From Qipengyuania flavescens (GTDB taxonomy: Bacteria > Pseudomonadota > Alphaproteobacteria > Sphingomonadales > Sphingomonadaceae), in NCBI RefSeq assembly GCF_029688735.1, contig NZ_JARULD010000001.1, positions 868,001 through 932,000 on the forward strand: a DNA stretch of 64,000 nucleotides, given 5' to 3'. The translations under genes were made by a program, and so were the position numbers. This document shows, one piece after another, positions 1-64,000 of the stretch. Under the pieces are notes generated by a model. That model worked only from the letters and a program-made list of their open reading frames with translations. It did no database searches and had not been told where the DNA came from. Numbering within the stretch: the first letter of the stretch is position 1; every line of letters starts with the position of its first letter.

Positions 1-2
1 CG

Positions 3-140
3 CGTAGTCGAGTTGGTTTGATCGGCGAGACCCTCTATCTCCTCGCCCGAAATCACTTCGACCCGAATCGGGTCATACTGAAGTCGCCGCCCGAGCCTTC
101 TGACCCGGACAGGATCAAGCGATTCTTAGAGGCGAATTGA
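3..140 (+). CDS. C-terminal fragment of an unrecognised protein, cut by the window edge
   Basis: A reading frame is open at the left edge and stops with TGA at 138-140. About 45 codons are visible, ending with a charged tail (DPDRIKRFLEAN). Codon choice is GC-rich and coding-like. I do not recognise the family. The next frame (MerR remnant) starts at a TTG that overlaps this stop, so the two were probably once co-transcribed. Confidence 0.4.
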   Translation, partial: RSRVGLIGETLYLLARNHFDPNRVILKSPPEPSDPDRIKRFLEAN

Positions 141-520
141 CAAGGTCCACCGACACGAAGACGGAGACGATCCGCTATTACGAGCGCGAGGGCATCCGGC
201 CAGCAGCCGACCGGACCGATATTGTTTATCGCGATTACTCCGACGAGCATTTGGGACTCTAACCTTTTTGCGTCGCACGCGCGAACTCGGGTTCAGCATG
301 GCGCAAGTTCGAGAACTGCTCGCGCTATCCGATCACGATGCAAAGCCGTCCCAGGACATCGATCAGCTGGTCCCACAGCAATTGGCCGAGATCGATCGCA
401 AGAACGTTCATCTCGGCGCTCCGCAACGAACTTTGACAGATGTTACGATCCTGCCAGGCGGACAAGATCCGCGAATGCCATATCATCGGAAGCCTGGGGC
501 GACTTGCCGTAGCGCGAGGG
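137..520 (+). pseudogene. MerR-family regulator, broken by frameshifts
   Basis: The pieces form a MerR-type regulator when read across frames. The first frame starts at TTG 137 and carries the HTH signature TKTETIRYYEREG, then stops at 260-262. One base away the next frame continues with LTFLRRTRELGFSMAQVREL, the second half of the MerR DNA-binding domain, and the start of the dimerisation helix. A third frame at about 440-500 gives KIRECHIIGSLGR, like the metal-responsive C-terminus of HmrR/MerR proteins with its conserved cysteine. Two frameshifts therefore separate the parts and no full protein can be made. The ligand cannot be told. The call rests on remembered family motifs, not on a search. 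Confidence 0.75.
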
Positions 521-592
521 CGCAATAGACGTCCGCTTTCGGGCGTTTCGGGCAAGAAGTGGAACGGCCGAAATGGGGGCGCAATGCTGCCG

Positions 593-1224
593 TTATGAGG
601 GAAGGGAAACCAGAATTTCCCAATGATTACAGTGCCCATCACTTTCATGTCGGGTGCGCCAGTTTACCATGGAAGTGCGCACTGGAGCCGTATCGACACC
701 GGGCGTGCTTACCGCCTGTACCAGGCTTGCCACAGTGCCGCGCACGATAAGTTGCTCTTTGGTCATCACGACCTCACTGACGAAGGCCTGCATGTAATTC
801 TTGCGCAGTGCCGGTTACCGAGCTCGGTGAGCTTCTTCTTCAGGCCGGTGGCGAAGGCGGCAAGCGTGTCCCTATCGACGCGGTCCTGCTTGTAAGCGCG
901 CTGCGGTTCGAGCAGATCGATCTCTTCATTGAGCGCGGCGCGTTGCGACTGGTGGCCCGCAAGGCGCTTTTTGAGATCCTGGTCCCCGGGATCGACGAGG
1001 CCTGCCTCGATCGATTCGAAGAGTCGCTAAATGGCGGTTTCGGCTGCGGGGCGCTCATTGAGCAGCGTGACGATGTCGCGCTTGCGCTTCGCATCGACAC
1101 CAGTTGAGCGCTCGAGCAACTGTGCGAGGAGTTTTTCGAGGCAAGCAGGATCGAGCGAACGCTGCTCGAGCACCTCGACGATAGCGTCGTCCTCCTGCTG
1201 CATGGGAACATTGTTGTCCCGCAT
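593..1224 (-). pseudogene. Serine site-specific recombinase, C-terminal remnant
   Basis: On the minus strand from 1224 the frame reads a coiled-coil-rich segment (DAIVEVLEQRSLDPACLEKL, then RLFESIEAGLVDPGDQDLKK and LKKKLTE) typical of the region after the zinc ribbon in large serine recombinases. A TAG at about 1027 interrupts it, and a frameshift near 800 is needed to reach the end MQAFVSEVVMTKEQLIVRG and VNWRTRHESDGHC. The catalytic resolvase domain and zinc ribbon are absent. This is debris of an integrative element or prophage-type integrase. A functional enzyme is ruled out by the stop and frameshift unless these are sequencing errors. Confidence 0.75.
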
Positions 1225-1410
1225 AGACGATCTTTCTTCCGGCGGACATACCGGCGAGGCAGGCGCAGGCGTAAAGGCGACGGTTGTTGGTTATCGAATT
1301 CTCCTTTCGACGACCGGATTCCCGATTTGCCAGATGATCCTCACTCGACCAAAAATTGGGACAATCGGCGACTGAGAGGTTGGGCTCCCGCCTGTACTGG
1401 AGGTAAACCG

Positions 1411-1600
1411 ATGAAACTGACCGACGCGATCGAACGACTCATTCGGAAATTCGAACGGCGCACGAAGCTCGATGATTCTGATCGCGAAGCACTCAGAGCG
1501 CTACCTTCTTGCAGCGAAGCTCTTCGCGGCTAACCAGTATCCGGTATGCGAAGGCAATTTGCCGCAGTTGTTTCTATTTGGCACTCCGGCAGTCCCTTCA
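1411..1600 (+). pseudogene. Crp/Fnr-type regulator, N-terminal remnant
   Basis: A good ribosome binding site (GGAGG, 1399-1403) precedes ATG 1411. The first 30 residues (MKLTDAIERLIRKFERRTK and following) look like the N-terminus of the short Crp/Fnr regulators common in sphingomonads. The frame ends at 1533. A second frame continues from about 1510 with FAANQYPVCEGNLPQ, which matches the start of the cyclic-nucleotide-type beta barrel. Nothing of the effector or HTH domain follows. The gene is therefore truncated and frameshifted. An intact Crp/Fnr gene lies at 28110-28856. Confidence 0.55.
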
Positions 1601-1772
1601 CAAAGCTTCCCGTCTTCGCCGCTTCATGTACATGCTTCCCTTGCCGTGGTGATTTCCGCGATCAAGAGGTTGGACATCGGTTTGGTTCTTGGTTCCGAAA
1701 AGCCAAGTTTTGTGGCAATTCAAACCTTACCCTTGTTCAACCCGCGCCGTTCAGTTGAGAAACGGGAGCTAC

Positions 1773-1789
1773 CTTCAGGTTACCTGAAG
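1773..1789. repeat. Perfect 17-nt palindrome over the stop codon of the FNT-family gene
   Basis: The arms CTTCAGGT and ACCTGAAG flank a single T. The palindrome covers the TAA stop of the minus-strand transporter gene (1780-1782). It could be a terminator stem without a T-tract or a protein site. The sequence does not decide. Confidence 0.4.
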
Positions 1790-2571
1790 CGGTTGTTCTC
1801 TTCGCCCAATGCTTGAGCAGCGTGCGACAAGGTAACTAGACCGACTCCACCCACGAGATTGCCTGCCAGTGAAACTGTGCTGACCTTCACTAGCTGCTGA
1901 ACAGCAATTTCGGCGCCGACGAAAAGACCGAACGCAATGTGCAGGGTGGAGACTACCACGTGCTCGAACGGGCCCAGCGCCAGTAAGACGCCTACCGCGA
2001 AGGCGATTGCCGCGCGTACGCCCGTGCTTCGCGCAGAGATGACGAGAAACGAGAGGAGGGCAACCAGCGCCCCTCCCACGATAGAACGCGCAAAGGTGGT
2101 CCATGGTGCGCGGCCCGCAAGCTCTTCAGCAAGTGACACAATCGATCTCCGCGCGCTCTCGTCCAACGCGCCATCGACCGAAAGGATTAAAGCCAACATG
2201 GCGCCACCGACTATGTTGAGCAGGAACGTCAGAGACCATAGCCGCAACAGGCGTTTAACCCAGTTCCTCTCCTTGCGTTTGAAAGCGGTCGCGATCGGAT
2301 CGAAGAAGTTCTCGCTGAACAATTCGGCACGGCCCGTGATCAGGAAAACAACCCCGATCCCGAATCCCAAAGCGCCAAGAACTGAGGCGAACTGGCCGAA
2401 GTGGGGATGTGCGGCCGAATAAATCAGCGCCTGCGCGGCACTTCCAAAGATTATTGTAAAGCCGGCGATGAAACCGGTGGCCAGAAGCGCCGTGAGACTT
2501 TGGTCTAGACGGCGCTTGCCCTCCTCGGCAGCCCGTTCGAAAATCTCCGCTGGTTTGAGCGCGTTCGACAT
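1780..2571 (-). CDS. Formate/nitrite transporter family protein (YfdC-like)
   Basis: The 263-residue protein has about six hydrophobic helices and the layout of the FNT family, in the YfdC-like branch that lacks a known substrate. A short cytoplasmic N-terminus (KPAEIFERAAEEGKRRLDQS) leads into the first helix, followed by the segment GFGIGVVFLITGRAELFSENF, which corresponds to the conserved turn of these pentameric channels. FNT proteins move small monovalent acids or nitrite across the inner membrane; which one here is unknown. The start ATG 2571 lacks a clear Shine-Dalgarno sequence. The gene stands alone, divergent from the 2713 gene, in a region rich in stress-related genes. Confidence 0.8.
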   Translation of the reverse strand: MSNALKPAEIFERAAEEGKRRLDQSLTALLATGFIAGFTIIFGSAAQALIYSAAHPHFGQFASVLGALGFGIGVVFLITGRAELFSENFFDPIATAFKRKERNWVKRLLRLWSLTFLLNIVGGAMLALILSVDGALDESARRSIVSLAEELAGRAPWTTFARSIVGGALVALLSFLVISARSTGVRAAIAFAVGVLLALGPFEHVVVSTLHIAFGLFVGAEIAVQQLVKVSTVSLAGNLVGGVGLVTLSHAAQALGEENNRFR

Positions 2572-2712
2572 ATCTGAACGACGCGCTGGACTTATCGAAG
2601 GTTCCTATTCAAGGTGTTCGAACGCGTGCTAATGCATCGCCAACTTCTGCGGCTCGGCAGGGCGAAACAAGCCACTGAAACACTCTTCTGAACCAAGCTG
2701 GGGTGACACATC

Positions 2713-3207
2713 TTGAATGAGCCCGTCGAAGGCCTCCAGGTCGATGCCGATCGTCGTCTCCAGGAGAAATTCTGGTTTTGGGAGCGAGTTGGCTGGGCGG
2801 GCATGCTGGTATTGGTGCTTGCTGCCCTCGCCGGGCTCACGGGTGCCAGTGGTCCGCTATCTTCAGGCAAGATAGAGACGGGCGGCGCATCAATCGACTA
2901 TCCGCGGATCAGTCGCTGGCGTGCGGCGAACACGCTCTCCGTCCGCTTTTCGGAAGCCGGCACTTCCGGCACGATCGTTCTTCCTAAGGCATTTCTCGAC
3001 GCCTTTGCGATCGACATGGTTACGCCGCAGCCGACCCAGGTGATCGCAACGTCAAAAGGGCAGGAATTTCATTTCGTCCTTGCTGACGGCGACGCTGCAC
3101 GCGAAGTGCGCTTCGCAATCACTCCGCAGACGCCCGCCTTTCCCAGAGAGGCGAACGGTACCGTTTCCGGCCGTCCATATTCCTTCAGCTTTACCATCTT
3201 GCCCTAG
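2713..3207 (+). CDS. Membrane-anchored protein of unknown function, paired with a DUF421 gene
   Basis: The start is a TTG at 2713. The 164-residue product has a short cytoplasmic N-terminus, one transmembrane helix at about residues 27-46 (GMLVLVLAALAGLTG) and a periplasmic domain of about 115 residues without cysteines. I recognise no domain. Stop and next start are only 9 bases apart, so it is translated with the DUF421 protein, and the two probably work together at the inner membrane. The partner role is inferred from spacing only. Confidence 0.7.
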   Translation: MNEPVEGLQVDADRRLQEKFWFWERVGWAGMLVLVLAALAGLTGASGPLSSGKIETGGASIDYPRISRWRAANTLSVRFSEAGTSGTIVLPKAFLDAFAIDMVTPQPTQVIATSKGQEFHFVLADGDAAREVRFAITPQTPAFPREANGTVSGRPYSFSFTILP

Positions 3208-3216
3208 GAGACAGCA

Positions 3217-3669
3217 ATGGACAGCGTTATCCGCGGAGCAATGATCTACCTGATCATGCTGGTGATCCTTCGGATCTCGGGCCGCCGCACGATGGCGCAG
3301 GCGACGCCGTTCGATTTTGTCCTGCTGCTCATAGTAGCTGAGACGACCCAGCAGGCACTGCTGGGCGACGACTTTTCGATGACGAATGCGGCAGTGCTGA
3401 TCGTGACGCTGTTCGGGATCGACATCGGCCTTTCCTACGTCAAGCGTTGGGTCCCGTGGATCGGCGATCTACTTGATGGACGTCCGACGCTTCTGGTCTG
3501 CAATGGGGAGATCGACAAGCGTGCGCTTCGAAAGGCGCGGATCGATATTTCCGATCTATTGGTAGCTGCTCGCAAACAGCACGGGATCGAAAGCATGGCT
3601 CAAGTAAAACACGCAGTTCTGGAAACCGACAGCGGCATAAGTATTATCCCAGTTAAGTCGGCGGCCTGA
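3217..3669 (+). CDS. DUF421 (YetF-like) membrane protein
   Basis: The 150-residue protein has three N-terminal transmembrane segments and a soluble C-terminal domain. The motifs RISGRRTMAQATPFDFVLLL and RKARIDISDLLVAARKQHGI are hallmarks of DUF421/YetF proteins. The family role is unknown; Bacillus members are linked to sporulation and stress, and proteobacterial ones are often in general stress regulons. An AGGAG site lies just before ATG 3217. It follows the membrane-anchored 2713 gene. A second, diverged family member lies at 62425-62940. Confidence 0.85.
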   Translation: MDSVIRGAMIYLIMLVILRISGRRTMAQATPFDFVLLLIVAETTQQALLGDDFSMTNAAVLIVTLFGIDIGLSYVKRWVPWIGDLLDGRPTLLVCNGEIDKRALRKARIDISDLLVAARKQHGIESMAQVKHAVLETDSGISIIPVKSAA

Positions 3670-3813
3670 CTTGAGCCGCCCGGGCTTCGCACTTAATGAA
3701 GTCGAGGAGTTTGCGAATGCTACCTCGACCGATAACGGGAACATTGATCAAGGCTTTCTTGGAACAGCCTACATCCCGCTCGCACAAGAACGGCAGGTTG
3801 GAAAGTGCCTGCC

Positions 3814-4352
3814 CTACCGCAAATCTGTTCCTGCATCTTTCCCGTCTCCGCAGTAGCGTTCATATTTCGTGTTGTAGCGCTCGAGCAGCTTGGCCTTGCG
3901 TTCCGGCAACATCTCCTTAGCCAGGTCGGGCATCCAGCTGCCTTCTTCCTGATAAATGTGCTGCGCCACAGCGCTTTCGATATGGTCCAGCTTTTCGTGC
4001 CACTCGTCGGAACCCGGCGGCATGTCTTTGAGCTTGGTCAGCTGGATTTTCGTCATCGCATGCTCTTCATAGGCCATGCCAGCGTGGGTCTTGCTGCTCT
4101 CATCCGCGATGCCAGGATAGAGAACAGCTTCTTCTGCATTGGCATGGCCGGTAAGCAAAGTTGCGAGACGCTCGACAGCTTGCCCGGAAGGCGCGGCGCG
4201 GGCAGCTTCGAAGCTGGCTCGTGCTGGCTGAGGATTGTGCGGATCCAAGGCTCGTCGGCTGCCAACGCTTCGACGTTCCGACGCGCTTCTGCGCACGGTT
4301 CTTCGGAGGCGGCAGGCGTAACTGCGGCTGCGATGCGATCGAGGAATGACAT
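3814..4352 (-). pseudogene. Hemerythrin-domain protein, split by a frameshift
   Basis: Two overlapping minus-strand frames make one hemerythrin HHE-type protein. The N-terminal part starts at ATG 4352 (MSFLDRIAAAVTPAASEE), runs to the first iron-ligand helix (IRTILSQHEP) and then loses frame near 4220. The other frame carries SFEAARAAPSGQAVERLATL, then HANAEEAVLYPGI, EEHAMTKIQL and HIYQEEGSWMPDL, holding the remaining histidine and acid ligands. A few bases seem deleted at the joint between QHE and SFEAA. If the deletion is real, no full diiron site can be made. If it is a sequence error, the gene is a normal hemerythrin of about 180 residues that would bind O2 or NO in the cytoplasm. Confidence 0.75.
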
Positions 4353-4822
4353 TTTGTGCTCTACTTTCTGGCGGTTCGAAGCCGCCCGACGGGTTGAGGG
4401 ACGAGAAGCGGGCAAAGCTAGCTTCGATTCATGTGTGCGGCGTTGCGCGAATTGATAATCGCTTCAACCTCGATTCCTCTCATCAGAATTACCCGGCTTT
4501 TCGCATGGGTATGGACTTTGCAGGGTCGAAAGGTTGCTAGGCAATTCCAACCAATCGCGGAACTGGCGGTCGATCGGAATGCCTGTTTTTGTAAGTGAAT
4601 TGAATGAAGAGGACGTATCCTGAACCTTGTGTCGGATGTTCGGACGACTGCAAAATCAATTTCGATTAGATCGATAGGTTCCGCCTAAGCTTTGTTGTTT
4701 AAGCAAAGAAAAATTTTATTTTGAAGTGGTGTCGAGTACTCTGACAATATTATTAAAAGTTCGAGAAACCCGCGGAGCAAGGGAAAGCTGGAACAAACCC
4801 GAACTTTCGGCGCTCACGGAGT
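4353..4822. other. 470-nt intergenic stretch, partly AT-rich
   Basis: No gene is seen. The part from about 4560 to 4770 is much richer in A and T than the surroundings, with runs such as AAAAATTTTATTTTG and an inverted repeat CTTTG/CAAAG near 4690. It lies between a minus-strand and a plus-strand gene and so should hold both promoters. A sequence GGAAC-N16-CGCT sits at 4790-4814, only 8 bases before the next start codon. Confidence 0.5.
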
Positions 4823-5305
4823 ATGACCACTACGAACTTCGGGCAATTTCTACGAGTGGCGCTGGATGACCTGAGGGAAGGCCGTCGCTCGCTTGCGCGC
4901 AGGCTGCAGGAAGTTGCCGTCGCCACAAACGATGTCGCGACGAAAGAGACCTTCCGCAATTTGATCGCTCGATCCAGTGAAGAATCAAGCATCCTCGGCC
5001 AGATGCTGGGCGAACCTGACGGGCAACCTAACCTCTGGGCAAATGGCATAATGGATGATGCATTGCGCGACATAGAGTCGACAGCCCAAGGACGGGCGCG
5101 AGACGTCGCCGTAATTGGAGCGATCCGAAAATTCCTGGCTGCCGACATCGTGTCGCTGGAAACGGCCATTGCGCTCGATCAGCACGAAGGGGCCGCGAAA
5201 AACCAAACGTTAAATGCTTTTCGCCAGCAAGCTCAGGATATGGACCATCTGCTCCGTGAGCGCCTGGCGGAATTAACCCGGTCGCTTGATGGGGAGACGC
5301 AGTGA
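4823..5305 (+). CDS. DUF892 (YciE/YciF-like) ferritin-fold protein
   Basis: The 160-residue all-helical protein resembles the DUF892 family: a first helix after FLRVALDDLREGRRSLARRL, a second with TKETFRNLIARSSEESSILG (the family E-x-x ligand helix), and a later helix pair after RARDVAVIGAIRKFLAADI. DUF892 proteins fold like ferritin and are induced by stress. The key metal ligands are not all obvious here, so metal binding is uncertain. The ATG at 4823 has GGAG only one base upstream, too close for a normal ribosome site. The gene is downstream of an AT-rich promoter region and upstream of an MFS gene. Confidence 0.6.
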   Translation: MTTTNFGQFLRVALDDLREGRRSLARRLQEVAVATNDVATKETFRNLIARSSEESSILGQMLGEPDGQPNLWANGIMDDALRDIESTAQGRARDVAVIGAIRKFLAADIVSLETAIALDQHEGAAKNQTLNAFRQQAQDMDHLLRERLAELTRSLDGETQ

Positions 5306-5374
5306 GGGAAAGCCTCATGGCATCTTCACCGAAACCCTGCTCTAGCTCGTCAGCACCGCAGGACGAAGAACGCG

Positions 5375-6577
5375 TTGAACCCGGCCACGCGTCTCACGAT
5401 CGCTGGGTTTCTCGCTACTGCAATCGGCTTCGGTCCCGCGAGAGTCGGTCTTGGTCTTTTTATGCCCCAGTTCGCCGACGAGTTCAGCCTTTCGCTGGCA
5501 GACGGCGGGCATATCGCGAGTATCGCCTTTGCCGCTTTTTTAATTGCTTTGCCCATTACTGCTGTCCTGGTTTTTCGGCTCGGACCTCGCACTCCTGTTA
5601 TTCTGGCCTGCCTGATGGCGTGCACGGGATCGGTGGTGGTGGCTACTGCATCAAGTGCGGCCATGCTGACCGCAGGGATAGTCATCGCAGGGTCCAGCGC
5701 AGGTCTGTGCTGGACCCCGTTCAACAATGCTGCGCGGCACTGTTTAACCGAAGATCGGCGAAATACGGCTCTCTCGATAATCGCGACAGGAACGGCCACC
5801 GGCGTAGTAATTGCAGGCGTTCTTTCGTTATTCGCAGGGATGGGGGCAAGCCACTGGCGACAAGCTTGGTGGACTTTCGCCAGCATCGCCTTCTTTGCGA
5901 CAATCGTGGCGTGGTTCGGGACACCGAAGCTTGAGCAGAAGCAATCGATCAAGGGGTTTGCCCTTTCGCACTTCTATGGCCGCAAGGCATGGCCGCTCCA
6001 CACCCTCGCTTTGGTTTTCGGCGCAACAAACGCCATCTTCATTACCTTCGCGGCGAAGCGCATTGCAGATACGGGAGGGCTTCCTGGCCTGGTTGCAGGT
6101 GGCGCTTCGGCCGTCGTCTTTATCAGCTACGGCATCCTTGGCTTCATCGGTGTAGCCACCGGGCGTCTGGTAGGCCGGTTCGATCTCGGTGCCGTGCTGC
6201 GCGTGACATTCGCGGCAGCCGCCCTCTCGATGGTCCTCATCGCGTGGGCGCCCAATGACTGGATCCCCGTGATAACCGCAAGCGCATTACACGGAGCGGC
6301 GCTCATGGTCGTCAGCGCGGTGCTCTCCTTTTGGAGCCTGAGATTGTTCCCAAATTGGAGTACGACCGGATTCACCACGGCTCTTATGGCGCTGGCAATC
6401 GGGAGCTTGATCGGACCAACAATCGCGAGCGGCGTAATCGCTAGGACAGGAGAGCAGGCAGTCTTCGCCCTCGCGGCGGTTCCCTCTTCTCTGGTTCCTC
6501 TATGGCCCAAGCGTTTGCCGGCATTGCCGACGATCCGTTCAAGCCCGGTTGGTGACTGCGATTATTCTAAAAGGTAG
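5375..6577 (+). CDS. MFS transporter, YbfB/YjiJ-like
   Basis: The 400-residue protein has about twelve hydrophobic segments and the pattern of the YbfB/YjiJ branch of the major facilitator superfamily (LGLFMPQFADEFSLSLADGG near the N-terminus, RNTALSIIATGTATG in the middle). The substrate is unknown. The start is a TTG at 5375, 69 bases after the DUF892 gene, so co-transcription is possible. The last 40 residues become charged and proline-rich (LWPKRLPALPTIRSS), which may be a natural tail or the effect of a late frameshift. Confidence 0.75.
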   Translation: MNPATRLTIAGFLATAIGFGPARVGLGLFMPQFADEFSLSLADGGHIASIAFAAFLIALPITAVLVFRLGPRTPVILACLMACTGSVVVATASSAAMLTAGIVIAGSSAGLCWTPFNNAARHCLTEDRRNTALSIIATGTATGVVIAGVLSLFAGMGASHWRQAWWTFASIAFFATIVAWFGTPKLEQKQSIKGFALSHFYGRKAWPLHTLALVFGATNAIFITFAAKRIADTGGLPGLVAGGASAVVFISYGILGFIGVATGRLVGRFDLGAVLRVTFAAAALSMVLIAWAPNDWIPVITASALHGAALMVVSAVLSFWSLRLFPNWSTTGFTTALMALAIGSLIGPTIASGVIARTGEQAVFALAAVPSSLVPLWPKRLPALPTIRSSPVGDCDYSKR

Positions 6578-6650
6578 TCCGGCTGGGAGCAGCCCTGAGC
6601 AGTACCCCGCTAGAATATCTCAATCCACCAACGCCCCGCCGAGAATATCC

Positions 6651-6675
6651 GGAACGGTTCGATCGGCAATTCGCT
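6651..6675 (+). promoter_or_regulatory. Candidate sigma-EcfG promoter, GGAAC-N16-CGCT
   Basis: GGAAC at 6651-6655 and CGCT at 6672-6675 are 16 bases apart, the spacing of the two confirmed-looking sites before phyR and nepR, with one mismatch in the -10 box (CGCT for CGTT). It lies 26 bases before the SRPBCC gene start. Confidence 0.4.
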
Positions 6676-6701
6676 GCATCGTCATGTCGCGGAGAAAATT
6701 T

Positions 6702-7346
6702 ATGTCCCAAAATCTAAAAATCGGCGCCGGACTAGGCGGCGTCGTTCTTACTGCTGGAGCGATCGCATTCGGAGCGCTCCTCTCCAATAGGCATCACAAT
6801 CGCGGATATGACGATGCCGCAAACCATACCAAACGCCAGCCCGAAGGTGACAATGCGCAGGTTGGCCGATCGGTAACCATTCGCAAGCCACGAGCCGAAC
6901 TGTTCGCATTCTGGTCGGACTTCTCCAATCTGCCGCAATTCATGGAGAATGTGGAAGCGATCGAAGCCGGCGCAGATGGAGCATCCACCTGGCGGATCAA
7001 GGCCCCCGCGGGGCAAACGGTCGAGGTCAAAACCGAAATTGCCAGCAAGAAGCAGGACGAACTGATCGCCTGGCGCTCGGTCGAAGATTCCGAAATCAAA
7101 ACCAGCGGCGAAGTTCGCTTCGAGGAAGCACCGGGCGAGCGCGGAACCAGGGTCAGCCTGATTATGGATTACGACCCACCCGCAGGCACGCTCGGCCGGG
7201 TGGTGGCGAAGCTGTTCCTGCGCGAGCCGCAGGTTCAGGCGCGGCACGATCTGAAGCGTTTCAAGATGCTTATGGAAACCGGGGAAATAGCGACATCGGC
7301 GCGAACGCGGGACGAAACCCGAGCAGCCAAGCAGGAGAACGGATGA
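6702..7346 (+). CDS. SRPBCC (START-like) family protein with an N-terminal membrane anchor
   Basis: The start ATG 6702 has GGAG at 6691-6694, so the upstream in-frame extension is not used. The 214-residue protein begins with one hydrophobic helix (GAGLGGVVLTAGAIAFGALL). It then has a helix-grip domain of the polyketide cyclase/dehydrase type, with SVTIRKPRAELFAFWSDFSN and LPQFMENVEAIEA as family signatures. Such proteins hold hydrophobic ligands in a cavity. Its stop overlaps the start of the alcohol dehydrogenase gene (ATGA), so it heads a likely operon of redox enzymes. The ligand is unknown. Confidence 0.8.
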   Translation: MSQNLKIGAGLGGVVLTAGAIAFGALLSNRHHNRGYDDAANHTKRQPEGDNAQVGRSVTIRKPRAELFAFWSDFSNLPQFMENVEAIEAGADGASTWRIKAPAGQTVEVKTEIASKKQDELIAWRSVEDSEIKTSGEVRFEEAPGERGTRVSLIMDYDPPAGTLGRVVAKLFLREPQVQARHDLKRFKMLMETGEIATSARTRDETRAAKQENG

Positions 7347-8527
7347 TGCGTGCACTTACCTGGCATGGAACCAAAGACGTTCGCGTAGACACGGTCAGCG
7401 ATCCGGAAATCATCAATCCCCGCGATGCGATCATCAAGATCACCAGCACAGCCATCTGCGGGTCCGACCTTCACCTTTACGATGGCGTCATTCCCGGCGT
7501 GGTGCCGGGCGATGTGCTGGGCCACGAATTCATGGGCGAAGTCGTCGAGACGGGATCTGCGAGCGATCTGAAGAAAGGGCAGCGCGTTGTGGTGCCGTTC
7601 ACGATCAGCTGCGGCGGCTGTTTCCATTGCAAGCAGCAGCAGTATTCCGCTTGCGACAATTCAAATCCGGTTGAAAAACAAGATATGTCGGCCACACTTT
7701 ACGGCCAGCCGATGGCCGCCCTGTTCGGCTATTCGCACCTCACGGGCGGCTATTCCGGCGGACAGGCCGAATATGCCCGCGTCCCCTTCTCGGATGTCGG
7801 CCCGATCGTCATTCCTGACCATCTGGAGGACGATCAGGTGCTGTTCCTTTCGGACATCCTCCCGACCGGCTGGATGGCGGCGGAAAACGCCGACATCCAG
7901 CCCGACGATACCGTTGCGGTGTGGGGCTGCGGCCCGGTCGGTTTGTTCGCGATCCAGTCGGCCATCGTGATGGGCGCATCCAAGGTAATCGCGATCGACC
8001 ATTACCCGAACCGCCTCGCACTGGCGAAGGAGCTGGGCGCGGAGATCATCGACTTCCGCGAGACTGATGTTCGCGAAGCCCTCATGGAAATGTCCGGCGG
8101 AATCGGCGTGGATGCCGTGATCGACGCGGTCGGCATGGAATCGCACGGCTTCGCGATCGACAACATGTTCGACGTCGTGAAGCAAAAGGTCGGCATGGGT
8201 GCCGACCGCGCGAGCGCGCTGAAGCAGGCAATCCTCGCGGTCCGTTTCGGCGGCAAGGTATCGATCCCCAGCGTTTATGGCGGGATGACCGACAAATGGC
8301 CGCTTGGGGCGATGATGGAGAAGGGCCTGCAGATTCGCGGCGGCCAGACCCACGTCCAGAAATATACCAAGCTGCTACTGGAAAAGATCGAAGATGGCAC
8401 GCTCGATACCACGTTTCTGATCAGCCACCGCTTGCCGCTCGAACAGGCGGCCGAAGGGTACAGGAATTTCAAGGAGCAGCAGAATGAATGGACCAAGGTC
8501 ATTCTGAAGCCCGAAATGGAGAACTGA
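7343..8527 (+). CDS. Zinc-dependent alcohol dehydrogenase (formaldehyde-dehydrogenase-like group)
   Basis: The 394-residue medium-chain dehydrogenase has the catalytic zinc motif AICGSDLHLYDG and GHEFMGEV, the structural zinc cysteines in CGGCFHCKQQQYSAC, and a Rossmann loop VWGCGPVGLFAI. The length and the insertion before the C-terminus match the glutathione-independent formaldehyde dehydrogenase-like group, but the substrate cannot be read from the sequence. Start and previous stop overlap. It is followed 2 bases later by an SDR gene. Likely role: oxidation or reduction of aldehydes or alcohols under stress. Confidence 0.88.
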   Translation: MMRALTWHGTKDVRVDTVSDPEIINPRDAIIKITSTAICGSDLHLYDGVIPGVVPGDVLGHEFMGEVVETGSASDLKKGQRVVVPFTISCGGCFHCKQQQYSACDNSNPVEKQDMSATLYGQPMAALFGYSHLTGGYSGGQAEYARVPFSDVGPIVIPDHLEDDQVLFLSDILPTGWMAAENADIQPDDTVAVWGCGPVGLFAIQSAIVMGASKVIAIDHYPNRLALAKELGAEIIDFRETDVREALMEMSGGIGVDAVIDAVGMESHGFAIDNMFDVVKQKVGMGADRASALKQAILAVRFGGKVSIPSVYGGMTDKWPLGAMMEKGLQIRGGQTHVQKYTKLLLEKIEDGTLDTTFLISHRLPLEQAAEGYRNFKEQQNEWTKVILKPEMEN

Positions 8528-8529
8528 CC

Positions 8530-9324
8530 ATGGCCGGAAAAATTGAAAAGCTGTCCGGGCTGTGCGTGGTTACGGGCGCCTCGAGCGGCATCGGGTTTGA
8601 GCTCACGAAGCTGGCGGCCCGCGATGGCTGTGACCTGATCCTTGCGGCCGATCGCGATCTCGGTGCGGCCGAAGCCGCCGCGCGGCAGTGTGGTGCAACG
8701 GGTGTCGAGACGGTCGAAGCCGATCTCGCCACACGCGACGGCCTCCAAGCCCTCGTGACAATGCTCGGCGACCGTACGCCCGATGTCCTGCTTGCCAATG
8801 CCGGTCATGGGCTGGGCGAAGCGTTCCTCGATCAAGAGTGGAAGGACATTGCCCACGTCATCCACACCAATGTCACGGGCACGACCTGGCTGCTGCACCA
8901 TGTCGGGCAGAAAATGCGCGCGAAGAATGCCGGTCGCATCCTCGTAACCGGTTCGATCGCCGGGCACATCCCAGGCTCATTCCAGCTCGTTTACAACAGC
9001 ACCAAAAGCTACATCGATTACTTCTGCTTCGGGCTGCGCAACGAACTTAAGGATACCGACGTGGTCGTCTCATGCCTGATGCCGGGGCCGACGGATACCC
9101 GGTTCTTCGACCGCGCCGGGCTCGAAAACACCGATGTCGGCAAATCTGACAGCAAGGACGATCCCGCCATGGTTGCCGAGGCGGGTTACAACGCCCTGCT
9201 CGAAGGCGACGCGCACACCGTCAGCGGCTTCATGAACAAGATCCAGGATATGTTCGCCGGCGTGATTCCCGATACGGTGCTCGCCCAGATGCACCGTCGA
9301 ATGGCCGAACCTGACAATCGCTAG
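8530..9324 (+). CDS. Short-chain dehydrogenase/reductase
   Basis: The 264-residue SDR has the cofactor loop TGASSGIGFEL near residue 17, the ANAGHG motif, and the catalytic S and YNSTKSY (Tyr-x3-Lys). The aspartate after the second strand (LAADRD) suggests NAD preference, though this is only a rule of thumb. ATG 8530 follows the dehydrogenase stop by 2 bases, so the enzymes are made together. The substrate is unknown. Confidence 0.85.
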   Translation: MAGKIEKLSGLCVVTGASSGIGFELTKLAARDGCDLILAADRDLGAAEAAARQCGATGVETVEADLATRDGLQALVTMLGDRTPDVLLANAGHGLGEAFLDQEWKDIAHVIHTNVTGTTWLLHHVGQKMRAKNAGRILVTGSIAGHIPGSFQLVYNSTKSYIDYFCFGLRNELKDTDVVVSCLMPGPTDTRFFDRAGLENTDVGKSDSKDDPAMVAEAGYNALLEGDAHTVSGFMNKIQDMFAGVIPDTVLAQMHRRMAEPDNR

Positions 9325-9367
9325 GGCCGCACGCTTTCGCTAATCGCAACAACCGAGGAGAACACCT

Positions 9368-9985
9368 ATGTCTCTCACCGCCATCGCCCTGAACTGCTCG
9401 CTCAAGAAATCTACGGGCGAAGCAAGCTCCACCGACGCCATGATCGCCGTGCTGAAAAAGCATCTGGCCGAGCGGGATGTCGAACTGGCCGAAACCATCC
9501 GGATCGCCGATTACAATGTCCCCCCGGGCGTAACGTCGGACGAGGGTGAGGGCGACGACTGGCCGGGCATTCGCGAGAAAATTCTGAGCCACGACATCCT
9601 GGTCTTCGGCGGGCCGATCTGGATGGGGCAGATCGGGTCGGTCGCTAAACGCGTGCTCGAACGGATGGATGCCTTCACCAGCGAGACCGACGACCAGGGC
9701 CGGATGCCGAGCTTCGGCAAGGTTGCGATCGCTGCGATCGTCGGCAATGAAGATGGCGCGCACTGGAGCTCGGCGCAGCTGTTCCAGTCGCTCAACGACA
9801 CGGGCTGGACGATCCCGGCAGGCGCCGCATGCTATTGGGTAGGCGAGGCAATGGGCAGCACCGACTTCAAGGAGTTGGCCAAAACCCCCGATCCGGTCAC
9901 CGAGACCGCGCAGATGTGCTCGATCAATGCCGCGCATCTCGCCAAACTTCTCGCGGGCGACACCTACCCCGGGACGAAGGGCTGA
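9368..9985 (+). CDS. Flavodoxin-fold NAD(P)H-dependent FMN reductase
   Basis: The 205-residue protein has the flavodoxin-like start ALNCSLKKSTGEASST (phosphate loop for FMN), then ILVFGGPIWMGQIGSVAKRVLERMD, which is typical of the NADPH-dependent FMN reductase/NAD(P)H:quinone oxidoreductase group. It probably passes electrons to quinones or other acceptors in the cytoplasm. A GAGGAGA ribosome site precedes ATG 9368. It sits 43 bases after the SDR gene and 41 bases before another SDR gene, consistent with one operon. Confidence 0.82.
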   Translation: MSLTAIALNCSLKKSTGEASSTDAMIAVLKKHLAERDVELAETIRIADYNVPPGVTSDEGEGDDWPGIREKILSHDILVFGGPIWMGQIGSVAKRVLERMDAFTSETDDQGRMPSFGKVAIAAIVGNEDGAHWSSAQLFQSLNDTGWTIPAGAACYWVGEAMGSTDFKELAKTPDPVTETAQMCSINAAHLAKLLAGDTYPGTKG

Positions 9986-10026
9986 CGGCCCGGAACCCTC
10001 CTACTCCAAACTCCTAGGAGACCATC

Positions 10027-10896
10027 ATGAGGCAAGGAACCACCAACCAGATCGAGCCGCCCCTACCGAAGCAGCAACAGCGTGTACCGGGCGCGACCGA
10101 GGCAATGCACCCCAAGCCTGATCATGGCGAAGACAGCTACGAGGGGTCCGGTCGCCTCGAAGGAAAGAGGGTCGTCATCACCGGCGGTGACAGCGGGATC
10201 GGTCGCGCGGTCGCAATCGCCTTCGCGCGCGAAGGCGCGGATGTGCTAATAGCCTATCTGTGCGAGGATCACGACGCGCAGGAAACGAAAGAATGGGTCG
10301 AAAAAGCTGGGCGCAGATGCGTCTTGATGCGCGGCGATATCAGCGATGCGGAGCATTGCCAGGCTATAATCGAACAGGCTGTCCGCACCTTTGGCGGGAT
10401 CGATGTGCTGGTGAACAATGCTGCCCACCAAATGACATTCGAAACATTGGAGGACATTCCCGACGACGAATGGGAGCGGACCTTTGCAACCAATATCCAC
10501 GCGATGTTCTATCTCGCGAAAGCCGCTTTGCCTCACATGGGTGAGGGCAGCTCGATCATCAATTCGGCATCAATCAATTCCGACCAGCCCAACCCTACGC
10601 TGCTGCCTTATGCGACCACGAAGGGTGCGATCCAGAATTACACGGCAGGATTGGCGCAACTGCTGGCAGACCGGAAAATTCGGGTGAACTGCGTCGCGCC
10701 TGGCCCGGTTTGGACGCCGCTTATCCCCTCTACGATGCCCGAAGAGGACGTCGCCGAATTCGGGAAAGATTATCCGCTCGGCCGCCCCGCACAACCCGCC
10801 GAACTCGCGCCGCCCTACGTTATGCTGGCGAGTGATGAAGCAAGCTACATCTCGGGAGCTACAATAGCCGTGACCGGCGGCAAACCGATGATGTGA
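10027..10896 (+). CDS. SDR oxidoreductase, YdaD/YghA (general stress protein 39)-like
   Basis: The 289-residue SDR has the long N-terminal extension (about 45 residues, with HPKPDHGEDSYEGSGRLEGK) that marks the YdaD/YghA group. Then come the cofactor loop TGGDSGIGRAVAI, NNAAHQ, and YATTKGAI as the Tyr-x3-Lys catalytic pair. Bacillus YdaD is a general stress protein, which fits its place in this stress-type gene run. CTAGGAG precedes the ATG. The natural substrate is unknown. Confidence 0.87.
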   Translation: MRQGTTNQIEPPLPKQQQRVPGATEAMHPKPDHGEDSYEGSGRLEGKRVVITGGDSGIGRAVAIAFAREGADVLIAYLCEDHDAQETKEWVEKAGRRCVLMRGDISDAEHCQAIIEQAVRTFGGIDVLVNNAAHQMTFETLEDIPDDEWERTFATNIHAMFYLAKAALPHMGEGSSIINSASINSDQPNPTLLPYATTKGAIQNYTAGLAQLLADRKIRVNCVAPGPVWTPLIPSTMPEEDVAEFGKDYPLGRPAQPAELAPPYVMLASDEASYISGATIAVTGGKPMM

Positions 10897-11059
10897 TCTG
10901 TCGGCTGCCCGAGCAAGGGAGCGAAGCGGCATTAGCTGCCCAATACGGAAAGGTTGTCTTACGAACAGGGTCATACGCGGACGCCTGCTCATTGGGCGAC
11001 CTCCCGATCGAACGCTCGATGTTTCGATTCTTGCCGAAGTGGACCATCATGGTCGCTAG

Positions 11060-11348
11060 TCACAGACGCGCCGCTTTCGTCGGATCGTGGAGCTGGCCCT
11101 TGCTGACGAACAGGCTATCTCCGATTATCCCGACGAACGCTCCGGCTGGCTTGAACAGCGGGGAGTAATCAGCGGACTGTCGAGCTGATGGTATTAGGCC
11201 ATGATTGATACGACGATGGCGGCCGCTGAATCACAGACCAGGCCATGCATTCGCATGCCAGGCATGGCTGCGCCATTCGCGATCAAGTCCCAGCACCACA
11301 CCGAGAATCGCAGCCACGCCAAGCTGGCTCAGGATATCCCAGTCGAGC
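11060..11348 (-). pseudogene. MgtC/SapB-family membrane protein, decayed
   Basis: Three minus-strand frames match an MgtC-family protein piece by piece. From 11348 the frame gives DWDILSQLGVAAILGVVLGL followed by DREWRSHA, the family N-terminus with its conserved E-R core. A shift leads to GMRMHGLVCDSAAAIVVS. A third segment at 11150-11063 reads GAFVGIIGDSLFVSKGQLHD, matching the next helix and loop. No start codon is seen before the first piece, and the C-terminal half is missing. The rest of the 10897-11628 interval shows nothing recognisable. Confidence 0.6.
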
Positions 11349-11628
11349 CTTCTGGAGGATGTGACAGGGCTGAATTCGGTTCGCTATTCCACTTTCTGCT
11401 CGGGTCCCGGGATGGTCTTTGCGGTCGTAGCAATCGGGAAGGACAACCAACCTGAGTGCTGCAATTGCCGGGTGGGATGCTCTCTTCTGTAGACAACCTG
11501 GCAGCGCCCCTACGATAACCCGTTGCAAAGGAAGGACAGTCTTCTCGTAGTGTTCTTGCTCCATGCAGGGTGGCTCATATATTTTCCTAGCGCGGACGGG
11601 TTCTCGACACGAGGTGAGGAGAAACGTG

Positions 11629-11808
11629 ATGGCGAAGGGAAGCAAGGACAAATACACCGACAAGCAGAAGCGCAAGGCCGAGCACATCGAAGAGAGCTAC
11701 GAGGACCGCGGCGTGTCGCAGGAAGAGGCCGAACGCCGCGCCTGGGCGACCGTGAACAAACAAAGCGGCGGCGGCAACAAATCCGGTTCCGGCAGGAGCA
11801 GCGGATAA
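11629..11808 (+). CDS. Small basic protein, plasmid-stabilisation-annotated family
   Basis: ATG 11629 follows a GAGGTGAGGAGAA ribosome site, so the longer in-frame reading from 11563 is unlikely. The 59-residue product is strongly charged (GSKDKYTDKQKRKAEHIEES, then RRAWATVNK) with a Gly/Ser tail. Proteins of this type in sphingomonads and rhizobia are often labelled plasmid stabilisation protein, but I know of no proven role. It is followed closely by the 11830 gene. Confidence 0.65.
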   Translation: MAKGSKDKYTDKQKRKAEHIEESYEDRGVSQEEAERRAWATVNKQSGGGNKSGSGRSSG

Positions 11809-11829
11809 GGTTGGCGCGGAAAGCAAGTG

Positions 11830-12051
11830 ATGCACACATACAAGCTGCGTGCTCGCGATGATCGCGATTCAGTGATTGAAGAGATCGATTTCGAATGTTT
11901 CTCGATAGCCGGAGCTCTGGATAAGGCCAAGGCCATGGTTAGAGCCGGCCACGCTGATCTTTTTGAGGATGGCATGCCGGTCTGTTCGATGGAACTGGTG
12001 GCAGAGACTGGGGTGTGGGTGGTTGATAAGCCGCGGTATTCTGAACGTTAG
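11830..12051 (+). CDS. Small protein of unknown function
   Basis: The 73-residue product (from ATG 11830; GTG 11827 is an alternative) has no membrane segment and a balanced charged composition, with EEIDFECFSIAGALDKAKAM suggesting an alpha/beta fold. Its make-up recalls small one-domain proteins such as DUF6894, but the match is not firm. It lies 21 bases after the small basic protein gene, so the two may be co-expressed. Confidence 0.5.
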   Translation: MHTYKLRARDDRDSVIEEIDFECFSIAGALDKAKAMVRAGHADLFEDGMPVCSMELVAETGVWVVDKPRYSER

Positions 12052-12055
12052 ACGC

Positions 12056-12308
12056 AATTATAGCCGAGCAAATCATGGATCGCGGTTGGAAGCGGACTAC
12101 CGGCTACCCGCTATAGCGCTAGTTTCGACCCTTGATAGGCGGGGCACGAGGCAAGACTTAGTCGATTGCAACCTGATCGGGAGGTTGCGAGCCCCAAACG
12201 CCTGTCCTTAACACAAGGCGGTTTGCGTGGACAGCGGATGTCCGCTTTCAGGCAGTGACAGTTGGGCGTCGAATGTCTGGAATGGGGGCGCTAAGTAGCC
12301 ATCCTTAG
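12056..12308. other. Intergenic stretch without recognised gene
   Basis: Nothing coding is seen. It has the phrase GTCCGCTTTC (about 12239), which also occurs near 531. Such short phrases are frequent between genes in sphingomonads. Confidence 0.4.
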
Positions 12309-12740
12309 TTATCCGACCTCAAGGTGGGGCTCGAAGCAACGAATGGTCTCTACGATCTTCGCGACCTGATTGTCTGGGAATAAGTCGCTTACGCCGTTAG
12401 GATTTCGGTCCGTGAATGGAGGCTCATATAGCAAGGCAGGATCAAGGCGTCCTGATGCAGTCAGTTGTTCGACAATGAGTTCGACGAATTCGATCTGTCT
12501 TGCCGAAAGCGTAAACTCGGCAAGCGCATTGTTGAACGCTTACAGCGCCTCCTTTCTGTCCAAACCGACGAGCGATCGGATGAGCAAAGGCATATCCGGC
12601 ATATATCCGGCATATTGGTCAACTGCTCGAATTGTTCGTCGTCAGTGACTCCTGACTCGATAAGCAGAGCTTGCAGTTCGTCGAGATCGCTCTTTGTGAT
12701 GGGCTTGCCCTTCCGCAAACGCACCAGCGTCAGATTGTCA
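12309..12740 (-). pseudogene. Type I restriction R subunit / DEAD-type helicase, C-terminal remnant
   Basis: Read from about 12740 on the minus strand, the frame gives LTLVRLRKGKPITKSDLDEL and QALLIESG, the typical C-terminal domain of HsdR-type (EcoEI R-like) subunits. After a frameshift near 12600 another frame continues with LIRSLVGLDRKEAL, a TAA stop, and then ARQIEFVELIVEQLTASGRL and DPALLYEPPFTD, ending with TAA at 12309-12311. The motor and nuclease domains are missing. This is the tail of a restriction system left at the edge of a tRNA gene. Confidence 0.75.
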
Positions 12741-12766
12741 GGCGCTGATTGCCAACGCAAACCCCG

Positions 12767-12789
12767 AAATGGGCGAAGTGCCCATTTTT
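12767..12789 (-). terminator. Hairpin just after the tRNA-Thr gene
   Basis: AAATGGGC (12767-12774) and GCCCATTT (12780-12787) form a perfect 8-bp stem with a 5-base loop. It lies 9 bases past the encoded CCA end of tRNA-Thr on the minus strand. It also has a T-run on the plus strand, so it could work both ways. Confidence 0.55.
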
Positions 12790-12798
12790 GACCGGGGG

Positions 12799-12874
12799 TG
12801 GTGCCGCTTACGTGACTCGAACACGTGACCCCATCATTACGAATGATGTGCTCTACCAACTGAGCTAAAGCGGC
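12799..12874 (-). tRNA. tRNA-Thr (anticodon CGU)
   Basis: The minus strand folds as a cloverleaf: acceptor GCCGCTT/AAGCGGC, D-arm AGCTCAGTTGGTAGAGC, anticodon arm CATCA-TTCGTAA-TGATG with anticodon CGT, and a T-arm around GTTCGAGTC. Discriminator A and an encoded CCA end at 12799-12802. Accessory DNA begins right after its 3' end. Confidence 0.95.
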
Positions 12875-12894
12875 ACATTCCCGCTTGCGGGAAG

Positions 12895-12968
12895 TGGAGG
12901 CCCGAGCCGGAATCGAACCGGCGTGCAAGGATTTGCAGTCCTCTGCGTAACCACTCCGCCATCGGGCC
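12895..12968 (-). tRNA. tRNA-Cys (anticodon GCA)
   Basis: The minus strand has acceptor GGCCCGA/TCGGGCC, an anticodon loop CTGCAAA with anticodon GCA, and a T-arm CCGGTTCGATTCCGG. CCA is encoded. It lies 20 bases upstream of tRNA-Thr in the same direction, and the two are probably transcribed together. A short inverted repeat (TTCCCGC/GCGGGAA) fills the gap. Confidence 0.95.
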
Positions 12969-13096
12969 TCGCCCTTGCCTCTCGGCACGGGAAGCGGCGC
13001 ACTAGCGATTCTGCGCGGGCTTGGCAATCGCCGCGTGACACCCTTACGTAACGTCACTCTGGACGCGCGCGCGCTCAGCCGCAATGACAGCGCCCC

Positions 13097-13876
13097 ATGA
13101 GCCTTGCCAACCTTATCGACCCCGTCACCGCCGAGGGCGGCGCGACCCGCTTCAGCGGCCTCGACAACTGGATGCAGGGGCGCACGCTGTATGGCGGCGC
13201 GTCTGCCCTGATCGCCTACCTCGCGGCCGTGCGCGCCTTTCCCGACCTGCCGCCGCTGCGCGCCGGACAGGTGGCGTTCGTAGCCCCCACCGGGCCGGAG
13301 GTGGAACTGCGGCGCGAAATCGTGCGCCAGGGGCGCAACGTGGCGCAGGTGCGCAGCGAAATCTGGTGCGAGGGCAAATGCACCCTCACCGCCTTCTGGC
13401 TGTTCGGCACCGCACGCGAACCGAATGCCGTGCATCCCGCCGCCCCGGTCGAGAACTGGCCCGGCGCGCCGGAAGATCAGGAGCCGGCGATGAAGGGCAA
13501 GGGGCCGGCCTTCATCCAGAACAATTTCGAGATCCTGCGCGCGCAGGAGATGCGCGGGCCCGGCGATCCGGTGGTGCGCCGCTGGGCGCGGCTGACGGAG
13601 CGCGAGGGCCTCGATCCGGTCAGCGAGCTCATCCTGCTCGGCGACGTACTGCCGCCCGGCGCGATGCGCGCGATGGAGCGGCAGGGCCCGATCAGCTCGA
13701 TCAACTGGTCGTTCAACCTGCTCGACACCGATCCTGCCACGCGCGACGGCTGGTGGCTGAGCGAGAACGCCAGCCAGCACGCCGACGCCGGCTATTCGAG
13801 CGAGCGGCTGCGCCTGTGGAATGCGGACGGCAAGCAGGTGCTGGACGGGATGCAGTGCGTGGCGGTGTTCGGATAG
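13097..13876 (+). CDS. Acyl-CoA thioesterase family protein (double hotdog fold)
   Basis: The 259-residue protein has the layout of TesB-like double-hotdog thioesterases. An N-terminal hotdog carries LYGGASALIAYLAAVRAFPD (the long helix) and an RSEIW strand, and a second half carries GPISSINWSFNLLD and ADAGYSSERLRLW, close to the family ending in which an Asp and Thr/Gln act on the thioester. Substrate chain length is unknown. It stands between the tRNA pair and the HTH gene and is not obviously in an operon. Confidence 0.75.
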   Translation: MSLANLIDPVTAEGGATRFSGLDNWMQGRTLYGGASALIAYLAAVRAFPDLPPLRAGQVAFVAPTGPEVELRREIVRQGRNVAQVRSEIWCEGKCTLTAFWLFGTAREPNAVHPAAPVENWPGAPEDQEPAMKGKGPAFIQNNFEILRAQEMRGPGDPVVRRWARLTEREGLDPVSELILLGDVLPPGAMRAMERQGPISSINWSFNLLDTDPATRDGWWLSENASQHADAGYSSERLRLWNADGKQVLDGMQCVAVFG

Positions 13877-13988
13877 GGCGACACTGCGGCGACAAAGGCG
13901 ACACCCTGTCGCCCGCTCGTGATATGCACTAAACCGCTGTTACAGAAGGACATTTCCCGTTCTTGGAAAAGCGGCATTGCAAGGGCCG

Positions 13989-14006
13989 CCCCCGCCCCCG
14001 CCCCCG
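13989..14006. repeat. Three-unit CCCCCG repeat
   Basis: CCCCCG occurs three times in tandem directly after the 3' end of the HTH gene. It is G-rich on the strand transcribed from that gene. A hairpin-forming pair GGGCGACA/TGTCGCCC lies just upstream at about 13877-13916. Confidence 0.6.
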
Positions 14007-14010
14007 CACC

Positions 14011-14604
14011 TTACTTGCCGTTCGCCTTTTTCGCTTTCTTGCGGGCCTTGCATTCGGCATCGGCATTCGACCGCCACTCTTGCGGGCCCTGCTCCACCCG
14101 GTCGGCCAGCGCAGCGAGATCGCCGGTTTCATAGGCGGCTTCGGGCAGGAAATCGTATTTCGGCTTGCGCACGAGTTCGCGCCGCATGGCGAGCAGCGAC
14201 AAGGTCAGCCGCTCGTCGTACTTGCGCGAGGTGCCGATCAGCTCGCCATTGTAGAAATGCGGAACCTCGACACCGTTGAGCGCGCGATCGAGCGCTGCCT
14301 CGGCCAGTGCATCGAAGCGCGAGGCAAAGGCCGCTTCCCACGCCCGGTCGAACGGCGTCCCGCGCAGCCGCGCGCGCAGCTTGTAGGCCGACTGCCGCCC
14401 CATCCCTACCGCTCGCGCCGCAGCAGAGACATTATGCGTCGCCCCAAGCTCGCGCAGGAACGCGGCCTGTTTGGCAGGCGTCCAGCCGTCGTGGCGCTCG
14501 GGTGTGGAGAGAGCGGCGGGGGATGCGTCGAGGGTTGCAGGGAGCGTTTCGACAGCGGATTCGCTGTCGGCCGCGAACGAGGATGGGTGCGGTTGGTTCG
14601 TCAT
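14011..14604 (-). CDS. HTH-containing protein of unknown function
   Basis: The 197-residue soluble protein has a helix-turn-helix at about residues 43-77 (KQAAFLRELGATHNVSAAAR, then GMGRQSAYKLRARL), of the type seen in small terminase-like or transposase-like proteins and in many sphingomonad hypothetical regulators. The C-terminus is lysine-rich (RKKAKKANGK). DNA binding is likely; target and function are unknown. Confidence 0.65.
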   Translation of the reverse strand: MTNQPHPSSFAADSESAVETLPATLDASPAALSTPERHDGWTPAKQAAFLRELGATHNVSAAARAVGMGRQSAYKLRARLRGTPFDRAWEAAFASRFDALAEAALDRALNGVEVPHFYNGELIGTSRKYDERLTLSLLAMRRELVRKPKYDFLPEAAYETGDLAALADRVEQGPQEWRSNADAECKARKKAKKANGK

Positions 14605-14684
14605 CCGCGAGGTTAAGGCAAATTCGGCGCGAGTAGGAAAGGGGTCTTTCGCCGACTATTCGGGAATGACGAAAACATTCACAC

Positions 14685-15311
14685 CTATGTCGACGTCATA
14701 GAGCGCGCTGATCTGCCGGACCATCTGCGACAGAAAGTGAAAGCCAAACCCGACGCCAGCACAAAGGATGCACACGCCCAGACAACCGTTTGCGCCAATG
14801 AGTCAGCGAAGAACGGCAGGATCGCCAGAACAACATTCGTGGTGACATGGAGGACAAACAGGAAGGCAACACCACCCCACAGGCGTTTGTCGGCGAAAAG
14901 CACGTAATATTTGCCGAATACGAAGTGAAGCAGGAGCCGCGCTGCTCCGATCACGACAAACATCGCGACGAGCAGGCCGGCGTTCATGATTTCGCCGCTC
15001 TCTGCGAGGCCATCCCTGACCCTGAAGAACTGCTGCACATTTTCGATAAGTGCGATGTACAACGCGACGATGAAGGCGCTGGCGCCAAGCGTATAGCGTC
15101 TGCGCATTCTGCTCAGACCGAAGTACCGCAAAGAGTCCTCGATCGAAACCGTCACGATTTTGGACAGGACGATCCCGACGATGGCCAGCGTATTGGAGTG
15201 ATTGAAAATCGGTGGAAAGACCTTGCCGATGATAACCGTTGCGATAGTGACCCAGAAGCCGATCAGCACTGTCCAGCCGAACCCTTCGAGATAGAGTCTG
15301 AAGTCATTCAT
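14685..15311 (-). CDS. Multi-pass membrane protein of unknown function
   Basis: From ATG 15311 (MNDFRLYLEGFGW) the 208-residue product has about six hydrophobic segments, separated by short basic loops such as RMRRRYTL. No motif is recognised. It lies 75 bases downstream of the double-glycine peptide gene on the same strand, so the two may be co-transcribed. If so, a transport or immunity role is conceivable, but nothing in the protein shows it. Confidence 0.6.
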   Translation of the reverse strand: MNDFRLYLEGFGWTVLIGFWVTIATVIIGKVFPPIFNHSNTLAIVGIVLSKIVTVSIEDSLRYFGLSRMRRRYTLGASAFIVALYIALIENVQQFFRVRDGLAESGEIMNAGLLVAMFVVIGAARLLLHFVFGKYYVLFADKRLWGGVAFLFVLHVTTNVVLAILPFFADSLAQTVVWACASFVLASGLAFTFCRRWSGRSARSMTST

Positions 15312-15386
15312 ACGGCGCAGAGTACCGCCTCGATCTGAAATAGCGAGCGAGGCGTAAAACCCCGCTCGCATTTACTATCCGCAAGG

Positions 15387-15623
15387 TCAGCGTCCGGCTT
15401 GCGTGGTACCGATTTCCTGCTGACGCGCACCTTCCTGCGCGGCATAATCCGAATTCAGTTCAACGTTCACCGTGCCGAGGTCGATGCTGAATTCGACACC
15501 GAAAAAGCTCCACGAACAACAGCTTACGCTGGCATCTCCGGTGCCTTTTTCGTAGCTGACCTGACCTCCGCAAATTACAGTCATTTCAGCTTCGTTAAGT
15601 TCGCAGATCATTGCTACTGCCAT
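15387..15623 (-). CDS. Small peptide with a double-glycine leader (bacteriocin- or RiPP-precursor-like)
   Basis: ATG 15623 has a strong AAGGAG site 7 bases upstream (15631-15636), which favours it over a longer in-frame start at 15659. The 78-residue product has leader-like residues 1-20 ending in Gly19-Gly20. Counting back from the cleavage point, L(-12), N(-11), E(-8), M(-7), I(-4), G(-2) and G(-1) fit the classic double-glycine consensus recognised by C39-peptidase ABC exporters. The 58-residue core begins QVSYEKGTGDASVSCCSWSF, has two adjacent cysteines and is rich in Ser, Val and acidic residues. No exporter or modifying enzyme is next to it. Confidence 0.6.
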   Translation of the reverse strand: MAVAMICELNEAEMTVICGGQVSYEKGTGDASVSCCSWSFFGVEFSIDLGTVNVELNSDYAAQEGARQQEIGTTQAGR

Positions 15624-15651
15624 CAACTCACTCCTTATTTGGTTAGAACAA

Positions 15652-15671
15652 ATCCTCACGAATTAGAGGAT
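15652..15671. promoter_or_regulatory. Inverted repeat upstream of the double-glycine peptide gene
   Basis: ATCCTC and GAGGAT flank eight A/T-rich bases, 28 bases before the start codon. The place and symmetry suit an operator or a leader hairpin. No regulator is known. Confidence 0.35.
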
Positions 15672-15804
15672 CTGTCCTGCTGTGGTCGATGACAGCGCTA
15701 ATCCTTTCAATTCGACATGAGAGCTAACCGGTATGTGCTACTGTCTTGGCTAAAAGGCCGCGTAGCTGTCGCAGGAGACAGCGAGTTCGGCCCCCCGCGC
15801 CAGG

Positions 15805-16599
15805 TCACGCAAATTTCGGCGCGCGTTTCTGCATTTCCGCCATCACCGCCTCGATCTGATTGGGCTTGCGGATGATGCCCGCCTGCTCCTCGCTCTCGGC
15901 CATCAGGATCGCGTCCTCGCCCTCTTCGTGCATCACCTTGAACAGGCGCTTGGCGCCGCGGATGGCGGCGGGGTTCTTGTTGGCGATGGTTTCGGCCAGC
16001 GCTGTGGCGCGGGCGAGGGGATCATCCTCCACCATGGTGGCGAAGCCGAGGTCCAGCGCCTCCGCACCAGTGAATTCGCGGTTGGTATAGGTCAGCTCGC
16101 GCAGCACATCGTCGCGCACCAGGCCGCGCCACAGGGCATAGCCGCCCATGTCGGGCACGAGGCCCCATTTCATTTCCATCACCGCCATGCGCGTGTCCGG
16201 ATGCACCACGCGGATGTCCGCGCCGCTGGCGATCTGCAGCCCGCCGCCAAAGCATACGCCGTGTACCGCCGCGATCACCGGCACGGGGCACTTGCGCCAG
16301 GTCATCGCGACCTCCTGCGCCTGGTTGGCATTGCCGTGGGTCCGCTCGGTCAGCGGCGTGCGGTCGCCATCGGGGGCGGCGTTGAAGTTCGACAGGTCGA
16401 GCCCGGCGCAAAAGGCGCGCCCCTCGCCCGAGAGCACCACGACGCGCAGGCCCTCCATCTCGCGCAGCGCCTCGCCCGCCTCGATAATGCCGGCGAACTG
16501 CGCCTGGTCGAGCGCGTTCATCTTGTCACCGCGAGTGAAGCGCACCTGCGCCACGCCATTGTCGCCAAGCTCGATCGAAACGCGGTCGTTGGGCTGCAT
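15805..16599 (-). CDS. Enoyl-CoA hydratase/isomerase family protein (crotonase fold)
   Basis: ATG 16599 with AAGGATC upstream gives 264 residues. Crotonase signatures are present: the oxyanion-hole strands LSGEGRAFCAGLDLSNF and AAVHGVCFGGGLQIASGADI, then MEMKWGLVPDMGG. The acid at the usual second glutamate of true hydratases is not clear, so it may be an isomerase or another crotonase rather than a beta-oxidation hydratase. It lies 88 bases after the aminotransferase gene on the same strand. Confidence 0.88.
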   Translation of the reverse strand: MQPNDRVSIELGDNGVAQVRFTRGDKMNALDQAQFAGIIEAGEALREMEGLRVVVLSGEGRAFCAGLDLSNFNAAPDGDRTPLTERTHGNANQAQEVAMTWRKCPVPVIAAVHGVCFGGGLQIASGADIRVVHPDTRMAVMEMKWGLVPDMGGYALWRGLVRDDVLRELTYTNREFTGAEALDLGFATMVEDDPLARATALAETIANKNPAAIRGAKRLFKVMHEEGEDAILMAESEEQAGIIRKPNQIEAVMAEMQKRAPKFA

Positions 16600-16687
16600 G
16601 ATGGATCCTTTGTGCAAGTCGTCGGGTGAAGGCAAACACCGTTGCCGATCGCAACCGGTCTGTCCAGCACCCCGGTCGGCCAGCGCC

Positions 16688-17872
16688 TCAGCGTGCGTGG
16701 TCGGAGAGGAACTTCTTGATGTTGCGTGCGGCCTGCCGGATGCGCTGTTCGTTCTCGACCATGGCGATACGGACGTAGCCTTCGCCTTCCTCGCCGAAAC
16801 CGACGCCGGCCGCCACGGCGACACCTGCCTCCTGCAGCAGCTGTTTCGAGAACTCGAGACTGCCCATGTGCTCGAAACCCGGCGGCAGCTGGGCCCAGGT
16901 AAACATGCTGGCGGGGGGATTGGGGATGGCCCAGCCTGCCCGCGTGAAGCTTTCGACCATCACGTCGCGCCGGTGCTGGTAGCGGGCGCGGTTCTGCTCG
17001 ACCACGTCCTGCGGCCCGTTGAGCGCGGCACAGGCAGCAGCCTGGACCGGGGTGAAGGCGCCATAGTCGAGGTAGCTTTTCACCCGCGTCAGCGCGGCGA
17101 TGAGCTTGGGATTACCGACGCAGAAGCCGATCCGCCAGCCGGCCATGGAGAAGGTCTTGGACATGGAGGTGAACTCCACCGCGACATCCTTCGCGCCCGG
17201 CACCTCGAGGATCGAGCGGGTCGGCTTGCCGTCGTAGTAAAGCTCGGAATAGGCGAGGTCGGACAGCACCCAGACCTCGTTGCGCTTGGCCCATGCGACC
17301 AGCCGCTCGTAGAAATCGAGATCGACCGTTTCGGCCGTGGGGTTGCTGGGGTAATTGACCACCAGCACCGTGGGGCGCGGGACCGTGTAGGCCATCGCAT
17401 TGTCCAGCGCTTTCCAGTAATTCTCGTCCGGCGTGGTCGGCACGCTGCGGATCGTCGCCCCGGCGATCATGAAGCCATAGGTATGGATCGGATAGGCCGG
17501 GCTCGGCGCCAGGATCACGTCGCCCGGCGCGCTGATCGCGGTGGCCATGGACGAGAGGCCTTCCTTCGATCCCATGGTGACCACCACCTCGCGCTCAGAA
17601 TCCAGCTCTACCCCGAAACGCCGCTGGTAGTAATTCGCCTGGGCGCGGCGCAGGCCGGGAATGCCCTTCGATTGCGAATAGCCATGCGCATCGGGCTTGG
17701 CCGCGACCTCGCACAATTTGTCGATGACGTGCTGCGGGGGCGGCTGGTCGGGATTGCCCATGCCGAGGTCGATGATGTCGCGCCCCGCCTGCCGCGCCGC
17801 ATGCCGCATCGCGTTGACTTCCGCGATGACATAGGGGGGCATGCGCTTGATGCGGTAGAATTCTTCGGACAT
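16688..17872 (-). CDS. alaC: AlaC-type pyridoxal-phosphate aminotransferase
   Basis: From ATG 17872 the 394-residue protein is a class I/II aminotransferase of the AlaC (glutamate-pyruvate) branch. It starts EEFYRIKRMPPYVIAEVN, has GMGNPDQPPPQHV, the PLP-contact segment VVNYPSNPTAE, and the Schiff-base motif SMSKTFSMAGWRIGF with the catalytic lysine, then an arginine for the substrate carboxylate near the end (GYVRIAMVENE). It would make alanine from pyruvate and glutamate in the cytoplasm. It is divergent from phaC. Other branched substrates are possible. Confidence 0.87.
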   Translation of the reverse strand: MSEEFYRIKRMPPYVIAEVNAMRHAARQAGRDIIDLGMGNPDQPPPQHVIDKLCEVAAKPDAHGYSQSKGIPGLRRAQANYYQRRFGVELDSEREVVVTMGSKEGLSSMATAISAPGDVILAPSPAYPIHTYGFMIAGATIRSVPTTPDENYWKALDNAMAYTVPRPTVLVVNYPSNPTAETVDLDFYERLVAWAKRNEVWVLSDLAYSELYYDGKPTRSILEVPGAKDVAVEFTSMSKTFSMAGWRIGFCVGNPKLIAALTRVKSYLDYGAFTPVQAAACAALNGPQDVVEQNRARYQHRRDVMVESFTRAGWAIPNPPASMFTWAQLPPGFEHMGSLEFSKQLLQEAGVAVAAGVGFGEEGEGYVRIAMVENEQRIRQAARNIKKFLSDHAR

Positions 17873-18006
17873 TCCGGCTCCGTAAGGCGTTGGACGAGTC
17901 ACACTGATTACCTATTCACGGTGCAGGTGCAATCGGCCTAGGTGCATGCGGGCACGCAATATCCTATGGCCAGCACAATCCGCGCTTGCCACCCTCAGGA
18001 GCGACA

Positions 18007-19884
18007 ATGACCGAGACCGGCCCCGATCCCTTCACCAACATGTACGAAGCCCCGGCCAAGCTGGCGCGGATGATGTTTGCGTCGTTCCAGGGCGCGATGG
18101 CGGGCGGCATGATGGGCGATACGCCGATGAAGCCGGAAGACGCGCAGCACTGGGCCGAGGTCGGCACGAAACTGCAGACCATGTGGATGCAGTACCAGGC
18201 CGAACAGCTGGCCAATCCGCAGGCCATGGCACCCTATTTCGATCCAACCCGGTGGCAGAGCATCGCTCAGGACTGGTTTCGCCAGATGCCGATCGCCGAT
18301 CCGGCGCAGCAGCAGCGGTTGATGCAGGAAGGCATGCAGCTGTGGCAGCAGGTGCTGGGGCAATACGGCCTGGGCGAAATGGCCGGCATCCCGGCGGACG
18401 ATCCCGAAATGCCGCTGAAGGACCGCCGCTTCGCGGATCCCAAATGGCGCGCGCATCCCGCCTTCGCGCTGATCCACCAGACCTACCTGTTCCTCGCCCA
18501 GCGCGTTGCCGCCATGGTCGATCAGATGGAGGGGCTGAGCGAGGACAAGCGCGAGCAACTGCGCTTCACCACCAAGGCCATCACCGAAGCCGCCAGCCCG
18601 GCGAATTTCCCGCTGCTCAATCCGGTGGTGATGGAGCGGACGCTGGAAAGTCGCGGCGACAATCTGGTCAAGGGCATGGAGCACCTGCTCAACGACCTGA
18701 GGCGCGGCCAGCTGTCCCATACCGATGCCAGCGCCTTCACCCTGGGTGAGAACATCGCCGTGACGCCGGGCAAGGTGGTGCACGAAACGCCGCTCTACCA
18801 GCTGATCCAGTATACGCCCTCCACCGATAAGGTGCTGGCGACGCCGCTGGTGATCTTCCCGCCGTGGATCAACCGCTTCTACATCCTCGATCTCAATGCG
18901 AAGAAGAGCTTCGTCAAATGGGTGGTCCACCAGGGCGTGACCGTGTTCATGGTCAGCTGGAAATCGGCCGATGCCAGCATGAAGGACGTGGTGTGGGACG
19001 ATTACGTCCGCGCCCAGATCGATGCGATCGACCATATTCGCGAGCGGCTGGACGTGCCGGCCGTCCATACGATCGGCTATTGCGTTGCCGGGACCACGCT
19101 GGCCGCGACGCTGTCGCTGCTGCACCGCCGCGGCGAACAGGACAAGGTGAAGAGCGCGACCTTCTTCACCGCGCAGGTCGATTTCGAGAAGGCGGGGGAG
19201 CTGCTCAACTTCGTCGACGACCAGCAGCTCGGCATGGTGAAGGCGATGAGCGCGGACGGCTATCTCGACGGGCGCTACATGGCGGCGACCTTCAACCTGC
19301 TGCGCGGCACCGATCTGATCTGGAACTATGTCGTCAACAACTACCTGCTGGGCGAGGACTATCCGGCCTTCGACCTGCTGCACTGGAACGGCGACGTGAC
19401 CAATCTGCCGGCGAAGTGGCACGCCCAGTATCTGCGCGACCTTTACAAGGACAACAAGCTCGTCGAACCCGGCGCGCTCAGCGTCGATAACACGCCGATC
19501 GATCTCGGCATCGTGGAAACGCCCACCTATGTGCAGGCGGGCAAGGAAGACCATATCGCCCCGGCCGAAAGCGTCTGGAAAATTACCGACCACTTCAAGG
19601 GACCGATCAAGTTCGTGCTGGCAGGGAGCGGCCATATCGCGGGCGTGGTCAATCCGCCGGATGCGGGCAAGTACCAGTACTGGCTTAACGACGGCGAGCC
19701 GCGCAGCCTGGCCGAATTCCGTGAAGGCGCGGTCGAGCATCCGGGCAGCTGGTGGCCGGACTGGATCGACTGGCTGCGCGAGCAGGACGGCGAAACCGTG
19801 CTTGCCAAGGGCAAGCGCAAGCCCGGCAGCAAGGGCGACAAGGTAATCGGAGACGCACCCGGACGCTACGTCGCCACGCGCTAA
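18007..19884 (+). CDS. phaC: Class I poly(3-hydroxyalkanoate) synthase PhaC
   Basis: The 625-residue enzyme polymerises 3-hydroxyacyl-CoA into PHA at granule surfaces. The N-terminal PhaC domain is followed by an alpha/beta hydrolase core with the lipase-like box GYCVAG, nucleophile Cys359, Asp515 (in KEDHIAP) and His543 (in GSGHIAG), the standard triad. The conserved WNYVVNNYL stretch precedes the active lid region. CAGGAG stands before ATG 18007. Length is usual for class I. The phasin gene follows with its own promoter, and a PHA-associated gene is at 49304. Confidence 0.96.
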   Translation: MTETGPDPFTNMYEAPAKLARMMFASFQGAMAGGMMGDTPMKPEDAQHWAEVGTKLQTMWMQYQAEQLANPQAMAPYFDPTRWQSIAQDWFRQMPIADPAQQQRLMQEGMQLWQQVLGQYGLGEMAGIPADDPEMPLKDRRFADPKWRAHPAFALIHQTYLFLAQRVAAMVDQMEGLSEDKREQLRFTTKAITEAASPANFPLLNPVVMERTLESRGDNLVKGMEHLLNDLRRGQLSHTDASAFTLGENIAVTPGKVVHETPLYQLIQYTPSTDKVLATPLVIFPPWINRFYILDLNAKKSFVKWVVHQGVTVFMVSWKSADASMKDVVWDDYVRAQIDAIDHIRERLDVPAVHTIGYCVAGTTLAATLSLLHRRGEQDKVKSATFFTAQVDFEKAGELLNFVDDQQLGMVKAMSADGYLDGRYMAATFNLLRGTDLIWNYVVNNYLLGEDYPAFDLLHWNGDVTNLPAKWHAQYLRDLYKDNKLVEPGALSVDNTPIDLGIVETPTYVQAGKEDHIAPAESVWKITDHFKGPIKFVLAGSGHIAGVVNPPDAGKYQYWLNDGEPRSLAEFREGAVEHPGSWWPDWIDWLREQDGETVLAKGKRKPGSKGDKVIGDAPGRYVATR

Positions 19885-19914
19885 CACATTGAATTAACGG
19901 CTTATCGCGCTTTA

Positions 19915-19929
19915 TTGTGCACTGCACAA
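19915..19929. promoter_or_regulatory. Palindromic operator upstream of the phasin promoter (PhaR-type)
   Basis: TTGTGCA-C-TGCACAA is a perfect 15-base palindrome placed upstream of the -35 box. The core TGCACTGCA/TGCAGTGCA resembles the sites bound by PhaR, the phasin repressor, in alphaproteobacteria. Confidence 0.7.
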
Positions 19930-19936
19930 AAAGCGC

Positions 19937-19964
19937 TTGACTTCGCACCTGCAATGTCTATTTT
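19937..19964 (+). promoter_or_regulatory. Sigma-70-type promoter of the phasin gene
   Basis: TTGACT (19937-19942) and TATTTT (19959-19964) are 16 bases apart. The start codon is at 19992. The two TGTGCACTGCA sites flank and overlap it, suggesting repression. Confidence 0.6.
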
Positions 19965-19978
19965 GTGCACTGCAACAA
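19963..19978. promoter_or_regulatory. Second PhaR-type operator, over the phasin transcription start
   Basis: TTGTGCACTGCAACAA repeats the upstream site with one inserted base in the right arm. It starts within the -10 box and ends 13 bases before the ATG, where binding would block initiation. Confidence 0.65.
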
Positions 19979-19991
19979 AAGCGAGGTTCCC

Positions 19992-20840
19992 ATGGCTGAC
20001 AGCCAGAGCAAAATCGATGCCGCCGCCGAGAAGGCTTTCGCCGAGGCTGCGGAAAAGAAGACCGCCAACGCTGCCAAAGAGAGCGTGAGCGCGAAGACCG
20101 TCGAGAAGGCGGTCGAAGCGGATACGACTGCCCCGGTGAAGACTGACAGGGTCGCCGAAGCCGTCGCTGCGACTGCCGAGCCGGCAGCGCCGAAAAAGGC
20201 CCCGGCCAAGATGGTCGCTGCCAAGAAGGCCGCACCGAAAAAGGCCAAGCCGAAGACGGCTGCCGCCAAGACCGTCGCGAAGAAGAAGGCTCCGGCCAAG
20301 ACACCGGTCGCCGCGAAGAAGACTATCGCCGCTCGCAAGAAAGCGGCCACCACCAACACCACCCCGATTTCCAAGCTGAAGGAAAACATCATGGCCACTG
20401 CCAAGAACGCCAAGACCACCGACTACACCGCCAAGGCCAAGGAAGTTGCTGCCGACATGCAGACGCGCGCCAAGGCTGCCTACGACAAGGGCACCGAACT
20501 GACCAAGGACACCGTCGAATTCCAGAAGGGCAACTTCGAAGCTCTCGTGGAAAGCGGCAAGATCCTCGCTTCGGGCATGCAGGACATGGGCCGCATCTAT
20601 GTCGAGGAAGCGAAGACCGCTGCCGAGACCGTTCAGGCCGACGTCAAGAAGATGGCTGCCGTGAAGTCGCCGACCGAGCTGTTCCAGCTGCAGGGCGAAA
20701 TCATGCGCCGCAACTTCGACGCGATGGTTTCGACCACCTCGAAGAACACCGAAGCCATGCTGAAGCTTGCAAACGAAGCCTTCGCACCGGTTTCGAACCG
20801 CATGAGCCTCGCCGCCGAAAAGGTTCGCCAGGCCGCCTAA
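19992..20840 (+). CDS. Phasin with an N-terminal lysine/alanine-rich tail
   Basis: Residues 1-130 of the 282-residue protein are low in complexity and rich in Ala, Lys and Pro, with units like APKKAPAKMVAAKKAAPKKA, as in histone H1-like tails. Residues 134-282 are a helical phasin domain (EFQKGNFEALVESGKILASG, then ELFQLQGEIMRRNFDAMVST). Phasins coat PHA granules. An internal ATG at 20391 has AAGGA 7 bases before it and would yield the bare phasin domain of 149 residues. The tail could bind nucleic acid, as in Pseudomonas PhaF, where the order is reversed. Expression is probably controlled by PhaR-type sites. Confidence 0.88.
   Translation: MADSQSKIDAAAEKAFAEAAEKKTANAAKESVSAKTVEKAVEADTTAPVKTDRVAEAVAATAEPAAPKKAPAKMVAAKKAAPKKAKPKTAAAKTVAKKKAPAKTPVAAKKTIAARKKAATTNTTPISKLKENIMATAKNAKTTDYTAKAKEVAADMQTRAKAAYDKGTELTKDTVEFQKGNFEALVESGKILASGMQDMGRIYVEEAKTAAETVQADVKKMAAVKSPTELFQLQGEIMRRNFDAMVSTTSKNTEAMLKLANEAFAPVSNRMSLAAEKVRQAA
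20379..20393 (+). promoter_or_regulatory. Internal ribosome binding site and start for a short phasin
   Basis: AAGGA at 20379-20383 lies 7 bases before ATG 20391, in frame, exactly where the lysine-rich tail ends and the phasin domain begins. It would yield a 149-residue product. Confidence 0.45.
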
Positions 20841-20907
20841 GCGAAATTACCAGCTTCAATCCGCCGGGCACCCTCTCCTCTCTCCCCCGCCCGGCGATTG
20901 GACACCC

Positions 20908-20944
20908 GGGCCGGATGGCATCGCGCCATTCGGCCCATTTTTTT
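20908..20944 (+). terminator. Rho-independent terminator of the phasin gene
   Basis: The stem GGGCCGGATGGC/GCCATTCGGCCC with a short loop is followed by a run of seven T. It lies 67 bases after the phasin stop. Confidence 0.85.
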
Positions 20945-21062
20945 CGCTTCATCGATTTTCGACCCTGGGGCGCAGCATTTCAGCGTTTTCTTGACCCGAA
21001 ACATGGTGTGAGACACTCGTCCGCCTTGCGATTTGGCAAAGCGTTACGATAATGGGCCTGCA

Positions 21063-21428
21063 ATGATCGATCGCCTTCCCCCCTTTCCCGCCCGCGCCGC
21101 CGATGGCGACGACGAAGATGCGAAGGACGGCGAAGGCCAGGTCGGCGTCGCCACCAAGACGCGGACCAAGCCCAAGAAGCCCAGCCAGTACAAAGTGCTG
21201 CTGCTGAACGACGATTACACCCCGATGGAATTCGTGGTGATCGTCCTCAAGCGATTCTTCCGCATGGACATGGAAGAGGCGACGCGAGTGATGCTGCATG
21301 TCCACCAGAAGGGCGTCGGCGTGTGCGGCATCTTTCCTTACGAAGTGGCCGAAACCAAGGTGAACCAGGTGATGGATTTCGCCCGCCAGAACCAGCATCC
21401 GCTGCAATGCACGCTGGAAAAGGCCTGA
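21063..21428 (+). CDS. clpS: ATP-dependent Clp protease adaptor ClpS
   Basis: The 121-residue protein has a variable, acidic N-terminus and the ClpS core: [20 protein letters not shown] (with the [10 protein letters not shown] pocket that binds N-degrons), then [20 protein letters not shown] and [20 protein letters not shown]. It delivers proteins with N-terminal bulky hydrophobic residues to ClpAP. The aat transferase, which makes such N-degrons, is also in this window at 42486. The gene stop overlaps the DUF427 frame. Confidence 0.95.
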
Positions 21429-21939
21429 GCCGATCGCTCTATTCGGCCATCCGGACCCCGATCCGCCCGGCCCCGGGCAGGAAAGCGTCTGGGACTATCC
21501 CCGCCCCGCCATTGCCGAGCGCACGGACCGCCACATCGTCATCCGCCACCGGGGCGTGACGCTGGCCGATACGCGCGCCGCATGGCGCACGCTCGAGACG
21601 AGCCACCCGCCGACCTATTACATTCCGCAGGCCGATATCGCGATGGAGCACCTGTCGCCCAACAGCCGCCGCTCGCTGTGCGAGTGGAAGGGGCAGGCGC
21701 GTTACTGGGATGTCGAGATTGCAGGCGAGCGGATCGAGGCGGCGGGATGGTCCTACCCCGATCCCACTCCGAGCTTTGCCGGCATCGCGGGACGTGTCGC
21801 CTTCTATCCGGAACCGTTCGACGAAGTACTGGTCGATGGCGAACAGGTCGTGCCGCAACCAGGCGGCTTCTACGGCGGGTGGATCACCAGCAAGGAAGCT
21901 GGTCCGTTCAAGGGCATTCCCGGCAGCAGGTTCTGGTAA
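21427..21939 (+). CDS. DUF427 protein without a visible start codon
   Basis: The coding-like frame is open from the end of clpS (GAG at 21427). Its conserved DUF427 core includes WDYPRPAIAERTDRHIVIRH, then VTLADTRAAWRTLETSHPPT and PNSRRSLCEWKGQARYWDV, ending GGWITSKEAGPFKG. No ATG, GTG or TTG occurs in frame between the TGA inside clpS (about 21366) and a GTG at 21556, which would cut off the first strand of the domain. Start from a rare codon, a +1 frameshift at the clpS UGA, or a sequence error are all possible. DUF427 has no established function. Confidence 0.65.
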   Translation, partial: EPIALFGHPDPDPPGPGQESVWDYPRPAIAERTDRHIVIRHRGVTLADTRAAWRTLETSHPPTYYIPQADIAMEHLSPNSRRSLCEWKGQARYWDVEIAGERIEAAGWSYPDPTPSFAGIAGRVAFYPEPFDEVLVDGEQVVPQPGGFYGGWITSKEAGPFKGIPGSRFW

Positions 21940-22019
21940 TTTGTCGATCGACCAAGGGACATGACCTCGCCCGCAATTCACGCTAGGGCCATTTCGAACG
22001 CCCCAACGCCGGTACCGCC

Positions 22020-23246
22020 TTGCTGAATTTCATCCCCGCCATCGACCGCTATATCTTCCGGCTGGTCATCGTCCCGATGCTCGGCGTGTTCTTCGTCGCC
22101 GCATCGCTGCTGACGCTGGAGAAGATGGGGCGATTGTTCGAATTCGTCTCGGTCGAGGGCGGGCCCGTGGGCGTAGTATTCAAGATGCTGGCCGCACTGG
22201 TGCCCGAATATGCGAGCCTCGCCATCCCGCTCGGCCTGCTGCTCGGCGTGCTGCTCGCCTTCCGCAAGCTTGCGACGACCAGCGAGCTCGACGTGTTCCG
22301 CGCAGTGGGCCTGGGCTACGGGCGGCTGCTGCGCGTGCCCTATATCCTGACCGCGATCCTGATGGCGGTGAACGTCGCGCTGGTGTTCTACGTCCAGCCG
22401 ATCAGTCGCTATTACTACGAACAGCTCGAATACGATTTGCGCTCCGGCGCACTCGGTGCCTCGATCAAGGTCGGCGAGTTCACCACGCTGGCCGATCGCA
22501 TGGCGCTCAGGATCGAGCGGAGCGAGGATGAGGGGCGCGAACTGCACGGCATCTTCGCGCGCGTGTCGGACAGCAACGACCAGGTCCTGTCGATCTCCGC
22601 CAAGCAAGGCGCGTTCCTCGCGACCTCCGACGATCCCGACACGATCATCCTGCGCTTGACCGACGGAACTATCGTGCAGGACACGGGCGAACAGACACCG
22701 CGCGTGCTCACCTTCACTCGTCACGACCTGCCGATCGACCTGCCCGCGATCGAGGCCTTCCGCGACCGCGGCGATGCCGAGCGCGAGTATATCCTGCCCG
22801 AACTGCTTCGCGTCGGCTGGAGCGACAATGCCAGCGAAGCCCAGCGCGATGCCAGCCAGGCGAGCTTCAATTTCCGGCTGGTCGAAGTGGTCATGATGCT
22901 GATGCTGCCGCTGCTGGCGGTGGCGCTGGGCATCCCGCCCAAGCGTTCGACCAGCGCGCTGGGCGTGTTCCTCTCGATCATCATGGTGGTGAGCTACCAC
23001 AAGGTGAACCAGTATGGAGAGGACGTGGCCGCCCTCGGGCGGATCGACCCGATCATCGCGCTGTGGGGCCCCTTCGTCATCTTCGCCGCGCTGATCGGCT
23101 GGATGTATTACCGCGTGGCCTTCGTGCCGGGCGGTCAGGCGATCGGCGCGCTGGAGGTGTGGTTCGCCAAGCTGTCGAAGAAGCTGGGCAAGCTGTTCCG
23201 GCGCAGGCGGGCGCGGCCCGACCTCGTGGCGCAACCGGCGGAATAG
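22020..23246 (+). CDS. lptF: LPS export permease LptF (YjgP/YjgQ family)
   Basis: The 408-residue inner membrane protein has three N-terminal helices (residues about 12-115), a long periplasmic beta-jellyroll region, and three C-terminal helices, as usual for LptF/G. Markers are LEKMGRLFEFVSVEGGPVGV and SELDVFRAVGLGYGRLLRVP, the cytoplasmic coupling loop for LptB. The start is a TTG at 22020. It stands 9 bases before lptG, so the two subunits of the LPS extractor are made together. Order F-G supports the assignment. Confidence 0.88.
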   Translation: MLNFIPAIDRYIFRLVIVPMLGVFFVAASLLTLEKMGRLFEFVSVEGGPVGVVFKMLAALVPEYASLAIPLGLLLGVLLAFRKLATTSELDVFRAVGLGYGRLLRVPYILTAILMAVNVALVFYVQPISRYYYEQLEYDLRSGALGASIKVGEFTTLADRMALRIERSEDEGRELHGIFARVSDSNDQVLSISAKQGAFLATSDDPDTIILRLTDGTIVQDTGEQTPRVLTFTRHDLPIDLPAIEAFRDRGDAEREYILPELLRVGWSDNASEAQRDASQASFNFRLVEVVMMLMLPLLAVALGIPPKRSTSALGVFLSIIMVVSYHKVNQYGEDVAALGRIDPIIALWGPFVIFAALIGWMYYRVAFVPGGQAIGALEVWFAKLSKKLGKLFRRRRARPDLVAQPAE

Positions 23247-23255
23247 GGCGCGGGC

Positions 23256-24353
23256 ATGCAATTCGATTTCTTCCCGTCGAAGACGCTGACGGTCTATCTC
23301 GCCAAGCTGTTCGTGGTGCGCATCCTCGCCATGCTGTTCATGCTGGTGCTGGTGCTGATGATGCTCGACCTGCTGTCAAACAGCGGCAAGATCCTCGCCG
23401 TCGAGGGCAATGGTCAGGGCCAGCTGCTGACCTATGCGGGCCTCAGGATACCGCAGCTGGTCCAGAGCTTCCTGCCCTATTCGGTGCTGCTTGCGACGCT
23501 GATCACGCTGGTCGCCCTGAACCAGAACAGCGAGGTCATCGCGATGAAGGCGGCCGGGCTTTCCGCGCACCAGGTGCTGGCGCCGCTGCTGCTGACCGCC
23601 GGGATCGTCTCGCTGCTGAGCTTCGCGTTCAACGAGCAAATCACGACACGGGCGACCGCCACACTCAAGGCGTGGGAGGCGGTCGAGTACGGTGCGATCC
23701 CTCAAGAAACGGACGTGCGGGCCAATGTCTATCTCACCGACGGTACGGGCGTGCTAAGCGCGGCCAACCTCACCGGCTCCGGCAGCGAAATCGCGATGAC
23801 CGACGTCACCTGGTACAATCGCAACGCGGACGGCACGATCCTCGAGCAGGTCGATGCCGGGCGCGCGACCTATGCCGCCCCCGGCTGGCGGCTGGAGGAT
23901 GCGACCCGCTTCAGCGTGCAGAATGCGGTGACCGAAGAGCTCGATACGCTGGTGGTCGGCGAAGGTCTGACACCGGCGCAGATCGATCTTGCCAAGGTCG
24001 ATCCCGAGACACAGCCGTTCTGGGAGTTGTCGGACTCCATCGACGCTTATGAGAGGGCTGGTCGGCGCACGGCAGAATTGCGCGCCAAGTGGTGGCACAA
24101 GATTTCCGGGCCGCTCTCTGCCTTCCTCATGCCGCTGCTCGGTGCGGTGGCGGCCTTCGGGCTTGCCCGGTCCGGCCAGCTATTCGTCCGTGCGGTCATC
24201 GGCATGGCGCTGGGCTTTGCCTATTTCGTGGTCGACAATGCCGCGCTCGCCATGGGCAGTTTCGGCGGGTACCCGCCCTTCCTCGCCGCCTGGGCGCCGT
24301 TCCTGCTCTTCGTCCTGATCGGCGAGACGGTCCTCGTGCGGACGGAGGAATGA
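23256..24353 (+). CDS. lptG: LPS export permease LptG
   Basis: The 365-residue protein has the same topology as LptF: N-terminal helices with KTLTVYLAKLFVVRILAMLF and the LSNSGKIL loop, a coupling helix around SEVIAMKAAGLSAHQVLAPL, a periplasmic domain and C-terminal helices. With LptF and LptB2 it lifts lipopolysaccharide from the inner membrane. The stop overlaps the start of a GNAT gene (ATGA), so the operon continues. Confidence 0.88.
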   Translation: MQFDFFPSKTLTVYLAKLFVVRILAMLFMLVLVLMMLDLLSNSGKILAVEGNGQGQLLTYAGLRIPQLVQSFLPYSVLLATLITLVALNQNSEVIAMKAAGLSAHQVLAPLLLTAGIVSLLSFAFNEQITTRATATLKAWEAVEYGAIPQETDVRANVYLTDGTGVLSAANLTGSGSEIAMTDVTWYNRNADGTILEQVDAGRATYAAPGWRLEDATRFSVQNAVTEELDTLVVGEGLTPAQIDLAKVDPETQPFWELSDSIDAYERAGRRTAELRAKWWHKISGPLSAFLMPLLGAVAAFGLARSGQLFVRAVIGMALGFAYFVVDNAALAMGSFGGYPPFLAAWAPFLLFVLIGETVLVRTEE

Positions 24354-24868
24354 GCGGCTGGCATATCCGGCTGGCGCGGGCGGAGGATGCGGAAGGATTC
24401 CATGACGTCGAGGAAGATGCCGCCCAGCTCCTCCGCGAAGAGCCCTCGCTGGAGGGCATCCCGGTTGCGCCGTCCGAAAACGCCGATCACTATCGCCGCC
24501 TGATCCGCAAGGGCCACTGCCTAACGGCCTACGAAGGCGAGCGTGTAGTCGGTTTCGCCGCAGCCGCGCCGATCCGGCGGGAATTGCACCTCGCCGAAAT
24601 CAGTGTCGCGCGCACGCACCAGCGCTGCGGCATCGGGGCCACGCTACTGGAAGCACTGGCGATCGATGCAGCGAATTCCGGCTTCCGCGCGATCACGCTC
24701 AACACCTATATCGACATTCCCTGGAACGCGCCGTTCTACGCGCGCCACGGTTTCGTCGAATTGCAGGATTTCGATGGCCGTCCGCATCTGGCGGAGTCGC
24801 TGGAAAAAGCCGTCGAACTGGGCCTGCCGCGCGAACGGCGCTGTGCGATGATCCGGTTTCTCGGCTGA
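24350..24868 (+). CDS. GNAT-family N-acetyltransferase
   Basis: The 172-residue protein has the GNAT fold: HIRLARAEDAEGFHDVEEDA at the start, AEISVARTHQRCGIGATLLE as the acetyl-CoA P-loop (R/Q-x-x-G-x-G/A), and the C-terminal APFYARHGFVE. ATG 24350 overlaps the lptG stop. The acceptor amine or protein is unknown. Linkage to lptG is translational and need not mean a role in LPS. Confidence 0.85.
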   Translation: MSGWHIRLARAEDAEGFHDVEEDAAQLLREEPSLEGIPVAPSENADHYRRLIRKGHCLTAYEGERVVGFAAAAPIRRELHLAEISVARTHQRCGIGATLLEALAIDAANSGFRAITLNTYIDIPWNAPFYARHGFVELQDFDGRPHLAESLEKAVELGLPRERRCAMIRFLG

Positions 24869-25963
24869 TCAGCCGCGCGGCGTCATCGTGCTGCGCGCGA
24901 TCCGTCCCACCAGCGTCGCCATGCCCTTGTGGTTGGCCCCGTGATAGGTCGAACTCGTGCCAAGCTCGCGGGCCAGGCGGCGGTGGGCCTCGGGCAGCGA
25001 GTGATAAGGCATGGAGGGCATCAGGTGATGCAGCGCATGATAGCGCAGGCCGACGGGCGCCCAGATTTCCGCCGCATAGCCCGGCGGCGGCACGTTGACG
25101 CTGTCGAGGAACTGCGCGGTGACGGTCATCGCCTCGCCCTCGTTCTCCCACAGATGCGCCACCAGCGTGCGCAGTTGGTTGAGCAGGGCCGTTACCGAAA
25201 GGATCGCTCCGGCAGTCAGCAGCGGTGCCCAGCCGAGCCAGAACACGCTGCCGACCAGCGCCCAGGCCCACAGCATACCGCCCAGCTCCTGCCAAAAGAC
25301 ACGCTTCGAGATATCGCCTTCGGGCGGACGGCGGCGGAATTCGGGATTGATCGAGAGCGAGGAGGCACGCTGCCACACGAACTTGCGGACCGGCGGCAAG
25401 ATCGCACCGAGCGGGACGAGCAGGCCGAAGCGCACGATCAACCCGATCGGCGCGAGCAGCGAAACCAGCACGAACAGCGGCAGGCTCCACGGCTTCATCA
25501 GCGCGAGCGGCAAGTACTCCGGGTCCTCGACGGTGCCGTATTGCGTGCGCTTGTGGTGCAGCGTGTGCACGCCCTCGTACATGAAAGACGGCACCAGCAG
25601 GGGGATGCCGACCAGCAGGTTCCAGCCCAACCGAAAACCCGGCAGCGCATTCTTGTGGATATGCGTGAGCTCATGGATGAACATCAGCGCGCGGTAGAAG
25701 GCGAGCGCACCGACGATGCCGAAAGCGATCTTCGCCAGCGCTCCGTCGACCAGTATCGCAGCCGCAATTGCAACGTAGCCGAGCAGCGCGGAGCCGATCA
25801 TGTCGGGCCAGTAAATCGCGGGCCGCGCTTCGGCGATGTCCTTGGTCAGGTCGCGCGCGGCGCGCAGCATCGCCTTGTCGTCCGGCATTTGCGCATGCCA
25901 GCCGGCGCCCGCATCGCGGCGTGCGACGAAATCGTCGGAAGGCATGGGCTGGTGGGCGTTCAT
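24869..25963 (-). CDS. Membrane fatty acid desaturase family protein
   Basis: The 364-residue protein has about six hydrophobic segments and the three histidine boxes of diiron desaturases: HELTHIHK near residue 94, HTLHHKR near 132 and HALHHLMP near 319. It would insert a double bond, or hydroxylate, in an acyl chain at the inner membrane. The exact substrate and position are unknown. It converges on the GNAT gene with no gap and diverges from the 26124 gene, consistent with a single-gene unit. Confidence 0.85.
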   Translation of the reverse strand: MNAHQPMPSDDFVARRDAGAGWHAQMPDDKAMLRAARDLTKDIAEARPAIYWPDMIGSALLGYVAIAAAILVDGALAKIAFGIVGALAFYRALMFIHELTHIHKNALPGFRLGWNLLVGIPLLVPSFMYEGVHTLHHKRTQYGTVEDPEYLPLALMKPWSLPLFVLVSLLAPIGLIVRFGLLVPLGAILPPVRKFVWQRASSLSINPEFRRRPPEGDISKRVFWQELGGMLWAWALVGSVFWLGWAPLLTAGAILSVTALLNQLRTLVAHLWENEGEAMTVTAQFLDSVNVPPPGYAAEIWAPVGLRYHALHHLMPSMPYHSLPEAHRRLARELGTSSTYHGANHKGMATLVGRIARSTMTPRG

Positions 25964-26123
25964 CTCTCGATTTCCTTGGAGGTCCCCTATCGCAAAAGGG
26001 GCGCGGAATACAGCGGGCGCTTGCGATCATTGTGATCGACGGTGCGCGGGGCCGCGGGGTCATTCCTTGACAAAGATCATTCAGCACACAACGGGCTAAC
26101 GCAGACTGAACGGGAGTGTTTTG

Positions 26124-27281
26124 GTGTCGGCAGGCGAAATAGTAATCGAACCGGTCGAAGGCAAGCAAGGGCGCGCCCGCTTCGTCGACCTAGGCCGCGC
26201 CTTCGCCGCGCGCGAACCGCATGCCGTGCCGCAATTGCGTTCGGAGCAGCTCGAGCTGGTCGATCCGGGCAAGAACCCGTTCTTCGGCCATGCCAGCCAC
26301 CTGTTATTTGTTGCCACGCAGGACGGCCGCGATGTCGGGCGGATTTCCGCGCATATCGACCATCTCGCGCTCGAATTGCCGCCCGAGCAGGGCATGGGGC
26401 CGGGAACGGGCATGTTCGGCTATTTCGATGCCGAAGACGCGGCAGTCGCCGCGGTCCTGCTGGCGCGGGCCGAGGACTGGCTGCGCGAACAGGGCATGAC
26501 GCATGTTATCGGCCCGATTTCCATGTCGGTCTGGGAGGAGCCGGGGCTGCTCGTGAAGGGGCAGGACCACGCACCGACGATCATGATGGGACACCATCCG
26601 GCAGCCTACGCCGAGTGGATCGAGAGCGCGGGTTATGAGCGTGAAAAAACGCTGCTGACCTACGATCTCGACGTGACCGAGGATTTCCCGCCGCTGATCC
26701 GCCGCATCGTGCAATCGGGCCAGCGCAACGATCGCATCCGCATCCGCCCGGTCGACAAGTCGCGCTGGTCCGAAGAGGTCGAGATCGTGCTGGCTATCCT
26801 CAACGACGCGTGGTCGAAGAACTGGGGGTTCGTCCCGTTCACCCCCGAAGAAATCGCCTATGCAGGCAAGAAGCTGAAGCCGATCATCCATGAAAATCTC
26901 AACATGATCGCCGAGTTGGATGGCCGCCCGGTGGCGTTCATGCTCACCTTCCCCGACGTAAACGGAGTGCTCAAGAAGACCGGCGGCAAGCTGCTGCCCT
27001 TCGGCTGGGTGCGGATGCTGCGCTGGCTGCGCAAGCCGACCGGGTCCGCCATGCGCGTGCCGCTGATGGGGGTCCTCAGGGAACTGCATAACTCGCGCCT
27101 CGCCAGCCAACTCGCCTTCATGATGATCAGCCAGATCCGCGTGAACGCGACCGAGGCCTATGGCGCGAAGCGAGCGGAGATCGGCTGGATCCTCGACGAC
27201 AACCAGGGAATGAAGGCGATAGCCGATGCGATCGACAGCTCGGTAAACCGCGAATACGTGATCTATCGCAAGCCGTTATAG
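26124..27281 (+). CDS. GNAT-fold protein (N-acetyltransferase-like), substrate unknown
   Basis: The 385-residue protein belongs to a group annotated as N-acetyltransferase in sphingomonads, sometimes mislabelled dATP pyrophosphohydrolase. It has two GNAT-like halves, with ATQDGRDVGRISAHIDHLAL and GMFGYFDAEDAAVAAVLLAR in the first and RPVAFMLTFPDVN in the second. GTG 26124 follows GGGAG better than the TTG at 26121. The acetyl-CoA loop is not canonical, so the activity is a guess from fold. It stands alone. Confidence 0.6.
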   Translation: MSAGEIVIEPVEGKQGRARFVDLGRAFAAREPHAVPQLRSEQLELVDPGKNPFFGHASHLLFVATQDGRDVGRISAHIDHLALELPPEQGMGPGTGMFGYFDAEDAAVAAVLLARAEDWLREQGMTHVIGPISMSVWEEPGLLVKGQDHAPTIMMGHHPAAYAEWIESAGYEREKTLLTYDLDVTEDFPPLIRRIVQSGQRNDRIRIRPVDKSRWSEEVEIVLAILNDAWSKNWGFVPFTPEEIAYAGKKLKPIIHENLNMIAELDGRPVAFMLTFPDVNGVLKKTGGKLLPFGWVRMLRWLRKPTGSAMRVPLMGVLRELHNSRLASQLAFMMISQIRVNATEAYGAKRAEIGWILDDNQGMKAIADAIDSSVNREYVIYRKPL

Positions 27282-27401
27282 CGCAGCGCTGTTGCATTGC
27301 GGACACGCCGGGCCGGCGATCTGCGCCCTGCCGGAACACACCGCGCCCTTGCACCGTTAGGCGACACATGGGCAATCGCCCGCCCACTCGATCGCCAGAC
27401 A

Positions 27402-27839
27402 ATGCCAGACGCACCCGCAACCACGAAAACAGACCTGCCGCCCCTTCCCGACCGCGTCCTGATCGTGGAGGACGATGCGATCATCGGCCTGGCGCTCGAG
27501 GACGCACTGGCCGATGCGGGCGTGCGAAATGTCGAGATCAGCACGACCACGGAACAGGCGCTCGATGCGCTGCGCCGCGAACGCCCCGACGCTATTGTGC
27601 TCGATGTGCATCTGGCCGATCGCGACGACGGTTGGGCGATCGCGGAGCTCGTTAAGACCCTAGGGCCGGACAGCCCGCGGATCGTGTTCTCGACCGGGGC
27701 ACCGCAGGATATTCCGGACGAAGTCGCCGAGATGGGCTGCGTTCTTGCCAAGCCTTACGATATCGAAACGCTGATCGACCTGCTCCGCGAGCCCAAGCGC
27801 CGCGGCATAATTTCGCGCCTGCGCGGTCGGCTCCGCTGA
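27402..27839 (+). CDS. Single-domain response regulator
   Basis: The 145-residue protein is a receiver domain only. Acidic pocket EDD appears in VLIVEDDAIIGLALEDALAD, the phospho-acceptor Asp lies in AIVLDVHLADRDDG, and the conserved Lys in VLAKPYDIETLI. No output domain follows, only a basic tail (RRGIISRLRGRLR). Such proteins often shuttle phosphate or tune HWE kinases of the general stress response, and phyR lies 1.2 kb away. The partner is not known. Confidence 0.85.
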   Translation: MPDAPATTKTDLPPLPDRVLIVEDDAIIGLALEDALADAGVRNVEISTTTEQALDALRRERPDAIVLDVHLADRDDGWAIAELVKTLGPDSPRIVFSTGAPQDIPDEVAEMGCVLAKPYDIETLIDLLREPKRRGIISRLRGRLR

Positions 27840-27926
27840 ATCCTACAAATCGCTGGAGGAAGGAAACGTCGCACCCGCGGCGCAGCACCACATGCTTGCC
27901 ATAGCCGGGTGGAAAATCGTGATCCA

Positions 27927-27967
27927 CGAAAAAAGGCCTCCACTGGATATTTCCAATGGAGGCCTTT
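27927..27967 (-). terminator. Terminator of the Crp/Fnr gene
   Basis: AAAGGCCTCCA and TGGAGGCCTTT form an 11-bp stem. On the minus strand it is followed by a run of six T. It lies 143 bases past the crp-type gene stop. Confidence 0.75.
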
Positions 27968-28109
27968 CGGGATCGTATCACCAGCCGCTTGGACGGGAGG
28001 GGGGTCTCGGCGGTGACATAGACTAAATGACCGGCCTGAAATCCGGTTCCATGGAAAGCGAAAAAATTTTCGCGACTTCCGGAAAGGCCGGAAAATCGCA
28101 AATCTTGCC

Positions 28110-28856
28110 CTATATGAACGGCCGCAAGCTGGCGTCGTCACGATCGAACTGTGCCACCTTGCAGGCGGTATCCATGTCCGGCACGCATATCTCGCGCGAT
28201 TTCCAGATTACCAGCCCTTCGCGCTCCAGCTGGCGGATGGTGCGGTTGGTGTGGACGAGCGACAGGCCGAGCATATCGGCGATCTGCGCCTGCTTGATCG
28301 GCAGGTGCAGAACATTGTCGCGTGCCGCGAGTCCGGTCTCGAGGGCCCGATCCACCAACCAGACCGCCAGATAGGTCACTCGCTCGCGCGCACTGCGCTG
28401 GCCCAGCGCGACGATATGGTCTTCCAGCAGACGCTCCTCCTTCGCGGCCAGCCAGGTGATGTCGTAACCGAGGCGCGGATGCCGGGAAATCAGTTCGATG
28501 AAGTCCCGGCGTTTGAACGTGCACAGGCGTGCGTCGGTAAGCGCTTCGACCGAATGACTCGCCGGCTCGTCGAACGCGCCCTGCAATCCGCTCAGGTCGC
28601 CCGGAAACATGAAGCTGACAATCTGGCGGCGTCCGTCATCGAGCGTGCGGAAGCGTATCAGGACGCCCTCGATTAGCGTATAGAGCCGATGTCCCTCATT
28701 GCCCTGCCGGACGAGGCAATCGCCGCTTCGAAGCGCAATCTCACCTTCCTTGAACTCGCCCATGTAAGCGAGTTGCTGCGGCTCTAGCGGACGCAACCCC
28801 GGCCTGCTCTGGAGCGGGCAATTCTCGCAGCTGTACGGATTTGCAACCTCGTGCAT
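28110..28856 (-). CDS. Crp/Fnr-family transcription regulator
   Basis: The 248-residue protein has an N-terminal segment with Cys10 and Cys13 (SCENCPLQSRPG), a cNMP-type beta barrel (LVRQGNEGHRLYTLIEGVLI, then IVSFMFPGDLSG) and a C-terminal winged HTH (IKQAQIADMLGLSLVHTNRT). Only two N-terminal cysteines are close together, so a full Fnr-type 4Fe-4S cluster is doubtful. It is divergent from phyR and shares its upstream region, which suggests a link to the stress response. Signal unknown. Confidence 0.85.
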   Translation of the reverse strand: MHEVANPYSCENCPLQSRPGLRPLEPQQLAYMGEFKEGEIALRSGDCLVRQGNEGHRLYTLIEGVLIRFRTLDDGRRQIVSFMFPGDLSGLQGAFDEPASHSVEALTDARLCTFKRRDFIELISRHPRLGYDITWLAAKEERLLEDHIVALGQRSARERVTYLAVWLVDRALETGLAARDNVLHLPIKQAQIADMLGLSLVHTNRTIRQLEREGLVIWKSREICVPDMDTACKVAQFDRDDASLRPFI

Positions 28857-28945
28857 GCATTATCTCCCCCTCTTTGCTACAGACGGGTTCCGAACCGCCT
28901 GCACCTGCCCGTCATTCGTCCTTACTACACAACGCACCGCGTAAA

Positions 28946-28970
28946 GGAACCAAGACGGATGCAGGGCGTT
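28946..28970 (+). promoter_or_regulatory. Sigma-EcfG promoter of phyR
   Basis: GGAAC (28946-28950) and CGTT (28967-28970) are separated by exactly 16 bases, the alphaproteobacterial EcfG consensus. It lies 30 bases before the phyR ATG and implies positive feedback. Confidence 0.85.
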
Positions 28971-29000
28971 CAATGCGCGCACTTAACCAAAAGGGGTCTT

Positions 29001-29792
29001 ATGTCGCTTGGTGATCAAATTGCCCGCAACCTTCCGTATCTGCGTCGTTATGCGCGCGCACTGACCGGCTCGCAGGCCACGGGTGACGCGTTCGTACGCG
29101 CCACGCTCGAGGCGGCGCTAGCCGATGAAAGTCTCAAGGCATCGCTCGAAGGGGGGCGCGTGCCGCTCTACCGGGCGTTCAACAAGGTATGGGCCAGCGC
29201 CTATATGGATGTGTCCGAACCGGATTCCGGCGAAGGCCACGAAGGCGCGGCGCATGACCGCTTGAAATCCATCACGCCGCTCAACCGCCAGGCCCTGCTC
29301 CTGACCACGCTCGAGGATTTTTCCGTCGAACAGGCAGCGGACATCATGGAAATGGAGCCTGAAGAGATCGAGCGGCTGGTCCAGGAGGCTGTCGGCGAAA
29401 TCGACAAGGAATCCGCAACCAGCGTGCTGATTATCGAGGACGAGCCGCTCATTTCGATGCAGCTCGAGGATCTTGTGACCTCGCTCGGCCACGAAGTGTG
29501 CGGCACGGCCGCCACGCGGACGCAGGCACAGGAAGTCGTGGCGGATAAGACGCCCGGCCTCGTGCTGGCCGACATCCAGCTTGCCGACGGTTCGTCGGGT
29601 CTCGACGCCGTGGACGATATCCTTGCGATCAGCAGCGTACCGGTGATCTTCATCACGGCTTATCCGGAAAGGCTGCTGACGGGGGACCGGCCCGAGCCGA
29701 CCTATCTGGTGACCAAGCCCTTCCAGGAACAGACCGTTCGGGCTGCCATTAGTCAGGCACTCTTCTTCGGATCGAGCAGGCCCTTGGGCTGA
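29001..29792 (+). CDS. phyR: General stress response regulator PhyR
   Basis: The 263-residue protein joins an N-terminal sigma-factor-like domain (residues about 1-130, with RNLPYLRRYARALTG and DFSVEQAADIMEMEPEEIER) to a C-terminal receiver. The receiver has the acidic pair in VLIIEDEPL, phospho-acceptor Asp191 in VLADIQLADG, the TAYPE stretch of the FATGUY receiver group, and Lys239. When phosphorylated it binds NepR through the sigma-like domain and frees EcfG. An AAGGGG site precedes ATG 29001. A sigma-EcfG promoter is upstream and a strong terminator downstream. nepR, ecfG and a HWE kinase are neighbours. Confidence 0.96.
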   Translation: MSLGDQIARNLPYLRRYARALTGSQATGDAFVRATLEAALADESLKASLEGGRVPLYRAFNKVWASAYMDVSEPDSGEGHEGAAHDRLKSITPLNRQALLLTTLEDFSVEQAADIMEMEPEEIERLVQEAVGEIDKESATSVLIIEDEPLISMQLEDLVTSLGHEVCGTAATRTQAQEVVADKTPGLVLADIQLADGSSGLDAVDDILAISSVPVIFITAYPERLLTGDRPEPTYLVTKPFQEQTVRAAISQALFFGSSRPLG

Positions 29793-29822
29793 TCCTGAAG
29801 ACAGTTATCGCAAGTTACTTCG

Positions 29823-29854
29823 AAAGGCCCGCCACAAACCGGCGGGCCTTTTTT
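29823..29854 (+). terminator. Rho-independent terminator of phyR
   Basis: AAGGCCCGCC/GGCGGGCCTT forms a 10-bp stem with a 7-base loop followed by TTTT. It lies 31 bases after the phyR stop. Confidence 0.9.
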
Positions 29855-29879
29855 GTTGCGCTCGCAGCAAAGGCGGCGC

Positions 29880-31532
29880 TTAGCTTTCGCCGTGCGGGAT
29901 AAGCTTATTGCCGGTCTGGTAGGCTGCCCGCAGGGCAAACTCGCTCGGCTGGCGTACGGGGACCAGCAGCGTGCAACAGACGCCGCGTTCGTCGAACACC
30001 AGCTCGACCGGATGGCGCAGCTCATGTGCCACGATTTTCTCGATCAGTTCGGTGCCGAAGCCCCGGCGCGCCGGCTTGACCACGGCCGGCCCGCCGCGCT
30101 CGGTCCATTCCACCTTTGCAAGGCGCTCGTTGACCTTGGCCCACTGGACCTCGACCCTTCCCCCGTCCACGCTGAGCGAACCATATTTGGCTGCATTGGT
30201 CGCCAGTTCGTGGATCGCGAGACCGAAGCTCAGCGCATCGTTGGGCGCCAGATCGACATCCGGCCCGTCGAGCACCACCTCGTGCTCCGCGTTGCGCGAA
30301 TAGGGCGCAAGTTCCACCTCGACCACGGAGCGGATCGGCGTTGTGCCCCATTCGGATTGGGTCAACAGGTCGTGCGTTGCCGAGAGCGCGCGGATGCGAC
30401 CATCGATCCCTTCGGCGAATTCGTCGAGGTCGCTGGCCCGGCGACGGGTCAGCGAGACGATCGAAAGCACGTTGGCGAGTGTATTCTTCACGCGGTGATT
30501 GAGTTCGCGGGTCAGCGAATCGCGAATGGAATTCTGCTGCGCAAACCAATCGAGCGAACGACTGTCCTCCATCGCTTGCTGGGCCAATAGGCGCGCGACC
30601 AGCATTAGCAGGCTGGCCACCGCCAGACCGAACAGCAGCGTGATCATGGACATCATCGACAACGCTTCGTCGCGCCCGGACTCGACCACCAGAAGCATGT
30701 TGCGATCGGCGATCTCGACTTCGCGCTCGACCACGTTCGCCGAATTGCGCCAACCCGGCAGCTGGGCAAGAAGACTGCGTTCGCCGCCTTCGACATCGTA
30801 CAACCGAGCGGACAGGCCGTCGTAGCTTACCAGCTCGGCGGCGGAAGCAAGGAGCTGCTGGCCGTTGAACGGGCTATATATGAAGCCTTTCAGGTCCTGG
30901 CCCGATCCGCCCGTGTCGAAGACCGGCATGAATACGATGAAGCCGGGCTCGTCTCCACTACCTTCCTGAACGAGAACGATCCGGCCGCTTGCGATCGGAC
31001 GCTGCTCGCGCTCGGCAAGGTCCATGGCGGCCCGGCGAACCGGCTCGGAGTACATGTCGTAGCCGAGCGCGCGGCGATTCCGCAACGTATCGGGTCTGAG
31101 ATACAGGATCGGCACAAGCATAGGCCGCGGCTGGGCGGCAAGCGACGGCGTGATCGTCACATCGGACACTCGGCCTTCGGACAGCCTTTCCTCGAACGCA
31201 GGCACCTCCGACGCCGTGATCGATGGCGCCCAGCCCATCCCTTCCGCACCGCGAAAATTGGAATCGAGCCTCAACTCCTCGACGAACCGTCGGAAGAGAG
31301 TGCCGGTCACCTCGTCCTGGGTGCTCAGCAGGGCCGCACCGGCACGAAGATAGGAGGTGCTGGAAAAGGCCCGCCGTTCGATCGCCGATGCCATCGCCAT
31401 GGTAAGGCGATTGATCTCGGCTTCGTCGCGCTTCGTCTCCCCGCGCTCGATCCCGAAAACGCTGGTTACGGTGATCGCCATGACCAGCAGAAAAATGACC
31501 ACCGGCGCCGCACGCGGGTATTCGGCCAGCAA
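29880..31532 (-). CDS. CHASE-domain HWE sensor histidine kinase
   Basis: The 550-residue kinase has a helix at about 12-27, a periplasmic CHASE domain with the GYDMYSEPVRRAAM motif (about 157-170), a second helix at about 293-315, and a HWE-type kinase core. The phospho-acceptor is His346 in ELNHRVKNTLANV. N and G boxes follow (AIHELATNAAKYGS, RRGFGTEL). Its place between phyR and nepR makes it the likely PhyK-type kinase acting on PhyR, by analogy with Caulobacter and Sphingomonas. CHASE ligands are small and unknown. The only in-frame start is a TTG at 31532. Confidence 0.88.
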   Translation of the reverse strand: MLAEYPRAAPVVIFLLVMAITVTSVFGIERGETKRDEAEINRLTMAMASAIERRAFSSTSYLRAGAALLSTQDEVTGTLFRRFVEELRLDSNFRGAEGMGWAPSITASEVPAFEERLSEGRVSDVTITPSLAAQPRPMLVPILYLRPDTLRNRRALGYDMYSEPVRRAAMDLAEREQRPIASGRIVLVQEGSGDEPGFIVFMPVFDTGGSGQDLKGFIYSPFNGQQLLASAAELVSYDGLSARLYDVEGGERSLLAQLPGWRNSANVVEREVEIADRNMLLVVESGRDEALSMMSMITLLFGLAVASLLMLVARLLAQQAMEDSRSLDWFAQQNSIRDSLTRELNHRVKNTLANVLSIVSLTRRRASDLDEFAEGIDGRIRALSATHDLLTQSEWGTTPIRSVVEVELAPYSRNAEHEVVLDGPDVDLAPNDALSFGLAIHELATNAAKYGSLSVDGGRVEVQWAKVNERLAKVEWTERGGPAVVKPARRGFGTELIEKIVAHELRHPVELVFDERGVCCTLLVPVRQPSEFALRAAYQTGNKLIPHGES

Positions 31533-31652
31533 TCGCCGGCGGCTACCCTTTCGTTCGAAATCCTCGGTTCCCAGCGCGAACCCCTGTTATCATTTGATGG
31601 CGTGCCTGTAGTATGTCGCGCCCGGCGTTTGGTTCCATGACACATTTTGGCG

Positions 31653-31677
31653 GGAACCAGAGGCTATCGACTGCGTT
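31653..31677 (+). promoter_or_regulatory. Sigma-EcfG promoter of nepR-ecfG
   Basis: GGAAC (31653-31657) and CGTT (31674-31677) are 16 bases apart, 87 bases before the nepR ATG. It matches the site before phyR exactly and implies autoregulation. Confidence 0.85.
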
Positions 31678-31764
31678 CCGCCTCCACACACGGGTTCGAT
31701 TCTGCGCACTCGCATTGATAGCGACGTGCGCATTAGGGTGTAGAGGGAATAATTCTGGATCGAT

Positions 31765-31938
31765 ATGAATTCCGATAAGTCACACATGCCATCCCCTCGC
31801 GGCGGAACGGCCGCGAAGAGGGACGGCAAGGATCCCGAATGGGCAAACGGTTTGCGCAAGCTGTATGATTCTGTAGTGGACGAACCGCTGCCGGACAGCT
31901 TCAAGGATCTTCTAGAGCAACTGGATACGAAGGACTGA
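31765..31938 (+). CDS. nepR: Anti-sigma factor NepR
   Basis: The 57-residue protein has the NepR signature of two helices: GLRKLYDSVVDEPLPDSFKD followed by LLEQL. The N-terminus is charged and flexible. It holds EcfG inactive until phosphorylated PhyR takes it away. Its TGA stop overlaps the ecfG ATG (TGATG), so both are made in step. Length is normal for the family. Confidence 0.93.
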   Translation: MNSDKSHMPSPRGGTAAKRDGKDPEWANGLRKLYDSVVDEPLPDSFKDLLEQLDTKD

Positions 31939-32546
31939 TGGGAGGCAATGAACGAACGGCCTCCGAGAAGGCCGAATTCAAGCGGGAACTGACGGAAGTC
32001 GTCCCGCACCTGCGCGCGTTTGCGCGCGGGCTCTGCGGACGTGCGGATATGGCCGACGACCTCGTGCAGGAGACCCTGCTCAAGGCGTGGGCCGCGCAGG
32101 AACGGTTCCAACCCGGCACCAGCATGCGGGCATGGACCTTCGTGATCCTGCGCAATGCCTATCTCACCGACATGCGTCGCAATCGCTTCCGCGGCGAGTA
32201 TGACGAGACCGTGGCCGAGCGCATCCTGACGGCACCCGCCGGTCAGGAAGAGCCGATCCATCTGTCGGACATGCACCGCGCCCTGCTGACGCTTCCGCCG
32301 GAACGTCGCGAAGCGCTATTGCTCGTCGGCGCAGGCGGCTTTTCCTACGAGGAAGCGGCCACGATCTGCGACTGCGCCGTCGGGACCATCAAGAGCCGGG
32401 TGGGACGCGCGCGTGCGGCGCTGAATACCATGCTCAGCGACGGTTCGATCCCCAAGCGCTCGCTCCAGGACGATGCGGCGCACCGGGCGATCCTCGAAGA
32501 ACTCGACGACGTCGCCGCAGGCAACGGCATTGCCGCGCGCAGCTGA
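31938..32546 (+). CDS. ecfG: General stress ECF sigma factor EcfG
   Basis: The 202-residue protein has sigma region 2 (PHLRAFARGLCGRADMADDL and the VQETLLKAW core, then RAWTFVILRNAYLTDMRR) and region 4 (PPERREALLLVGAGGFSYEE, ICDCAVGTIKSRVGRAR). Together with NepR and PhyR it is the output of the alphaproteobacterial general stress response. Its own promoter is of the GGAAC-N16-CGTT type it recognises. The start overlaps the nepR stop. Confidence 0.95.
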   Translation: MGGNERTASEKAEFKRELTEVVPHLRAFARGLCGRADMADDLVQETLLKAWAAQERFQPGTSMRAWTFVILRNAYLTDMRRNRFRGEYDETVAERILTAPAGQEEPIHLSDMHRALLTLPPERREALLLVGAGGFSYEEAATICDCAVGTIKSRVGRARAALNTMLSDGSIPKRSLQDDAAHRAILEELDDVAAGNGIAARS

Positions 32547-32606
32547 CGCAGGCGCAAACCGCACTGTAAACTTGTCAGAAATTGCCGTGCGCGGCAGATA
32601 GGCGCG

Positions 32607-33782
32607 ATGGACGACAGCGAAGCCTCCGCACCGGTCGAACCGACGCCTGCGCGCACGGGCCGCTCGCGGCGGCTCGCATTTGCCGAGCAGGAACTGCGGC
32701 TCATTTCCTCGCTGGTGCTGCTGATCGGCCTTGGCCTGTTCTTCGCCCTGCCCTTCGTCCTGTCGATCGGCGCAGTTGTGTTCCTGCCCCTGGTGACGGC
32801 GCTGGTGCTGACCGTGATCCTGTCCCCGCTCGCCGACAAATTGAACGGCTGGGGCTTGCCCAATGCGATCGCTTCGTTGGTCGCGCTGCTGATATTTTTC
32901 GCCGTCCTGCTGCTCGCCTTAGCGCTCATTCTCCAGCCGGCGGTGGCGCTGTTCGACGATGTGCCGGCGATGGCCAACCAGGTGATGGACCGGTTCGGCG
33001 AATTGCAGCGCCAGTTCGCCTGGGTTGCGCAGATCAATGAGCAATTGGCCGAGTTGATGAACCGCGAAGGTGGGCGCGAGGTGGTGCTCGCCAGCCCGAG
33101 CCTCCTGGAAGAGCTGGCTTTCGCAACGCCCGGCGTGGTTCTCGAAACCGTGCTGACCCTGCTGATGGCCTATTTCATGATCGAAGCGCGCGTTCGCCTG
33201 CGCCAGCGCCTGTTGTTCGGCCGGGCGAGCTTCGGAACCAGCATCAAGGCCGCGCGGGTGCTGCGCGAGGTGCAGGAGCGCGTCGCCGCCTATATCCTCA
33301 CAGTCGGCTGGATCAACGCGATGGTGGGCGTGGTCGTCGCCCTTGGCGCTTGGGCGCTGGGGGTGGACGCGCCGATCATGTGGGGCGGGCTTGCCGCGCT
33401 GCTGAATTTCCTGCCCTATATCGGGCCGATCGTGATGGTCACGCTGCTGGGCCTGTTCGGCATCGGCACCGCGGATACGATCCTGCTCGGCATGGTCCCG
33501 GCGATTGCCTATCTCGCGTTGCATACGGTGGAGGCGAATGTCGTGACCCCGTCGATCCTCGGCGCGCGGTTCACCATGAACCCAGTGATGATCCTGATCG
33601 CCCTGTCCTATTTCTCGTGGATCTGGGGCGTCTTTGGTGCGCTGCTGTCGGTCCCCATCCTGCTTATGCTGACCGCCCTGTTCGACCATGTCGGCAGGCC
33701 GAATTTGATCGGCTTCATCTTCGGCGAGCCGCTATTCGCCAGCGAAATCTTCGGTAGCGAAGAAACCGAGGAAAGTAGCTGA
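32607..33782 (+). CDS. AI-2E family permease
   Basis: The 391-residue protein has about eight hydrophobic segments in the AI-2E/TqsA (formerly PerM) layout, including the loop FATPGVVLETVLTLLMAYFM and the conserved GGLAALLNFLPYIGPIVMV, then LGARFTMNPVMILIALSYFS. Substrates in this family vary from autoinducer-2 to Na+/H+ or are unknown. It follows ecfG by 60 bases on the same strand and may be read through from its promoter. A bidirectional terminator follows. Confidence 0.82.
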   Translation: MDDSEASAPVEPTPARTGRSRRLAFAEQELRLISSLVLLIGLGLFFALPFVLSIGAVVFLPLVTALVLTVILSPLADKLNGWGLPNAIASLVALLIFFAVLLLALALILQPAVALFDDVPAMANQVMDRFGELQRQFAWVAQINEQLAELMNREGGREVVLASPSLLEELAFATPGVVLETVLTLLMAYFMIEARVRLRQRLLFGRASFGTSIKAARVLREVQERVAAYILTVGWINAMVGVVVALGAWALGVDAPIMWGGLAALLNFLPYIGPIVMVTLLGLFGIGTADTILLGMVPAIAYLALHTVEANVVTPSILGARFTMNPVMILIALSYFSWIWGVFGALLSVPILLMLTALFDHVGRPNLIGFIFGEPLFASEIFGSEETEESS

Positions 33783-33795
33783 GCGCATAAACAAG

Positions 33796-33826
33796 AGCCC
33801 GCCGCGCGAGTGGCGCAGCGGGCTTT
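33796..33826. terminator. Terminator between the permease and sodB
   Basis: AGCCCGC/GCGGGCT form the outer stem around a GC-rich loop, with TTT after it on the plus strand. It lies between two convergent genes and may serve both. Confidence 0.7.
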
Positions 33827-33849
33827 CGAGTTGTTTCGGAATTACTCGA

Positions 33850-34461
33850 TCAGTTAGGGTATTCCCAGGTCGTACCGCGTGCGAGATTCTCGCTGGCGAA
33901 GCTCCAGTTGAGCTTGCCGTTCACGGCGTCGAGATAGGCCGGACGGGCGTTCTGGTGGTCGAGGTAATAGGCGTGCTCCCACAGGTCGATCACGAGCAGC
34001 GGGTTCACCCCGTCCTGATCGGCCAGCGTATCACCGTCATGCGTTTCCTCGATCGTCAGCTTGCCGCCCTTGACCGCGAGCCAGACCCAGCCGCTGGCGA
34101 AATGGCCGGCACCGCGTTCGGCGAGCTTTTCCTTGAGGCCGTCGACAGACCCGAAGTCGCGATCGATCATCGATTTCAGTTCGTCCGAAGCGGAGGTTTC
34201 GTCCGCCGCCATCGAGTGCCAGTAGAAGCCGTGGTTCCAGCTCTGGGCCGAATTATTGAACAAGCCCTGGTCTGACCCGCGGGCCGCGGCGATCACCTCT
34301 TCGAGGCTTTTGTCGGCATGATCGGTACCCTCGATCGCCTTGTTGGTCTTGTCGATATAGGCCTGGTGGTGCTTGCCGTGGTGGTACGACAGCGTCTTGG
34401 CCGAAACGGCCGGCTCGAGTGCAGTGTCGTCATAGGGTAGGTCGATCAGATCGAATGCCAT
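33850..34461 (-). CDS. sodB: Superoxide dismutase, Fe-type
   Basis: From ATG 34461 the 203-residue enzyme shows the Fe/Mn SOD ligands: His in [11 protein letters not shown], His in QSWNHGFYW, and the D-x-W-E-H motif in [10 protein letters not shown]. The glutamine in [10 protein letters not shown] sits where Fe-type enzymes carry it (residue about 70) and favours iron over manganese. It removes superoxide in the cytoplasm. It is divergent from glmM and converges on the permease gene. Confidence 0.93.
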
Positions 34462-34633
34462 TGGGGGTCCCCTCTTGTCTGGCGTCGGAAAGGTAAGGTT
34501 CAGGTTTGCAACGCGCGGGGAAGCGATGGGTTGCAGCCTCCCGCCGATTCCGGCTGAAAAGATCGCAGGGGGTTCCTTTCGCCCTGCATTCGCGGCACAG
34601 AGCCCGCGCGAAAGGCAGGAGTTTCCAACGCAT

Positions 34634-35971
34634 ATGGCACGCAAGTTCTTCGGCACCGACGGTATACGCGGACGCACCAACGAAGGTGTGATGACAGCCG
34701 AGACCGCCATGCGCGTGGGCCAGGCGGCAGGCACGCACTTCCTGCGCGGCGACCACCGGCACCGTGTCGTGATCGGCAAGGATACGCGCCTGTCGGGCTA
34801 TATGATGGAAAGCGCGCTCGTGGCCGGCTTCACCAGCGTGGGCATGGACGTGATCATGACCGGCCCGCTGCCAACGCCAGCCATCGCGCTGCTGACCCGC
34901 GAGATGCGCGCGGACCTGGGCGTGATGATCTCCGCCAGCCACAACCTGTTCGAGGACAACGGCATCAAGCTGTTCGGCCCAGATGGCTTCAAGTTGTCGG
35001 ACGATGCGGAGGTTTCGATCGAGCGGCTGCTCGAACAGCAGCCCTTGCTGGTCTCGGCAGACCGCATTGGCCGCGCCCGCCGGATCGACGACGCGCGCGG
35101 GCGTTACATCCATGCGATCAAGCAGTCGGTGGCCAGCGACATCCGCTTCGACGCCCTTACGGTGGTGGTCGATTGCGCCAACGGCGCGGCCTATCAGGTC
35201 GCCCCATCGGTCATCTGGGAACTGGGCGCGAAGGTCATCACCCTTGGCGTCGATCCGAATGGCACGAACATCAACGACGGCGTCGGGTCCACCTCGCTCG
35301 AAGCGATCAAGGCCAAGGTCGTCGAGGAAGGGGCGGACATCGGCATCGCGCTGGATGGCGATGCGGACCGGCTGATCGTCATCGACGAGAAGGGCGAGAC
35401 GGTCGACGGGGACCAGATCATGGCGCTGATTGCCTCGCGCATGCATGAGCGCGGTTCGCTGACCGGCGGCGGCGTAGTGGCGACGGTGATGTCCAACCTC
35501 GGGCTGGAGCGGTATCTTGAGACTTTGGGCCTCACCTTGGAGCGGACCAAGGTCGGCGATCGGTACGTACTGGAACGGATGAAGGAAGGCGGATTCAACG
35601 TAGGCGGCGAGCAGTCCGGCCACATGATCCTGCTCGACCATGCGACCACTGGCGACGGGTCGGTGGCGGCGCTGCGCGTGCTCGCCAGCCTCGTGCGCTC
35701 GGGCAAGCCGGCGAGCGAGTTGCTCCATGTATTCGATCCTGTGCCGCAATTGCTGAAGAACGTGCGCTATTCGGGCGGCAAGCCGCTCGACAATGAAACC
35801 GTGAAGCAGGCCATCGCCGAGGCCGAAGCGGAGCTGGAAGGTAAGGGTCGGCTGGTGATCCGGCCCTCCGGGACCGAGCCGGTTATCCGCGTGATGGCGG
35901 AAGGCGACGATGCGGCACAGGTGGAAGCCTGCGTCGACCGGATCTGCGATGCCGTGAGGGGGGCCGCCTGA
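34634..35971 (+). CDS. glmM: Phosphoglucosamine mutase GlmM
   Basis: The 445-residue enzyme turns glucosamine-6-phosphate into glucosamine-1-phosphate for UDP-GlcNAc and peptidoglycan synthesis. It begins [16 protein letters not shown], has the active serine loop [14 protein letters not shown] with phospho-Ser102, the Mg-binding DGDADRL, the sugar loop GGEQSGHMI, and the phosphate loop [12 protein letters not shown]. Length is usual. Its stop overlaps the start of the DUF1272 gene, which overlaps thiD, making a tight three-gene unit. Confidence 0.96.
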
Positions 35972-36198
35972 TGGCCCTCGAAATGCGTCCCGATTGCGAG
36001 CGTTGCGGCACCGACTTGCCCGCCGAGGTGCCCGGTGCCTTCATCTGTAGTGTCGAGTGTACCTTTTGCGCCGAATGCTCCGAAGCGCTCGACGACCGCT
36101 GCCCCAATTGCGGCGGCGAACTCATGGATCGCCCGACGCGAAGCAAGGCGTTGCAGGAGAAACTTCCCGCCTCGCAAGAATGCAGGTTCAAAGGATGA
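35971..36198 (+). CDS. DUF1272 zinc-ribbon-like protein
   Basis: The 75-residue protein has seven to eight cysteines in pairs: CERCG, CSVECTFCAEC and CPNCGG, as in DUF1272. It probably binds two zinc ions. No function is known. Its start overlaps the glmM stop and its stop overlaps the thiD start (ATGA), so it is certainly translated with them. Confidence 0.88.
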   Translation: MALEMRPDCERCGTDLPAEVPGAFICSVECTFCAECSEALDDRCPNCGGELMDRPTRSKALQEKLPASQECRFKG

Positions 36199-36998
36199 GC
36201 GCCCCGCCCCGCGTCCTCTCGATCGCCGGCTCGGACTGTTCGGGCGGAGCCGGTATTCAGGCCGACATCAAGACCATCGCCATGCTCGGCGGCTATGCGA
36301 TGACCGCGATCACCGCCGTAACCGCGCAGAATACGCGGGGCGTACAAGGGGTGGAGGTCATGCATCCCGACCTCGTGCTCGACCAGGTCGATAGCTGCCT
36401 CGACGATATTGGCGCCGATGCAATCAAGATCGGCATGCTCGGCTCGCCCGAGATCGCGATGCTGCTGGCAGAACGCCTCGACAGTTTTGCCGGCCCGATC
36501 GTGTTCGATCCCGTCATGGTCGCGACCGGCGGTGCAGAGCTGGCAAGCGAAGCGACCATCGCCGCCTTCGGCGCGCTGATGGACATTGCCACGGTGGTCA
36601 CCCCCAACTTGCCCGAACTCGCCGCGCTGACCGGTCGGGACATGCTGGCGGACGAGGACATCTACGACGCGGCCGGCGAACTCGCAACGCGCCACGACAC
36701 GGTCATCCTCGCCAAGGGCGGGCATGGAGAGGGCAGCGAAGCCATCGACCGGATCGTCTCCGCAGCCGGCAAGATCGGCAGCTTCGGCCATGCCCGGCTG
36801 GACACGCGGCATACTCACGGCACGGGCTGCACGCTATCCGCCGCGCTCGCCACGATGCTGGCACATCGCCAACCGCTGACCCATGCCGTGCGCATCGCCC
36901 GCGCCTTCACCTTCGCGGCGATCGAGAGTGCGCCCGGCTTCGGCGAGGGTAACGGCCCGCTCGGTCACCAGGCGGTGCGCTCGCTATCTTCCGACTGA
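36195..36998 (+). CDS. thiD: Hydroxymethylpyrimidine/phosphomethylpyrimidine kinase ThiD
   Basis: The 267-residue kinase phosphorylates HMP and HMP-P in thiamine synthesis. Motifs include SIAGSDCSGGAGIQADIKT at the N-terminus, KIGMLGSPEIAMLLAERL, DPVMVATGGAEL and the anion-hole loop HTHGTGCTLSAALA. Size is typical. The ATG overlaps the DUF1272 stop. No TPP riboswitch is seen, consistent with its position inside the glmM unit. Confidence 0.93.
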   Translation: MSAPPRVLSIAGSDCSGGAGIQADIKTIAMLGGYAMTAITAVTAQNTRGVQGVEVMHPDLVLDQVDSCLDDIGADAIKIGMLGSPEIAMLLAERLDSFAGPIVFDPVMVATGGAELASEATIAAFGALMDIATVVTPNLPELAALTGRDMLADEDIYDAAGELATRHDTVILAKGGHGEGSEAIDRIVSAAGKIGSFGHARLDTRHTHGTGCTLSAALATMLAHRQPLTHAVRIARAFTFAAIESAPGFGEGNGPLGHQAVRSLSSD

Positions 36999-37005
36999 GC
37001 CGGCC

Positions 37006-37893
37006 TTAGCGGTCGAGTTCGTAGAAGGCGCTGATATGTTCCCAGGCCTCGTCGGCGGTTTCGCACCAGCGGAACAGGTCGAGGTCTCTCCTTGAGATCG
37101 TACCCTCCTCTGCGATCGCTTCGAAATTCACGACGCGGGTCCAGAATTCCTTGCCGAACAGCAGGATCGGCATCGGCTTCATCTTGCCGGTCTGGATAAG
37201 CGTCAGCAGCTCGAAGAATTCGTCGAACGTGCCGAAACCGCCGGGAAAGACGGCGACCGCCTTAGCGCGCAGCAGGAAGTGCATCTTGCGCAAAGCGAAG
37301 TAGTGGAAGTTGAGCGACAGGTAAGGCGTCACATAACTGTTGGGCGCCTGTTCGTGCGGCAGGATGATGTTGAGCCCGATGCTCTCCCCGCCCGCATCGC
37401 TGGCCCCGCGATTGGCCGCTTCCATGATCGAGGGGCCACCGCCCGAGCAGACGACGAACTGTCGCTTGCCATCCTCGATGATCGACTTTTCGGTGATCAG
37501 CCGCGCCAGCTTGCGCGCTTCGCCATAATATTTGCTTTTGGCGACAAGGCTCTCGACGATCTTGCGCTCGTCATCGGGCAAGTCCTTGGCGCCTTCCAGC
37601 GCTTCCTCGGCAGATTCGGGGGGCGGGATGCGCGCGCTGCCGTACATGACCATGGTCGAGCCGACCCCGGCCTCGTCGAGGATCATTTCGGGCTTCAGCA
37701 GTTCCAGCTGGAAGCGCACCGGGCGCAATTCCTCGCGCAACAGGAAGTCCTTGTCCTGGAAGGCGAGCTTATAGGCCGGATGCGCCGTCTGCGGCGTCTG
37801 CTTCGGCTGGGATTTCTCGAATTTGGCCTCTTCTTCGGCCGGGTAGAACTTGCGATCTGCGAGATCGCGTTTCTGCTTTTCTTCTTCTGTCAT
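37006..37893 (-). CDS. LOG-family protein (TIGR00730-type)
   Basis: From ATG 37893 (MTEEEKQKRDLADRKFYPAE) the protein has 295 residues; an in-frame ATG at 37956 would add 21. The LOG core shows GSARIPPPESAEEAL, VVCSGGGPSIMEAANRGASD and the signature PGGFGTFDEFFELL. LOG enzymes free cytokinin-type bases from nucleoside monophosphates, but the long-chain bacterial members may act as nucleotide pyrophosphohydrolases. The extra N-terminal 70 residues fit the longer branch. It converges on thiD. Confidence 0.85.
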   Translation of the reverse strand: MTEEEKQKRDLADRKFYPAEEEAKFEKSQPKQTPQTAHPAYKLAFQDKDFLLREELRPVRFQLELLKPEMILDEAGVGSTMVMYGSARIPPPESAEEALEGAKDLPDDERKIVESLVAKSKYYGEARKLARLITEKSIIEDGKRQFVVCSGGGPSIMEAANRGASDAGGESIGLNIILPHEQAPNSYVTPYLSLNFHYFALRKMHFLLRAKAVAVFPGGFGTFDEFFELLTLIQTGKMKPMPILLFGKEFWTRVVNFEAIAEEGTISRRDLDLFRWCETADEAWEHISAFYELDR

Positions 37894-38013
37894 GCGCGGC
37901 GCGATAGGGCGCGGCGCCGCGCTGGACAAGTGAGGAAGAGGAAATCCCTTCGGCATAGCGCGGCCGCCTGCGGTACCGCCGGGAATGACGGGACCCTGCC
38001 AGTTACCGCATGA

Positions 38014-39330
38014 TCACGTACGCGAAAATGCTCTTTCTCGCCCCTCTAAGCTCAATTGCCTGCGTTTGCAGCGAAGCAAGCTCACGCCGACCGTCAGCAA
38101 ACATATCGTCCAGAAGATCGCTACGAACGGCGCCTCATTGCCGAGCATCAGGCGCGCAACAAATGTGGCTACGATGCCCACGGGAACGCCTATGACAAGG
38201 CTCCACCAGCTCGCCCGCAAATACGGTGATGGCTTTCCGGCCCGTTCCCGCTTGTCTAGCCAGATGAACGTCCCGGTCGCCACCACGGTGGTCATCGCCA
38301 GGCCGAACAGGATGTAGGCGATCTTGACCGGCAGCCCGCCGTAATTGCCGAAATGCAGATTGTAGGTGGAAGCCGCCAGCTGCTGGCCTACGGTTCCGTC
38401 TGCCATTCCCGCCGTGCCGCGGAAATCGCCGTCGCCGGAGAATGCGTAATACTCGCCGAAAATCAGCCGGCGCGGGTGCTCGGCAACGATCTGCATGTGC
38501 TGTCCCGCCGTGCCGGGATCGTGCAGGATGACATAATAGGGGCGAGTCCCGGGATATTCACGCTCCATGTAGGAGAGCGCCGGCGCCACATCGGGGATCG
38601 GCGCAGGCGAAGCGTCGCCTTCGGGCTCCCCGCCGAAGACCGGAGCAAGTGCGGCTTCGCTGTCGCCGCCATAGGCCGCAGCGGCAAGGCCTGACCCCGA
38701 AATGTAGAACAAGCCGATCATGGTCCCCGTCAGCGCGATCGCCAAGACGAAGGGTATGGTCCAGACAGCCAGCCGGTTGTGCCAGTCCAGCGTCGCGACA
38801 TCGTCGCCCCGCCGCGCGCGAAGACGAAAGGCATCGCGAAAGATGCGCGGGTGCGCAGCGATGCCGGAGATCGTGAGCGCGACCAGCATCGCGCCGAACA
38901 GTCCGACTAGCGACATGCCGACTACGGCCGGCAGGTTCAGGCGATAATGAAGAGCCAGCAGGAATTCGGCCCAGGCGTTCTCTTCCGGCATCGCGATGCT
39001 GCCATTCCGGTCGAGATGCACCGCCTGCGTATCGGTGGTGATCGTCGCGCGCGGCAGATCGTCCGTCGGCAGGTGGACGTAGAGATGGGTCGTCGCCGGT
39101 CCGTCGCTCTCGGTCGCAAGCACGTTCTCGATCCCGCGCTGGATGGCGGCGGGTGCAATTGCCGTCATTTCCGGAGCATCATGCTGCTCGAACCTTTGCC
39201 ATTCTTCGTACAGTACGATTGCCGTGCCGGTAGCGCAGATCAGGTAAAGCAGAGCACAGCAGACAAGCCCTAGGGCCGAATGGGCGGAGATCGCCTTACG
39301 AACCGTTTCCTTGGAGAGCGCTATGGTCAT
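38014..39330 (-). CDS. PepSY-domain membrane protein (iron-uptake reductase-like)
   Basis: From ATG 39330 the 438-residue protein has a first helix (HSALGLVCCALLYLICATGT), a PepSY-type periplasmic part, and further helices with DWHNRLAVWTIPFVLAIALT and NLHFGNYGGLPVKIAYILFG. This is the PepSY-associated transmembrane family (PiuB/FegB-like), often next to siderophore receptors, and thought to reduce or release ferric iron at the inner membrane. Its start overlaps the stop of the 39327 gene. The receptor gene follows upstream on the same strand, so the three form an iron unit. Confidence 0.83.
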   Translation of the reverse strand: MTIALSKETVRKAISAHSALGLVCCALLYLICATGTAIVLYEEWQRFEQHDAPEMTAIAPAAIQRGIENVLATESDGPATTHLYVHLPTDDLPRATITTDTQAVHLDRNGSIAMPEENAWAEFLLALHYRLNLPAVVGMSLVGLFGAMLVALTISGIAAHPRIFRDAFRLRARRGDDVATLDWHNRLAVWTIPFVLAIALTGTMIGLFYISGSGLAAAAYGGDSEAALAPVFGGEPEGDASPAPIPDVAPALSYMEREYPGTRPYYVILHDPGTAGQHMQIVAEHPRRLIFGEYYAFSGDGDFRGTAGMADGTVGQQLAASTYNLHFGNYGGLPVKIAYILFGLAMTTVVATGTFIWLDKRERAGKPSPYLRASWWSLVIGVPVGIVATFVARLMLGNEAPFVAIFWTICLLTVGVSLLRCKRRQLSLEGRERAFSRT

Positions 39331-39905
39331 GCCGGACCGCCTTGCAGCAAGAGGAAGGGCGCCGATAGTGCCGCAATGCCCGCAACCCAGGCGACTTGCC
39401 GGGTGCGTCGCGTCATCATCAGAAGGGCGAAAGAAAGGACGGGCCATGTGACCGGAACGGCGGCGAGCACGGCGACATTGCCGTCCGCCTCCGCGCCCCC
39501 GGCCATGAGAATTAGGGTCCTGACGGCAAGCGCGAGAAGCAGGCTCGCAACCAGCGCGAGCGGGCCGACGATGCCGAAAGTGACCCAGCCGGATCGCCGG
39601 GCCACAGCGACCTGGCTGCTTCCCCGGTGGCTCGTCCTGATCGTTTTCGCGCGTCCCTTGCGGGCAGGTTTCGCCGCCGCGAAAGCCAGCGCCACGCAGG
39701 CCGCGAAGGTCGCGACAAGCGCAACGATAGCGACACCCCACTCGCCCGCCGCGCTGTCAACCACGACTAGCGCCATAAGCAGCGTAACCCAGCCGGCGAT
39801 GTTCAGTATCGTCGAACGTTGGGGCTTCCCCCAGGACAGCCTGAGCACGGCCACACCGGCGATCGCCAGCGTAGCCGCTATCCAGATTGGCGTGTCGCCT
39901 CCCAT
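39327..39905 (-). CDS. Small multi-pass membrane protein of the iron unit
   Basis: The 192-residue protein has about five to six hydrophobic segments and a basic central loop (KPARKGRAKTIRTSHRGSSQ). I recognise no domain. It overlaps both neighbours: its start at 39905 touches the receptor stop, and its stop overlaps the PepSY start by 4 bases. That tight packing between a siderophore receptor and a PepSY reductase suggests a helper in iron handling. Confidence 0.75.
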   Translation of the reverse strand: MGGDTPIWIAATLAIAGVAVLRLSWGKPQRSTILNIAGWVTLLMALVVVDSAAGEWGVAIVALVATFAACVALAFAAAKPARKGRAKTIRTSHRGSSQVAVARRSGWVTFGIVGPLALVASLLLALAVRTLILMAGGAEADGNVAVLAAVPVTWPVLSFALLMMTRRTRQVAWVAGIAALSAPFLLLQGGPA

Positions 39906-42019
39906 CAGAAGCTGACCGTCAACGAACCGTTGATGCTGCGCTTCTCGCCCGGGAAGCAGTCTCCGCGGACCAGGCAGACAGCATAGTACTCCTCGTTCGT
40001 GACGTTACGCGCGGTCAGCCTGAATTCGAACCGGTCGAAATCGTAGCCGAGCGACAGATCGCCCACCGTGCGCCCATCGACCCGGTAGGTCAGCAGGTTG
40101 CCGTCGATTGCCGAGATACCGCTACTCTCGTTCCCACCGACATAGCGCAAACCTCCGCCCAGGCTGAGTCCGTCGAGCGCGCTCCGGAAATTGTAGAGCG
40201 CGAACAGCGAAGCCTGCCAGTCCGCGATCGAGGTCAGCGCAAAGCCGTTCGGATCTTCGGCATCGAGATAACTGACATTGGCATCGAGGCGCAGCCCGCC
40301 GACCAGCGCGTTCCCTTCGAACTCGATGCCGCGCACCTTCGAGATGCCTTCCTGCTGACTGTTGCCGCCGACCAGAGCATTGGGATTGGGCAGGTTGGAC
40401 ACCTCGATGTCGAACGCCGACAGCGTGACGAGGGCATTGATGCCGGTCGGCTGCCACTTGACCCCCGCCTCGTACTGGCGCCCTTCCTGCGGCAGCAATT
40501 GCTGGTTGGTAATCGTGTCGATGCCAACCACCGGCTCGAAACTCTCGGCATAGCTGACATAGGGAGAAATGCCTGCCGGGCCGCGCCACAGCAGCCCGAA
40601 GCTGAGGCTGGTGGCGTCGTCCTTCTGCGTGGACCCGTTCTCCACCCGGTTGTCGACGCTGTCGAAGCGCACACCGGCATTGGCAACCAGCGAGCCCCAA
40701 CTCATCTGGTTCGAGATGTAGAACCCCGTCGAATCCACGTAATTGCGCGGACCGTTGCCTTGGAATTGCCGAACCTCCTCGACGCTCAGCACATCCTCGT
40801 ACTGTGGATCGAAGGCGTTAAGCGTGCCGCCGTTGAAGATGTAGGCAGTGTCGGAATCGGTGAAGACATCCTGCCGCTGAACCCCGACGAGCAATTCGTG
40901 TTCGATCGGCCCGGTGGAGAATTCCCCGCGCAGACGCGCGTCGACCGCGAGCTGTTCGCTGCGGTTGTCCGCCAGATAGTAGGTCCATGCCCCGTCGCCG
41001 TTTTCGTCGATGCGCGGCACGCCATTGCCTTGAAAGGCGATCCACGCCTGACGATAGTCGGCCTGCGAATCGACGTAGCGACCAACCGCTTCGAACGAGA
41101 ACGTCTCGCTGATTTGCTGTTCCAGAAGCAGCGTAAGCGCGAAGCTTTCCGTATCGTAAGCGTTGAAGCCGGCCGCTCCGTGGTATGCGTACGGGTCGAT
41201 CTCCTGACCGTCGGCCGTCGGGAAAAGCGTCCCCGTCACCGGCAGGAACTGATGCGCGGTATCGGATCGCTGCTCCGAATAATTGGCCAGGATCGTCAGC
41301 TCGGTGCCCGTCGCAGGCCGCAGGGTAAGAGCGGGCGCGACGACGAGCTTGTCGTCGCTTACCTGTTCGATCTGCGTATCGGCATCGCGCAGGATGCCTA
41401 CGAAACGGAACTGGGCCTGATCTTCAGCACCGGGGATAGCGATATTGATATCGGTTGCGATCTGTGCGCGATCGAAGCTGCCGTATTCGAGCCGTACTTC
41501 GCTTTCCGTCACGCCATGCGGACGCTTGGTCACCACATTGATAATGCCGCCGGGCGAGCCTGCGCCGTAGAGCACCGATGCCGGACCCTTCAGGACTTCC
41601 ACTTGCTCGAGCGTGTAAATGTCCTGCCGGGTGGTGTTGTAGAACCCGAACAGGTACTGGAGATTGTCGCGATATTCCGGCGCATCGAGACCGCGAACCT
41701 GCGCGAAATCGCCGCGGGTGGAAAAGCCGAAGGGTTCGGCGGTGACGCCTGCAGAATAGGTCAGCGCATCATCCAGCGACTGGGCGCCCTTCTCCTCGAA
41801 ATCCTGCTCGGTTTCGATCGAGATCGAACGAGCTGTTTCCACAATCGGCGTATCGGATTTCGTCGCTCCGAAGTCCGTAAGCGCGCCCGTCACTACGATC
41901 GCTTGTTCGTCCGCTTCGGCGGTAGGATCACCGGTCTGGGGCAAGCGATCCTGCGCATAGGCAGGCGGTGCGGTTATGAGCGCAAACGCGGTCGTCGTCG
42001 CAAGAAGAAGAGGTTTCAT
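39905..42019 (-). CDS. TonB-dependent siderophore receptor
   Basis: From ATG 42019 the 704-residue protein has a signal peptide cut after PAYAQ, a plug domain (EEKGAQSLDDALTYSAGVTA, then EVLKGPASVLYGAGSPGGII) and a beta barrel ending in SLTVSF with a terminal aromatic. The pattern is that of ferrichrome/catecholate-type siderophore receptors. The ligand is unknown. A cysteine pair near the end (CLVRGDC) closes an extracellular loop. A Fur-type box stands 36 bases before the start. Confidence 0.92.
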   Translation of the reverse strand: MKPLLLATTTAFALITAPPAYAQDRLPQTGDPTAEADEQAIVVTGALTDFGATKSDTPIVETARSISIETEQDFEEKGAQSLDDALTYSAGVTAEPFGFSTRGDFAQVRGLDAPEYRDNLQYLFGFYNTTRQDIYTLEQVEVLKGPASVLYGAGSPGGIINVVTKRPHGVTESEVRLEYGSFDRAQIATDINIAIPGAEDQAQFRFVGILRDADTQIEQVSDDKLVVAPALTLRPATGTELTILANYSEQRSDTAHQFLPVTGTLFPTADGQEIDPYAYHGAAGFNAYDTESFALTLLLEQQISETFSFEAVGRYVDSQADYRQAWIAFQGNGVPRIDENGDGAWTYYLADNRSEQLAVDARLRGEFSTGPIEHELLVGVQRQDVFTDSDTAYIFNGGTLNAFDPQYEDVLSVEEVRQFQGNGPRNYVDSTGFYISNQMSWGSLVANAGVRFDSVDNRVENGSTQKDDATSLSFGLLWRGPAGISPYVSYAESFEPVVGIDTITNQQLLPQEGRQYEAGVKWQPTGINALVTLSAFDIEVSNLPNPNALVGGNSQQEGISKVRGIEFEGNALVGGLRLDANVSYLDAEDPNGFALTSIADWQASLFALYNFRSALDGLSLGGGLRYVGGNESSGISAIDGNLLTYRVDGRTVGDLSLGYDFDRFEFRLTARNVTNEEYYAVCLVRGDCFPGEKRSINGSLTVSF

Positions 42020-42054
42020 TGGAGCTCCCTGAACACAATCTGACTTCCCGCTAA

Positions 42055-42075
42055 TGCAAGTCATTCTCATTTGCA
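42055..42075 (-). promoter_or_regulatory. Fur-type iron box before the siderophore receptor
   Basis: The minus strand reads TGCAAATGAGAATGACTTGC, which fits the TGC-AAT-GAGAAT-x-ACTTGCA form of alphaproteobacterial iron boxes (Fur or related). It would repress the receptor, 39327 and PepSY genes when iron is plentiful. Confidence 0.75.
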
Positions 42076-42230
42076 ACCGCGTTCTGGCAAGAATTCGGGA
42101 CAGGGTGGTGCGACGTGGAGTGGGAGTGGACGCGCCGCTGCCCGCGCACGAACACGCACGGCAACACACCGCGAAGAAGAGTAGTTAGAAGCTGACTTCG
42201 GGATGGCTTTCGGCGACTGACCCTCGTGCC

Positions 42231-42347
42231 TTAGGAGTCGCGCTGATTTATGGTCTGAAAGTCGAGACCATTAGGGGGTGCCACGGCAGGGCACCGCACT
42301 GTTTTGACTCGCGGGGAAACCTGACGCTTCTCAGGTTCTTGAGCCAT
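42231..42347 (-). other. Short open frame and hairpin directly after tRNA-Trp
   Basis: A 38-codon frame starts with ATG 42345-42347, 10 bases past the tRNA end, and reads MAQEPEKRQVSPR at its start. The same bases form a 7-bp hairpin AACCTGA/TCAGGTT followed by TCC, likely a tRNA terminator. I see no convincing protein. The secE gene that usually follows tRNA-Trp in this group is absent. Confidence 0.3.
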
Positions 42348-42357
42348 CTCAAAGAAA

Positions 42358-42433
42358 TGGCAGGGGTGACAGGATTCGAACCCGTGGCCCTCGGTTTTGG
42401 AGACCGATGCTCTACCAGCTGAGCTACACCCCT
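42358..42433 (-). tRNA. tRNA-Trp (anticodon CCA)
   Basis: The minus strand shows acceptor AGGGGTG/CACCCCT, D-arm AGCTCAGCTGGTAGAGC, anticodon arm TCGGT-CTCCAAA-ACCGA, T-arm with GGGTTCGAATCC, and an encoded CCA. Confidence 0.95.
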
Positions 42434-42485
42434 GCAGCGAGGGCGCGCTCTAATATGGGGCCGCGCGAATAGCAAGGCGCATATC

Positions 42486-43217
42486 ATGCGTGGCGGCGAA
42501 CTGGTAAGACCGCCCGCAATGCACGCCCCTGGCTCCCAACTGATTCCCGTCGACCTGCTGCTGCGCGCCTATCGCGCGGGTGTGTTTCCCATGGCCGACC
42601 ATCGCAGCGATCCGGAAGTCTACTGGGTCGAGCCGCGCGAGCGGGCGATCATCCCGCTGGACGGCTTTCGCCAGTCCGGCAGCCTGCGCAAGACGCTGCG
42701 GCAAGACCGCTTCGAGGTCACGTGCGACCGCGCCTTCGGCGAGGTCATCGCCGCCTGCGCCGAGCCGCGCGAAGAGCATGCGGAAAGCTGGATCAGCCAT
42801 CGGATCGAGGCGAGCTATCTCGCGCTTCACCGCGCCGGTCACGCGCATTCGATCGAATGCTGGCAGGACGGCGAACTGGCGGGCGGGCTCTATGGCGTCG
42901 CTTTCGACCAGGTGTTCTGCGGGGAAAGCATGTTCAGCCGCCGGACCGATGCGAGCAAGGTTGCGCTGGCGTGGCTGGTCGCCGCGATGCGCAAAGCGGG
43001 GTATCGGCTGCTCGATTGCCAGTTCATGACCGAACACCTCGCGACGCTGGGCGCTGTGGCGCTGCCGCAGGCGGGCTATCTCGACCTGCTGTCGGGGACC
43101 ACGGGGTCGCCGTACATGACGATCCCGGCGGCAATCCGGTCCTATTCGGAAGCCGCCTCGTCCGAGGCTTCTTCGCCCGGGAAGCTCATCGCGCAATCCT
43201 TGACCCAGACGTCGTAG
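42486..43217 (+). CDS. aat: Leucyl/phenylalanyl-tRNA-protein transferase Aat
   Basis: The 243-residue enzyme adds Leu or Phe to the N-terminus of proteins with basic ends, tagging them for ClpS-ClpAP. Core motifs are LLLRAYRAGVFPMADHRSDP, YWVEPRERAIIPLDGF, SWISHRIEASYLALHRAGHA, and FCGESMFSRRTDASKVALAW. ATG 42486 has AAGG upstream; ATG 42519 is an alternative. The 3' end overlaps the convergent DUF2155 gene by 76 bases. ClpS is at 21063. Confidence 0.93.
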   Translation: MRGGELVRPPAMHAPGSQLIPVDLLLRAYRAGVFPMADHRSDPEVYWVEPRERAIIPLDGFRQSGSLRKTLRQDRFEVTCDRAFGEVIAACAEPREEHAESWISHRIEASYLALHRAGHAHSIECWQDGELAGGLYGVAFDQVFCGESMFSRRTDASKVALAWLVAAMRKAGYRLLDCQFMTEHLATLGAVALPQAGYLDLLSGTTGSPYMTIPAAIRSYSEAASSEASSPGKLIAQSLTQTS

Positions 43218-43654
43218 ATCGGATGTTCGACGACATTCAGGCTGGGCGAATTCTTGAACAGCCAGCCCGAAAAGATGCGCGCGAACTGGTCCTCGCTGCC
43301 GCGTTGACGCACCAGCACCTGGACGAAAGCACCGGTCTCTTTCGGCATTTCCCACGGCGCGGTGCGCTCGCAAGCCTGAAGCCGCACGATGACATCGCCC
43401 GCGCGCCGCTGCTCGCCGGGCGAAAGCTCGAACTCCTGGCTGACATTGTTGCGCTTGTTGAGGAGGCCGATGGTGGCGACCCGCTCGGCCATGGGCGTGC
43501 CGATGCCGGCTTCGTCGGCAGGAACCTCGGGCATCTCCGCCTGCTGCAGATCCTCGGGGATTTCGGTTTCCTGCGTCGCAGGCGTTTCCGGAACCTCGTC
43601 CGAACAGCCTGCGACAAGCGCCATGGTGCCTATGAGGGCGAGTGCCCCGCGCAT
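43142..43654 (-). CDS. DUF2155 lipoprotein
   Basis: From ATG 43654 the 170-residue protein has a lipobox (MALVAGCS) and a linker rich in Glu and Pro. The DUF2155 domain follows, with TIGLLNKRNNVSQEFELSPG, RLQACERTAPWEMPKETGAF and FSGWLFKNSPSLNVVEHPIY. The two cysteines of the domain (RLQAC, VKDC) may form a disulfide. It is a periplasm-facing lipoprotein of unknown function, in a conserved alphaproteobacterial group with aat and the NDUFA12 gene. Its end overlaps aat on the other strand. Confidence 0.88.
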   Translation of the reverse strand: MRGALALIGTMALVAGCSDEVPETPATQETEIPEDLQQAEMPEVPADEAGIGTPMAERVATIGLLNKRNNVSQEFELSPGEQRRAGDVIVRLQACERTAPWEMPKETGAFVQVLVRQRGSEDQFARIFSGWLFKNSPSLNVVEHPIYDVWVKDCAMSFPGEEASDEAASE

Positions 43655-43656
43655 GC

Positions 43657-44055
43657 TCACGCGTCCGGGGACCAGGCTTCGTAATCGCCCACCGCGCGTG
43701 CACGCTTGCCGCCGCGTTCGAGTGCACCGGCGGGGCGATAGGCACCGGTCGTGCCAGTGGCATTCGGCGTATAGTCGGCTTCCCAGATGCGCGGGGGCGG
43801 CAGGAAGCTCTCGGGAACATCTTCGCCCGCGCCGTGCAGCCAGCCGTGCCATTCGGCCGGGATCCGGCTCGCGTCATTATTGCCTTCGTAGATCACCCAG
43901 CGCCGCTCACGCTGACCTTCGCCGCGCTTTTTCGAGCGGTAATAGGCATTGCCCTGCGCATCGGTGCCGACATGCTCGCCATTGCGCGAGGACCACAGCA
44001 TTGTGCCGATCGTGGCACCGTTCCACCAGGTGAAGATCTTGCCGAGAAAGCTCAT
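43657..44055 (-). CDS. NADH:ubiquinone oxidoreductase accessory subunit NDUFA12-like
   Basis: The 132-residue protein matches the small complex I accessory subunit shared by alphaproteobacteria and mitochondria. Motifs are MSFLGKIFTWWNGATIGTML, GNAYYRSKK, RRWVIYEGNNDASRIPAEWH and the WLH that follows. It stabilises complex I at the membrane arm junction. It lies 2 bases before the DUF2155 gene, the usual order in this group. Confidence 0.93.
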   Translation of the reverse strand: MSFLGKIFTWWNGATIGTMLWSSRNGEHVGTDAQGNAYYRSKKRGEGQRERRWVIYEGNNDASRIPAEWHGWLHGAGEDVPESFLPPPRIWEADYTPNATGTTGAYRPAGALERGGKRARAVGDYEAWSPDA

Positions 44056-44235
44056 GGCGGCGCGATTAGCCTTTTATTTGCTGCGCCTCAAGCGCCGGCG
44101 TGCGCATCCGCGCACTTGGCTTTCCTCGCTCATACGACCTTAAGGTCGCGTCGCTGCGGACGCGCAGTCGCGCTTGCCTCGCATCCGCTCGGTTCTCTGC
44201 TTCTTGGCAGGCGCAAGCGTACACTCATCCCACCA

Positions 44236-44721
44236 TCACCAATCCACCTTGTCGCCTGGCTCTATCCCGAGCTCTGCCGCAAGGCCGCCGCGCAGTTCCA
44301 GCACGCCGAGGACCGGGCCGATCGAATAGACCGATTCGAGCGAATAGGGCTCCGTCATCGCGGCGATATTGCTGATCCGCCGGTCCGGCCCGATGAAGAT
44401 GATGTCGAGCGGCAGCGGCGTATTCTTCATCCAGAAGCTTTGCGCCGTCGTCCCGTCATAGGGAAAGATCATGCCCGCATCGTCCGGCAGCTCGGTGCGG
44501 AACATGAGGCCGCGGCGCTGCGCTTCGGGCGTGTCGGCAAGCTCGACATCGAACCGGTGCGTGCCCGTTGCGCCGGTCACGGTGAGCGGGATCACTTCGA
44601 GACCGGAAACGGGATGCGTCGTCTCGGCCGCGACGTCCGCCGCAGGTCCGGCTTCCGCTGCCGGTTGCGCCGAACAGGCCGCGAGCAGCGCCGCGGCGAG
44701 CCCCGTCAGGCCACGCGCCAT
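44236..44721 (-). CDS. DUF192 lipoprotein
   Basis: From ATG 44721 the 161-residue protein starts with a lipoprotein signal (LAAALLAACS) and carries the DUF192 domain: VELADTPEAQRRGLMFRTEL, MIFPYDGTTAQSFWMKNTPL, LDIIFIGPDRRI, ending VLELRGGLAAELGIEPGD. Function is unknown. Its ATG overlaps the recX stop, so they share an mRNA. Confidence 0.88.
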   Translation of the reverse strand: MARGLTGLAAALLAACSAQPAAEAGPAADVAAETTHPVSGLEVIPLTVTGATGTHRFDVELADTPEAQRRGLMFRTELPDDAGMIFPYDGTTAQSFWMKNTPLPLDIIFIGPDRRISNIAAMTEPYSLESVYSIGPVLGVLELRGGLAAELGIEPGDKVDW

Positions 44722-45302
44722 CAATCGTCCTGCGCTGTTTCCGCGACCCACTCTTCAAGCTCCTCGATAGTCGCGGCCTCCAGCACGCGCCGCGCCGCGT
44801 CGAAATCATGGCCTGCACGCAGCAGCGCGGCAAGCCGCTTTTCACGCAGCTTATGCGCGGCCTCCGCATCCGCGGGCGGCGGCCCGCCATAAGGGCCGAA
44901 CCTGCGCCGCCGCGCGAGCGCAACGATCGCCGCGCGCCGCTCGGCCTCGCCCGGAGCGAGCTTGCTGCGCACCTCCTCCCCGATCTCGGCTGCGCGCAGC
45001 GCCTGTTCGACCCGTCTGCCGCCATAGCCCCTCGCAAGCAGTCCCTGAGCCTTGGCGCGCCCGTATGCCGCGTCGTCGACATAGCCCTTTTCCACAAACC
45101 GCGTGACGATTTGCTCCACCGGCGGCTCGCCATCTTCGTCCCAGCCCCGCTCGCGCAGTTTGCGCTTCAGATAGGCGCGCAGCTTGCCTGCACTGGTGGA
45201 AAACCGCGCGACGTAAGCCAGCGCCAGATCCTCCAGACGCACTGCGTCGAGAGGTTTAGGCGTGCGCTTTCTGCGCCGGGACGTTGCGTCTGCATCACTC
45301 AT
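44721..45302 (-). CDS. recX: RecX-family regulatory protein
   Basis: From ATG 45302 the 193-residue helical protein has the RecX three-helix repeats: LEDLALAYVARFSTSAGKLR, AYLKRKLRERG, VEQIVTRFVEKGYVDDAAYG, ARGYGGRRVEQALRAAEIG. RecX inhibits RecA filaments. The gene is not near recA in this window. The stop overlaps the DUF192 start. Confidence 0.82.
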   Translation of the reverse strand: MSDADATSRRRKRTPKPLDAVRLEDLALAYVARFSTSAGKLRAYLKRKLRERGWDEDGEPPVEQIVTRFVEKGYVDDAAYGRAKAQGLLARGYGGRRVEQALRAAEIGEEVRSKLAPGEAERRAAIVALARRRRFGPYGGPPPADAEAAHKLREKRLAALLRAGHDFDAARRVLEAATIEELEEWVAETAQDD

Positions 45303-45435
45303 CGGCCATATTCCTGCCACAGTCCCCATGAAATGGGAAAGGCTGTGCAAGCGCCCGCATAACGACGGGCGCTTTTCGGGAATCATGAGGGTGGCCTAGG
45401 GCGCCTACGCAATCCACGGGTATCGCTACAAGATT

Positions 45436-47169
45436 ATGACCGACGCCGTATTGACGCCGACGCCGAACGATTGCGACCTCCCCCGTCGCCGTTCGGATTT
45501 CGCGACCTTCACCGAGGCGGTGGATTACGCCGCCAGAAGCGCGAAAGGCATGAATTTCCACGACATGCGCGGCACACTGCAGCGCGTCTACAGCTATGCC
45601 GACATGCGTAAAGACGCGCTCAAGGTCGCGCGCCAGCTGGTCGCCGCCGGGATCGGCAAGGACGACCGCGTGGCGCTGGTGGCGGAAACCTGCGCCGAAT
45701 TCGCCGCGCTGTTCTGCGGCTGCGTCTACGCCGGGGCCTGGCCCGTGCCGCTGCCCCTGCCGACCGGCTTCGGCGGCAAGGAAGGCTATATCGACCAGCT
45801 TGCCGTGCAGCTGGACAGCAGCGATCCGAAAATTCTGATCTATCCTGGTGAGATCGGCGAGATGGGCGCGGCGGCTGCCGAACGGCAGGGTTGTGAAGGG
45901 CAGAGCTGGGAAGATTTCGCGCTGCGGCCCGATCCCGAATGCGACCTGCCCGAGGCGCGGCCCGAAGACATCTGCTACCTGCAATATTCCTCCGGCTCGA
46001 CCCGTTTCCCGACCGGCGTCGCGGTGACGCACGAGGCGCTGCTCCACAATCTGCAGGGCCATTCCATCTCGATGGATTTCCGCGGCAACGACCGCGTGGT
46101 CAGCTGGCTGCCGTGGTATCACGACATGGGGCTGGTCGGCTGTTTCCTGTCGGTAATCGCGAACCAGGCGTCGATCGACTATCTCAAGACCGAGCATTTC
46201 GCCCGCCGGCCGCTGGCATGGCTCGATCTCATCAGCCGCAACCAAGGCAGTACGCTCAGTTACTCGCCGACCTTCGGCTACGACATCTGCGCGCGGCGCA
46301 TTTCCAGCCAGAGCAATGTCGGTGACCGGTTCGACCTTTCACGCTGGCGGGTCGCGGGCAATGGCGCAGACATGATCCGGCCCGACGTGATGCAGAATTT
46401 CGTCAATGCCTTTGCCGAAGCAGGCTTCAAGGCCAGTGCCTTCAACCCCAGCTACGGCCTCGCCGAAGCGACATTGGCCGTGACGGTCATGCCTCCGGGA
46501 GAAGGGATCCGAGTCGAACTGGTCGAGGAAGAGCGCCTGTCGGGCCGTCCGCGCGATCTTTCGAAGCCCGCTCGCTATCGCGCCATCGTCAACTGCGGGA
46601 AGCCGATCCCCGGCATGGAGGTCGAGATCCGCGACGAGAAGGGAGCGGCCAAGGGTGACCACCAGATCGGCAAGGTCTGGTGCCGGGGCAAGAGCGTGAT
46701 GCACTCCTACTTCCGCAACGAGGAAGCGACGCAGGAATGCCTGGTCGACGGCTGGCTCGATACCGGCGACATGGGCTACATGGCCGATGGCTACCTGTTC
46801 ATCGTCGGCCGCGCGAAGGACATGATCATCATCAACGGCAAGAATCTCTGGCCGCAGGATATCGAATGGGCGGTGGAGCAGTTGCCCGGGTTCAACCACG
46901 GCGATATCGCCGCCTTCTCGGTCGACACCGACAATGGCGAGGAAGCGCCCGCCGTGCTGGTCCATTGCCGCGTGTCCGAGCCCGAAGAGCGCATCAAGCT
47001 GCGCGACCAGATCGCCGACAAGGTTCGCGGCGTCACCGGCATGAGCTGCGTGGTCGAACTTGTGCCGCCGCGAACGCTGCCGCGCACCAGCTCCGGCAAG
47101 CTCAGCCGCGCCAAGGCCAAGCGGCTTTACCTGTCGGGTGAGATCCAGCCGCTGGACCTTGCTGCCTGA
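45436..47169 (+). CDS. Fatty acyl-AMP ligase (FAAL)-type adenylating enzyme
   Basis: The 577-residue protein has the ANL-fold P-loop YLQYSSGSTRFPTGVAVTHE, the WLPWYHDMGLVG motif typical of FAALs, NPSYGLAEATLAVT, and the hinge region FIVGRAKDMIIINGKNLWPQ with DIEWAVE. FAALs activate fatty acids as acyl-AMP and pass them to an acyl carrier protein. No carrier protein, polyketide synthase or sphingolipid gene is next to it, so the acceptor must be elsewhere. Sphingomonads may use such a ligase for sphingolipid acyl chains. Confidence 0.87.
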   Translation: MTDAVLTPTPNDCDLPRRRSDFATFTEAVDYAARSAKGMNFHDMRGTLQRVYSYADMRKDALKVARQLVAAGIGKDDRVALVAETCAEFAALFCGCVYAGAWPVPLPLPTGFGGKEGYIDQLAVQLDSSDPKILIYPGEIGEMGAAAAERQGCEGQSWEDFALRPDPECDLPEARPEDICYLQYSSGSTRFPTGVAVTHEALLHNLQGHSISMDFRGNDRVVSWLPWYHDMGLVGCFLSVIANQASIDYLKTEHFARRPLAWLDLISRNQGSTLSYSPTFGYDICARRISSQSNVGDRFDLSRWRVAGNGADMIRPDVMQNFVNAFAEAGFKASAFNPSYGLAEATLAVTVMPPGEGIRVELVEEERLSGRPRDLSKPARYRAIVNCGKPIPGMEVEIRDEKGAAKGDHQIGKVWCRGKSVMHSYFRNEEATQECLVDGWLDTGDMGYMADGYLFIVGRAKDMIIINGKNLWPQDIEWAVEQLPGFNHGDIAAFSVDTDNGEEAPAVLVHCRVSEPEERIKLRDQIADKVRGVTGMSCVVELVPPRTLPRTSSGKLSRAKAKRLYLSGEIQPLDLAA

Positions 47170-47320
47170 TAATCCCTGCACGGGACGACCGCCGCCGAAA
47201 ATGCTTGCCGAACGCGCGACGCTGCGCGCAGGATTGCGATGCCGCCTTGAAGATCGTGTCTTACGATCCTAATACAGGTGGAGAGATATCAGCGCCTGTA
47301 ACCGGGAGACCCGCGCGACC

Positions 47321-48535
47321 ATGAGCGACAGCAAGACGCAAACCGCGACTGCCACTGCGACCGAATTCGACCTGACGCCGCCCGATCCGGTGCCGCAGGT
47401 CGCGCCCGAAAAGGCAGCCGGCCTCGTTCCCGTATCCGAAGAGACCAAGAGCAAGCTGGAAACCAAGGTCGACGGTTTCGTCCAGGACCTGATCTCCGCC
47501 GACGCCAATTCGCCCGAATTCGGTAAGAAGGTGGACCAGCTTACCAACATGGGCCGCAAGGAGATCATGGCGGCCGCCGGCATGTCGAACCGCTTCCTCG
47601 ACCGCCCCGTGCGCGCGATGGACAAGGACGAGGGCGTCGGCGCGAACCTCGCCGAGCTGCGCCGCGTGGTGGAGGATCTCGATCCGGGCAAGCGCGGCAA
47701 GCTGTCGGGCACGCGCAAGATCCTCGGCATCATCCCGTTCGGCAACAAGCTGACCAATTACTTCCGCAGCTACCAGAGCGCGCAGACGCACATCCAGTCG
47801 ATCCTCTCGAACCTCGCCAGCGGCAAGGACGAGCTGATCATGGACAATGCCGCGATCGATGTGGAGCGCCAGAAGCTGTGGGAGGCGATGGGCAATCTGG
47901 AACAGATGATCCACATCTCCAACACGCTCGACGCCAAGCTGGAGGAGAAAGCCGCCGAACTCGACGCGACCGATCCGGCCAAGGCCAAGGCGGTGCGCGA
48001 GACCGCACTGTTCTATGTCCGCCAGCGTACGCAGGATTTGCTGACGCAAATGGCGGTGAGTGTGCAGGGCTATCTCGCGCTCGACCTCGTCAAGAAGAAC
48101 AATGTCGAGCTGGTGAAGGGTGTCGACCGCGCCAGCACCACCACGGTCGGCGCGCTGCGCACGGCGGTGACGGTGGCGGAGGCGATGACCAACCAGCGCC
48201 TCGTGCTCGGCCAGATCACCGCGCTCAACGACACGACCGCCGGAATTATCGACAGCACCAGCACCATGCTGCGCGACCAGACCGGCAAGATCCACGAGCA
48301 GGCCGCCGCCAGCACCATCCCGCTGGAAACGCTGCAGCGCGCCTTCCAAAACATCTACGACACGATGGACGAAGTGGACGAGTTCAAGATTCGCGCGCTG
48401 GATTCCATGAAGCAGACTGTCACCCTGCTGGGGCAGGAGGTCGAGAAGTCGAAAGGCTACATCGCCCGCGCCGAAGGCCAGGCCCAGGCTCAGCAGCAGG
48501 TGGCCGACAGCGGCCTGCTGAGCATCGAGAACTGA
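47321..48535 (+). CDS. telA: TelA-family toxic anion resistance protein
   Basis: The 404-residue protein is helical with long coiled-coil regions, as in TelA/KlaA: DQLTNMGRKEIMAAAGMSNR, the YFRSYQSAQTHIQSILSNLA stretch, YLALDLVKKNNVELVKGVDR and STTTVGALRTAVTVAEAMTN. Family members are linked to tellurite and cell-envelope stress resistance; the mechanism is unclear. It is followed 10 bases later by the XpaC-like gene, its common partner. Confidence 0.88.
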   Translation: MSDSKTQTATATATEFDLTPPDPVPQVAPEKAAGLVPVSEETKSKLETKVDGFVQDLISADANSPEFGKKVDQLTNMGRKEIMAAAGMSNRFLDRPVRAMDKDEGVGANLAELRRVVEDLDPGKRGKLSGTRKILGIIPFGNKLTNYFRSYQSAQTHIQSILSNLASGKDELIMDNAAIDVERQKLWEAMGNLEQMIHISNTLDAKLEEKAAELDATDPAKAKAVRETALFYVRQRTQDLLTQMAVSVQGYLALDLVKKNNVELVKGVDRASTTTVGALRTAVTVAEAMTNQRLVLGQITALNDTTAGIIDSTSTMLRDQTGKIHEQAAASTIPLETLQRAFQNIYDTMDEVDEFKIRALDSMKQTVTLLGQEVEKSKGYIARAEGQAQAQQQVADSGLLSIEN

Positions 48536-48545
48536 GGCCTGACAC

Positions 48546-49304
48546 GTGAACGACCTAACCCGCGATAGCGAGCGCCTGATCGAACAGGGCCGCATCCTGC
48601 GCGACGACAATCGCGCGGGCGGCCGGCATCGCCGCGCGCCGTCGATCGGCGAAGGGTCGGCCAAGCTGAAACAGAAGAACCTGTGGCTGCGCGTGCGCAA
48701 CATCGTGCTCGCCGTCTTCGCGATCTGGGTGGGCGCGGGCATCGCCGGCGCTTTCCTGAGCGGGATCGGTTTCTGGGGCGTCATGGCCGTCGTCGTCGCG
48801 ACGGCGATTGCCATCGCGCTGTTCTCCAATTTCCCCAAGGTGAAAACGCCCAAGCGGGCCGATATCAACAAGGGCAATGTCCAGCAGATGGTCGGCCGGA
48901 CAGAACTGTGGCTGGAAGCCCAGCGCCCTGCCCTCCCCCCGCCGGCTGCGACCATCGTCAACGACATGGGCGTCCAGCTCGATGCGCTCGGCCTCCAGCT
49001 CGAAGGCGTCGACCAGAACCATCCCAAGGCGCGCGAAGTCCGCAGCCTGGTGGGCGAGCAGCTGCCGGAAATGATCGAGAGCTATCGCAAGATCCCGGCG
49101 CACCTTCGCACCGAAAAGCGCGCGGGGATAACGCCCGACGAGCAACTGACCGAGAGCCTTGGCAAAATTAGCGGCGAGATCGATTCGATCACCCGCCAAC
49201 TGGCCGAAGGTTCGCTCGACGATCTGGCGATCAAACATCGCTATCTCGATTACAAGTTCGGCGCGGGCACCGAGACCAGCCCGCAACTGGAGGACAAGAG
49301 CTGA
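48546..49304 (+). CDS. XpaC-like membrane protein, TelA partner
   Basis: The start is a GTG at 48546. The 252-residue protein has two close hydrophobic segments at about 50-92 (VFAIWVGAGIAGAFLSGIGF, then VMAVVVATAIAIALF) and a helical cytoplasmic part. It matches the family called 5-bromo-4-chloroindolyl phosphate hydrolysis protein/XpaC, a label that probably does not reflect an activity. It overlaps the next gene by one base. It likely works with TelA at the membrane. Confidence 0.8.
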   Translation: MNDLTRDSERLIEQGRILRDDNRAGGRHRRAPSIGEGSAKLKQKNLWLRVRNIVLAVFAIWVGAGIAGAFLSGIGFWGVMAVVVATAIAIALFSNFPKVKTPKRADINKGNVQQMVGRTELWLEAQRPALPPPAATIVNDMGVQLDALGLQLEGVDQNHPKAREVRSLVGEQLPEMIESYRKIPAHLRTEKRAGITPDEQLTESLGKISGEIDSITRQLAEGSLDDLAIKHRYLDYKFGAGTETSPQLEDKS

Positions 49305-49615
49305 TGCGCGTTCCCATCGCCCACGACCTGCCCAAGGACACCGTCCGCAACCGCCTGAAATCGCGCTCGCACAAAATCCGCGACTTCGTCCCAGGCGGCA
49401 TGGCCGAGGTGGAGACGAGCTGGCCGGACGAGGACTGTATGAACCTGTCGGTTTCGACCATGGGCCAGCGCGTGGACGGCAAGGTGTTGATCGAGGAAAA
49501 CCAGGTCGTGTTCGAGGTAAACCTGCCCCCGGCGCTCTCCTTCGTAGAGCCCATGGTCGCCAAGGCGATTGCCAGCCAGGGCCAGCGCATGCTGGCCGAC
49601 AAGAGCGGCGACTGA
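49304..49615 (+). CDS. Polyhydroxyalkanoic acid system family protein
   Basis: The 103-residue protein begins VPIAHDLPKDTVRNRLKSR and has DGKVLIEENQVVFEVNLPPA and MVAKAIASQGQRML, as in small proteins of the PHA granule-associated family (TIGR02610-type). Role is unknown. Its ATG overlaps the XpaC-like stop, so it is translated with telA and xpaC, far from phaC (18007). Confidence 0.8.
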   Translation: MRVPIAHDLPKDTVRNRLKSRSHKIRDFVPGGMAEVETSWPDEDCMNLSVSTMGQRVDGKVLIEENQVVFEVNLPPALSFVEPMVAKAIASQGQRMLADKSGD

Positions 49616-49762
49616 CCGCCCGCCGGAAACTGCCCATTTCCCGGAACAGAAGCTGCCCTGCGCGGTTGTTTGAGATCGGCATCGTCCCCCATCCCGCATC
49701 GCAGGCGGGTTAGGCCATCGCGGAGGGAAAAGTCCGAACTTGGGGGAGGACTCACCCGTTTC

Positions 49763-50305
49763 ATGACCGAGCGAACCACGCTCCGCACCGATCTGAATGC
49801 AGCTACCCGCGTCCAGCACGACGCGCTCGACCGGGAGTTGTCTCCTCTGGCCGAGGGCCCGCACTATGGCCAATTCCTGCAAATCCAACATGCCGTGCGC
49901 TCTCCGGTCGAAAGCTGGCTGTCAGTGCATGCAACCGCCCCCCTGCCGCCAAACCAGACTGCGCTGATCCGGGAAGACCTTAGAGAGCTTGGCGCTCGGC
50001 CGATCGACCATGTGCCGACGTTCGAGGCGGAAGACCCACGTGAGGCGTGGGGCGTCGCATGGACGCTCGCCGGGTCCTCGCTCGGTAATCGGGCTTTGCT
50101 GCACCGACGCCGCAAGGCGGGGCTGCGCGGCGCGGATCGCTTTCTCGGTGACGAAGCCATGCCGCATTATTGGGCGGAGCTACGCCCGCGCATAGAAGTC
50201 CCCATGGACGAAGCTACGCATGAACACGCCATCCGCGGTGCGCGCCGGGTGTTCGACATTTTCCTTGCGGTTCAGCGCTCAGCCACCGAAAGGGCCGCCG
50301 CATGA
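49763..50305 (+). CDS. bphO: Biliverdin-forming heme oxygenase (BphO)
   Basis: From ATG 49763 the 180-residue protein has a heme oxygenase fold: TDLNAATRVQHDALDRELSP (with the proximal-side His in VQHDALD), then a distal helix around WTLAGSSLGNRALLHRR. The usual distal glycines are at GSSLGN. It opens heme to biliverdin, the chromophore of the phytochrome encoded next. Stop and bphP start overlap (ATGA), so chromophore supply and photoreceptor are coupled. Confidence 0.87.
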   Translation: MTERTTLRTDLNAATRVQHDALDRELSPLAEGPHYGQFLQIQHAVRSPVESWLSVHATAPLPPNQTALIREDLRELGARPIDHVPTFEAEDPREAWGVAWTLAGSSLGNRALLHRRRKAGLRGADRFLGDEAMPHYWAELRPRIEVPMDEATHEHAIRGARRVFDIFLAVQRSATERAAA

Positions 50306-52857
50306 AAGCCGCCAATTACGATGTCGACCTGACGAATTGCGATCGCGAGCCGATCCACCAGCTGGGTGCGATCCAGCCCTTCGGCGCGCTCGTCGCTTTA
50401 AATGCCGACTGGTTCGTGTCGCATTATTCGGCAAATTTCGGCGAGATTACCGGCTCCGAGAAGCCTATAGAATTGGGCATGGCACTCACGGACATCGTGC
50501 CGCCCAATGCAATGCAGCGCCTTCGCAGCCTTGCCTCGCAAGTCTCCCATTCCGATCAGGTCGAACGGATGTTCGGGTTCGATTTGTTCGGCAATGGCGA
50601 GAAGTTCGACTGCGCCATCCACTCCACGGGCAATTACACCGTTCTGGAAATCGAGCCGTACTTGGAAGGCGAACTCGACCGCCAATTGGCTGCGCTGCGC
50701 CCGGTACTGGGTCGATTCGACAAGTTCACGGACGTGTCGGCGCTTGTCGGCGAAGCGGCGCGGCAGTTGCGCCACAGCCTCGATATCGACCGGGTCATGG
50801 TCTATAAATTCCATGACGACCTGTCGGGCGAAGTCGTCGCCGAGGCCAAGCGCGAGGATCTGGAAGGCTTCCACGGCCTGCGCTATCCGAAGTCCGATAT
50901 TCCCGCACAGGCGCGCGAGCTTTACGTGCGCAATCGCTTCCGCATCATCAGCGATGTGCATTCAGAGCCCGTCCCGATCGAGCCCGGCATCTCGCTCGAC
51001 GGCGAACCGCTCGACCTCAGCATGAGCACGCTGCGCGCCGTCTCGCCGATCCATATCGAATATCTGAAAAACATGGGCGTCGGCGCCTCGCTGTCGATCT
51101 CGATCATCATCGGCGGCAAGCTGTGGGGCCTGTTCGCCTGCCATCATTACAGCGCCAAGCTGCTTCCCTATTCGCAGCGCACCGGCGCGGAACTGTTTTC
51201 CGAGCTATTCTCCCTGACGCTCGAGCGCGTGATCGCCAGCCAGGAAGAAGCGGTTCGCGAAGAAGGTCGCAAGGTGCACGACCGCCTGATGCGCGACATC
51301 GCCGCTGGCCAGTCGCTCTCCGAAAGCCTGCCGACGATCGATCCGCTGATCCAGCGCATCGTCGAGCACGACGGGGCCAGCGTCTTCATCGACGATGTCT
51401 ACAATGCCCGCGGCTCGGCACCGAACGAGGAAGAGTTCCGTGCCATCGTCGGTTCGCTCAACGCGGCGGCAACCAGCCGCGTCTTTACCACCGACGCGAT
51501 CGCCGAACGCATCCCGAAGGCCGAGCGTTTTGCCGACCGCGCAGTCGGCGCGATGGCTATCCCGGTGTCGCGCACTCCGCGCGACTATCTCGTTCTTTGG
51601 CGCAAGCCGCTGAGCCAGGTCGTGACTTGGGCCGGTAATCCGGAAAAGCCGGTCGAGTACGGGCCAAACGGCGCGCGACTGACGCCGCGCAAGAGCTTCG
51701 AGGCCTGGCAGGAAACGGTCGAGGGTAGGTCTTCCCCGTGGACGGCATCCGAGAAACAGATCGCCGAGGGCCTGCGCGTCACGCTGCTCGAGATCATCCT
51801 GCGCGTCACCGACGAGGCGATGCAGGAGCGGGGCAGGGCTCAGGAGAAGCAGGAACTCCTGATCGCCGAGCTGAACCACCGGGTCCGCAACATCCTCAAC
51901 CTCATTCGCGGCCTGATCAACCAGTCGAAGGGCGATGCGAAAGACGTCGACAATTTCGCGGAAATCGTCGGAGGGCGCATCGGTTCGCTCGCGATGGCGC
52001 ACGACAATATCACCAAAGGGAACTGGAGTTCAGCCCCGCTTTCGGAGCTGATCGATTCCGAAGCCCAAGCCTATCTTGCCGGCAAATGCGACCGGCTGGA
52101 GGTAAGCGGGCCGGAAGCCATGGTGACCCCGGAAGCCTATACCGTTCTCGCCCTCGTCATCCACGAAATGATTACGAATTCGGCGAAATACGGATCGCTC
52201 AGCGATTCGACCGGTCAACTGAAAATCGATGTCCGGCGGGGGGATACCGGCGATCTGGAAATCCTGTGGCACGAAAGCGGCGGTCCGCCAGTCAAACCGC
52301 CCAAGCGTCGCGGTTTCGGCAGCACGATCATCGAACGCTCACTGCCCTACGAACTCGGCGGCGAGGCGAGCATCGAATACAAGCTGGAAGGCGTAAGGGC
52401 GCGTTTCTGCGTGCCGGAGCGCTTCGTCGAATGGGCATCGCGCGGGGACACGCCGAGCCCGACCAGCGCCGTGAAACCGCAGGACGACGGACTGGGCCAC
52501 CTTCCGGAGAGGATCTTGCTGGTCGAAGACAGCATGCTGATCGCGCTGGATACCGAGGACTGTCTCCGCGATCTCGGCGTGCCGACGGTCGATGTCGAGA
52601 GCAATGTCACCGGCGCGCTCGAAACCATTCGCAAGAACGCTCCCGAACTTGCGATTCTGGACTTCAATTTGGGCCAGGAATCGAGCGAACGGGTTGCTCA
52701 GGAGCTTGTAAAGCTGGGCATACCGTTCTGGTTGGCCAGCGGTTACGGCGAAATGCAGGACCGGCTGGAAGAACTAGGCGCGCACGGTGTGCTGACCAAG
52801 CCTTACGGCCGCGAAGAGCTCTCCCGCATCCTCTCGGAGTATGAACCTGCTGCCTGA
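50302..52857 (+). CDS. bphP: Bacteriophytochrome with HWE kinase and C-terminal receiver
   Basis: The 851-residue photoreceptor has a PAS domain (1 to about 110) with the biliverdin-binding Cys13 in VDLTNCDREPIH, a GAF domain with YPKSDIPAQARELY (normally PRASDIP), and a PHY domain. A HWE histidine kinase follows with His526 in ELNHRVRNILNLIRG. A receiver at about 735-845 has its phospho-acceptor Asp787 in ILDFNLG and a Lys in LTKPYG. It senses red/far-red light. The kinase type is the one that feeds general stress response regulators. bphO is just upstream. Confidence 0.94.
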   Translation: MKAANYDVDLTNCDREPIHQLGAIQPFGALVALNADWFVSHYSANFGEITGSEKPIELGMALTDIVPPNAMQRLRSLASQVSHSDQVERMFGFDLFGNGEKFDCAIHSTGNYTVLEIEPYLEGELDRQLAALRPVLGRFDKFTDVSALVGEAARQLRHSLDIDRVMVYKFHDDLSGEVVAEAKREDLEGFHGLRYPKSDIPAQARELYVRNRFRIISDVHSEPVPIEPGISLDGEPLDLSMSTLRAVSPIHIEYLKNMGVGASLSISIIIGGKLWGLFACHHYSAKLLPYSQRTGAELFSELFSLTLERVIASQEEAVREEGRKVHDRLMRDIAAGQSLSESLPTIDPLIQRIVEHDGASVFIDDVYNARGSAPNEEEFRAIVGSLNAAATSRVFTTDAIAERIPKAERFADRAVGAMAIPVSRTPRDYLVLWRKPLSQVVTWAGNPEKPVEYGPNGARLTPRKSFEAWQETVEGRSSPWTASEKQIAEGLRVTLLEIILRVTDEAMQERGRAQEKQELLIAELNHRVRNILNLIRGLINQSKGDAKDVDNFAEIVGGRIGSLAMAHDNITKGNWSSAPLSELIDSEAQAYLAGKCDRLEVSGPEAMVTPEAYTVLALVIHEMITNSAKYGSLSDSTGQLKIDVRRGDTGDLEILWHESGGPPVKPPKRRGFGSTIIERSLPYELGGEASIEYKLEGVRARFCVPERFVEWASRGDTPSPTSAVKPQDDGLGHLPERILLVEDSMLIALDTEDCLRDLGVPTVDVESNVTGALETIRKNAPELAILDFNLGQESSERVAQELVKLGIPFWLASGYGEMQDRLEELGAHGVLTKPYGREELSRILSEYEPAA

Positions 52858-52868
52858 TCGGCGGAAAG

Positions 52869-53597
52869 TTAATTGAAGAACCGCTGCTGGTAATAGAACG
52901 GCGCGGCCACCGGTTCGCCGTCGGCATCGGTCGCCGGGCGGAAACGCAGCTGTTCGACCACCAGGCGGCAGACCGCGGCATCGGTGTCGGGAAACGGACT
53001 TGAGCGGTAAACCGAGCAATTCGTCGCCCGGCCGCTCGGCAACACCGTCACCTTCACGATTACCGAGGTGCCGATGCGCGCCTCGCGCCCACCGGGCGGA
53101 ATGGGGAAATCGCGCGCCGAATTGAGCGCGCCAGAGATGATCTCCGGCTTCGTCACCGCGCCTCCGCCACGACCGGTCCCGCCATTGCCGCTGCCGGTGC
53201 CGAGCCCCGACCCTGCGGCGCCGGTGCCGTCGCCTGCGTCGGTCGCGCCGGAGGTGTCCGCAGTGCCGGTCGAGGCTGCACGCGGGGCGGGCCGGTCCTC
53301 GCGCAGCGGACGTTTCGGCGTGGGCGCGGTCACCGGTTTCGCCACCGCATCGCGCCCGGGGTCGCCCTGCTCGCCTTCCGGCTCCGGCTGCTGCACCTCC
53401 GGCTCTGACTCGGGCGGCGCCGTGACGGTGACAGTAAATGCGGAGACGACGCTTTCCTCCACGGTCGCGACCGCATTCGGCGCCAGACTACGTATGAGCA
53501 CGTAGAAGATGCCCAAATGAATCAGCACGATGGCGAGGATAACCCAGGGATTGGGCTTTCTTCTGATCCCTGCGTAGCGCGTCGCTTCGTTTGCCAT
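52869..53597 (-). CDS. tonB: TonB-family energy transducer
   Basis: The 242-residue protein has one N-terminal transmembrane helix (WVILAIVLIHLGIFYVLIRS), a long Pro/Glu-rich then Gly-rich linker, and a C-terminal TonB domain (ISGALNSARDFPIPPGGREA, VIVKVTVLPSGRATNCSVYR, VVEQLRFRPATDADGEPVAA). Two cysteines in the C-terminal domain (NCSVY and AVCRLV) are unusual for TonB and may pair. It would power the TonB receptors of this window. No exbB/exbD are adjacent. Confidence 0.85.
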   Translation of the reverse strand: MANEATRYAGIRRKPNPWVILAIVLIHLGIFYVLIRSLAPNAVATVEESVVSAFTVTVTAPPESEPEVQQPEPEGEQGDPGRDAVAKPVTAPTPKRPLREDRPAPRAASTGTADTSGATDAGDGTGAAGSGLGTGSGNGGTGRGGGAVTKPEIISGALNSARDFPIPPGGREARIGTSVIVKVTVLPSGRATNCSVYRSSPFPDTDAAVCRLVVEQLRFRPATDADGEPVAAPFYYQQRFFN

Positions 53598-53676
53598 GGG
53601 GTTTGGAACGACCCACTCGCCCCCCGTGTTCCGCCGGACGCGGGGGCAGGATCATCGATCGCTGCACGAGGACAGC

Positions 53677-56487
53677 ATGGACCAGACGCTCGCCACTCCC
53701 CCGCTATCCGAGGCAGGATCTCCCGGACTTAGGCGCATGGTGGCGATCCATATCGGAGCCGCGCTGGGGTTTTTCGCCTTGGCCTATGTCAGCATCGACT
53801 TCGCCCGTAACGAGGGGCGGATCGCAGCAATCTGGCTACCCAATGCGGTTGCCGTCGCAATTCTCCTGCGTTTTCGTTTCGAGCAATTCAGGTCCCTGAT
53901 TGGCGCGATTTTCGTTGGCAATGTCGCGGCGAACATCGCCTCCGGGGACCCGATTGCGCAAGCCCTCCTACTCGCCAGCGCCAACGGTGCCGAAATAGCA
54001 ATCGCGGTTTGGTTGACGCGGCGCTGGTGCGCTCGACAGCCGATCATGGACGATATCGACGATCTGCGCCGCTTTGCGATTGCCTCCGGCGTATTCGCCC
54101 CGGCCGCCAGCGGGCTGATCGCGGTCCTCGCTTTCGGGGCGCAGCCGGCGACTCTGCTGGCGGTCTACGGCAAGTGGGTGACGTCCGATGCCCTGAGCAT
54201 GCTGATCCTTGCGCCCAGCATCATGATTGCGATCGATGCCTTGCGGACACGCAGAAAGCTGCGAAGGCGAGAGCTTGCCGAATGGGTCGGCCTGTCCCTC
54301 GCGGGGACCGCCCTCACGATCATGGTCTTCGTCCAGACGACCTATCCGCTGCTGTTCCTCGTCCCGCCGGTCGTGGTCATCCATGCCTTCCGGCTCGGCA
54401 GCCTCGGGACTGCCTTTTCGACGATCAAGGTGGCGGTGATCGCCTTGGTCTGCACCGAGCTGGGCCATGGTCCGATCAACCTGTTGACCTATCCGGAGAC
54501 CATCCGTTTCCTGGTCCTCGAGGTTTTCCTTGCTTCCGCCATCCTGCTGGGTCTGCCGGTCTCCGCAGTGCTTGCTACGCGCCAAAGGTTCGCTGCCGAA
54601 CTCGCTGCGCAGAAAGCCGAGCTTGCCCTGTTGGCCGAGAATGTAACCGACGCCATCCTGCGGGTCGATGGCGAAGGCGTAATTTCCTATGCGTCACCTT
54701 CGGTGATGGCAGTCCTGGGTCTTCCGCCAGAAGAGTTTATCGGGAAGCGCGTCAGCGAGCGGGTCCACGCCGAAGCCGCGGACGAGATTGCTGCGGTCGA
54801 ACACCGGCTCAATTCCGGCGAGGCCGAGAAGGAACGCTTCACCTACCGCCGATATCTCGACGGCGAGGATGGCGAGGCGGTTCACATCGAGGCCGACTGT
54901 GCCGTTGCGCGTAATGCCGAAACAGGTGAACAGGAGGGCATCGTGGTTTCCGCCCGCGACGTAACGCACCGCGTGCTGCTCGAGCGCCAGCTCAAGCGTG
55001 CACGATCGCATGCGGAGAACGCGGCGCGCGCCAAAGCGCAGTTCCTTGCCAATATGAGCCACGAAATCCGCACACCCATGAACGGCGTGCTGGGTTTCGC
55101 CGAGCTGTTGCAGCGCCGCGACCTCGATGAGGAATCGGCCCGCTATGCGGAACTGATCGAACGATCCGGCCGGTCCATGATGATGCTGCTCAACGATATT
55201 CTCGATCTGTCGAAAATCGAATCCGGCCAGCTCAAGATAACCAGCGAGCCGGTGGATGTCGTGCAGCTATCGGCGGATTGCGTCGAGTTGCACCGCGCCC
55301 AGGCGGAACGCAAAGGCGTGTCTCTCAGCATCGCGCCGGTTGTCGGCATACCACAGTCGGTTTCCAGCGACCCGTTTCGCCTGCGCCAGATAATGCTCAA
55401 CCTCATCGGCAATGCCGTGAAGTTTACCGAGAGCGGAGGCATCGAGGTGGCAGTCGCTCGGGAGCAGACGCAACTGGCAATCTCGGTCGAGGACAGCGGC
55501 ATCGGCATCGATGAAAGCCGCCTCGCGATGATTTTCGATCCCTTCGTCCAGGCGGAAGGATCGACCACGCGGCGCTTCGGCGGGACCGGCCTGGGCCTCG
55601 GCGTTTCGCGCCAGCTGGCGGAATTGCTTGGCGGGTCGTTGAGCGTGGATTCCATGCCCGGCATCGGATCGCGCTTCACCTTGCGCATTCCGCTCGTCGA
55701 GGTGGAAACCGTACCTGCCCGCCAGCAAGGTCATGGTCGCCGAGCGACCGATATTGCCATGCCGTCCAAGGGTCGCATCCTGCTGGCCGAGGATCACGAC
55801 GTGAACCGCATGCTCGTGACCGCCATGCTCGAGGATCTCGGACAGGAGGTAACCCATGCGCATGACGGCGTGGCCGCGATCGAAGCGGTGACGTCAAATT
55901 TCGGTCGGCGGCCTCCGTTCGACCTGGTACTGATGGACATCCAGATGCCCGGCTGCGACGGTTATGCGGCAGCGCGCGCCATTCGTTCTTACGGCATCGA
56001 AGCAGAGTGCCTGCCGATCGTTGCGCTGACCGCGAACGCCGATCCCGAAGACGTGCTCGCAGCGCAAATAGCCGGCATGCAGGCCCATTTGGCCAAGCCA
56101 CTGGTGTTCGAGGATCTCGCCGCCGCGCTCGCCCGCTGGCTTCCCATGCATATCGTGGCGGACAATGAGAACGAGAAGACCCGCATCCGGCGTCCCGATC
56201 CGGGCGCCGCGACCCTGCCACCGAAATCCTCAGACATCGACGAACGCTGGAAGCAACGCCGCAGCGAAGCGATCGAAGCGGTCGGAGCTGCGGTTCGCGC
56301 GCAAGCGATGGAGGGCGCCGGGATCGAAGACCTGGCACGCGTTGTCCACAAGCTTGCCGGGACGGCGGGCATGTTCGGCGAAGAAGAACTCGGCTCGCGC
56401 GCGGCGGCGCTCGAACGGGCGCTTCGCTCGAGCGTAGACGTTGATGTGCGCCTGAAGCTGGCCGAGGAACTGCTCGAAGCGGCCTGA
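53677..56487 (+). CDS. MASE1 hybrid histidine kinase with PAS, receiver and Hpt domains
   Basis: From ATG 53677 the 936-residue protein has a MASE1 membrane region of about eight helices, a PAS domain (ENVTDAILRVDGEGVISYAS), a HisKA domain with phospho-His in MSHEIRTPMNGVLG, and an ATPase domain (MLNLIGNAVKFTESGGIEVA, GGTGLGLGVSRQLAELLGGS). A receiver (ILLAEDHDVNRMLVTAML, VLMDIQMPGCDG) and an Hpt-like helix bundle (RVVHKLAGTAGMFGEEELG) follow. It is a full phosphorelay in one chain. Its start is 80 bases from the divergent tonB gene. The signal and target are unknown. Confidence 0.9.
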   Translation: MDQTLATPPLSEAGSPGLRRMVAIHIGAALGFFALAYVSIDFARNEGRIAAIWLPNAVAVAILLRFRFEQFRSLIGAIFVGNVAANIASGDPIAQALLLASANGAEIAIAVWLTRRWCARQPIMDDIDDLRRFAIASGVFAPAASGLIAVLAFGAQPATLLAVYGKWVTSDALSMLILAPSIMIAIDALRTRRKLRRRELAEWVGLSLAGTALTIMVFVQTTYPLLFLVPPVVVIHAFRLGSLGTAFSTIKVAVIALVCTELGHGPINLLTYPETIRFLVLEVFLASAILLGLPVSAVLATRQRFAAELAAQKAELALLAENVTDAILRVDGEGVISYASPSVMAVLGLPPEEFIGKRVSERVHAEAADEIAAVEHRLNSGEAEKERFTYRRYLDGEDGEAVHIEADCAVARNAETGEQEGIVVSARDVTHRVLLERQLKRARSHAENAARAKAQFLANMSHEIRTPMNGVLGFAELLQRRDLDEESARYAELIERSGRSMMMLLNDILDLSKIESGQLKITSEPVDVVQLSADCVELHRAQAERKGVSLSIAPVVGIPQSVSSDPFRLRQIMLNLIGNAVKFTESGGIEVAVAREQTQLAISVEDSGIGIDESRLAMIFDPFVQAEGSTTRRFGGTGLGLGVSRQLAELLGGSLSVDSMPGIGSRFTLRIPLVEVETVPARQQGHGRRATDIAMPSKGRILLAEDHDVNRMLVTAMLEDLGQEVTHAHDGVAAIEAVTSNFGRRPPFDLVLMDIQMPGCDGYAAARAIRSYGIEAECLPIVALTANADPEDVLAAQIAGMQAHLAKPLVFEDLAAALARWLPMHIVADNENEKTRIRRPDPGAATLPPKSSDIDERWKQRRSEAIEAVGAAVRAQAMEGAGIEDLARVVHKLAGTAGMFGEEELGSRAAALERALRSSVDVDVRLKLAEELLEAA

Positions 56488-56499
56488 AACTCCGCGAGA

Positions 56500-56535
56500 C
56501 ACAAAAAGGGCGGCCTTCCTGAAAGAAGACCGCCC
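56500..56535 (-). terminator. Terminator of the TonB receptor gene
   Basis: GGGCGG-C-CTTC and GAAG-A-CCGCCC form a stem with one mismatch. On the minus strand it is followed by TTTTTGTG. It lies 46 bases after the receptor stop and also just after the kinase stop. Confidence 0.75.
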
Positions 56536-56581
56536 CCAGTGTATATCGGCCCGGGATGCGTGCCCCGGTTCCGTTATAGGC

Positions 56582-59077
56582 TTAGTAGCCGAGGATCAGC
56601 GACACGCTGGCTGCACGCGGCGGCGACAGCTGCGCGAAACCGGCGCCGTCCAGATCGCCACCGAAGCCGCCGACGTAGAATTCGTCGAACAGGTTGGTGA
56701 CGTTGAACTGCAGCGCTGCATCGCGGCCGTTGAAGTATTCGCCGAGGCGGATGCGCGCGTCGAGATCGACCAGCGTGTAACCGCCGACCGACAGATCGTT
56801 CACATCGTTCACCCAGCGCTTGCCGGTGTGCTTGACCTGTACGCCGAGTTCGACCGGGCCGAAGGAGCCCTGCGCACGGCCGCCGACCGACCAGAGCGGG
56901 GTGCCGCTCTCGTTCTTGCCGGCAGTCGGTGCGAAGATCGGGTTGCCGTCATCGTCCAGGCCGAGCTGCACGTCGTTCTTGATTTCCGATTCGTTGATCG
57001 AACCGAACACATAGAGCAGCGTGTTGTTGGTCGGCTGGAACGCGACCGAGCCATCGATACCGTACTTGTCGACCTGGCCGAGGTTACGTGCGATCGATTC
57101 GTCGAGGATCGGATCGTAAGCCACGGCACGGCGGTTGCTGTACTTGGTGTACCAGCCGGCGATCTGGGCCTGAACACGGCCGTTCTGATACCGGAAGCCG
57201 AGGTCGAAGCTGTCGGTGGTTTCGGAATCCGGCTGGAAATCGTCGGTCTTGTTCGAGAAGAAGAGCGAGTCGTACAGCTCGTCCGTGCCCGGGACCGAGA
57301 GGCCCTTGGCATAGTTCCCGAAGATCGACGCATCGCCGAATTCGTACACGGCGCCCACGTTCGGAAGCAGCTTGTCGTACTTGTAAGTGACCGAGATCGG
57401 CGGTGCTGCATTCGGATTGGCTGCTTCGTAAGCAGCGGCATCCTGGTTTGCGAAGCAGTCGACGAAGCCCGAAGCACTAGTCGTGTAGCAGAGCTGGTTC
57501 AGCTCGCGCTTGAAGAACGGTGCGCGCAGGCCGAGCACGGTCGTCAAATTGCCGAAACGACCGCGATATTCGCCCGACACCTGATGCAGCGTCGCATAGG
57601 ACTGGCGGTTACGCTTGTTCAGTTCGAAACCGTCTGCCGTGAGGACCGGATCGTTGACCGGGAAGACGTCGACGATTTCACCGTCGATGCGAGCAATCGA
57701 GGTCTGACCGGTCTGACGGTGGTTCGCATCGTCATAGGTGTAGCTCAGGCGAACGCGGTGGTCGGCATTGATCTCGTACGCGAGGTTCGAGATGACGCCG
57801 AAACGGTGCGTACGGGTCTGGCTCGGGTCGAAACCGCTGATCTCGTCGAGCATGTCGCCGTCGCCGTTGAGGTCACGGCCGAAGTAGTAGCCGCCGCGCA
57901 GGAAGCCGGTGTACTGCTGGCCATTGTACTCGCGGGTACCTTCGAGCAGTTCCTCGTTACCGCCGCCGTTAGCCTTCACATACTGGTAGCTCGGATCGAT
58001 CGTCAGGATCAGGTCCGGGGTCAGGGTGAAGCGCGACGAACCGCGGATGTTGCCGGTGTTAGACGGGTTATAACGACGCTCGAACTCGGCACCGCAACCG
58101 TTGACACCGTCGGGATCGACATAGCCATCGACTGCAACCTGCGCCGGCGTTTCGAACACGCCCGGAACGCTGTCCACGGTGCAGGGGTAATTGATGTTGT
58201 AGAAGCGGAAGCTCTCGTCGCCCGCTTCAATCGCATCGATGATGTCGGTGACGAAGAACGAACCGAAGAAGTTGTTGCGGTTCTCGTTATAGTGACCGGC
58301 AACGGCAACGAAATCGCCATTGCTGCCGATGTCCTGCCAGATACGGCCGTTGTACTGTTGCTTTTCCACTTCGCCGTAATTGTTGAAGGGGTTGGCGTAG
58401 GTCGTGTAGCTGGCCGAAGCGAACGCCTTGGTGCCCATGCCGGTGATGTCGCCGGTGTCGATCATCACGAAGCCGCGACCGTAGAGGCGGTCGACACCGA
58501 TGTTGTCGCCTTCGGGGAAGGTGTCGCCAGCGGTCAGCGTCATGGTCACGCCGAATTCGTCGGCGGGTTCACGCGTACGGATGTTGATCGTGCCGCCGAC
58601 GGCCGAAGCGGTCGGGCTGTCGACATCGGTAACGCCGAGATTGACGTTGATCGATTCGAGAACTTCCGGGTCGACCTGCTGGTTCGTGTAAAGCGCGTAG
58701 TTGCCCGAATCGTTCAACGGCAGCCCGTCCAGCGTCTGCGAAATACGGCTGTCGTTGAAGCCGCGAATGGTGAAGCTACCGCCGGACGAACCCCATGGGT
58801 CGTTGTTCTGGAAGCTGACGCCGGGGACGAGGTTGACGATGTCGTTGACCGTCTGGCCGGGGCGCTGGCGACGAATGATTTCTTCGTTCAGCTCCTGCTT
58901 CGCCTTGGGCGTATCGGGGACTTCGATGCCACCGACGTCCTGATTGCGGGCGCCGGAAACGACGATCACATCGTCTTCGAATTCGACCGAACCGGTCGAC
59001 TGTGCGGCCGCCGGTGCGGCGACCATTGCGCTGGCGGTGCTGACTACGGAGGCAGCCAGGAGATACTTGAACTTCAT
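56582..59077 (-). CDS. TonB-dependent receptor, substrate unknown
   Basis: From ATG 59077 the 831-residue protein has a signal peptide (cut after VAAPAAAQ), a plug (QRPGQTVNDIVNLVPGVSFQ, then GSFTIRGFNDSRISQTLDGL and PTASAVGGTINIRTR), and a large beta barrel ending in VSLILGY. Two pairs of extracellular cysteines (NYPCTVDS with NGCGAEF, and CYTTSAS with VDCFAN) may close loops. It is not of the siderophore type by plug sequence. It follows the oxygenase and nupC genes on the same strand, which hints at a nucleoside-like or aromatic ligand. Confidence 0.88.
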   Translation of the reverse strand: MKFKYLLAASVVSTASAMVAAPAAAQSTGSVEFEDDVIVVSGARNQDVGGIEVPDTPKAKQELNEEIIRRQRPGQTVNDIVNLVPGVSFQNNDPWGSSGGSFTIRGFNDSRISQTLDGLPLNDSGNYALYTNQQVDPEVLESINVNLGVTDVDSPTASAVGGTINIRTREPADEFGVTMTLTAGDTFPEGDNIGVDRLYGRGFVMIDTGDITGMGTKAFASASYTTYANPFNNYGEVEKQQYNGRIWQDIGSNGDFVAVAGHYNENRNNFFGSFFVTDIIDAIEAGDESFRFYNINYPCTVDSVPGVFETPAQVAVDGYVDPDGVNGCGAEFERRYNPSNTGNIRGSSRFTLTPDLILTIDPSYQYVKANGGGNEELLEGTREYNGQQYTGFLRGGYYFGRDLNGDGDMLDEISGFDPSQTRTHRFGVISNLAYEINADHRVRLSYTYDDANHRQTGQTSIARIDGEIVDVFPVNDPVLTADGFELNKRNRQSYATLHQVSGEYRGRFGNLTTVLGLRAPFFKRELNQLCYTTSASGFVDCFANQDAAAYEAANPNAAPPISVTYKYDKLLPNVGAVYEFGDASIFGNYAKGLSVPGTDELYDSLFFSNKTDDFQPDSETTDSFDLGFRYQNGRVQAQIAGWYTKYSNRRAVAYDPILDESIARNLGQVDKYGIDGSVAFQPTNNTLLYVFGSINESEIKNDVQLGLDDDGNPIFAPTAGKNESGTPLWSVGGRAQGSFGPVELGVQVKHTGKRWVNDVNDLSVGGYTLVDLDARIRLGEYFNGRDAALQFNVTNLFDEFYVGGFGGDLDGAGFAQLSPPRAASVSLILGY

Positions 59078-59313
59078 GTCAGGAGACCCCTTAAGTGTCC
59101 AAATCAAAACTGTGCTCGAGAGAAGCGGAGCCCGGCTAGTCCGGGTTGATTGCCGCAAAGCGTTGGTTTTGTGACAGAGTCAAGACAGTGGTGGCCGCGC
59201 GGTTACGCTGCACTTGCGAACGACAGAAAATGCATGCCTTATCAGAGACTTCGCTGTGTTGCGCAAATGCAACGCCGCGTGAATTTTATTGCCTTGCCGC
59301 AGTGCAGCATCGA

Positions 59314-60255
59314 TCAGGCTAGGTTGATCTCGCGCAACCGCTGCATGAGGTAGTCGTGGCTGGATATCGCTTCCGGGTGATCGTCCGGGCGCGCCGGATC
59401 AATGCATTGCGGCAGGGTTTCAATCACATAGTCCGGCCGGAAATGCAGGAAGAAAGGCATCGAATAGCGCGCCCGATAGGCCGCTTCTCCACGCGGGTTG
59501 ACGACCCGGTGAGTCGTCGAGCGTAGCCGGCCGTTGGTCAGCCGGTCGAGCATGTCGCCGATATTCACGACCAGCGCCCCTTCGGGCGGCGCGACGGCTT
59601 TCCACTCGCCCTGTGCGGTCAGCAGCTCCAGCCCGGCCTCTTCGGCGCCCAGCAGCAGCGTGATCGTGTTGATATCGCCATGGGCCGCCGCGCGAATCGC
59701 GCCTTCCGCTTCCTCGCCCTCCAGCGGCGGATAGCGAAGCAGGCGCATCACCGAATTGCCGTCCTCTACCGTGGCCGCGAAAAAGTCGCGGTCCAGCCCG
59801 AGATGCAGGGCAATGCCTTGCAGCACTCGCGCGCCCGCTTCCTCGAAAGCGGTATAAAGCTCGGTGAAGGTATCACGGAAGCCGCCGACTTCGTCGGGCC
59901 AGACGTTGTCGGCCATATATTCCGCCAGCGCGTGCCCCTCCGGCAGTTCGCGACCGACGTGCCAGAATTCCTTGAGGTCGTGGACCTCGGCATCCTTGGC
60001 CTTTTCCGTGCCGAAGGGCGTATAGCCGCGGGCACCGCCGCCGCCGGGGATGTGGTAGGCGCGCTTCACATCATCGGGCAGCGCGAAGAATTCCTTCGAC
60101 AGGGCCTCGGCCCGGTCGATCAGCTCCTGCGGGATGCCGTGGTCGCGGATGACGGCAAAGCCGTATTCCTCGAAGCTGCGGCCCAGCTCGTCGGCAATGC
60201 TTTCGATCGGCTGTGCCAGGGACACAACCGCGATGTCGGTGTTCGATTCGCTCAT
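59314..60255 (-). CDS. Isopenicillin-N-synthase-like Fe(II) oxygenase
   Basis: The 313-residue protein has the non-haem oxygenase fold with an N-terminal domain (FEEYGFAVIRDHGIPQELID) and the iron ligands His192 and Asp194 (AAHGDINTITLL) and His249 (RSTTHRVVNP). Arg263 and Ser265 (RARYSMPFF) bind the 2-oxoglutarate carboxylate as in 2OG-dependent members. It is unlikely to make penicillin since no ACV synthetase is near. It lies 10 bases after nupC and ahead of a TonB receptor, suggesting oxidation of an imported nucleoside or base. Confidence 0.88.
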   Translation of the reverse strand: MSESNTDIAVVSLAQPIESIADELGRSFEEYGFAVIRDHGIPQELIDRAEALSKEFFALPDDVKRAYHIPGGGGARGYTPFGTEKAKDAEVHDLKEFWHVGRELPEGHALAEYMADNVWPDEVGGFRDTFTELYTAFEEAGARVLQGIALHLGLDRDFFAATVEDGNSVMRLLRYPPLEGEEAEGAIRAAAHGDINTITLLLGAEEAGLELLTAQGEWKAVAPPEGALVVNIGDMLDRLTNGRLRSTTHRVVNPRGEAAYRARYSMPFFLHFRPDYVIETLPQCIDPARPDDHPEAISSHDYLMQRLREINLA

Positions 60256-60265
60256 GACGCGCTCT

Positions 60266-61594
60266 CTAATACGGCAGGAAGAGTCCCGCCAGCGCCGCGC
60301 TCATCAGATTGGCGAGGCTGCCGGCAGCCAGCGCGCGCAGGCCGAGCTTGGCGATGACCGGCCGCTGGTTGGGGGCAAGCCCGCCGGTGACCGCCATCTG
60401 GATCGCGATCGAGCTGAAATTGGCAAAGCCGCACAGCGCGAAGGTCGCAATCGCGCGGCTGCGGTCCGACAGCACGGTCGCATCCATTGCGCCGAGTTCG
60501 ATGAAGGCGACGAATTCGTTGAGGACGATCTTCGTGCCGAACAGTCCGCCCGCTGCCCCCGCCTGCTCCCAGGGGATGCCGATCAGGAACATCACCGGCG
60601 CAAAGATGAAGCCGAGCAACTGCTGGAAACTGACATCCGGATAGCCGAACCAACCGCCGATCCCGCCGAGAATGCCGTTGGCCAGCGCGACCAGCGCGAC
60701 GAAGACCATGACCATCGCGCCCACCGCCACGGCGAGCTTCACGCCGGTCTGCGTGCCTTGCGCGGCGGCTTCGATCACATTGGCGGGCTTGTGCCCTTCC
60801 TCGAACGTCTCGGCGACTTCGACTTCGTGCGGCTTGCCGCTCTCGGTCAGGGCAGCCGGCCCTTCGGCGCTGATACGCGTGGTCGGCAGCTGGACCTCGG
60901 CCAGTTCCGCGGCATTGCGGGCGAGATCGCTCTCGTCGTCCGGCATGATGATCTTCGCCATCAGGATGCCGCCCGGTGCCGACATGAAGGCGGCTGCCAG
61001 CAGGAACGGCACAGCCTCCGCGCCGATAAAGCTGGCATAGGCGGCGAGGATCGTGCCAGCGACCCCGGCCATGCCGACTGCCATCAGCGTGAACAGGCGG
61101 CTGGGTGTAAGCGCGGCAAGATAGGGCCGCACCACCAGTGGGCTTTCCGACTGGCCGACGAAGATGTTCGCTGCGCTGCCCAGCGCCTCGACCTTGCTGA
61201 TCCCGGTGATCCAGCCGATCGCGCCGCCCACCCAGCGCACCAGCCGCTGCATGATGCCCCAGTGGTAGAGGATGGAGACCAGCGCGGCGAAGAAGATTAT
61301 CACCGGCAGCGCCGCAATCACGAAGGTGTTGGCGAAGGGGTTCCCCTCCATCGGACCGAAGATCGCGGTGATTCCTGCCTTGGAATAGTCGAGCAGCGCG
61401 ATCACGCCGTTGGACATCGCCTGGATCGCCTCGACGCCCCAGGGCGTGCGCAACACCAGCAGCGCCATGAGCGCCTGCAAGGCAAAGGCCGCGCCGACGA
61501 CGCGCAGCTTGATCCGGCGCTTGCCGGTCGACAGGAGGAAAGCGATCGCCAGGATCGCGAGGATACCGGCGATATTGATCAGGATGGGCTGCAC
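60266..61594 (-). CDS. NupC-type concentrative nucleoside transporter
   Basis: The 442-residue protein has about nine to ten transmembrane segments and the CNT core: GNPFANTFVIAALPVIIFFA, EALGSAANIFVGQSESPLVV (the first binding loop), GGILMAKIIMPDDES and NEFVAFIELGAMDATVLSDR, FALCGFANFSSIAIQMAVTG. It takes up nucleosides with H+ or Na+. It has an extra loop of about 45 residues after the KIIMPDDES stretch. The oxygenase gene follows after 10 bases. Confidence 0.92.
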   Translation of the reverse strand: MQPILINIAGILAILAIAFLLSTGKRRIKLRVVGAAFALQALMALLVLRTPWGVEAIQAMSNGVIALLDYSKAGITAIFGPMEGNPFANTFVIAALPVIIFFAALVSILYHWGIMQRLVRWVGGAIGWITGISKVEALGSAANIFVGQSESPLVVRPYLAALTPSRLFTLMAVGMAGVAGTILAAYASFIGAEAVPFLLAAAFMSAPGGILMAKIIMPDDESDLARNAAELAEVQLPTTRISAEGPAALTESGKPHEVEVAETFEEGHKPANVIEAAAQGTQTGVKLAVAVGAMVMVFVALVALANGILGGIGGWFGYPDVSFQQLLGFIFAPVMFLIGIPWEQAGAAGGLFGTKIVLNEFVAFIELGAMDATVLSDRSRAIATFALCGFANFSSIAIQMAVTGGLAPNQRPVIAKLGLRALAAGSLANLMSAALAGLFLPY

Positions 61595-61730
61595 TGCGGA
61601 CCCCTCTCGCGATGCGACGAATTGCGGATGAAATCGGCCGCTACCTTGCGCGGCGGGTCCGCTTAGTCAATTTTCGCATTCCAAGCCAGCATTCGCTGTC
61701 ACCCGATTTTCAAGGATGATTTTCCCCCGC

Positions 61731-62420
61731 ATGACCGACCAGCCTGCCCATCAGGAACGCGTAGCCGCCGCCTCGATCCCGCTCGGCCTGTTCGTCTATC
61801 TCGTGCTTTACGGCGGGCTGACGGTGATCGCCGGCGTCCTCGCCTTCAAGCAGGTGCAGCTGTGGCCGACCCAGCTGGCAGTGGAATCGGGCATCTTCGC
61901 CTTCCTCGGGCTGGTCGTGATCTCCAGCACGATCGCCCAGCTTTATGGCGAGAAACTCGCGCGCAAGCTGGTGTGGTGGGGCTTCCTGCCGCTGGCGGTG
62001 TCCGCGCTACTGATTTTCCTCGTCCTGTCGCTACCCGCTTCCCCCGACATGGTCGACTATCGCGGCGCGGACCTCGATGCGTTCAACACCGTGCTGGCGC
62101 AGACGCCGCGGATCATGGCGGCCGGGCCTGCCGCCTATATCGTCTCGCTGCTGCTCAATGTCTGGATCTTCTCGCGCCTGCGCGGTTCGGGCGAGGATAA
62201 TACGATCGGGCTGATGGTCCGCGGCGCGATCGCCAGTGCGCTCAGCCAGGCGATCGATTCGGTCATCTTCGTGACGCTCGCCTTCTATGGCGAGTTCGAC
62301 ATCACGCCGCTGCTGATCGGGCAGGTAATCGCCAAGGTAACCCTCAGCATCGTGCTAGTGCCGTTCCTGATTACCGGCGGCGTCGCGTTGGCCCGCCGAC
62401 TGGACAAGCGCAGCTTCTAG
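61731..62420 (+). CDS. Queuosine-precursor transporter family protein (YhhQ/VUT-like)
   Basis: The 229-residue protein has about six hydrophobic helices and the YhhQ pattern: LVVISSTIAQLYGEKLARKL, AAYIVSLLLNVWIFSRLRG and IASALSQAIDSVIFVTLAFY (the conserved Q-x-x-D/S in the fifth helix). YhhQ proteins bring in preQ0/preQ1 for tRNA modification. The start ATG 61731 is chosen over 61716 by comparison with the family length. No preQ1 riboswitch is seen upstream. It converges on the DUF421 gene. Confidence 0.8.
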   Translation: MTDQPAHQERVAAASIPLGLFVYLVLYGGLTVIAGVLAFKQVQLWPTQLAVESGIFAFLGLVVISSTIAQLYGEKLARKLVWWGFLPLAVSALLIFLVLSLPASPDMVDYRGADLDAFNTVLAQTPRIMAAGPAAYIVSLLLNVWIFSRLRGSGEDNTIGLMVRGAIASALSQAIDSVIFVTLAFYGEFDITPLLIGQVIAKVTLSIVLVPFLITGGVALARRLDKRSF

Positions 62421-62424
62421 ACCG

Positions 62425-62940
62425 TCAGGGGCGATCGATCCCGTCGACAAGGTCGTCGTCGAGATGGTCGCCATGCAGCACGGATATGTCGCCGGTCGTC
62501 TCCAGTACGACTGCTCTCACTTGTCCCATATCCAGCACATTGGCTTCGCGCAGCTTGGCGATGATATCATCCTTAGCGACGCGCGATATCTCGAGCGCAT
62601 TATCGATGAACTTGCCCTCCCACATCAGGAAGATCGGCCCGTTCTGGATCGCCTGCTCGAAGCTCTCCGACTGCTGGCGCAACTTCGCGATGACGAACTG
62701 CAGCCCGAAGAGCGCCGCCAGAGCGGCCAATGTCTGGATGAAGGCCGGCCACTCGCTCGCTTGAACAGCGCCCGCGAGGAGCGAACCCGAAGCGACTGTT
62801 ACGACGAAATCGAAGTTCGTCATCTTCGACAGCGATCGCAAGCCGATCATTCGGATCACCAGCGTGACCCAGGCGATGCCGATCAACGAGAGAACTACGG
62901 CGCGGGCGGCTATATCGAGCCAGGTTTCTTCGAAGAACAT
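62425..62940 (-). CDS. DUF421 (YetF-like) membrane protein, second copy
   Basis: The 171-residue protein has three N-terminal hydrophobic segments and a soluble C-terminal part with the DUF421 motifs RMIGLRSLSKMTNFDFVVTV, EGKFIDNALEISRVAKDDII and REANVLDMGQVRAVVLETTG. Its identity to the copy at 3217 is low, so these are old paralogues. It is not linked to a membrane-anchored partner gene as the first is. Function unknown. Confidence 0.85.
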   Translation of the reverse strand: MFFEETWLDIAARAVVLSLIGIAWVTLVIRMIGLRSLSKMTNFDFVVTVASGSLLAGAVQASEWPAFIQTLAALAALFGLQFVIAKLRQQSESFEQAIQNGPIFLMWEGKFIDNALEISRVAKDDIIAKLREANVLDMGQVRAVVLETTGDISVLHGDHLDDDLVDGIDRP

Positions 62941-62989
62941 GCTTCCCTAATGCGCGGACTTAGGGTTTCGCTCCGAAAACCGATAAAGA

Positions 62990-63976
62990 TCAGGCCGAAC
63001 AGCTCGCTCCGCCCAATACGCAGAAACGCGCGCAGTGGGGGTGGTTGAGCGGGACGTCGCGACTTGCCTCCTCCAGCGTCGCACCGAGATCGAAGCCAGG
63101 ATCATGCGGTATAAGCGTGCAGGCGACCACGCGAGGCGCAGCTTCGCCCTTGCGATGCACGACCATGCGGCTCGTGGCGCACATGATGTCGGCGGGCGAT
63201 TTGCCGAGGATGTCCCAACAAGCCGTTGTGATTTCGGCGATGTCCTTGTCCGCGTCCATTTCCGGGAACAGGACCAGCCGCGCAGGGTCGCGCGCGTCGA
63301 TCGCGATGTTCTCGGCGTCGAACAGGACGGCATAGGCGTTGCGCGCCTCGACTGCGCCTTCGCCGGGCAGCAGGCGACCGGCGACGGCGATCGAGAATTC
63401 GTTCTCCGACAGCCAGCGCAGGCCGTCCATGGCAAGTTCCCATGTCCGCGCGCCGCGCTCGGCCTCGTGCACCTGCCGGCTGTAATGATCGAGACTGACG
63501 CGCAGCGTGAGCTTCGACCCGAAACGCTCGCGCAGCTCGAGCAGCGCCGCTTCGTACCGCCGCATCGGCTTCATCGCATTGGTCAGCACCAGCGCCTCGA
63601 AGCCGCGTGCCAACGTCTCCTCCAGCATTGGGAGCATGTCCGGGTTCATGAACGGCTCGCCGCCGGTGAACCCGATTTCCCGCGCGCCCATCGTCTGTGC
63701 CTCGTCGAGAAAACGCGAGGTATGGTCCGCGCTCAGATAGACCAGCGCATCGTTGGTCGGGCTGCTCTCGATATAGCAGGTCGCGCAGGCGAGATTGCAC
63801 AGCGTCCCGGTATTGAGCCACAGCGTGTCGAGTTCGCTCAGCGCGACACTGGCGCGCTCCTCGCCCTTGGCAGTCAGTTGCGGATCGCTGAATTTCTCGC
63901 GCGGCAGCGGCGCGGCCTCGACGGCAAAAGGCGACGGCCCGCCCGGCGCGGCGCGGCTCTTGCTGCGCGAGGCCAT
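62990..63976 (-). CDS. Radical SAM protein
   Basis: The 328-residue protein has the CX3CX2C motif (C60, C64, C67 in CNLACATCYIESSP) for the 4Fe-4S/SAM cluster, the GFTGGEPFMN segment for SAM binding, and a TIM-barrel-like middle. The C-terminus HPHCARFCVLGGASCSA has three cysteines that may ligate an auxiliary cluster or zinc, as in SPASM-like members, though no full SPASM motif is clear. A substrate is not evident. The start is 24 bases from the right edge, so an upstream partner may lie outside the window. Confidence 0.88.
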   Translation of the reverse strand: MASRSKSRAAPGGPSPFAVEAAPLPREKFSDPQLTAKGEERASVALSELDTLWLNTGTLCNLACATCYIESSPTNDALVYLSADHTSRFLDEAQTMGAREIGFTGGEPFMNPDMLPMLEETLARGFEALVLTNAMKPMRRYEAALLELRERFGSKLTLRVSLDHYSRQVHEAERGARTWELAMDGLRWLSENEFSIAVAGRLLPGEGAVEARNAYAVLFDAENIAIDARDPARLVLFPEMDADKDIAEITTACWDILGKSPADIMCATSRMVVHRKGEAAPRVVACTLIPHDPGFDLGATLEEASRDVPLNHPHCARFCVLGGASCSA

Positions 63977-64000
63977 CAGGCGAAAGTACGCCGCATCTTG

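Follow-up and report, generated by a model that had tools for sequence, protein, structure and literature searches.

2-Oxoglutarate (2OG)/Fe(II) oxygenases with free nucleosides or bases as substrates have been described in fungi and animals and, as far as PMC12709175 covers bacteria, for one bacterial family, different from the one treated here. PHYHD1/FJS proteins, which include bacterial members, are described there as 2OG/Fe(II) demethylases of free 2'-O-methyl nucleosides, FJS having been put through complementation of pyrimidine-auxotrophic laboratory E. coli on modified pyrimidine nucleosides, and the same paper names a pyrimidine nucleoside 2'-hydroxylase from Neurospora, a 2OG oxygenase likewise working on free nucleosides. 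The thymine-7-hydroxylase of Neurospora (5c3p to 5c3s) is a fungal free-base enzyme that oxidises thymine to 5-hydroxymethyl-, 5-formyl- and 5-carboxyuracil, and its fold recurs in the predicted model of the oxygenase reported here. In the fungal thymine-7-hydroxylase route the next enzyme is iso-orotate decarboxylase. CC_0200 from Caulobacter crescentus (3oox) has the same subfamily motifs as our oxygenase; its structure dates from 2010 and is titled putative 2OG-Fe(II) oxygenase, and a literature search for a function of 3OOX/CC0200 returned, among the matches listed, unrelated papers only. The pyrimidine nucleoside 2'-hydroxylase is reportedly the subject of Genz et al. (2025).

The window, which is the whole stretch of 64,000 nucleotides from Qipengyuania flavescens that was analysed, carries the following features:

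56582-59083, minus strand: TonB-dependent receptor, last of the three genes, ATG start at 59083, 833 aa
59258-59273, no strand: candidate operator GTTGC-N6-GCAAC, a conserved palindrome in the gap between oxygenase and receptor
59314-60255, minus strand: 2OG/Fe(II) oxygenase of the IPNS-like group and closely related to CC_0200 of Caulobacter (3oox), ATG start, 313 aa
60266-61594, minus strand: nupC, concentrative nucleoside transporter (CNT), GTG start, 442 aa
61716-62420, plus strand: queuosine-precursor transporter, divergent, adjoining nupC (TIGR00697, PF02592)

The three genes of the trio were confirmed to run in the same direction, all on the minus strand, with 10 bases between nupC and the oxygenase gene, as the preliminary description had stated. 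The gap between oxygenase and receptor measures 230 bases, and since it carries the conserved palindrome, the receptor gene may be transcribed on its own; its mechanical ORF begins at an upstream TTG start (59158). Our main reading, to which we give a probability of roughly 55%, is that the trio forms a nucleoside-scavenging unit with uptake by the receptor, import by NupC and oxidation by the oxygenase of a nucleoside or base not accepted by ordinary salvage.

The oxygenase matched PF14226 (94.2 bits, cut-off 27.3) and PF03171 (72.8 bits, cut-off 23) in Pfam, and an NCBIfam profile search gave no matching family for it. Comparison with 3oox by phmmer yielded 6e-105, and the predicted model of the oxygenase (pLDDT 91.4) aligned to this structure with a Z of 40.6 and 54% identity over 298 residues. 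The HxD...H triad and the RxS 2OG motif are present (H192, D194, H249, R263 and S265), with at least 97% conservation in 166 rows and invariance in 20 diverse members; as read from the alignment, the metal and 2OG residues are intact. Among structures of known function, the predicted model lies closest to thymine-7-hydroxylase (Z 36.1, 295 residues aligned, 30% identity), the next family reaching 33.6 and IPNS structures, also lower, about 32. In thymine-7-hydroxylase (PMC4787775), H214, D216, H271, Y194, R286, S288 and R190 are the metal and 2OG residues, and Y217, N87, E122, N294 and F292 contact the base. The former set is kept in the oxygenase as H192, D194, H249, Y175, R263, S265 and R171. 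The latter is retained only in Phe292 (F269), whereas Y217, N87, E122 and N294 correspond to I195, A75, H99 and H271.

A bacterial thymine-7-hydroxylase, oxidising the methyl group of thymine, would agree with this nearest structure of known function, with the metal and 2OG residues and with the equivalents of Arg190 and Phe292. Against it, three of the replacing residues (I195, H99 and H271) are invariant across the 20 diverse members. The stacking Phe and the active-site Arg that the two enzymes share are also found in 9ovh and 6jyv and are therefore not diagnostic, a point that counts against our main reading. Because the base-contacting residues are changed, membership in the thymine-7-hydroxylase family was rejected, and we regard this function as very unlikely.

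For NupC, the three CNT domains Nucleos_tra2_N, Gate and Nucleos_tra2_C all scored above their Pfam cut-offs (PF07662 251.4 bits, PF01773 76.2 and PF07670 55.1). The score against TIGR00804, the NupC/NupG subfamily, was 417 bits with a cut-off of 442, which leaves no doubt about the CNT superfamily but falls slightly short of the curated nupC label. The best solved relatives are the NupC-family chains 4pb1 and 3tij, and the match to this vcCNT-type NupC spans nearly the full length. Of the residues that we take to contact uridine in vcCNT (Q154, T155, E156, E332, N368 and S371), five of six are kept in the alignment; besides the score just below the TIGR00804 cut-off, the window protein differs from vcCNT in a Ser in place of Thr155.

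Conservation of the trio, suggested as a check by the preliminary description, was seen in most of 80 loci from relatives: nupC precedes the oxygenase gene in 78 of 80, and a receptor of either of two types fills the slot after it in 74 of 80. The relatives studied in detail were picked from the hits and are a non-random set. The proximity of nupC and the oxygenase gene exceeds chance. Looking at 199 sampled genomes of the family, the oxygenase was found in 181, and a hand count from genome tables gave 144 genomes with both genes, 37 with the oxygenase only, 2 with nupC only and 16 with neither. The family's listed oxygenase places number 150 (181 genomes matched); nupC is no more than 3 kb away in 79 of them, at a distance on the same contig in 15 and on a different contig in 29, at least one of which (G037) may be a mere contig break, and in 27 there was none among those listed, all distances referring to the NupC places among those listed, after manual joining of the fragments of split NupC genes. 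The preliminary description had held that finding the two genes apart in relatives would refute the proposed pathway, and this is partly the case, with both arrangements seen within the family. Gain and loss are indistinguishable in a quick oxygenase tree of 91 of the 166 rows, from which rows at least 82% alike or shorter than 240 aa had been dropped. Plasmid relatives amount to 85 records, each below 60% identity.

As an alternative, the oxygenase might serve housekeeping, with some unrelated metabolite as its substrate, and might stand next to nupC merely because the gene order was inherited, the two genes having no function in common. Its near-universal presence in the family (181/199) and the absence of nupC from 37 of these genomes are in line with such a role, and inherited gene order was retained as a competing explanation.

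The neighbourhood comparison comprised 154 of 160 loci, six loci under 11 kb having been set aside, and receptors were counted for the linked-locus types only; genes in these scripted counts were called with a simple ORF caller. The 23 linked loci with less than 70% identity contain LOG (13 loci), cytidine deaminase (12), PfkB kinase (10), AMP nucleosidase (8), 5'-nucleotidase (5), S1/P1 nuclease (3) and uridine kinase (2), and one of the two receptor types is present in 15. Among the 74 closer linked loci we counted cytidine deaminase in 7, AMP nucleosidase in 6, S1/P1 nuclease in 6, 5'-nucleotidase in 3, and kinase and LOG in none. LOG occurs in 2 of the 38 oxygenase-only loci, with none of the other genes or receptor types counted for the divergent loci, and the 19 nupC-only loci show a kinase once, an S1/P1 nuclease once and nothing else from that list. 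The genome of Q. flavescens itself encodes S1/P1 nuclease and AMP nucleosidase away from the trio. This, the rarity of the scavenging genes in the closer linked loci, their near absence from oxygenase-only loci and the 37 genomes that have the oxygenase but lack nupC count against our main reading. The lack of scavenging genes in oxygenase-only loci would again suit a housekeeping enzyme, but their clustering in the linked divergent loci argues against it.

The presence of nuclease, 5'-nucleotidase, uridine kinase and cytidine deaminase as neighbours might also point to an oxygenase that hydroxylates the sugar of canonical deoxynucleosides at the 2' or 1' carbon, converting nucleosides derived from DNA into ribonucleosides or free bases, and a fungal 2OG enzyme with this sort of activity, the pyrimidine nucleoside 2'-hydroxylase, is named in PMC12709175. 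Partners of the purine type (AMP nucleosidase, PfkB kinase, LOG and purine nucleoside phosphorylase) are, however, as common as those of the pyrimidine type, and sugar hydroxylation seems to us quite improbable.

The queuosine-precursor transporter (TIGR00697, 85.6 bits with a cut-off of 50.95; also PF02592) lies upstream in 76 of the 80 loci and adjoins the pair in 73 of 74 closer and 20 of 23 divergent linked loci, and in 6 unlinked loci a cluster with a QueF-like scanned member is found near the oxygenase. This could mean that the oxygenase serves queuosine-precursor salvage by acting on a queuosine intermediate. The transporter is, however, present in 14 of 19 nupC-only loci and in 1 of 38 oxygenase-only loci; because it goes with nupC rather than with the oxygenase, a queuosine role of the enzyme was set aside, and we give it hardly any credence.

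The receptor scored 98.7 bits with PF00593 (cut-off 27) and 55.2 with PF07715 (cut-off 23.9), and the NCBIfam profile search assigned it to no specific receptor family at its cut-off. The gene following the oxygenase encodes the window's type in 18 of 80 loci and an Oar-like type in 56. The palindrome GTTGC-N6-GCAAC is located in the oxygenase-receptor gap of 53 of 80 loci, is absent from the rest of their 1.54 Mb and did not occur in 1292 control windows (0/1292). Five sites are present in the own genome, compared with one for a reversed control pattern. One of the other four lies where a clpB-like gene begins, opposite an acyl-CoA-dehydrogenase-like gene (both names assigned by inspection), one 20 bases upstream of a mechanosensitive-channel gene and two inside predicted ORFs; they showed no nucleoside regulon, and the palindrome was discarded as a marker of one.

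Relatives of the oxygenase in another class, which we guess to be the Gammaproteobacteria, have partners of their own. In one family with 28 oxygenase genomes, NupC is encoded directly upstream of the oxygenase in 16, a 5'-nucleotidase-like gene lies directly downstream in 8 and a Bmp/PnrA-like ABC importer directly upstream in 1, and none of these adjoins it in 3. In two families of another class, genes that by inspection resemble glmM and tpiA lie near the oxygenase, and several lineages have it among genes without a nucleoside link. Such neighbours fit the housekeeping role and count against our main reading, but the separate pairings with NupC, 5'-nucleotidase and PnrA-like importer in another class speak against it, and we consider that role unlikely. 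Since relatives in two classes pair the enzyme with genes for nucleoside uptake and nucleic-acid scavenging, the oxygenase probably oxidises a nucleoside or base. Neighbourhoods, partners in the other class and structure make a role in nucleoside salvage likely; of the nucleoside oxidation pathway proposed in the preliminary description, the nucleoside link is upheld by these three lines, and the oxidation of nucleosides stays a prediction.

In the scavenging unit that we favour, the receptor would carry a nucleic-acid breakdown product across the outer membrane, and NupC, going by its family, would move nucleosides into the cytosol. There the oxygenase, with Fe(II), O2 and 2OG, would oxidise a nucleoside or base that in its unaltered form is no substrate for ordinary salvage enzymes. 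Most readily, it would hydroxylate or oxidatively demethylate a modified nucleoside set free from RNA, and kinases, deaminases and nucleosidases would then take over. This scheme from outer membrane via inner membrane to cytosol is plausible; what we infer is the class of substrate, the chemistry, the direction in which material flows and what the receptor carries. A wider proposal is more tentative: the oxygenases might constitute a bacterial nucleoside-acting 2OG oxygenase family, distinct from PHYHD1/FJS and thymine-7-hydroxylase, that was recruited to CNT, PnrA-like and 5'-nucleotidase systems in two classes and launders modified nucleosides, coming from RNA that is scavenged or recycled, into usable ones, with a dedicated TonB receptor for passage of nucleosides or oligonucleotides through the outer membrane.

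If this is true, a second bacterial family of nucleoside 2OG oxygenases would be present in 181 of 199 sampled genomes of one taxonomic family, including a solved structure for which no assigned function was found; it would help to explain how cells handle modified nucleosides and would hint at the kind of ligand taken up by both TonB receptor types. The literature listed in the searches (titles and abstract openings, apart from PMC12709175 and PMC4787775) contained no description of a gene set or chemistry like that of the trio. Compared with the known systems, we view the oxygenase as a variant of the nucleoside and nucleobase 2OG oxygenases. PHYHD1/FJS proteins belong to PF05721 according to PMC12709175, whereas the window oxygenase belongs to PF14226/PF03171, the only two families matched in the Pfam scan (E 0.001), in which PF05721 was absent. 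The pyrimidine nucleoside 2'-hydroxylase of Neurospora, as far as that source describes it, resembles the enzyme proposed here in being a 2OG oxygenase acting on free nucleosides.

The locus in the window most likely serves nucleoside scavenging, with its oxygenase acting to convert some non-standard nucleoside or base. Its three genes lie on the minus strand in the order nupC, 2OG-Fe(II) oxygenase and TonB-dependent receptor with gaps of 10 and 230 bases, which bears out the preliminary description of three genes in one direction with 10 bases between the first two. The receptor likely starts at the ATG at 59083, judging from the sequence and from homologues with a similar beginning. The features discussed here are:

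61716-62420, plus strand: divergent queuosine-precursor transporter
60266-61594, minus strand: nupC
59314-60255, minus strand: 2OG-Fe(II) oxygenase
59258-59273: palindrome GTTGC-N6-GCAAC in the oxygenase-receptor gap, candidate operator
56582-59083, minus strand: TonB-dependent receptor
52869-53597, minus strand: TonB-type gene (TonB_C)

The genome itself (2.98 Mb; closest named relatives Erythrobacter and Qipengyuania) also has genes for S1/P1 nuclease and AMP nucleosidase, both unlinked to the trio. The TonB-type gene, about 3 kb past the receptor, may energise it; its cluster was seen in 41 of the 80 related loci with the best oxygenase matches among those listed.

In the window's family the oxygenase was found in 181 of 199 genomes (173 of 187 among the good ones) and nupC in 146. 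Both genes occur in 144 genomes, 37 have just the oxygenase, two have just nupC and 16 lack both; the odds ratio is 31, with a p-value of little weight because of the kinship of these genomes. At 79 of the 150 oxygenase places listed, nupC lies within 3 kb; at the others it is on another contig (29, among them genome G037, where a contig break seems to separate the two), distant on the same contig (15) or not listed (27). The preliminary description had held that finding the two genes apart in relatives would refute the proposed pathway. The genes adjoin at 58 of 60 listed places with at least 70% identity and at 21 of 90 below 70%, so that this refuting outcome was seen in part, among the distant relatives.

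Among the best 80 matches listed, nupC lies upstream of the oxygenase on the same strand in 78 loci (within 165 bases in 76 of them), the divergent transporter is present in 76, and a TonB receptor starts less than 1 kb downstream in 74. These receptors, assigned by clusters with domains scanned in one example each, are Oar-like with a CarboxypepD_reg domain in 56 loci and of the window type in 18. Since one type replaces another there, a receptor seems to be needed in this slot. In 53 of these best 80 loci listed, the palindrome sits no more than 330 bases past the oxygenase, ahead of either receptor type (42 of 56 with the Oar-like receptor, 10 of 18 with the window type and one of six where no receptor was found), and neither elsewhere in their 1.54 Mb nor in any of 1292 control windows. 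It is a candidate for a specific operator and a possible sign of regulation.

The oxygenase neighbourhood gains meaning in the divergent relatives with linked nupC. A frequent order there is transporter, PfkB-type kinase, LOG-type protein, nupC, oxygenase, cytidine deaminase, 5'-nucleotidase and AMP nucleosidase, and some loci add an S1/P1 nuclease and, close by, a receptor.

Scavenging genes and receptors near the oxygenase or nupC. Values are loci in the order: linked, below 70% identity (n=23); linked, closer (n=74); oxygenase without nupC (n=38); nupC without oxygenase (n=19).
Transporter: 20; 73; 1; 14
Either receptor type: 15; 69 (18 + 51); 0; 0
LOG-type protein: 13; 0; 2; 0
Cytidine deaminase: 12; 7; 0; 0
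PfkB-type kinase: 10; 0; 0; 1
AMP nucleosidase: 8; 6; 0; 0
5'-nucleotidase: 5; 3; 0; 0
S1/P1 nuclease: 3; 6; 0; 1
Uridine kinase: 2; 0; 0; 0

Family names were given after scanning one example each: with 747 bits AMP nucleosidase exceeded an NCBIfam cut-off, as did cytidine deaminase (PRK05578), S1-P1 nuclease, 5_nucleotid_C and PfkB exceeded Pfam cut-offs, LOG exceeded the TIGR00730 cut-off and fell below the cytokinin-LOG one, and the kinase and 5'-nucleotidase fell below all specific NCBIfam cut-offs. The divergent arrangement of transporter and nupC is conserved and persists in 14 of the 19 loci with the oxygenase elsewhere, a hint that bases and nucleosides derived from RNA may be salvaged together.

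It is possible that the oxygenase acts instead on a universal housekeeping substrate. Most unlinked loci of the window's class have neighbours without a nucleoside link. Genes named by eye as glmM- and tpiA-like lie near the oxygenase in two other-class families (f184, f205), and a tpiA-like one adjoins it in f213. TpiA-like genes, again named by eye, stand beside or near the oxygenase in L193, L194, L198, L199, L201 and L214-L216, from several other-class families. The oxygenase has another TonB receptor as its immediate downstream neighbour in alphaproteobacterial genomes that lack a linked nupC (L121 6761-9370, L123 6671-9265, L210 5250-7952), and a DUF3108-type gene precedes the oxygenase in the small genomes of L121 and L122 (domain scanned in L121).

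The nucleoside-scavenging reading also draws on wider comparisons. At 1e-60 the oxygenase turned up in 16 of 289 class-level genomes, four of them in the window's family, and at 1e-55 in 47 of 398 phylum-level ones; one family outside the class has it in 28 of 147 genomes. In this other-class family NupC (42-48% identical to that of the window) is encoded directly upstream in 16 of the 28. Seven of these (L256-L262), for which a longer stretch was examined, have a uridine kinase ahead of the pair and an Oar-like receptor close by, on the opposite strand in L261; L256 further encodes purine nucleoside phosphorylase, xanthine phosphoribosyltransferase and an Exo_endo_phos protein in the vicinity, and L200 of the same family combines receptor, uridine kinase, NupC, oxygenase and an Exo_endo_phos gene. 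A 5'-nucleotidase-like gene directly follows the oxygenase in 8 of 28 (in L246 with confirmed domain and a nadN score of 400 bits, below the cut-off of 436). In one of 28, L244, the oxygenase comes right after genes for a Bmp (PnrA-like) binding protein, an ATPase and two permeases; in NCBIfam this binding protein and the permeases come nearest to vitamin B6 transporters, with scores far under the cut-offs. Three of 28 have none of NupC, 5'-nucleotidase or Bmp importer adjoining. A thioesterase-like gene overlaps the end of the oxygenase gene in L253 (10762-11346, 4HBT_2) and L255 (10227-10769, named by its similar sequence start), in genomes with neither NupC nor 5'-nucleotidase adjoining.

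In a tree of 91 oxygenases, the two NupC-linked members from the other class fall inside a starred clade of 12 without any linked member of the window's class and group with three unlinked ones (support 81). The linked label changes eight times, at least five of these being forced by starred branches. Read most simply, this sequence tree has the pairing arise more than once; alternatively, it may be old and have been lost many times. Under either history, the oxygenase repeatedly meets nucleoside-type partners. Searches among open-licence papers turned up no account of this gene set.

In the favoured chemistry a modified nucleoside would be oxidatively demethylated or hydroxylated, by analogy with 2OG oxygenases of another family that, according to recent work (PMC12709175), demethylate free 2'-O-methyl nucleosides. 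The structure model (pLDDT 91.4) is closest to 3oox, Caulobacter CC_0200 (Z 40.6), followed by the fungal thymine-7-hydroxylase (Z 36.1, rmsd 2.3 over 295 residues); the next family scores 2.5 lower in Z, and Foldseek ranked them in the same order. The predicted fold is common to the oxygenase and thymine-7-hydroxylase, and by itself is no proof of function. With residue roles taken from PMC4787775 and positions hand-counted on a phmmer alignment, all metal and 2OG residues of thymine-7-hydroxylase, its Arg190 and its stacking Phe292 have equivalents in the window's oxygenase. The Arg and Phe occur also in 9ovh and 6jyv, and therefore the pair is not specific to base-oxidising enzymes. Y217, N87, E122 and N294 of thymine-7-hydroxylase are replaced by I195, A75, H99 and H271. 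A set of 20 diverse members shows no variation at H99, I195, N196, F269 or H271.
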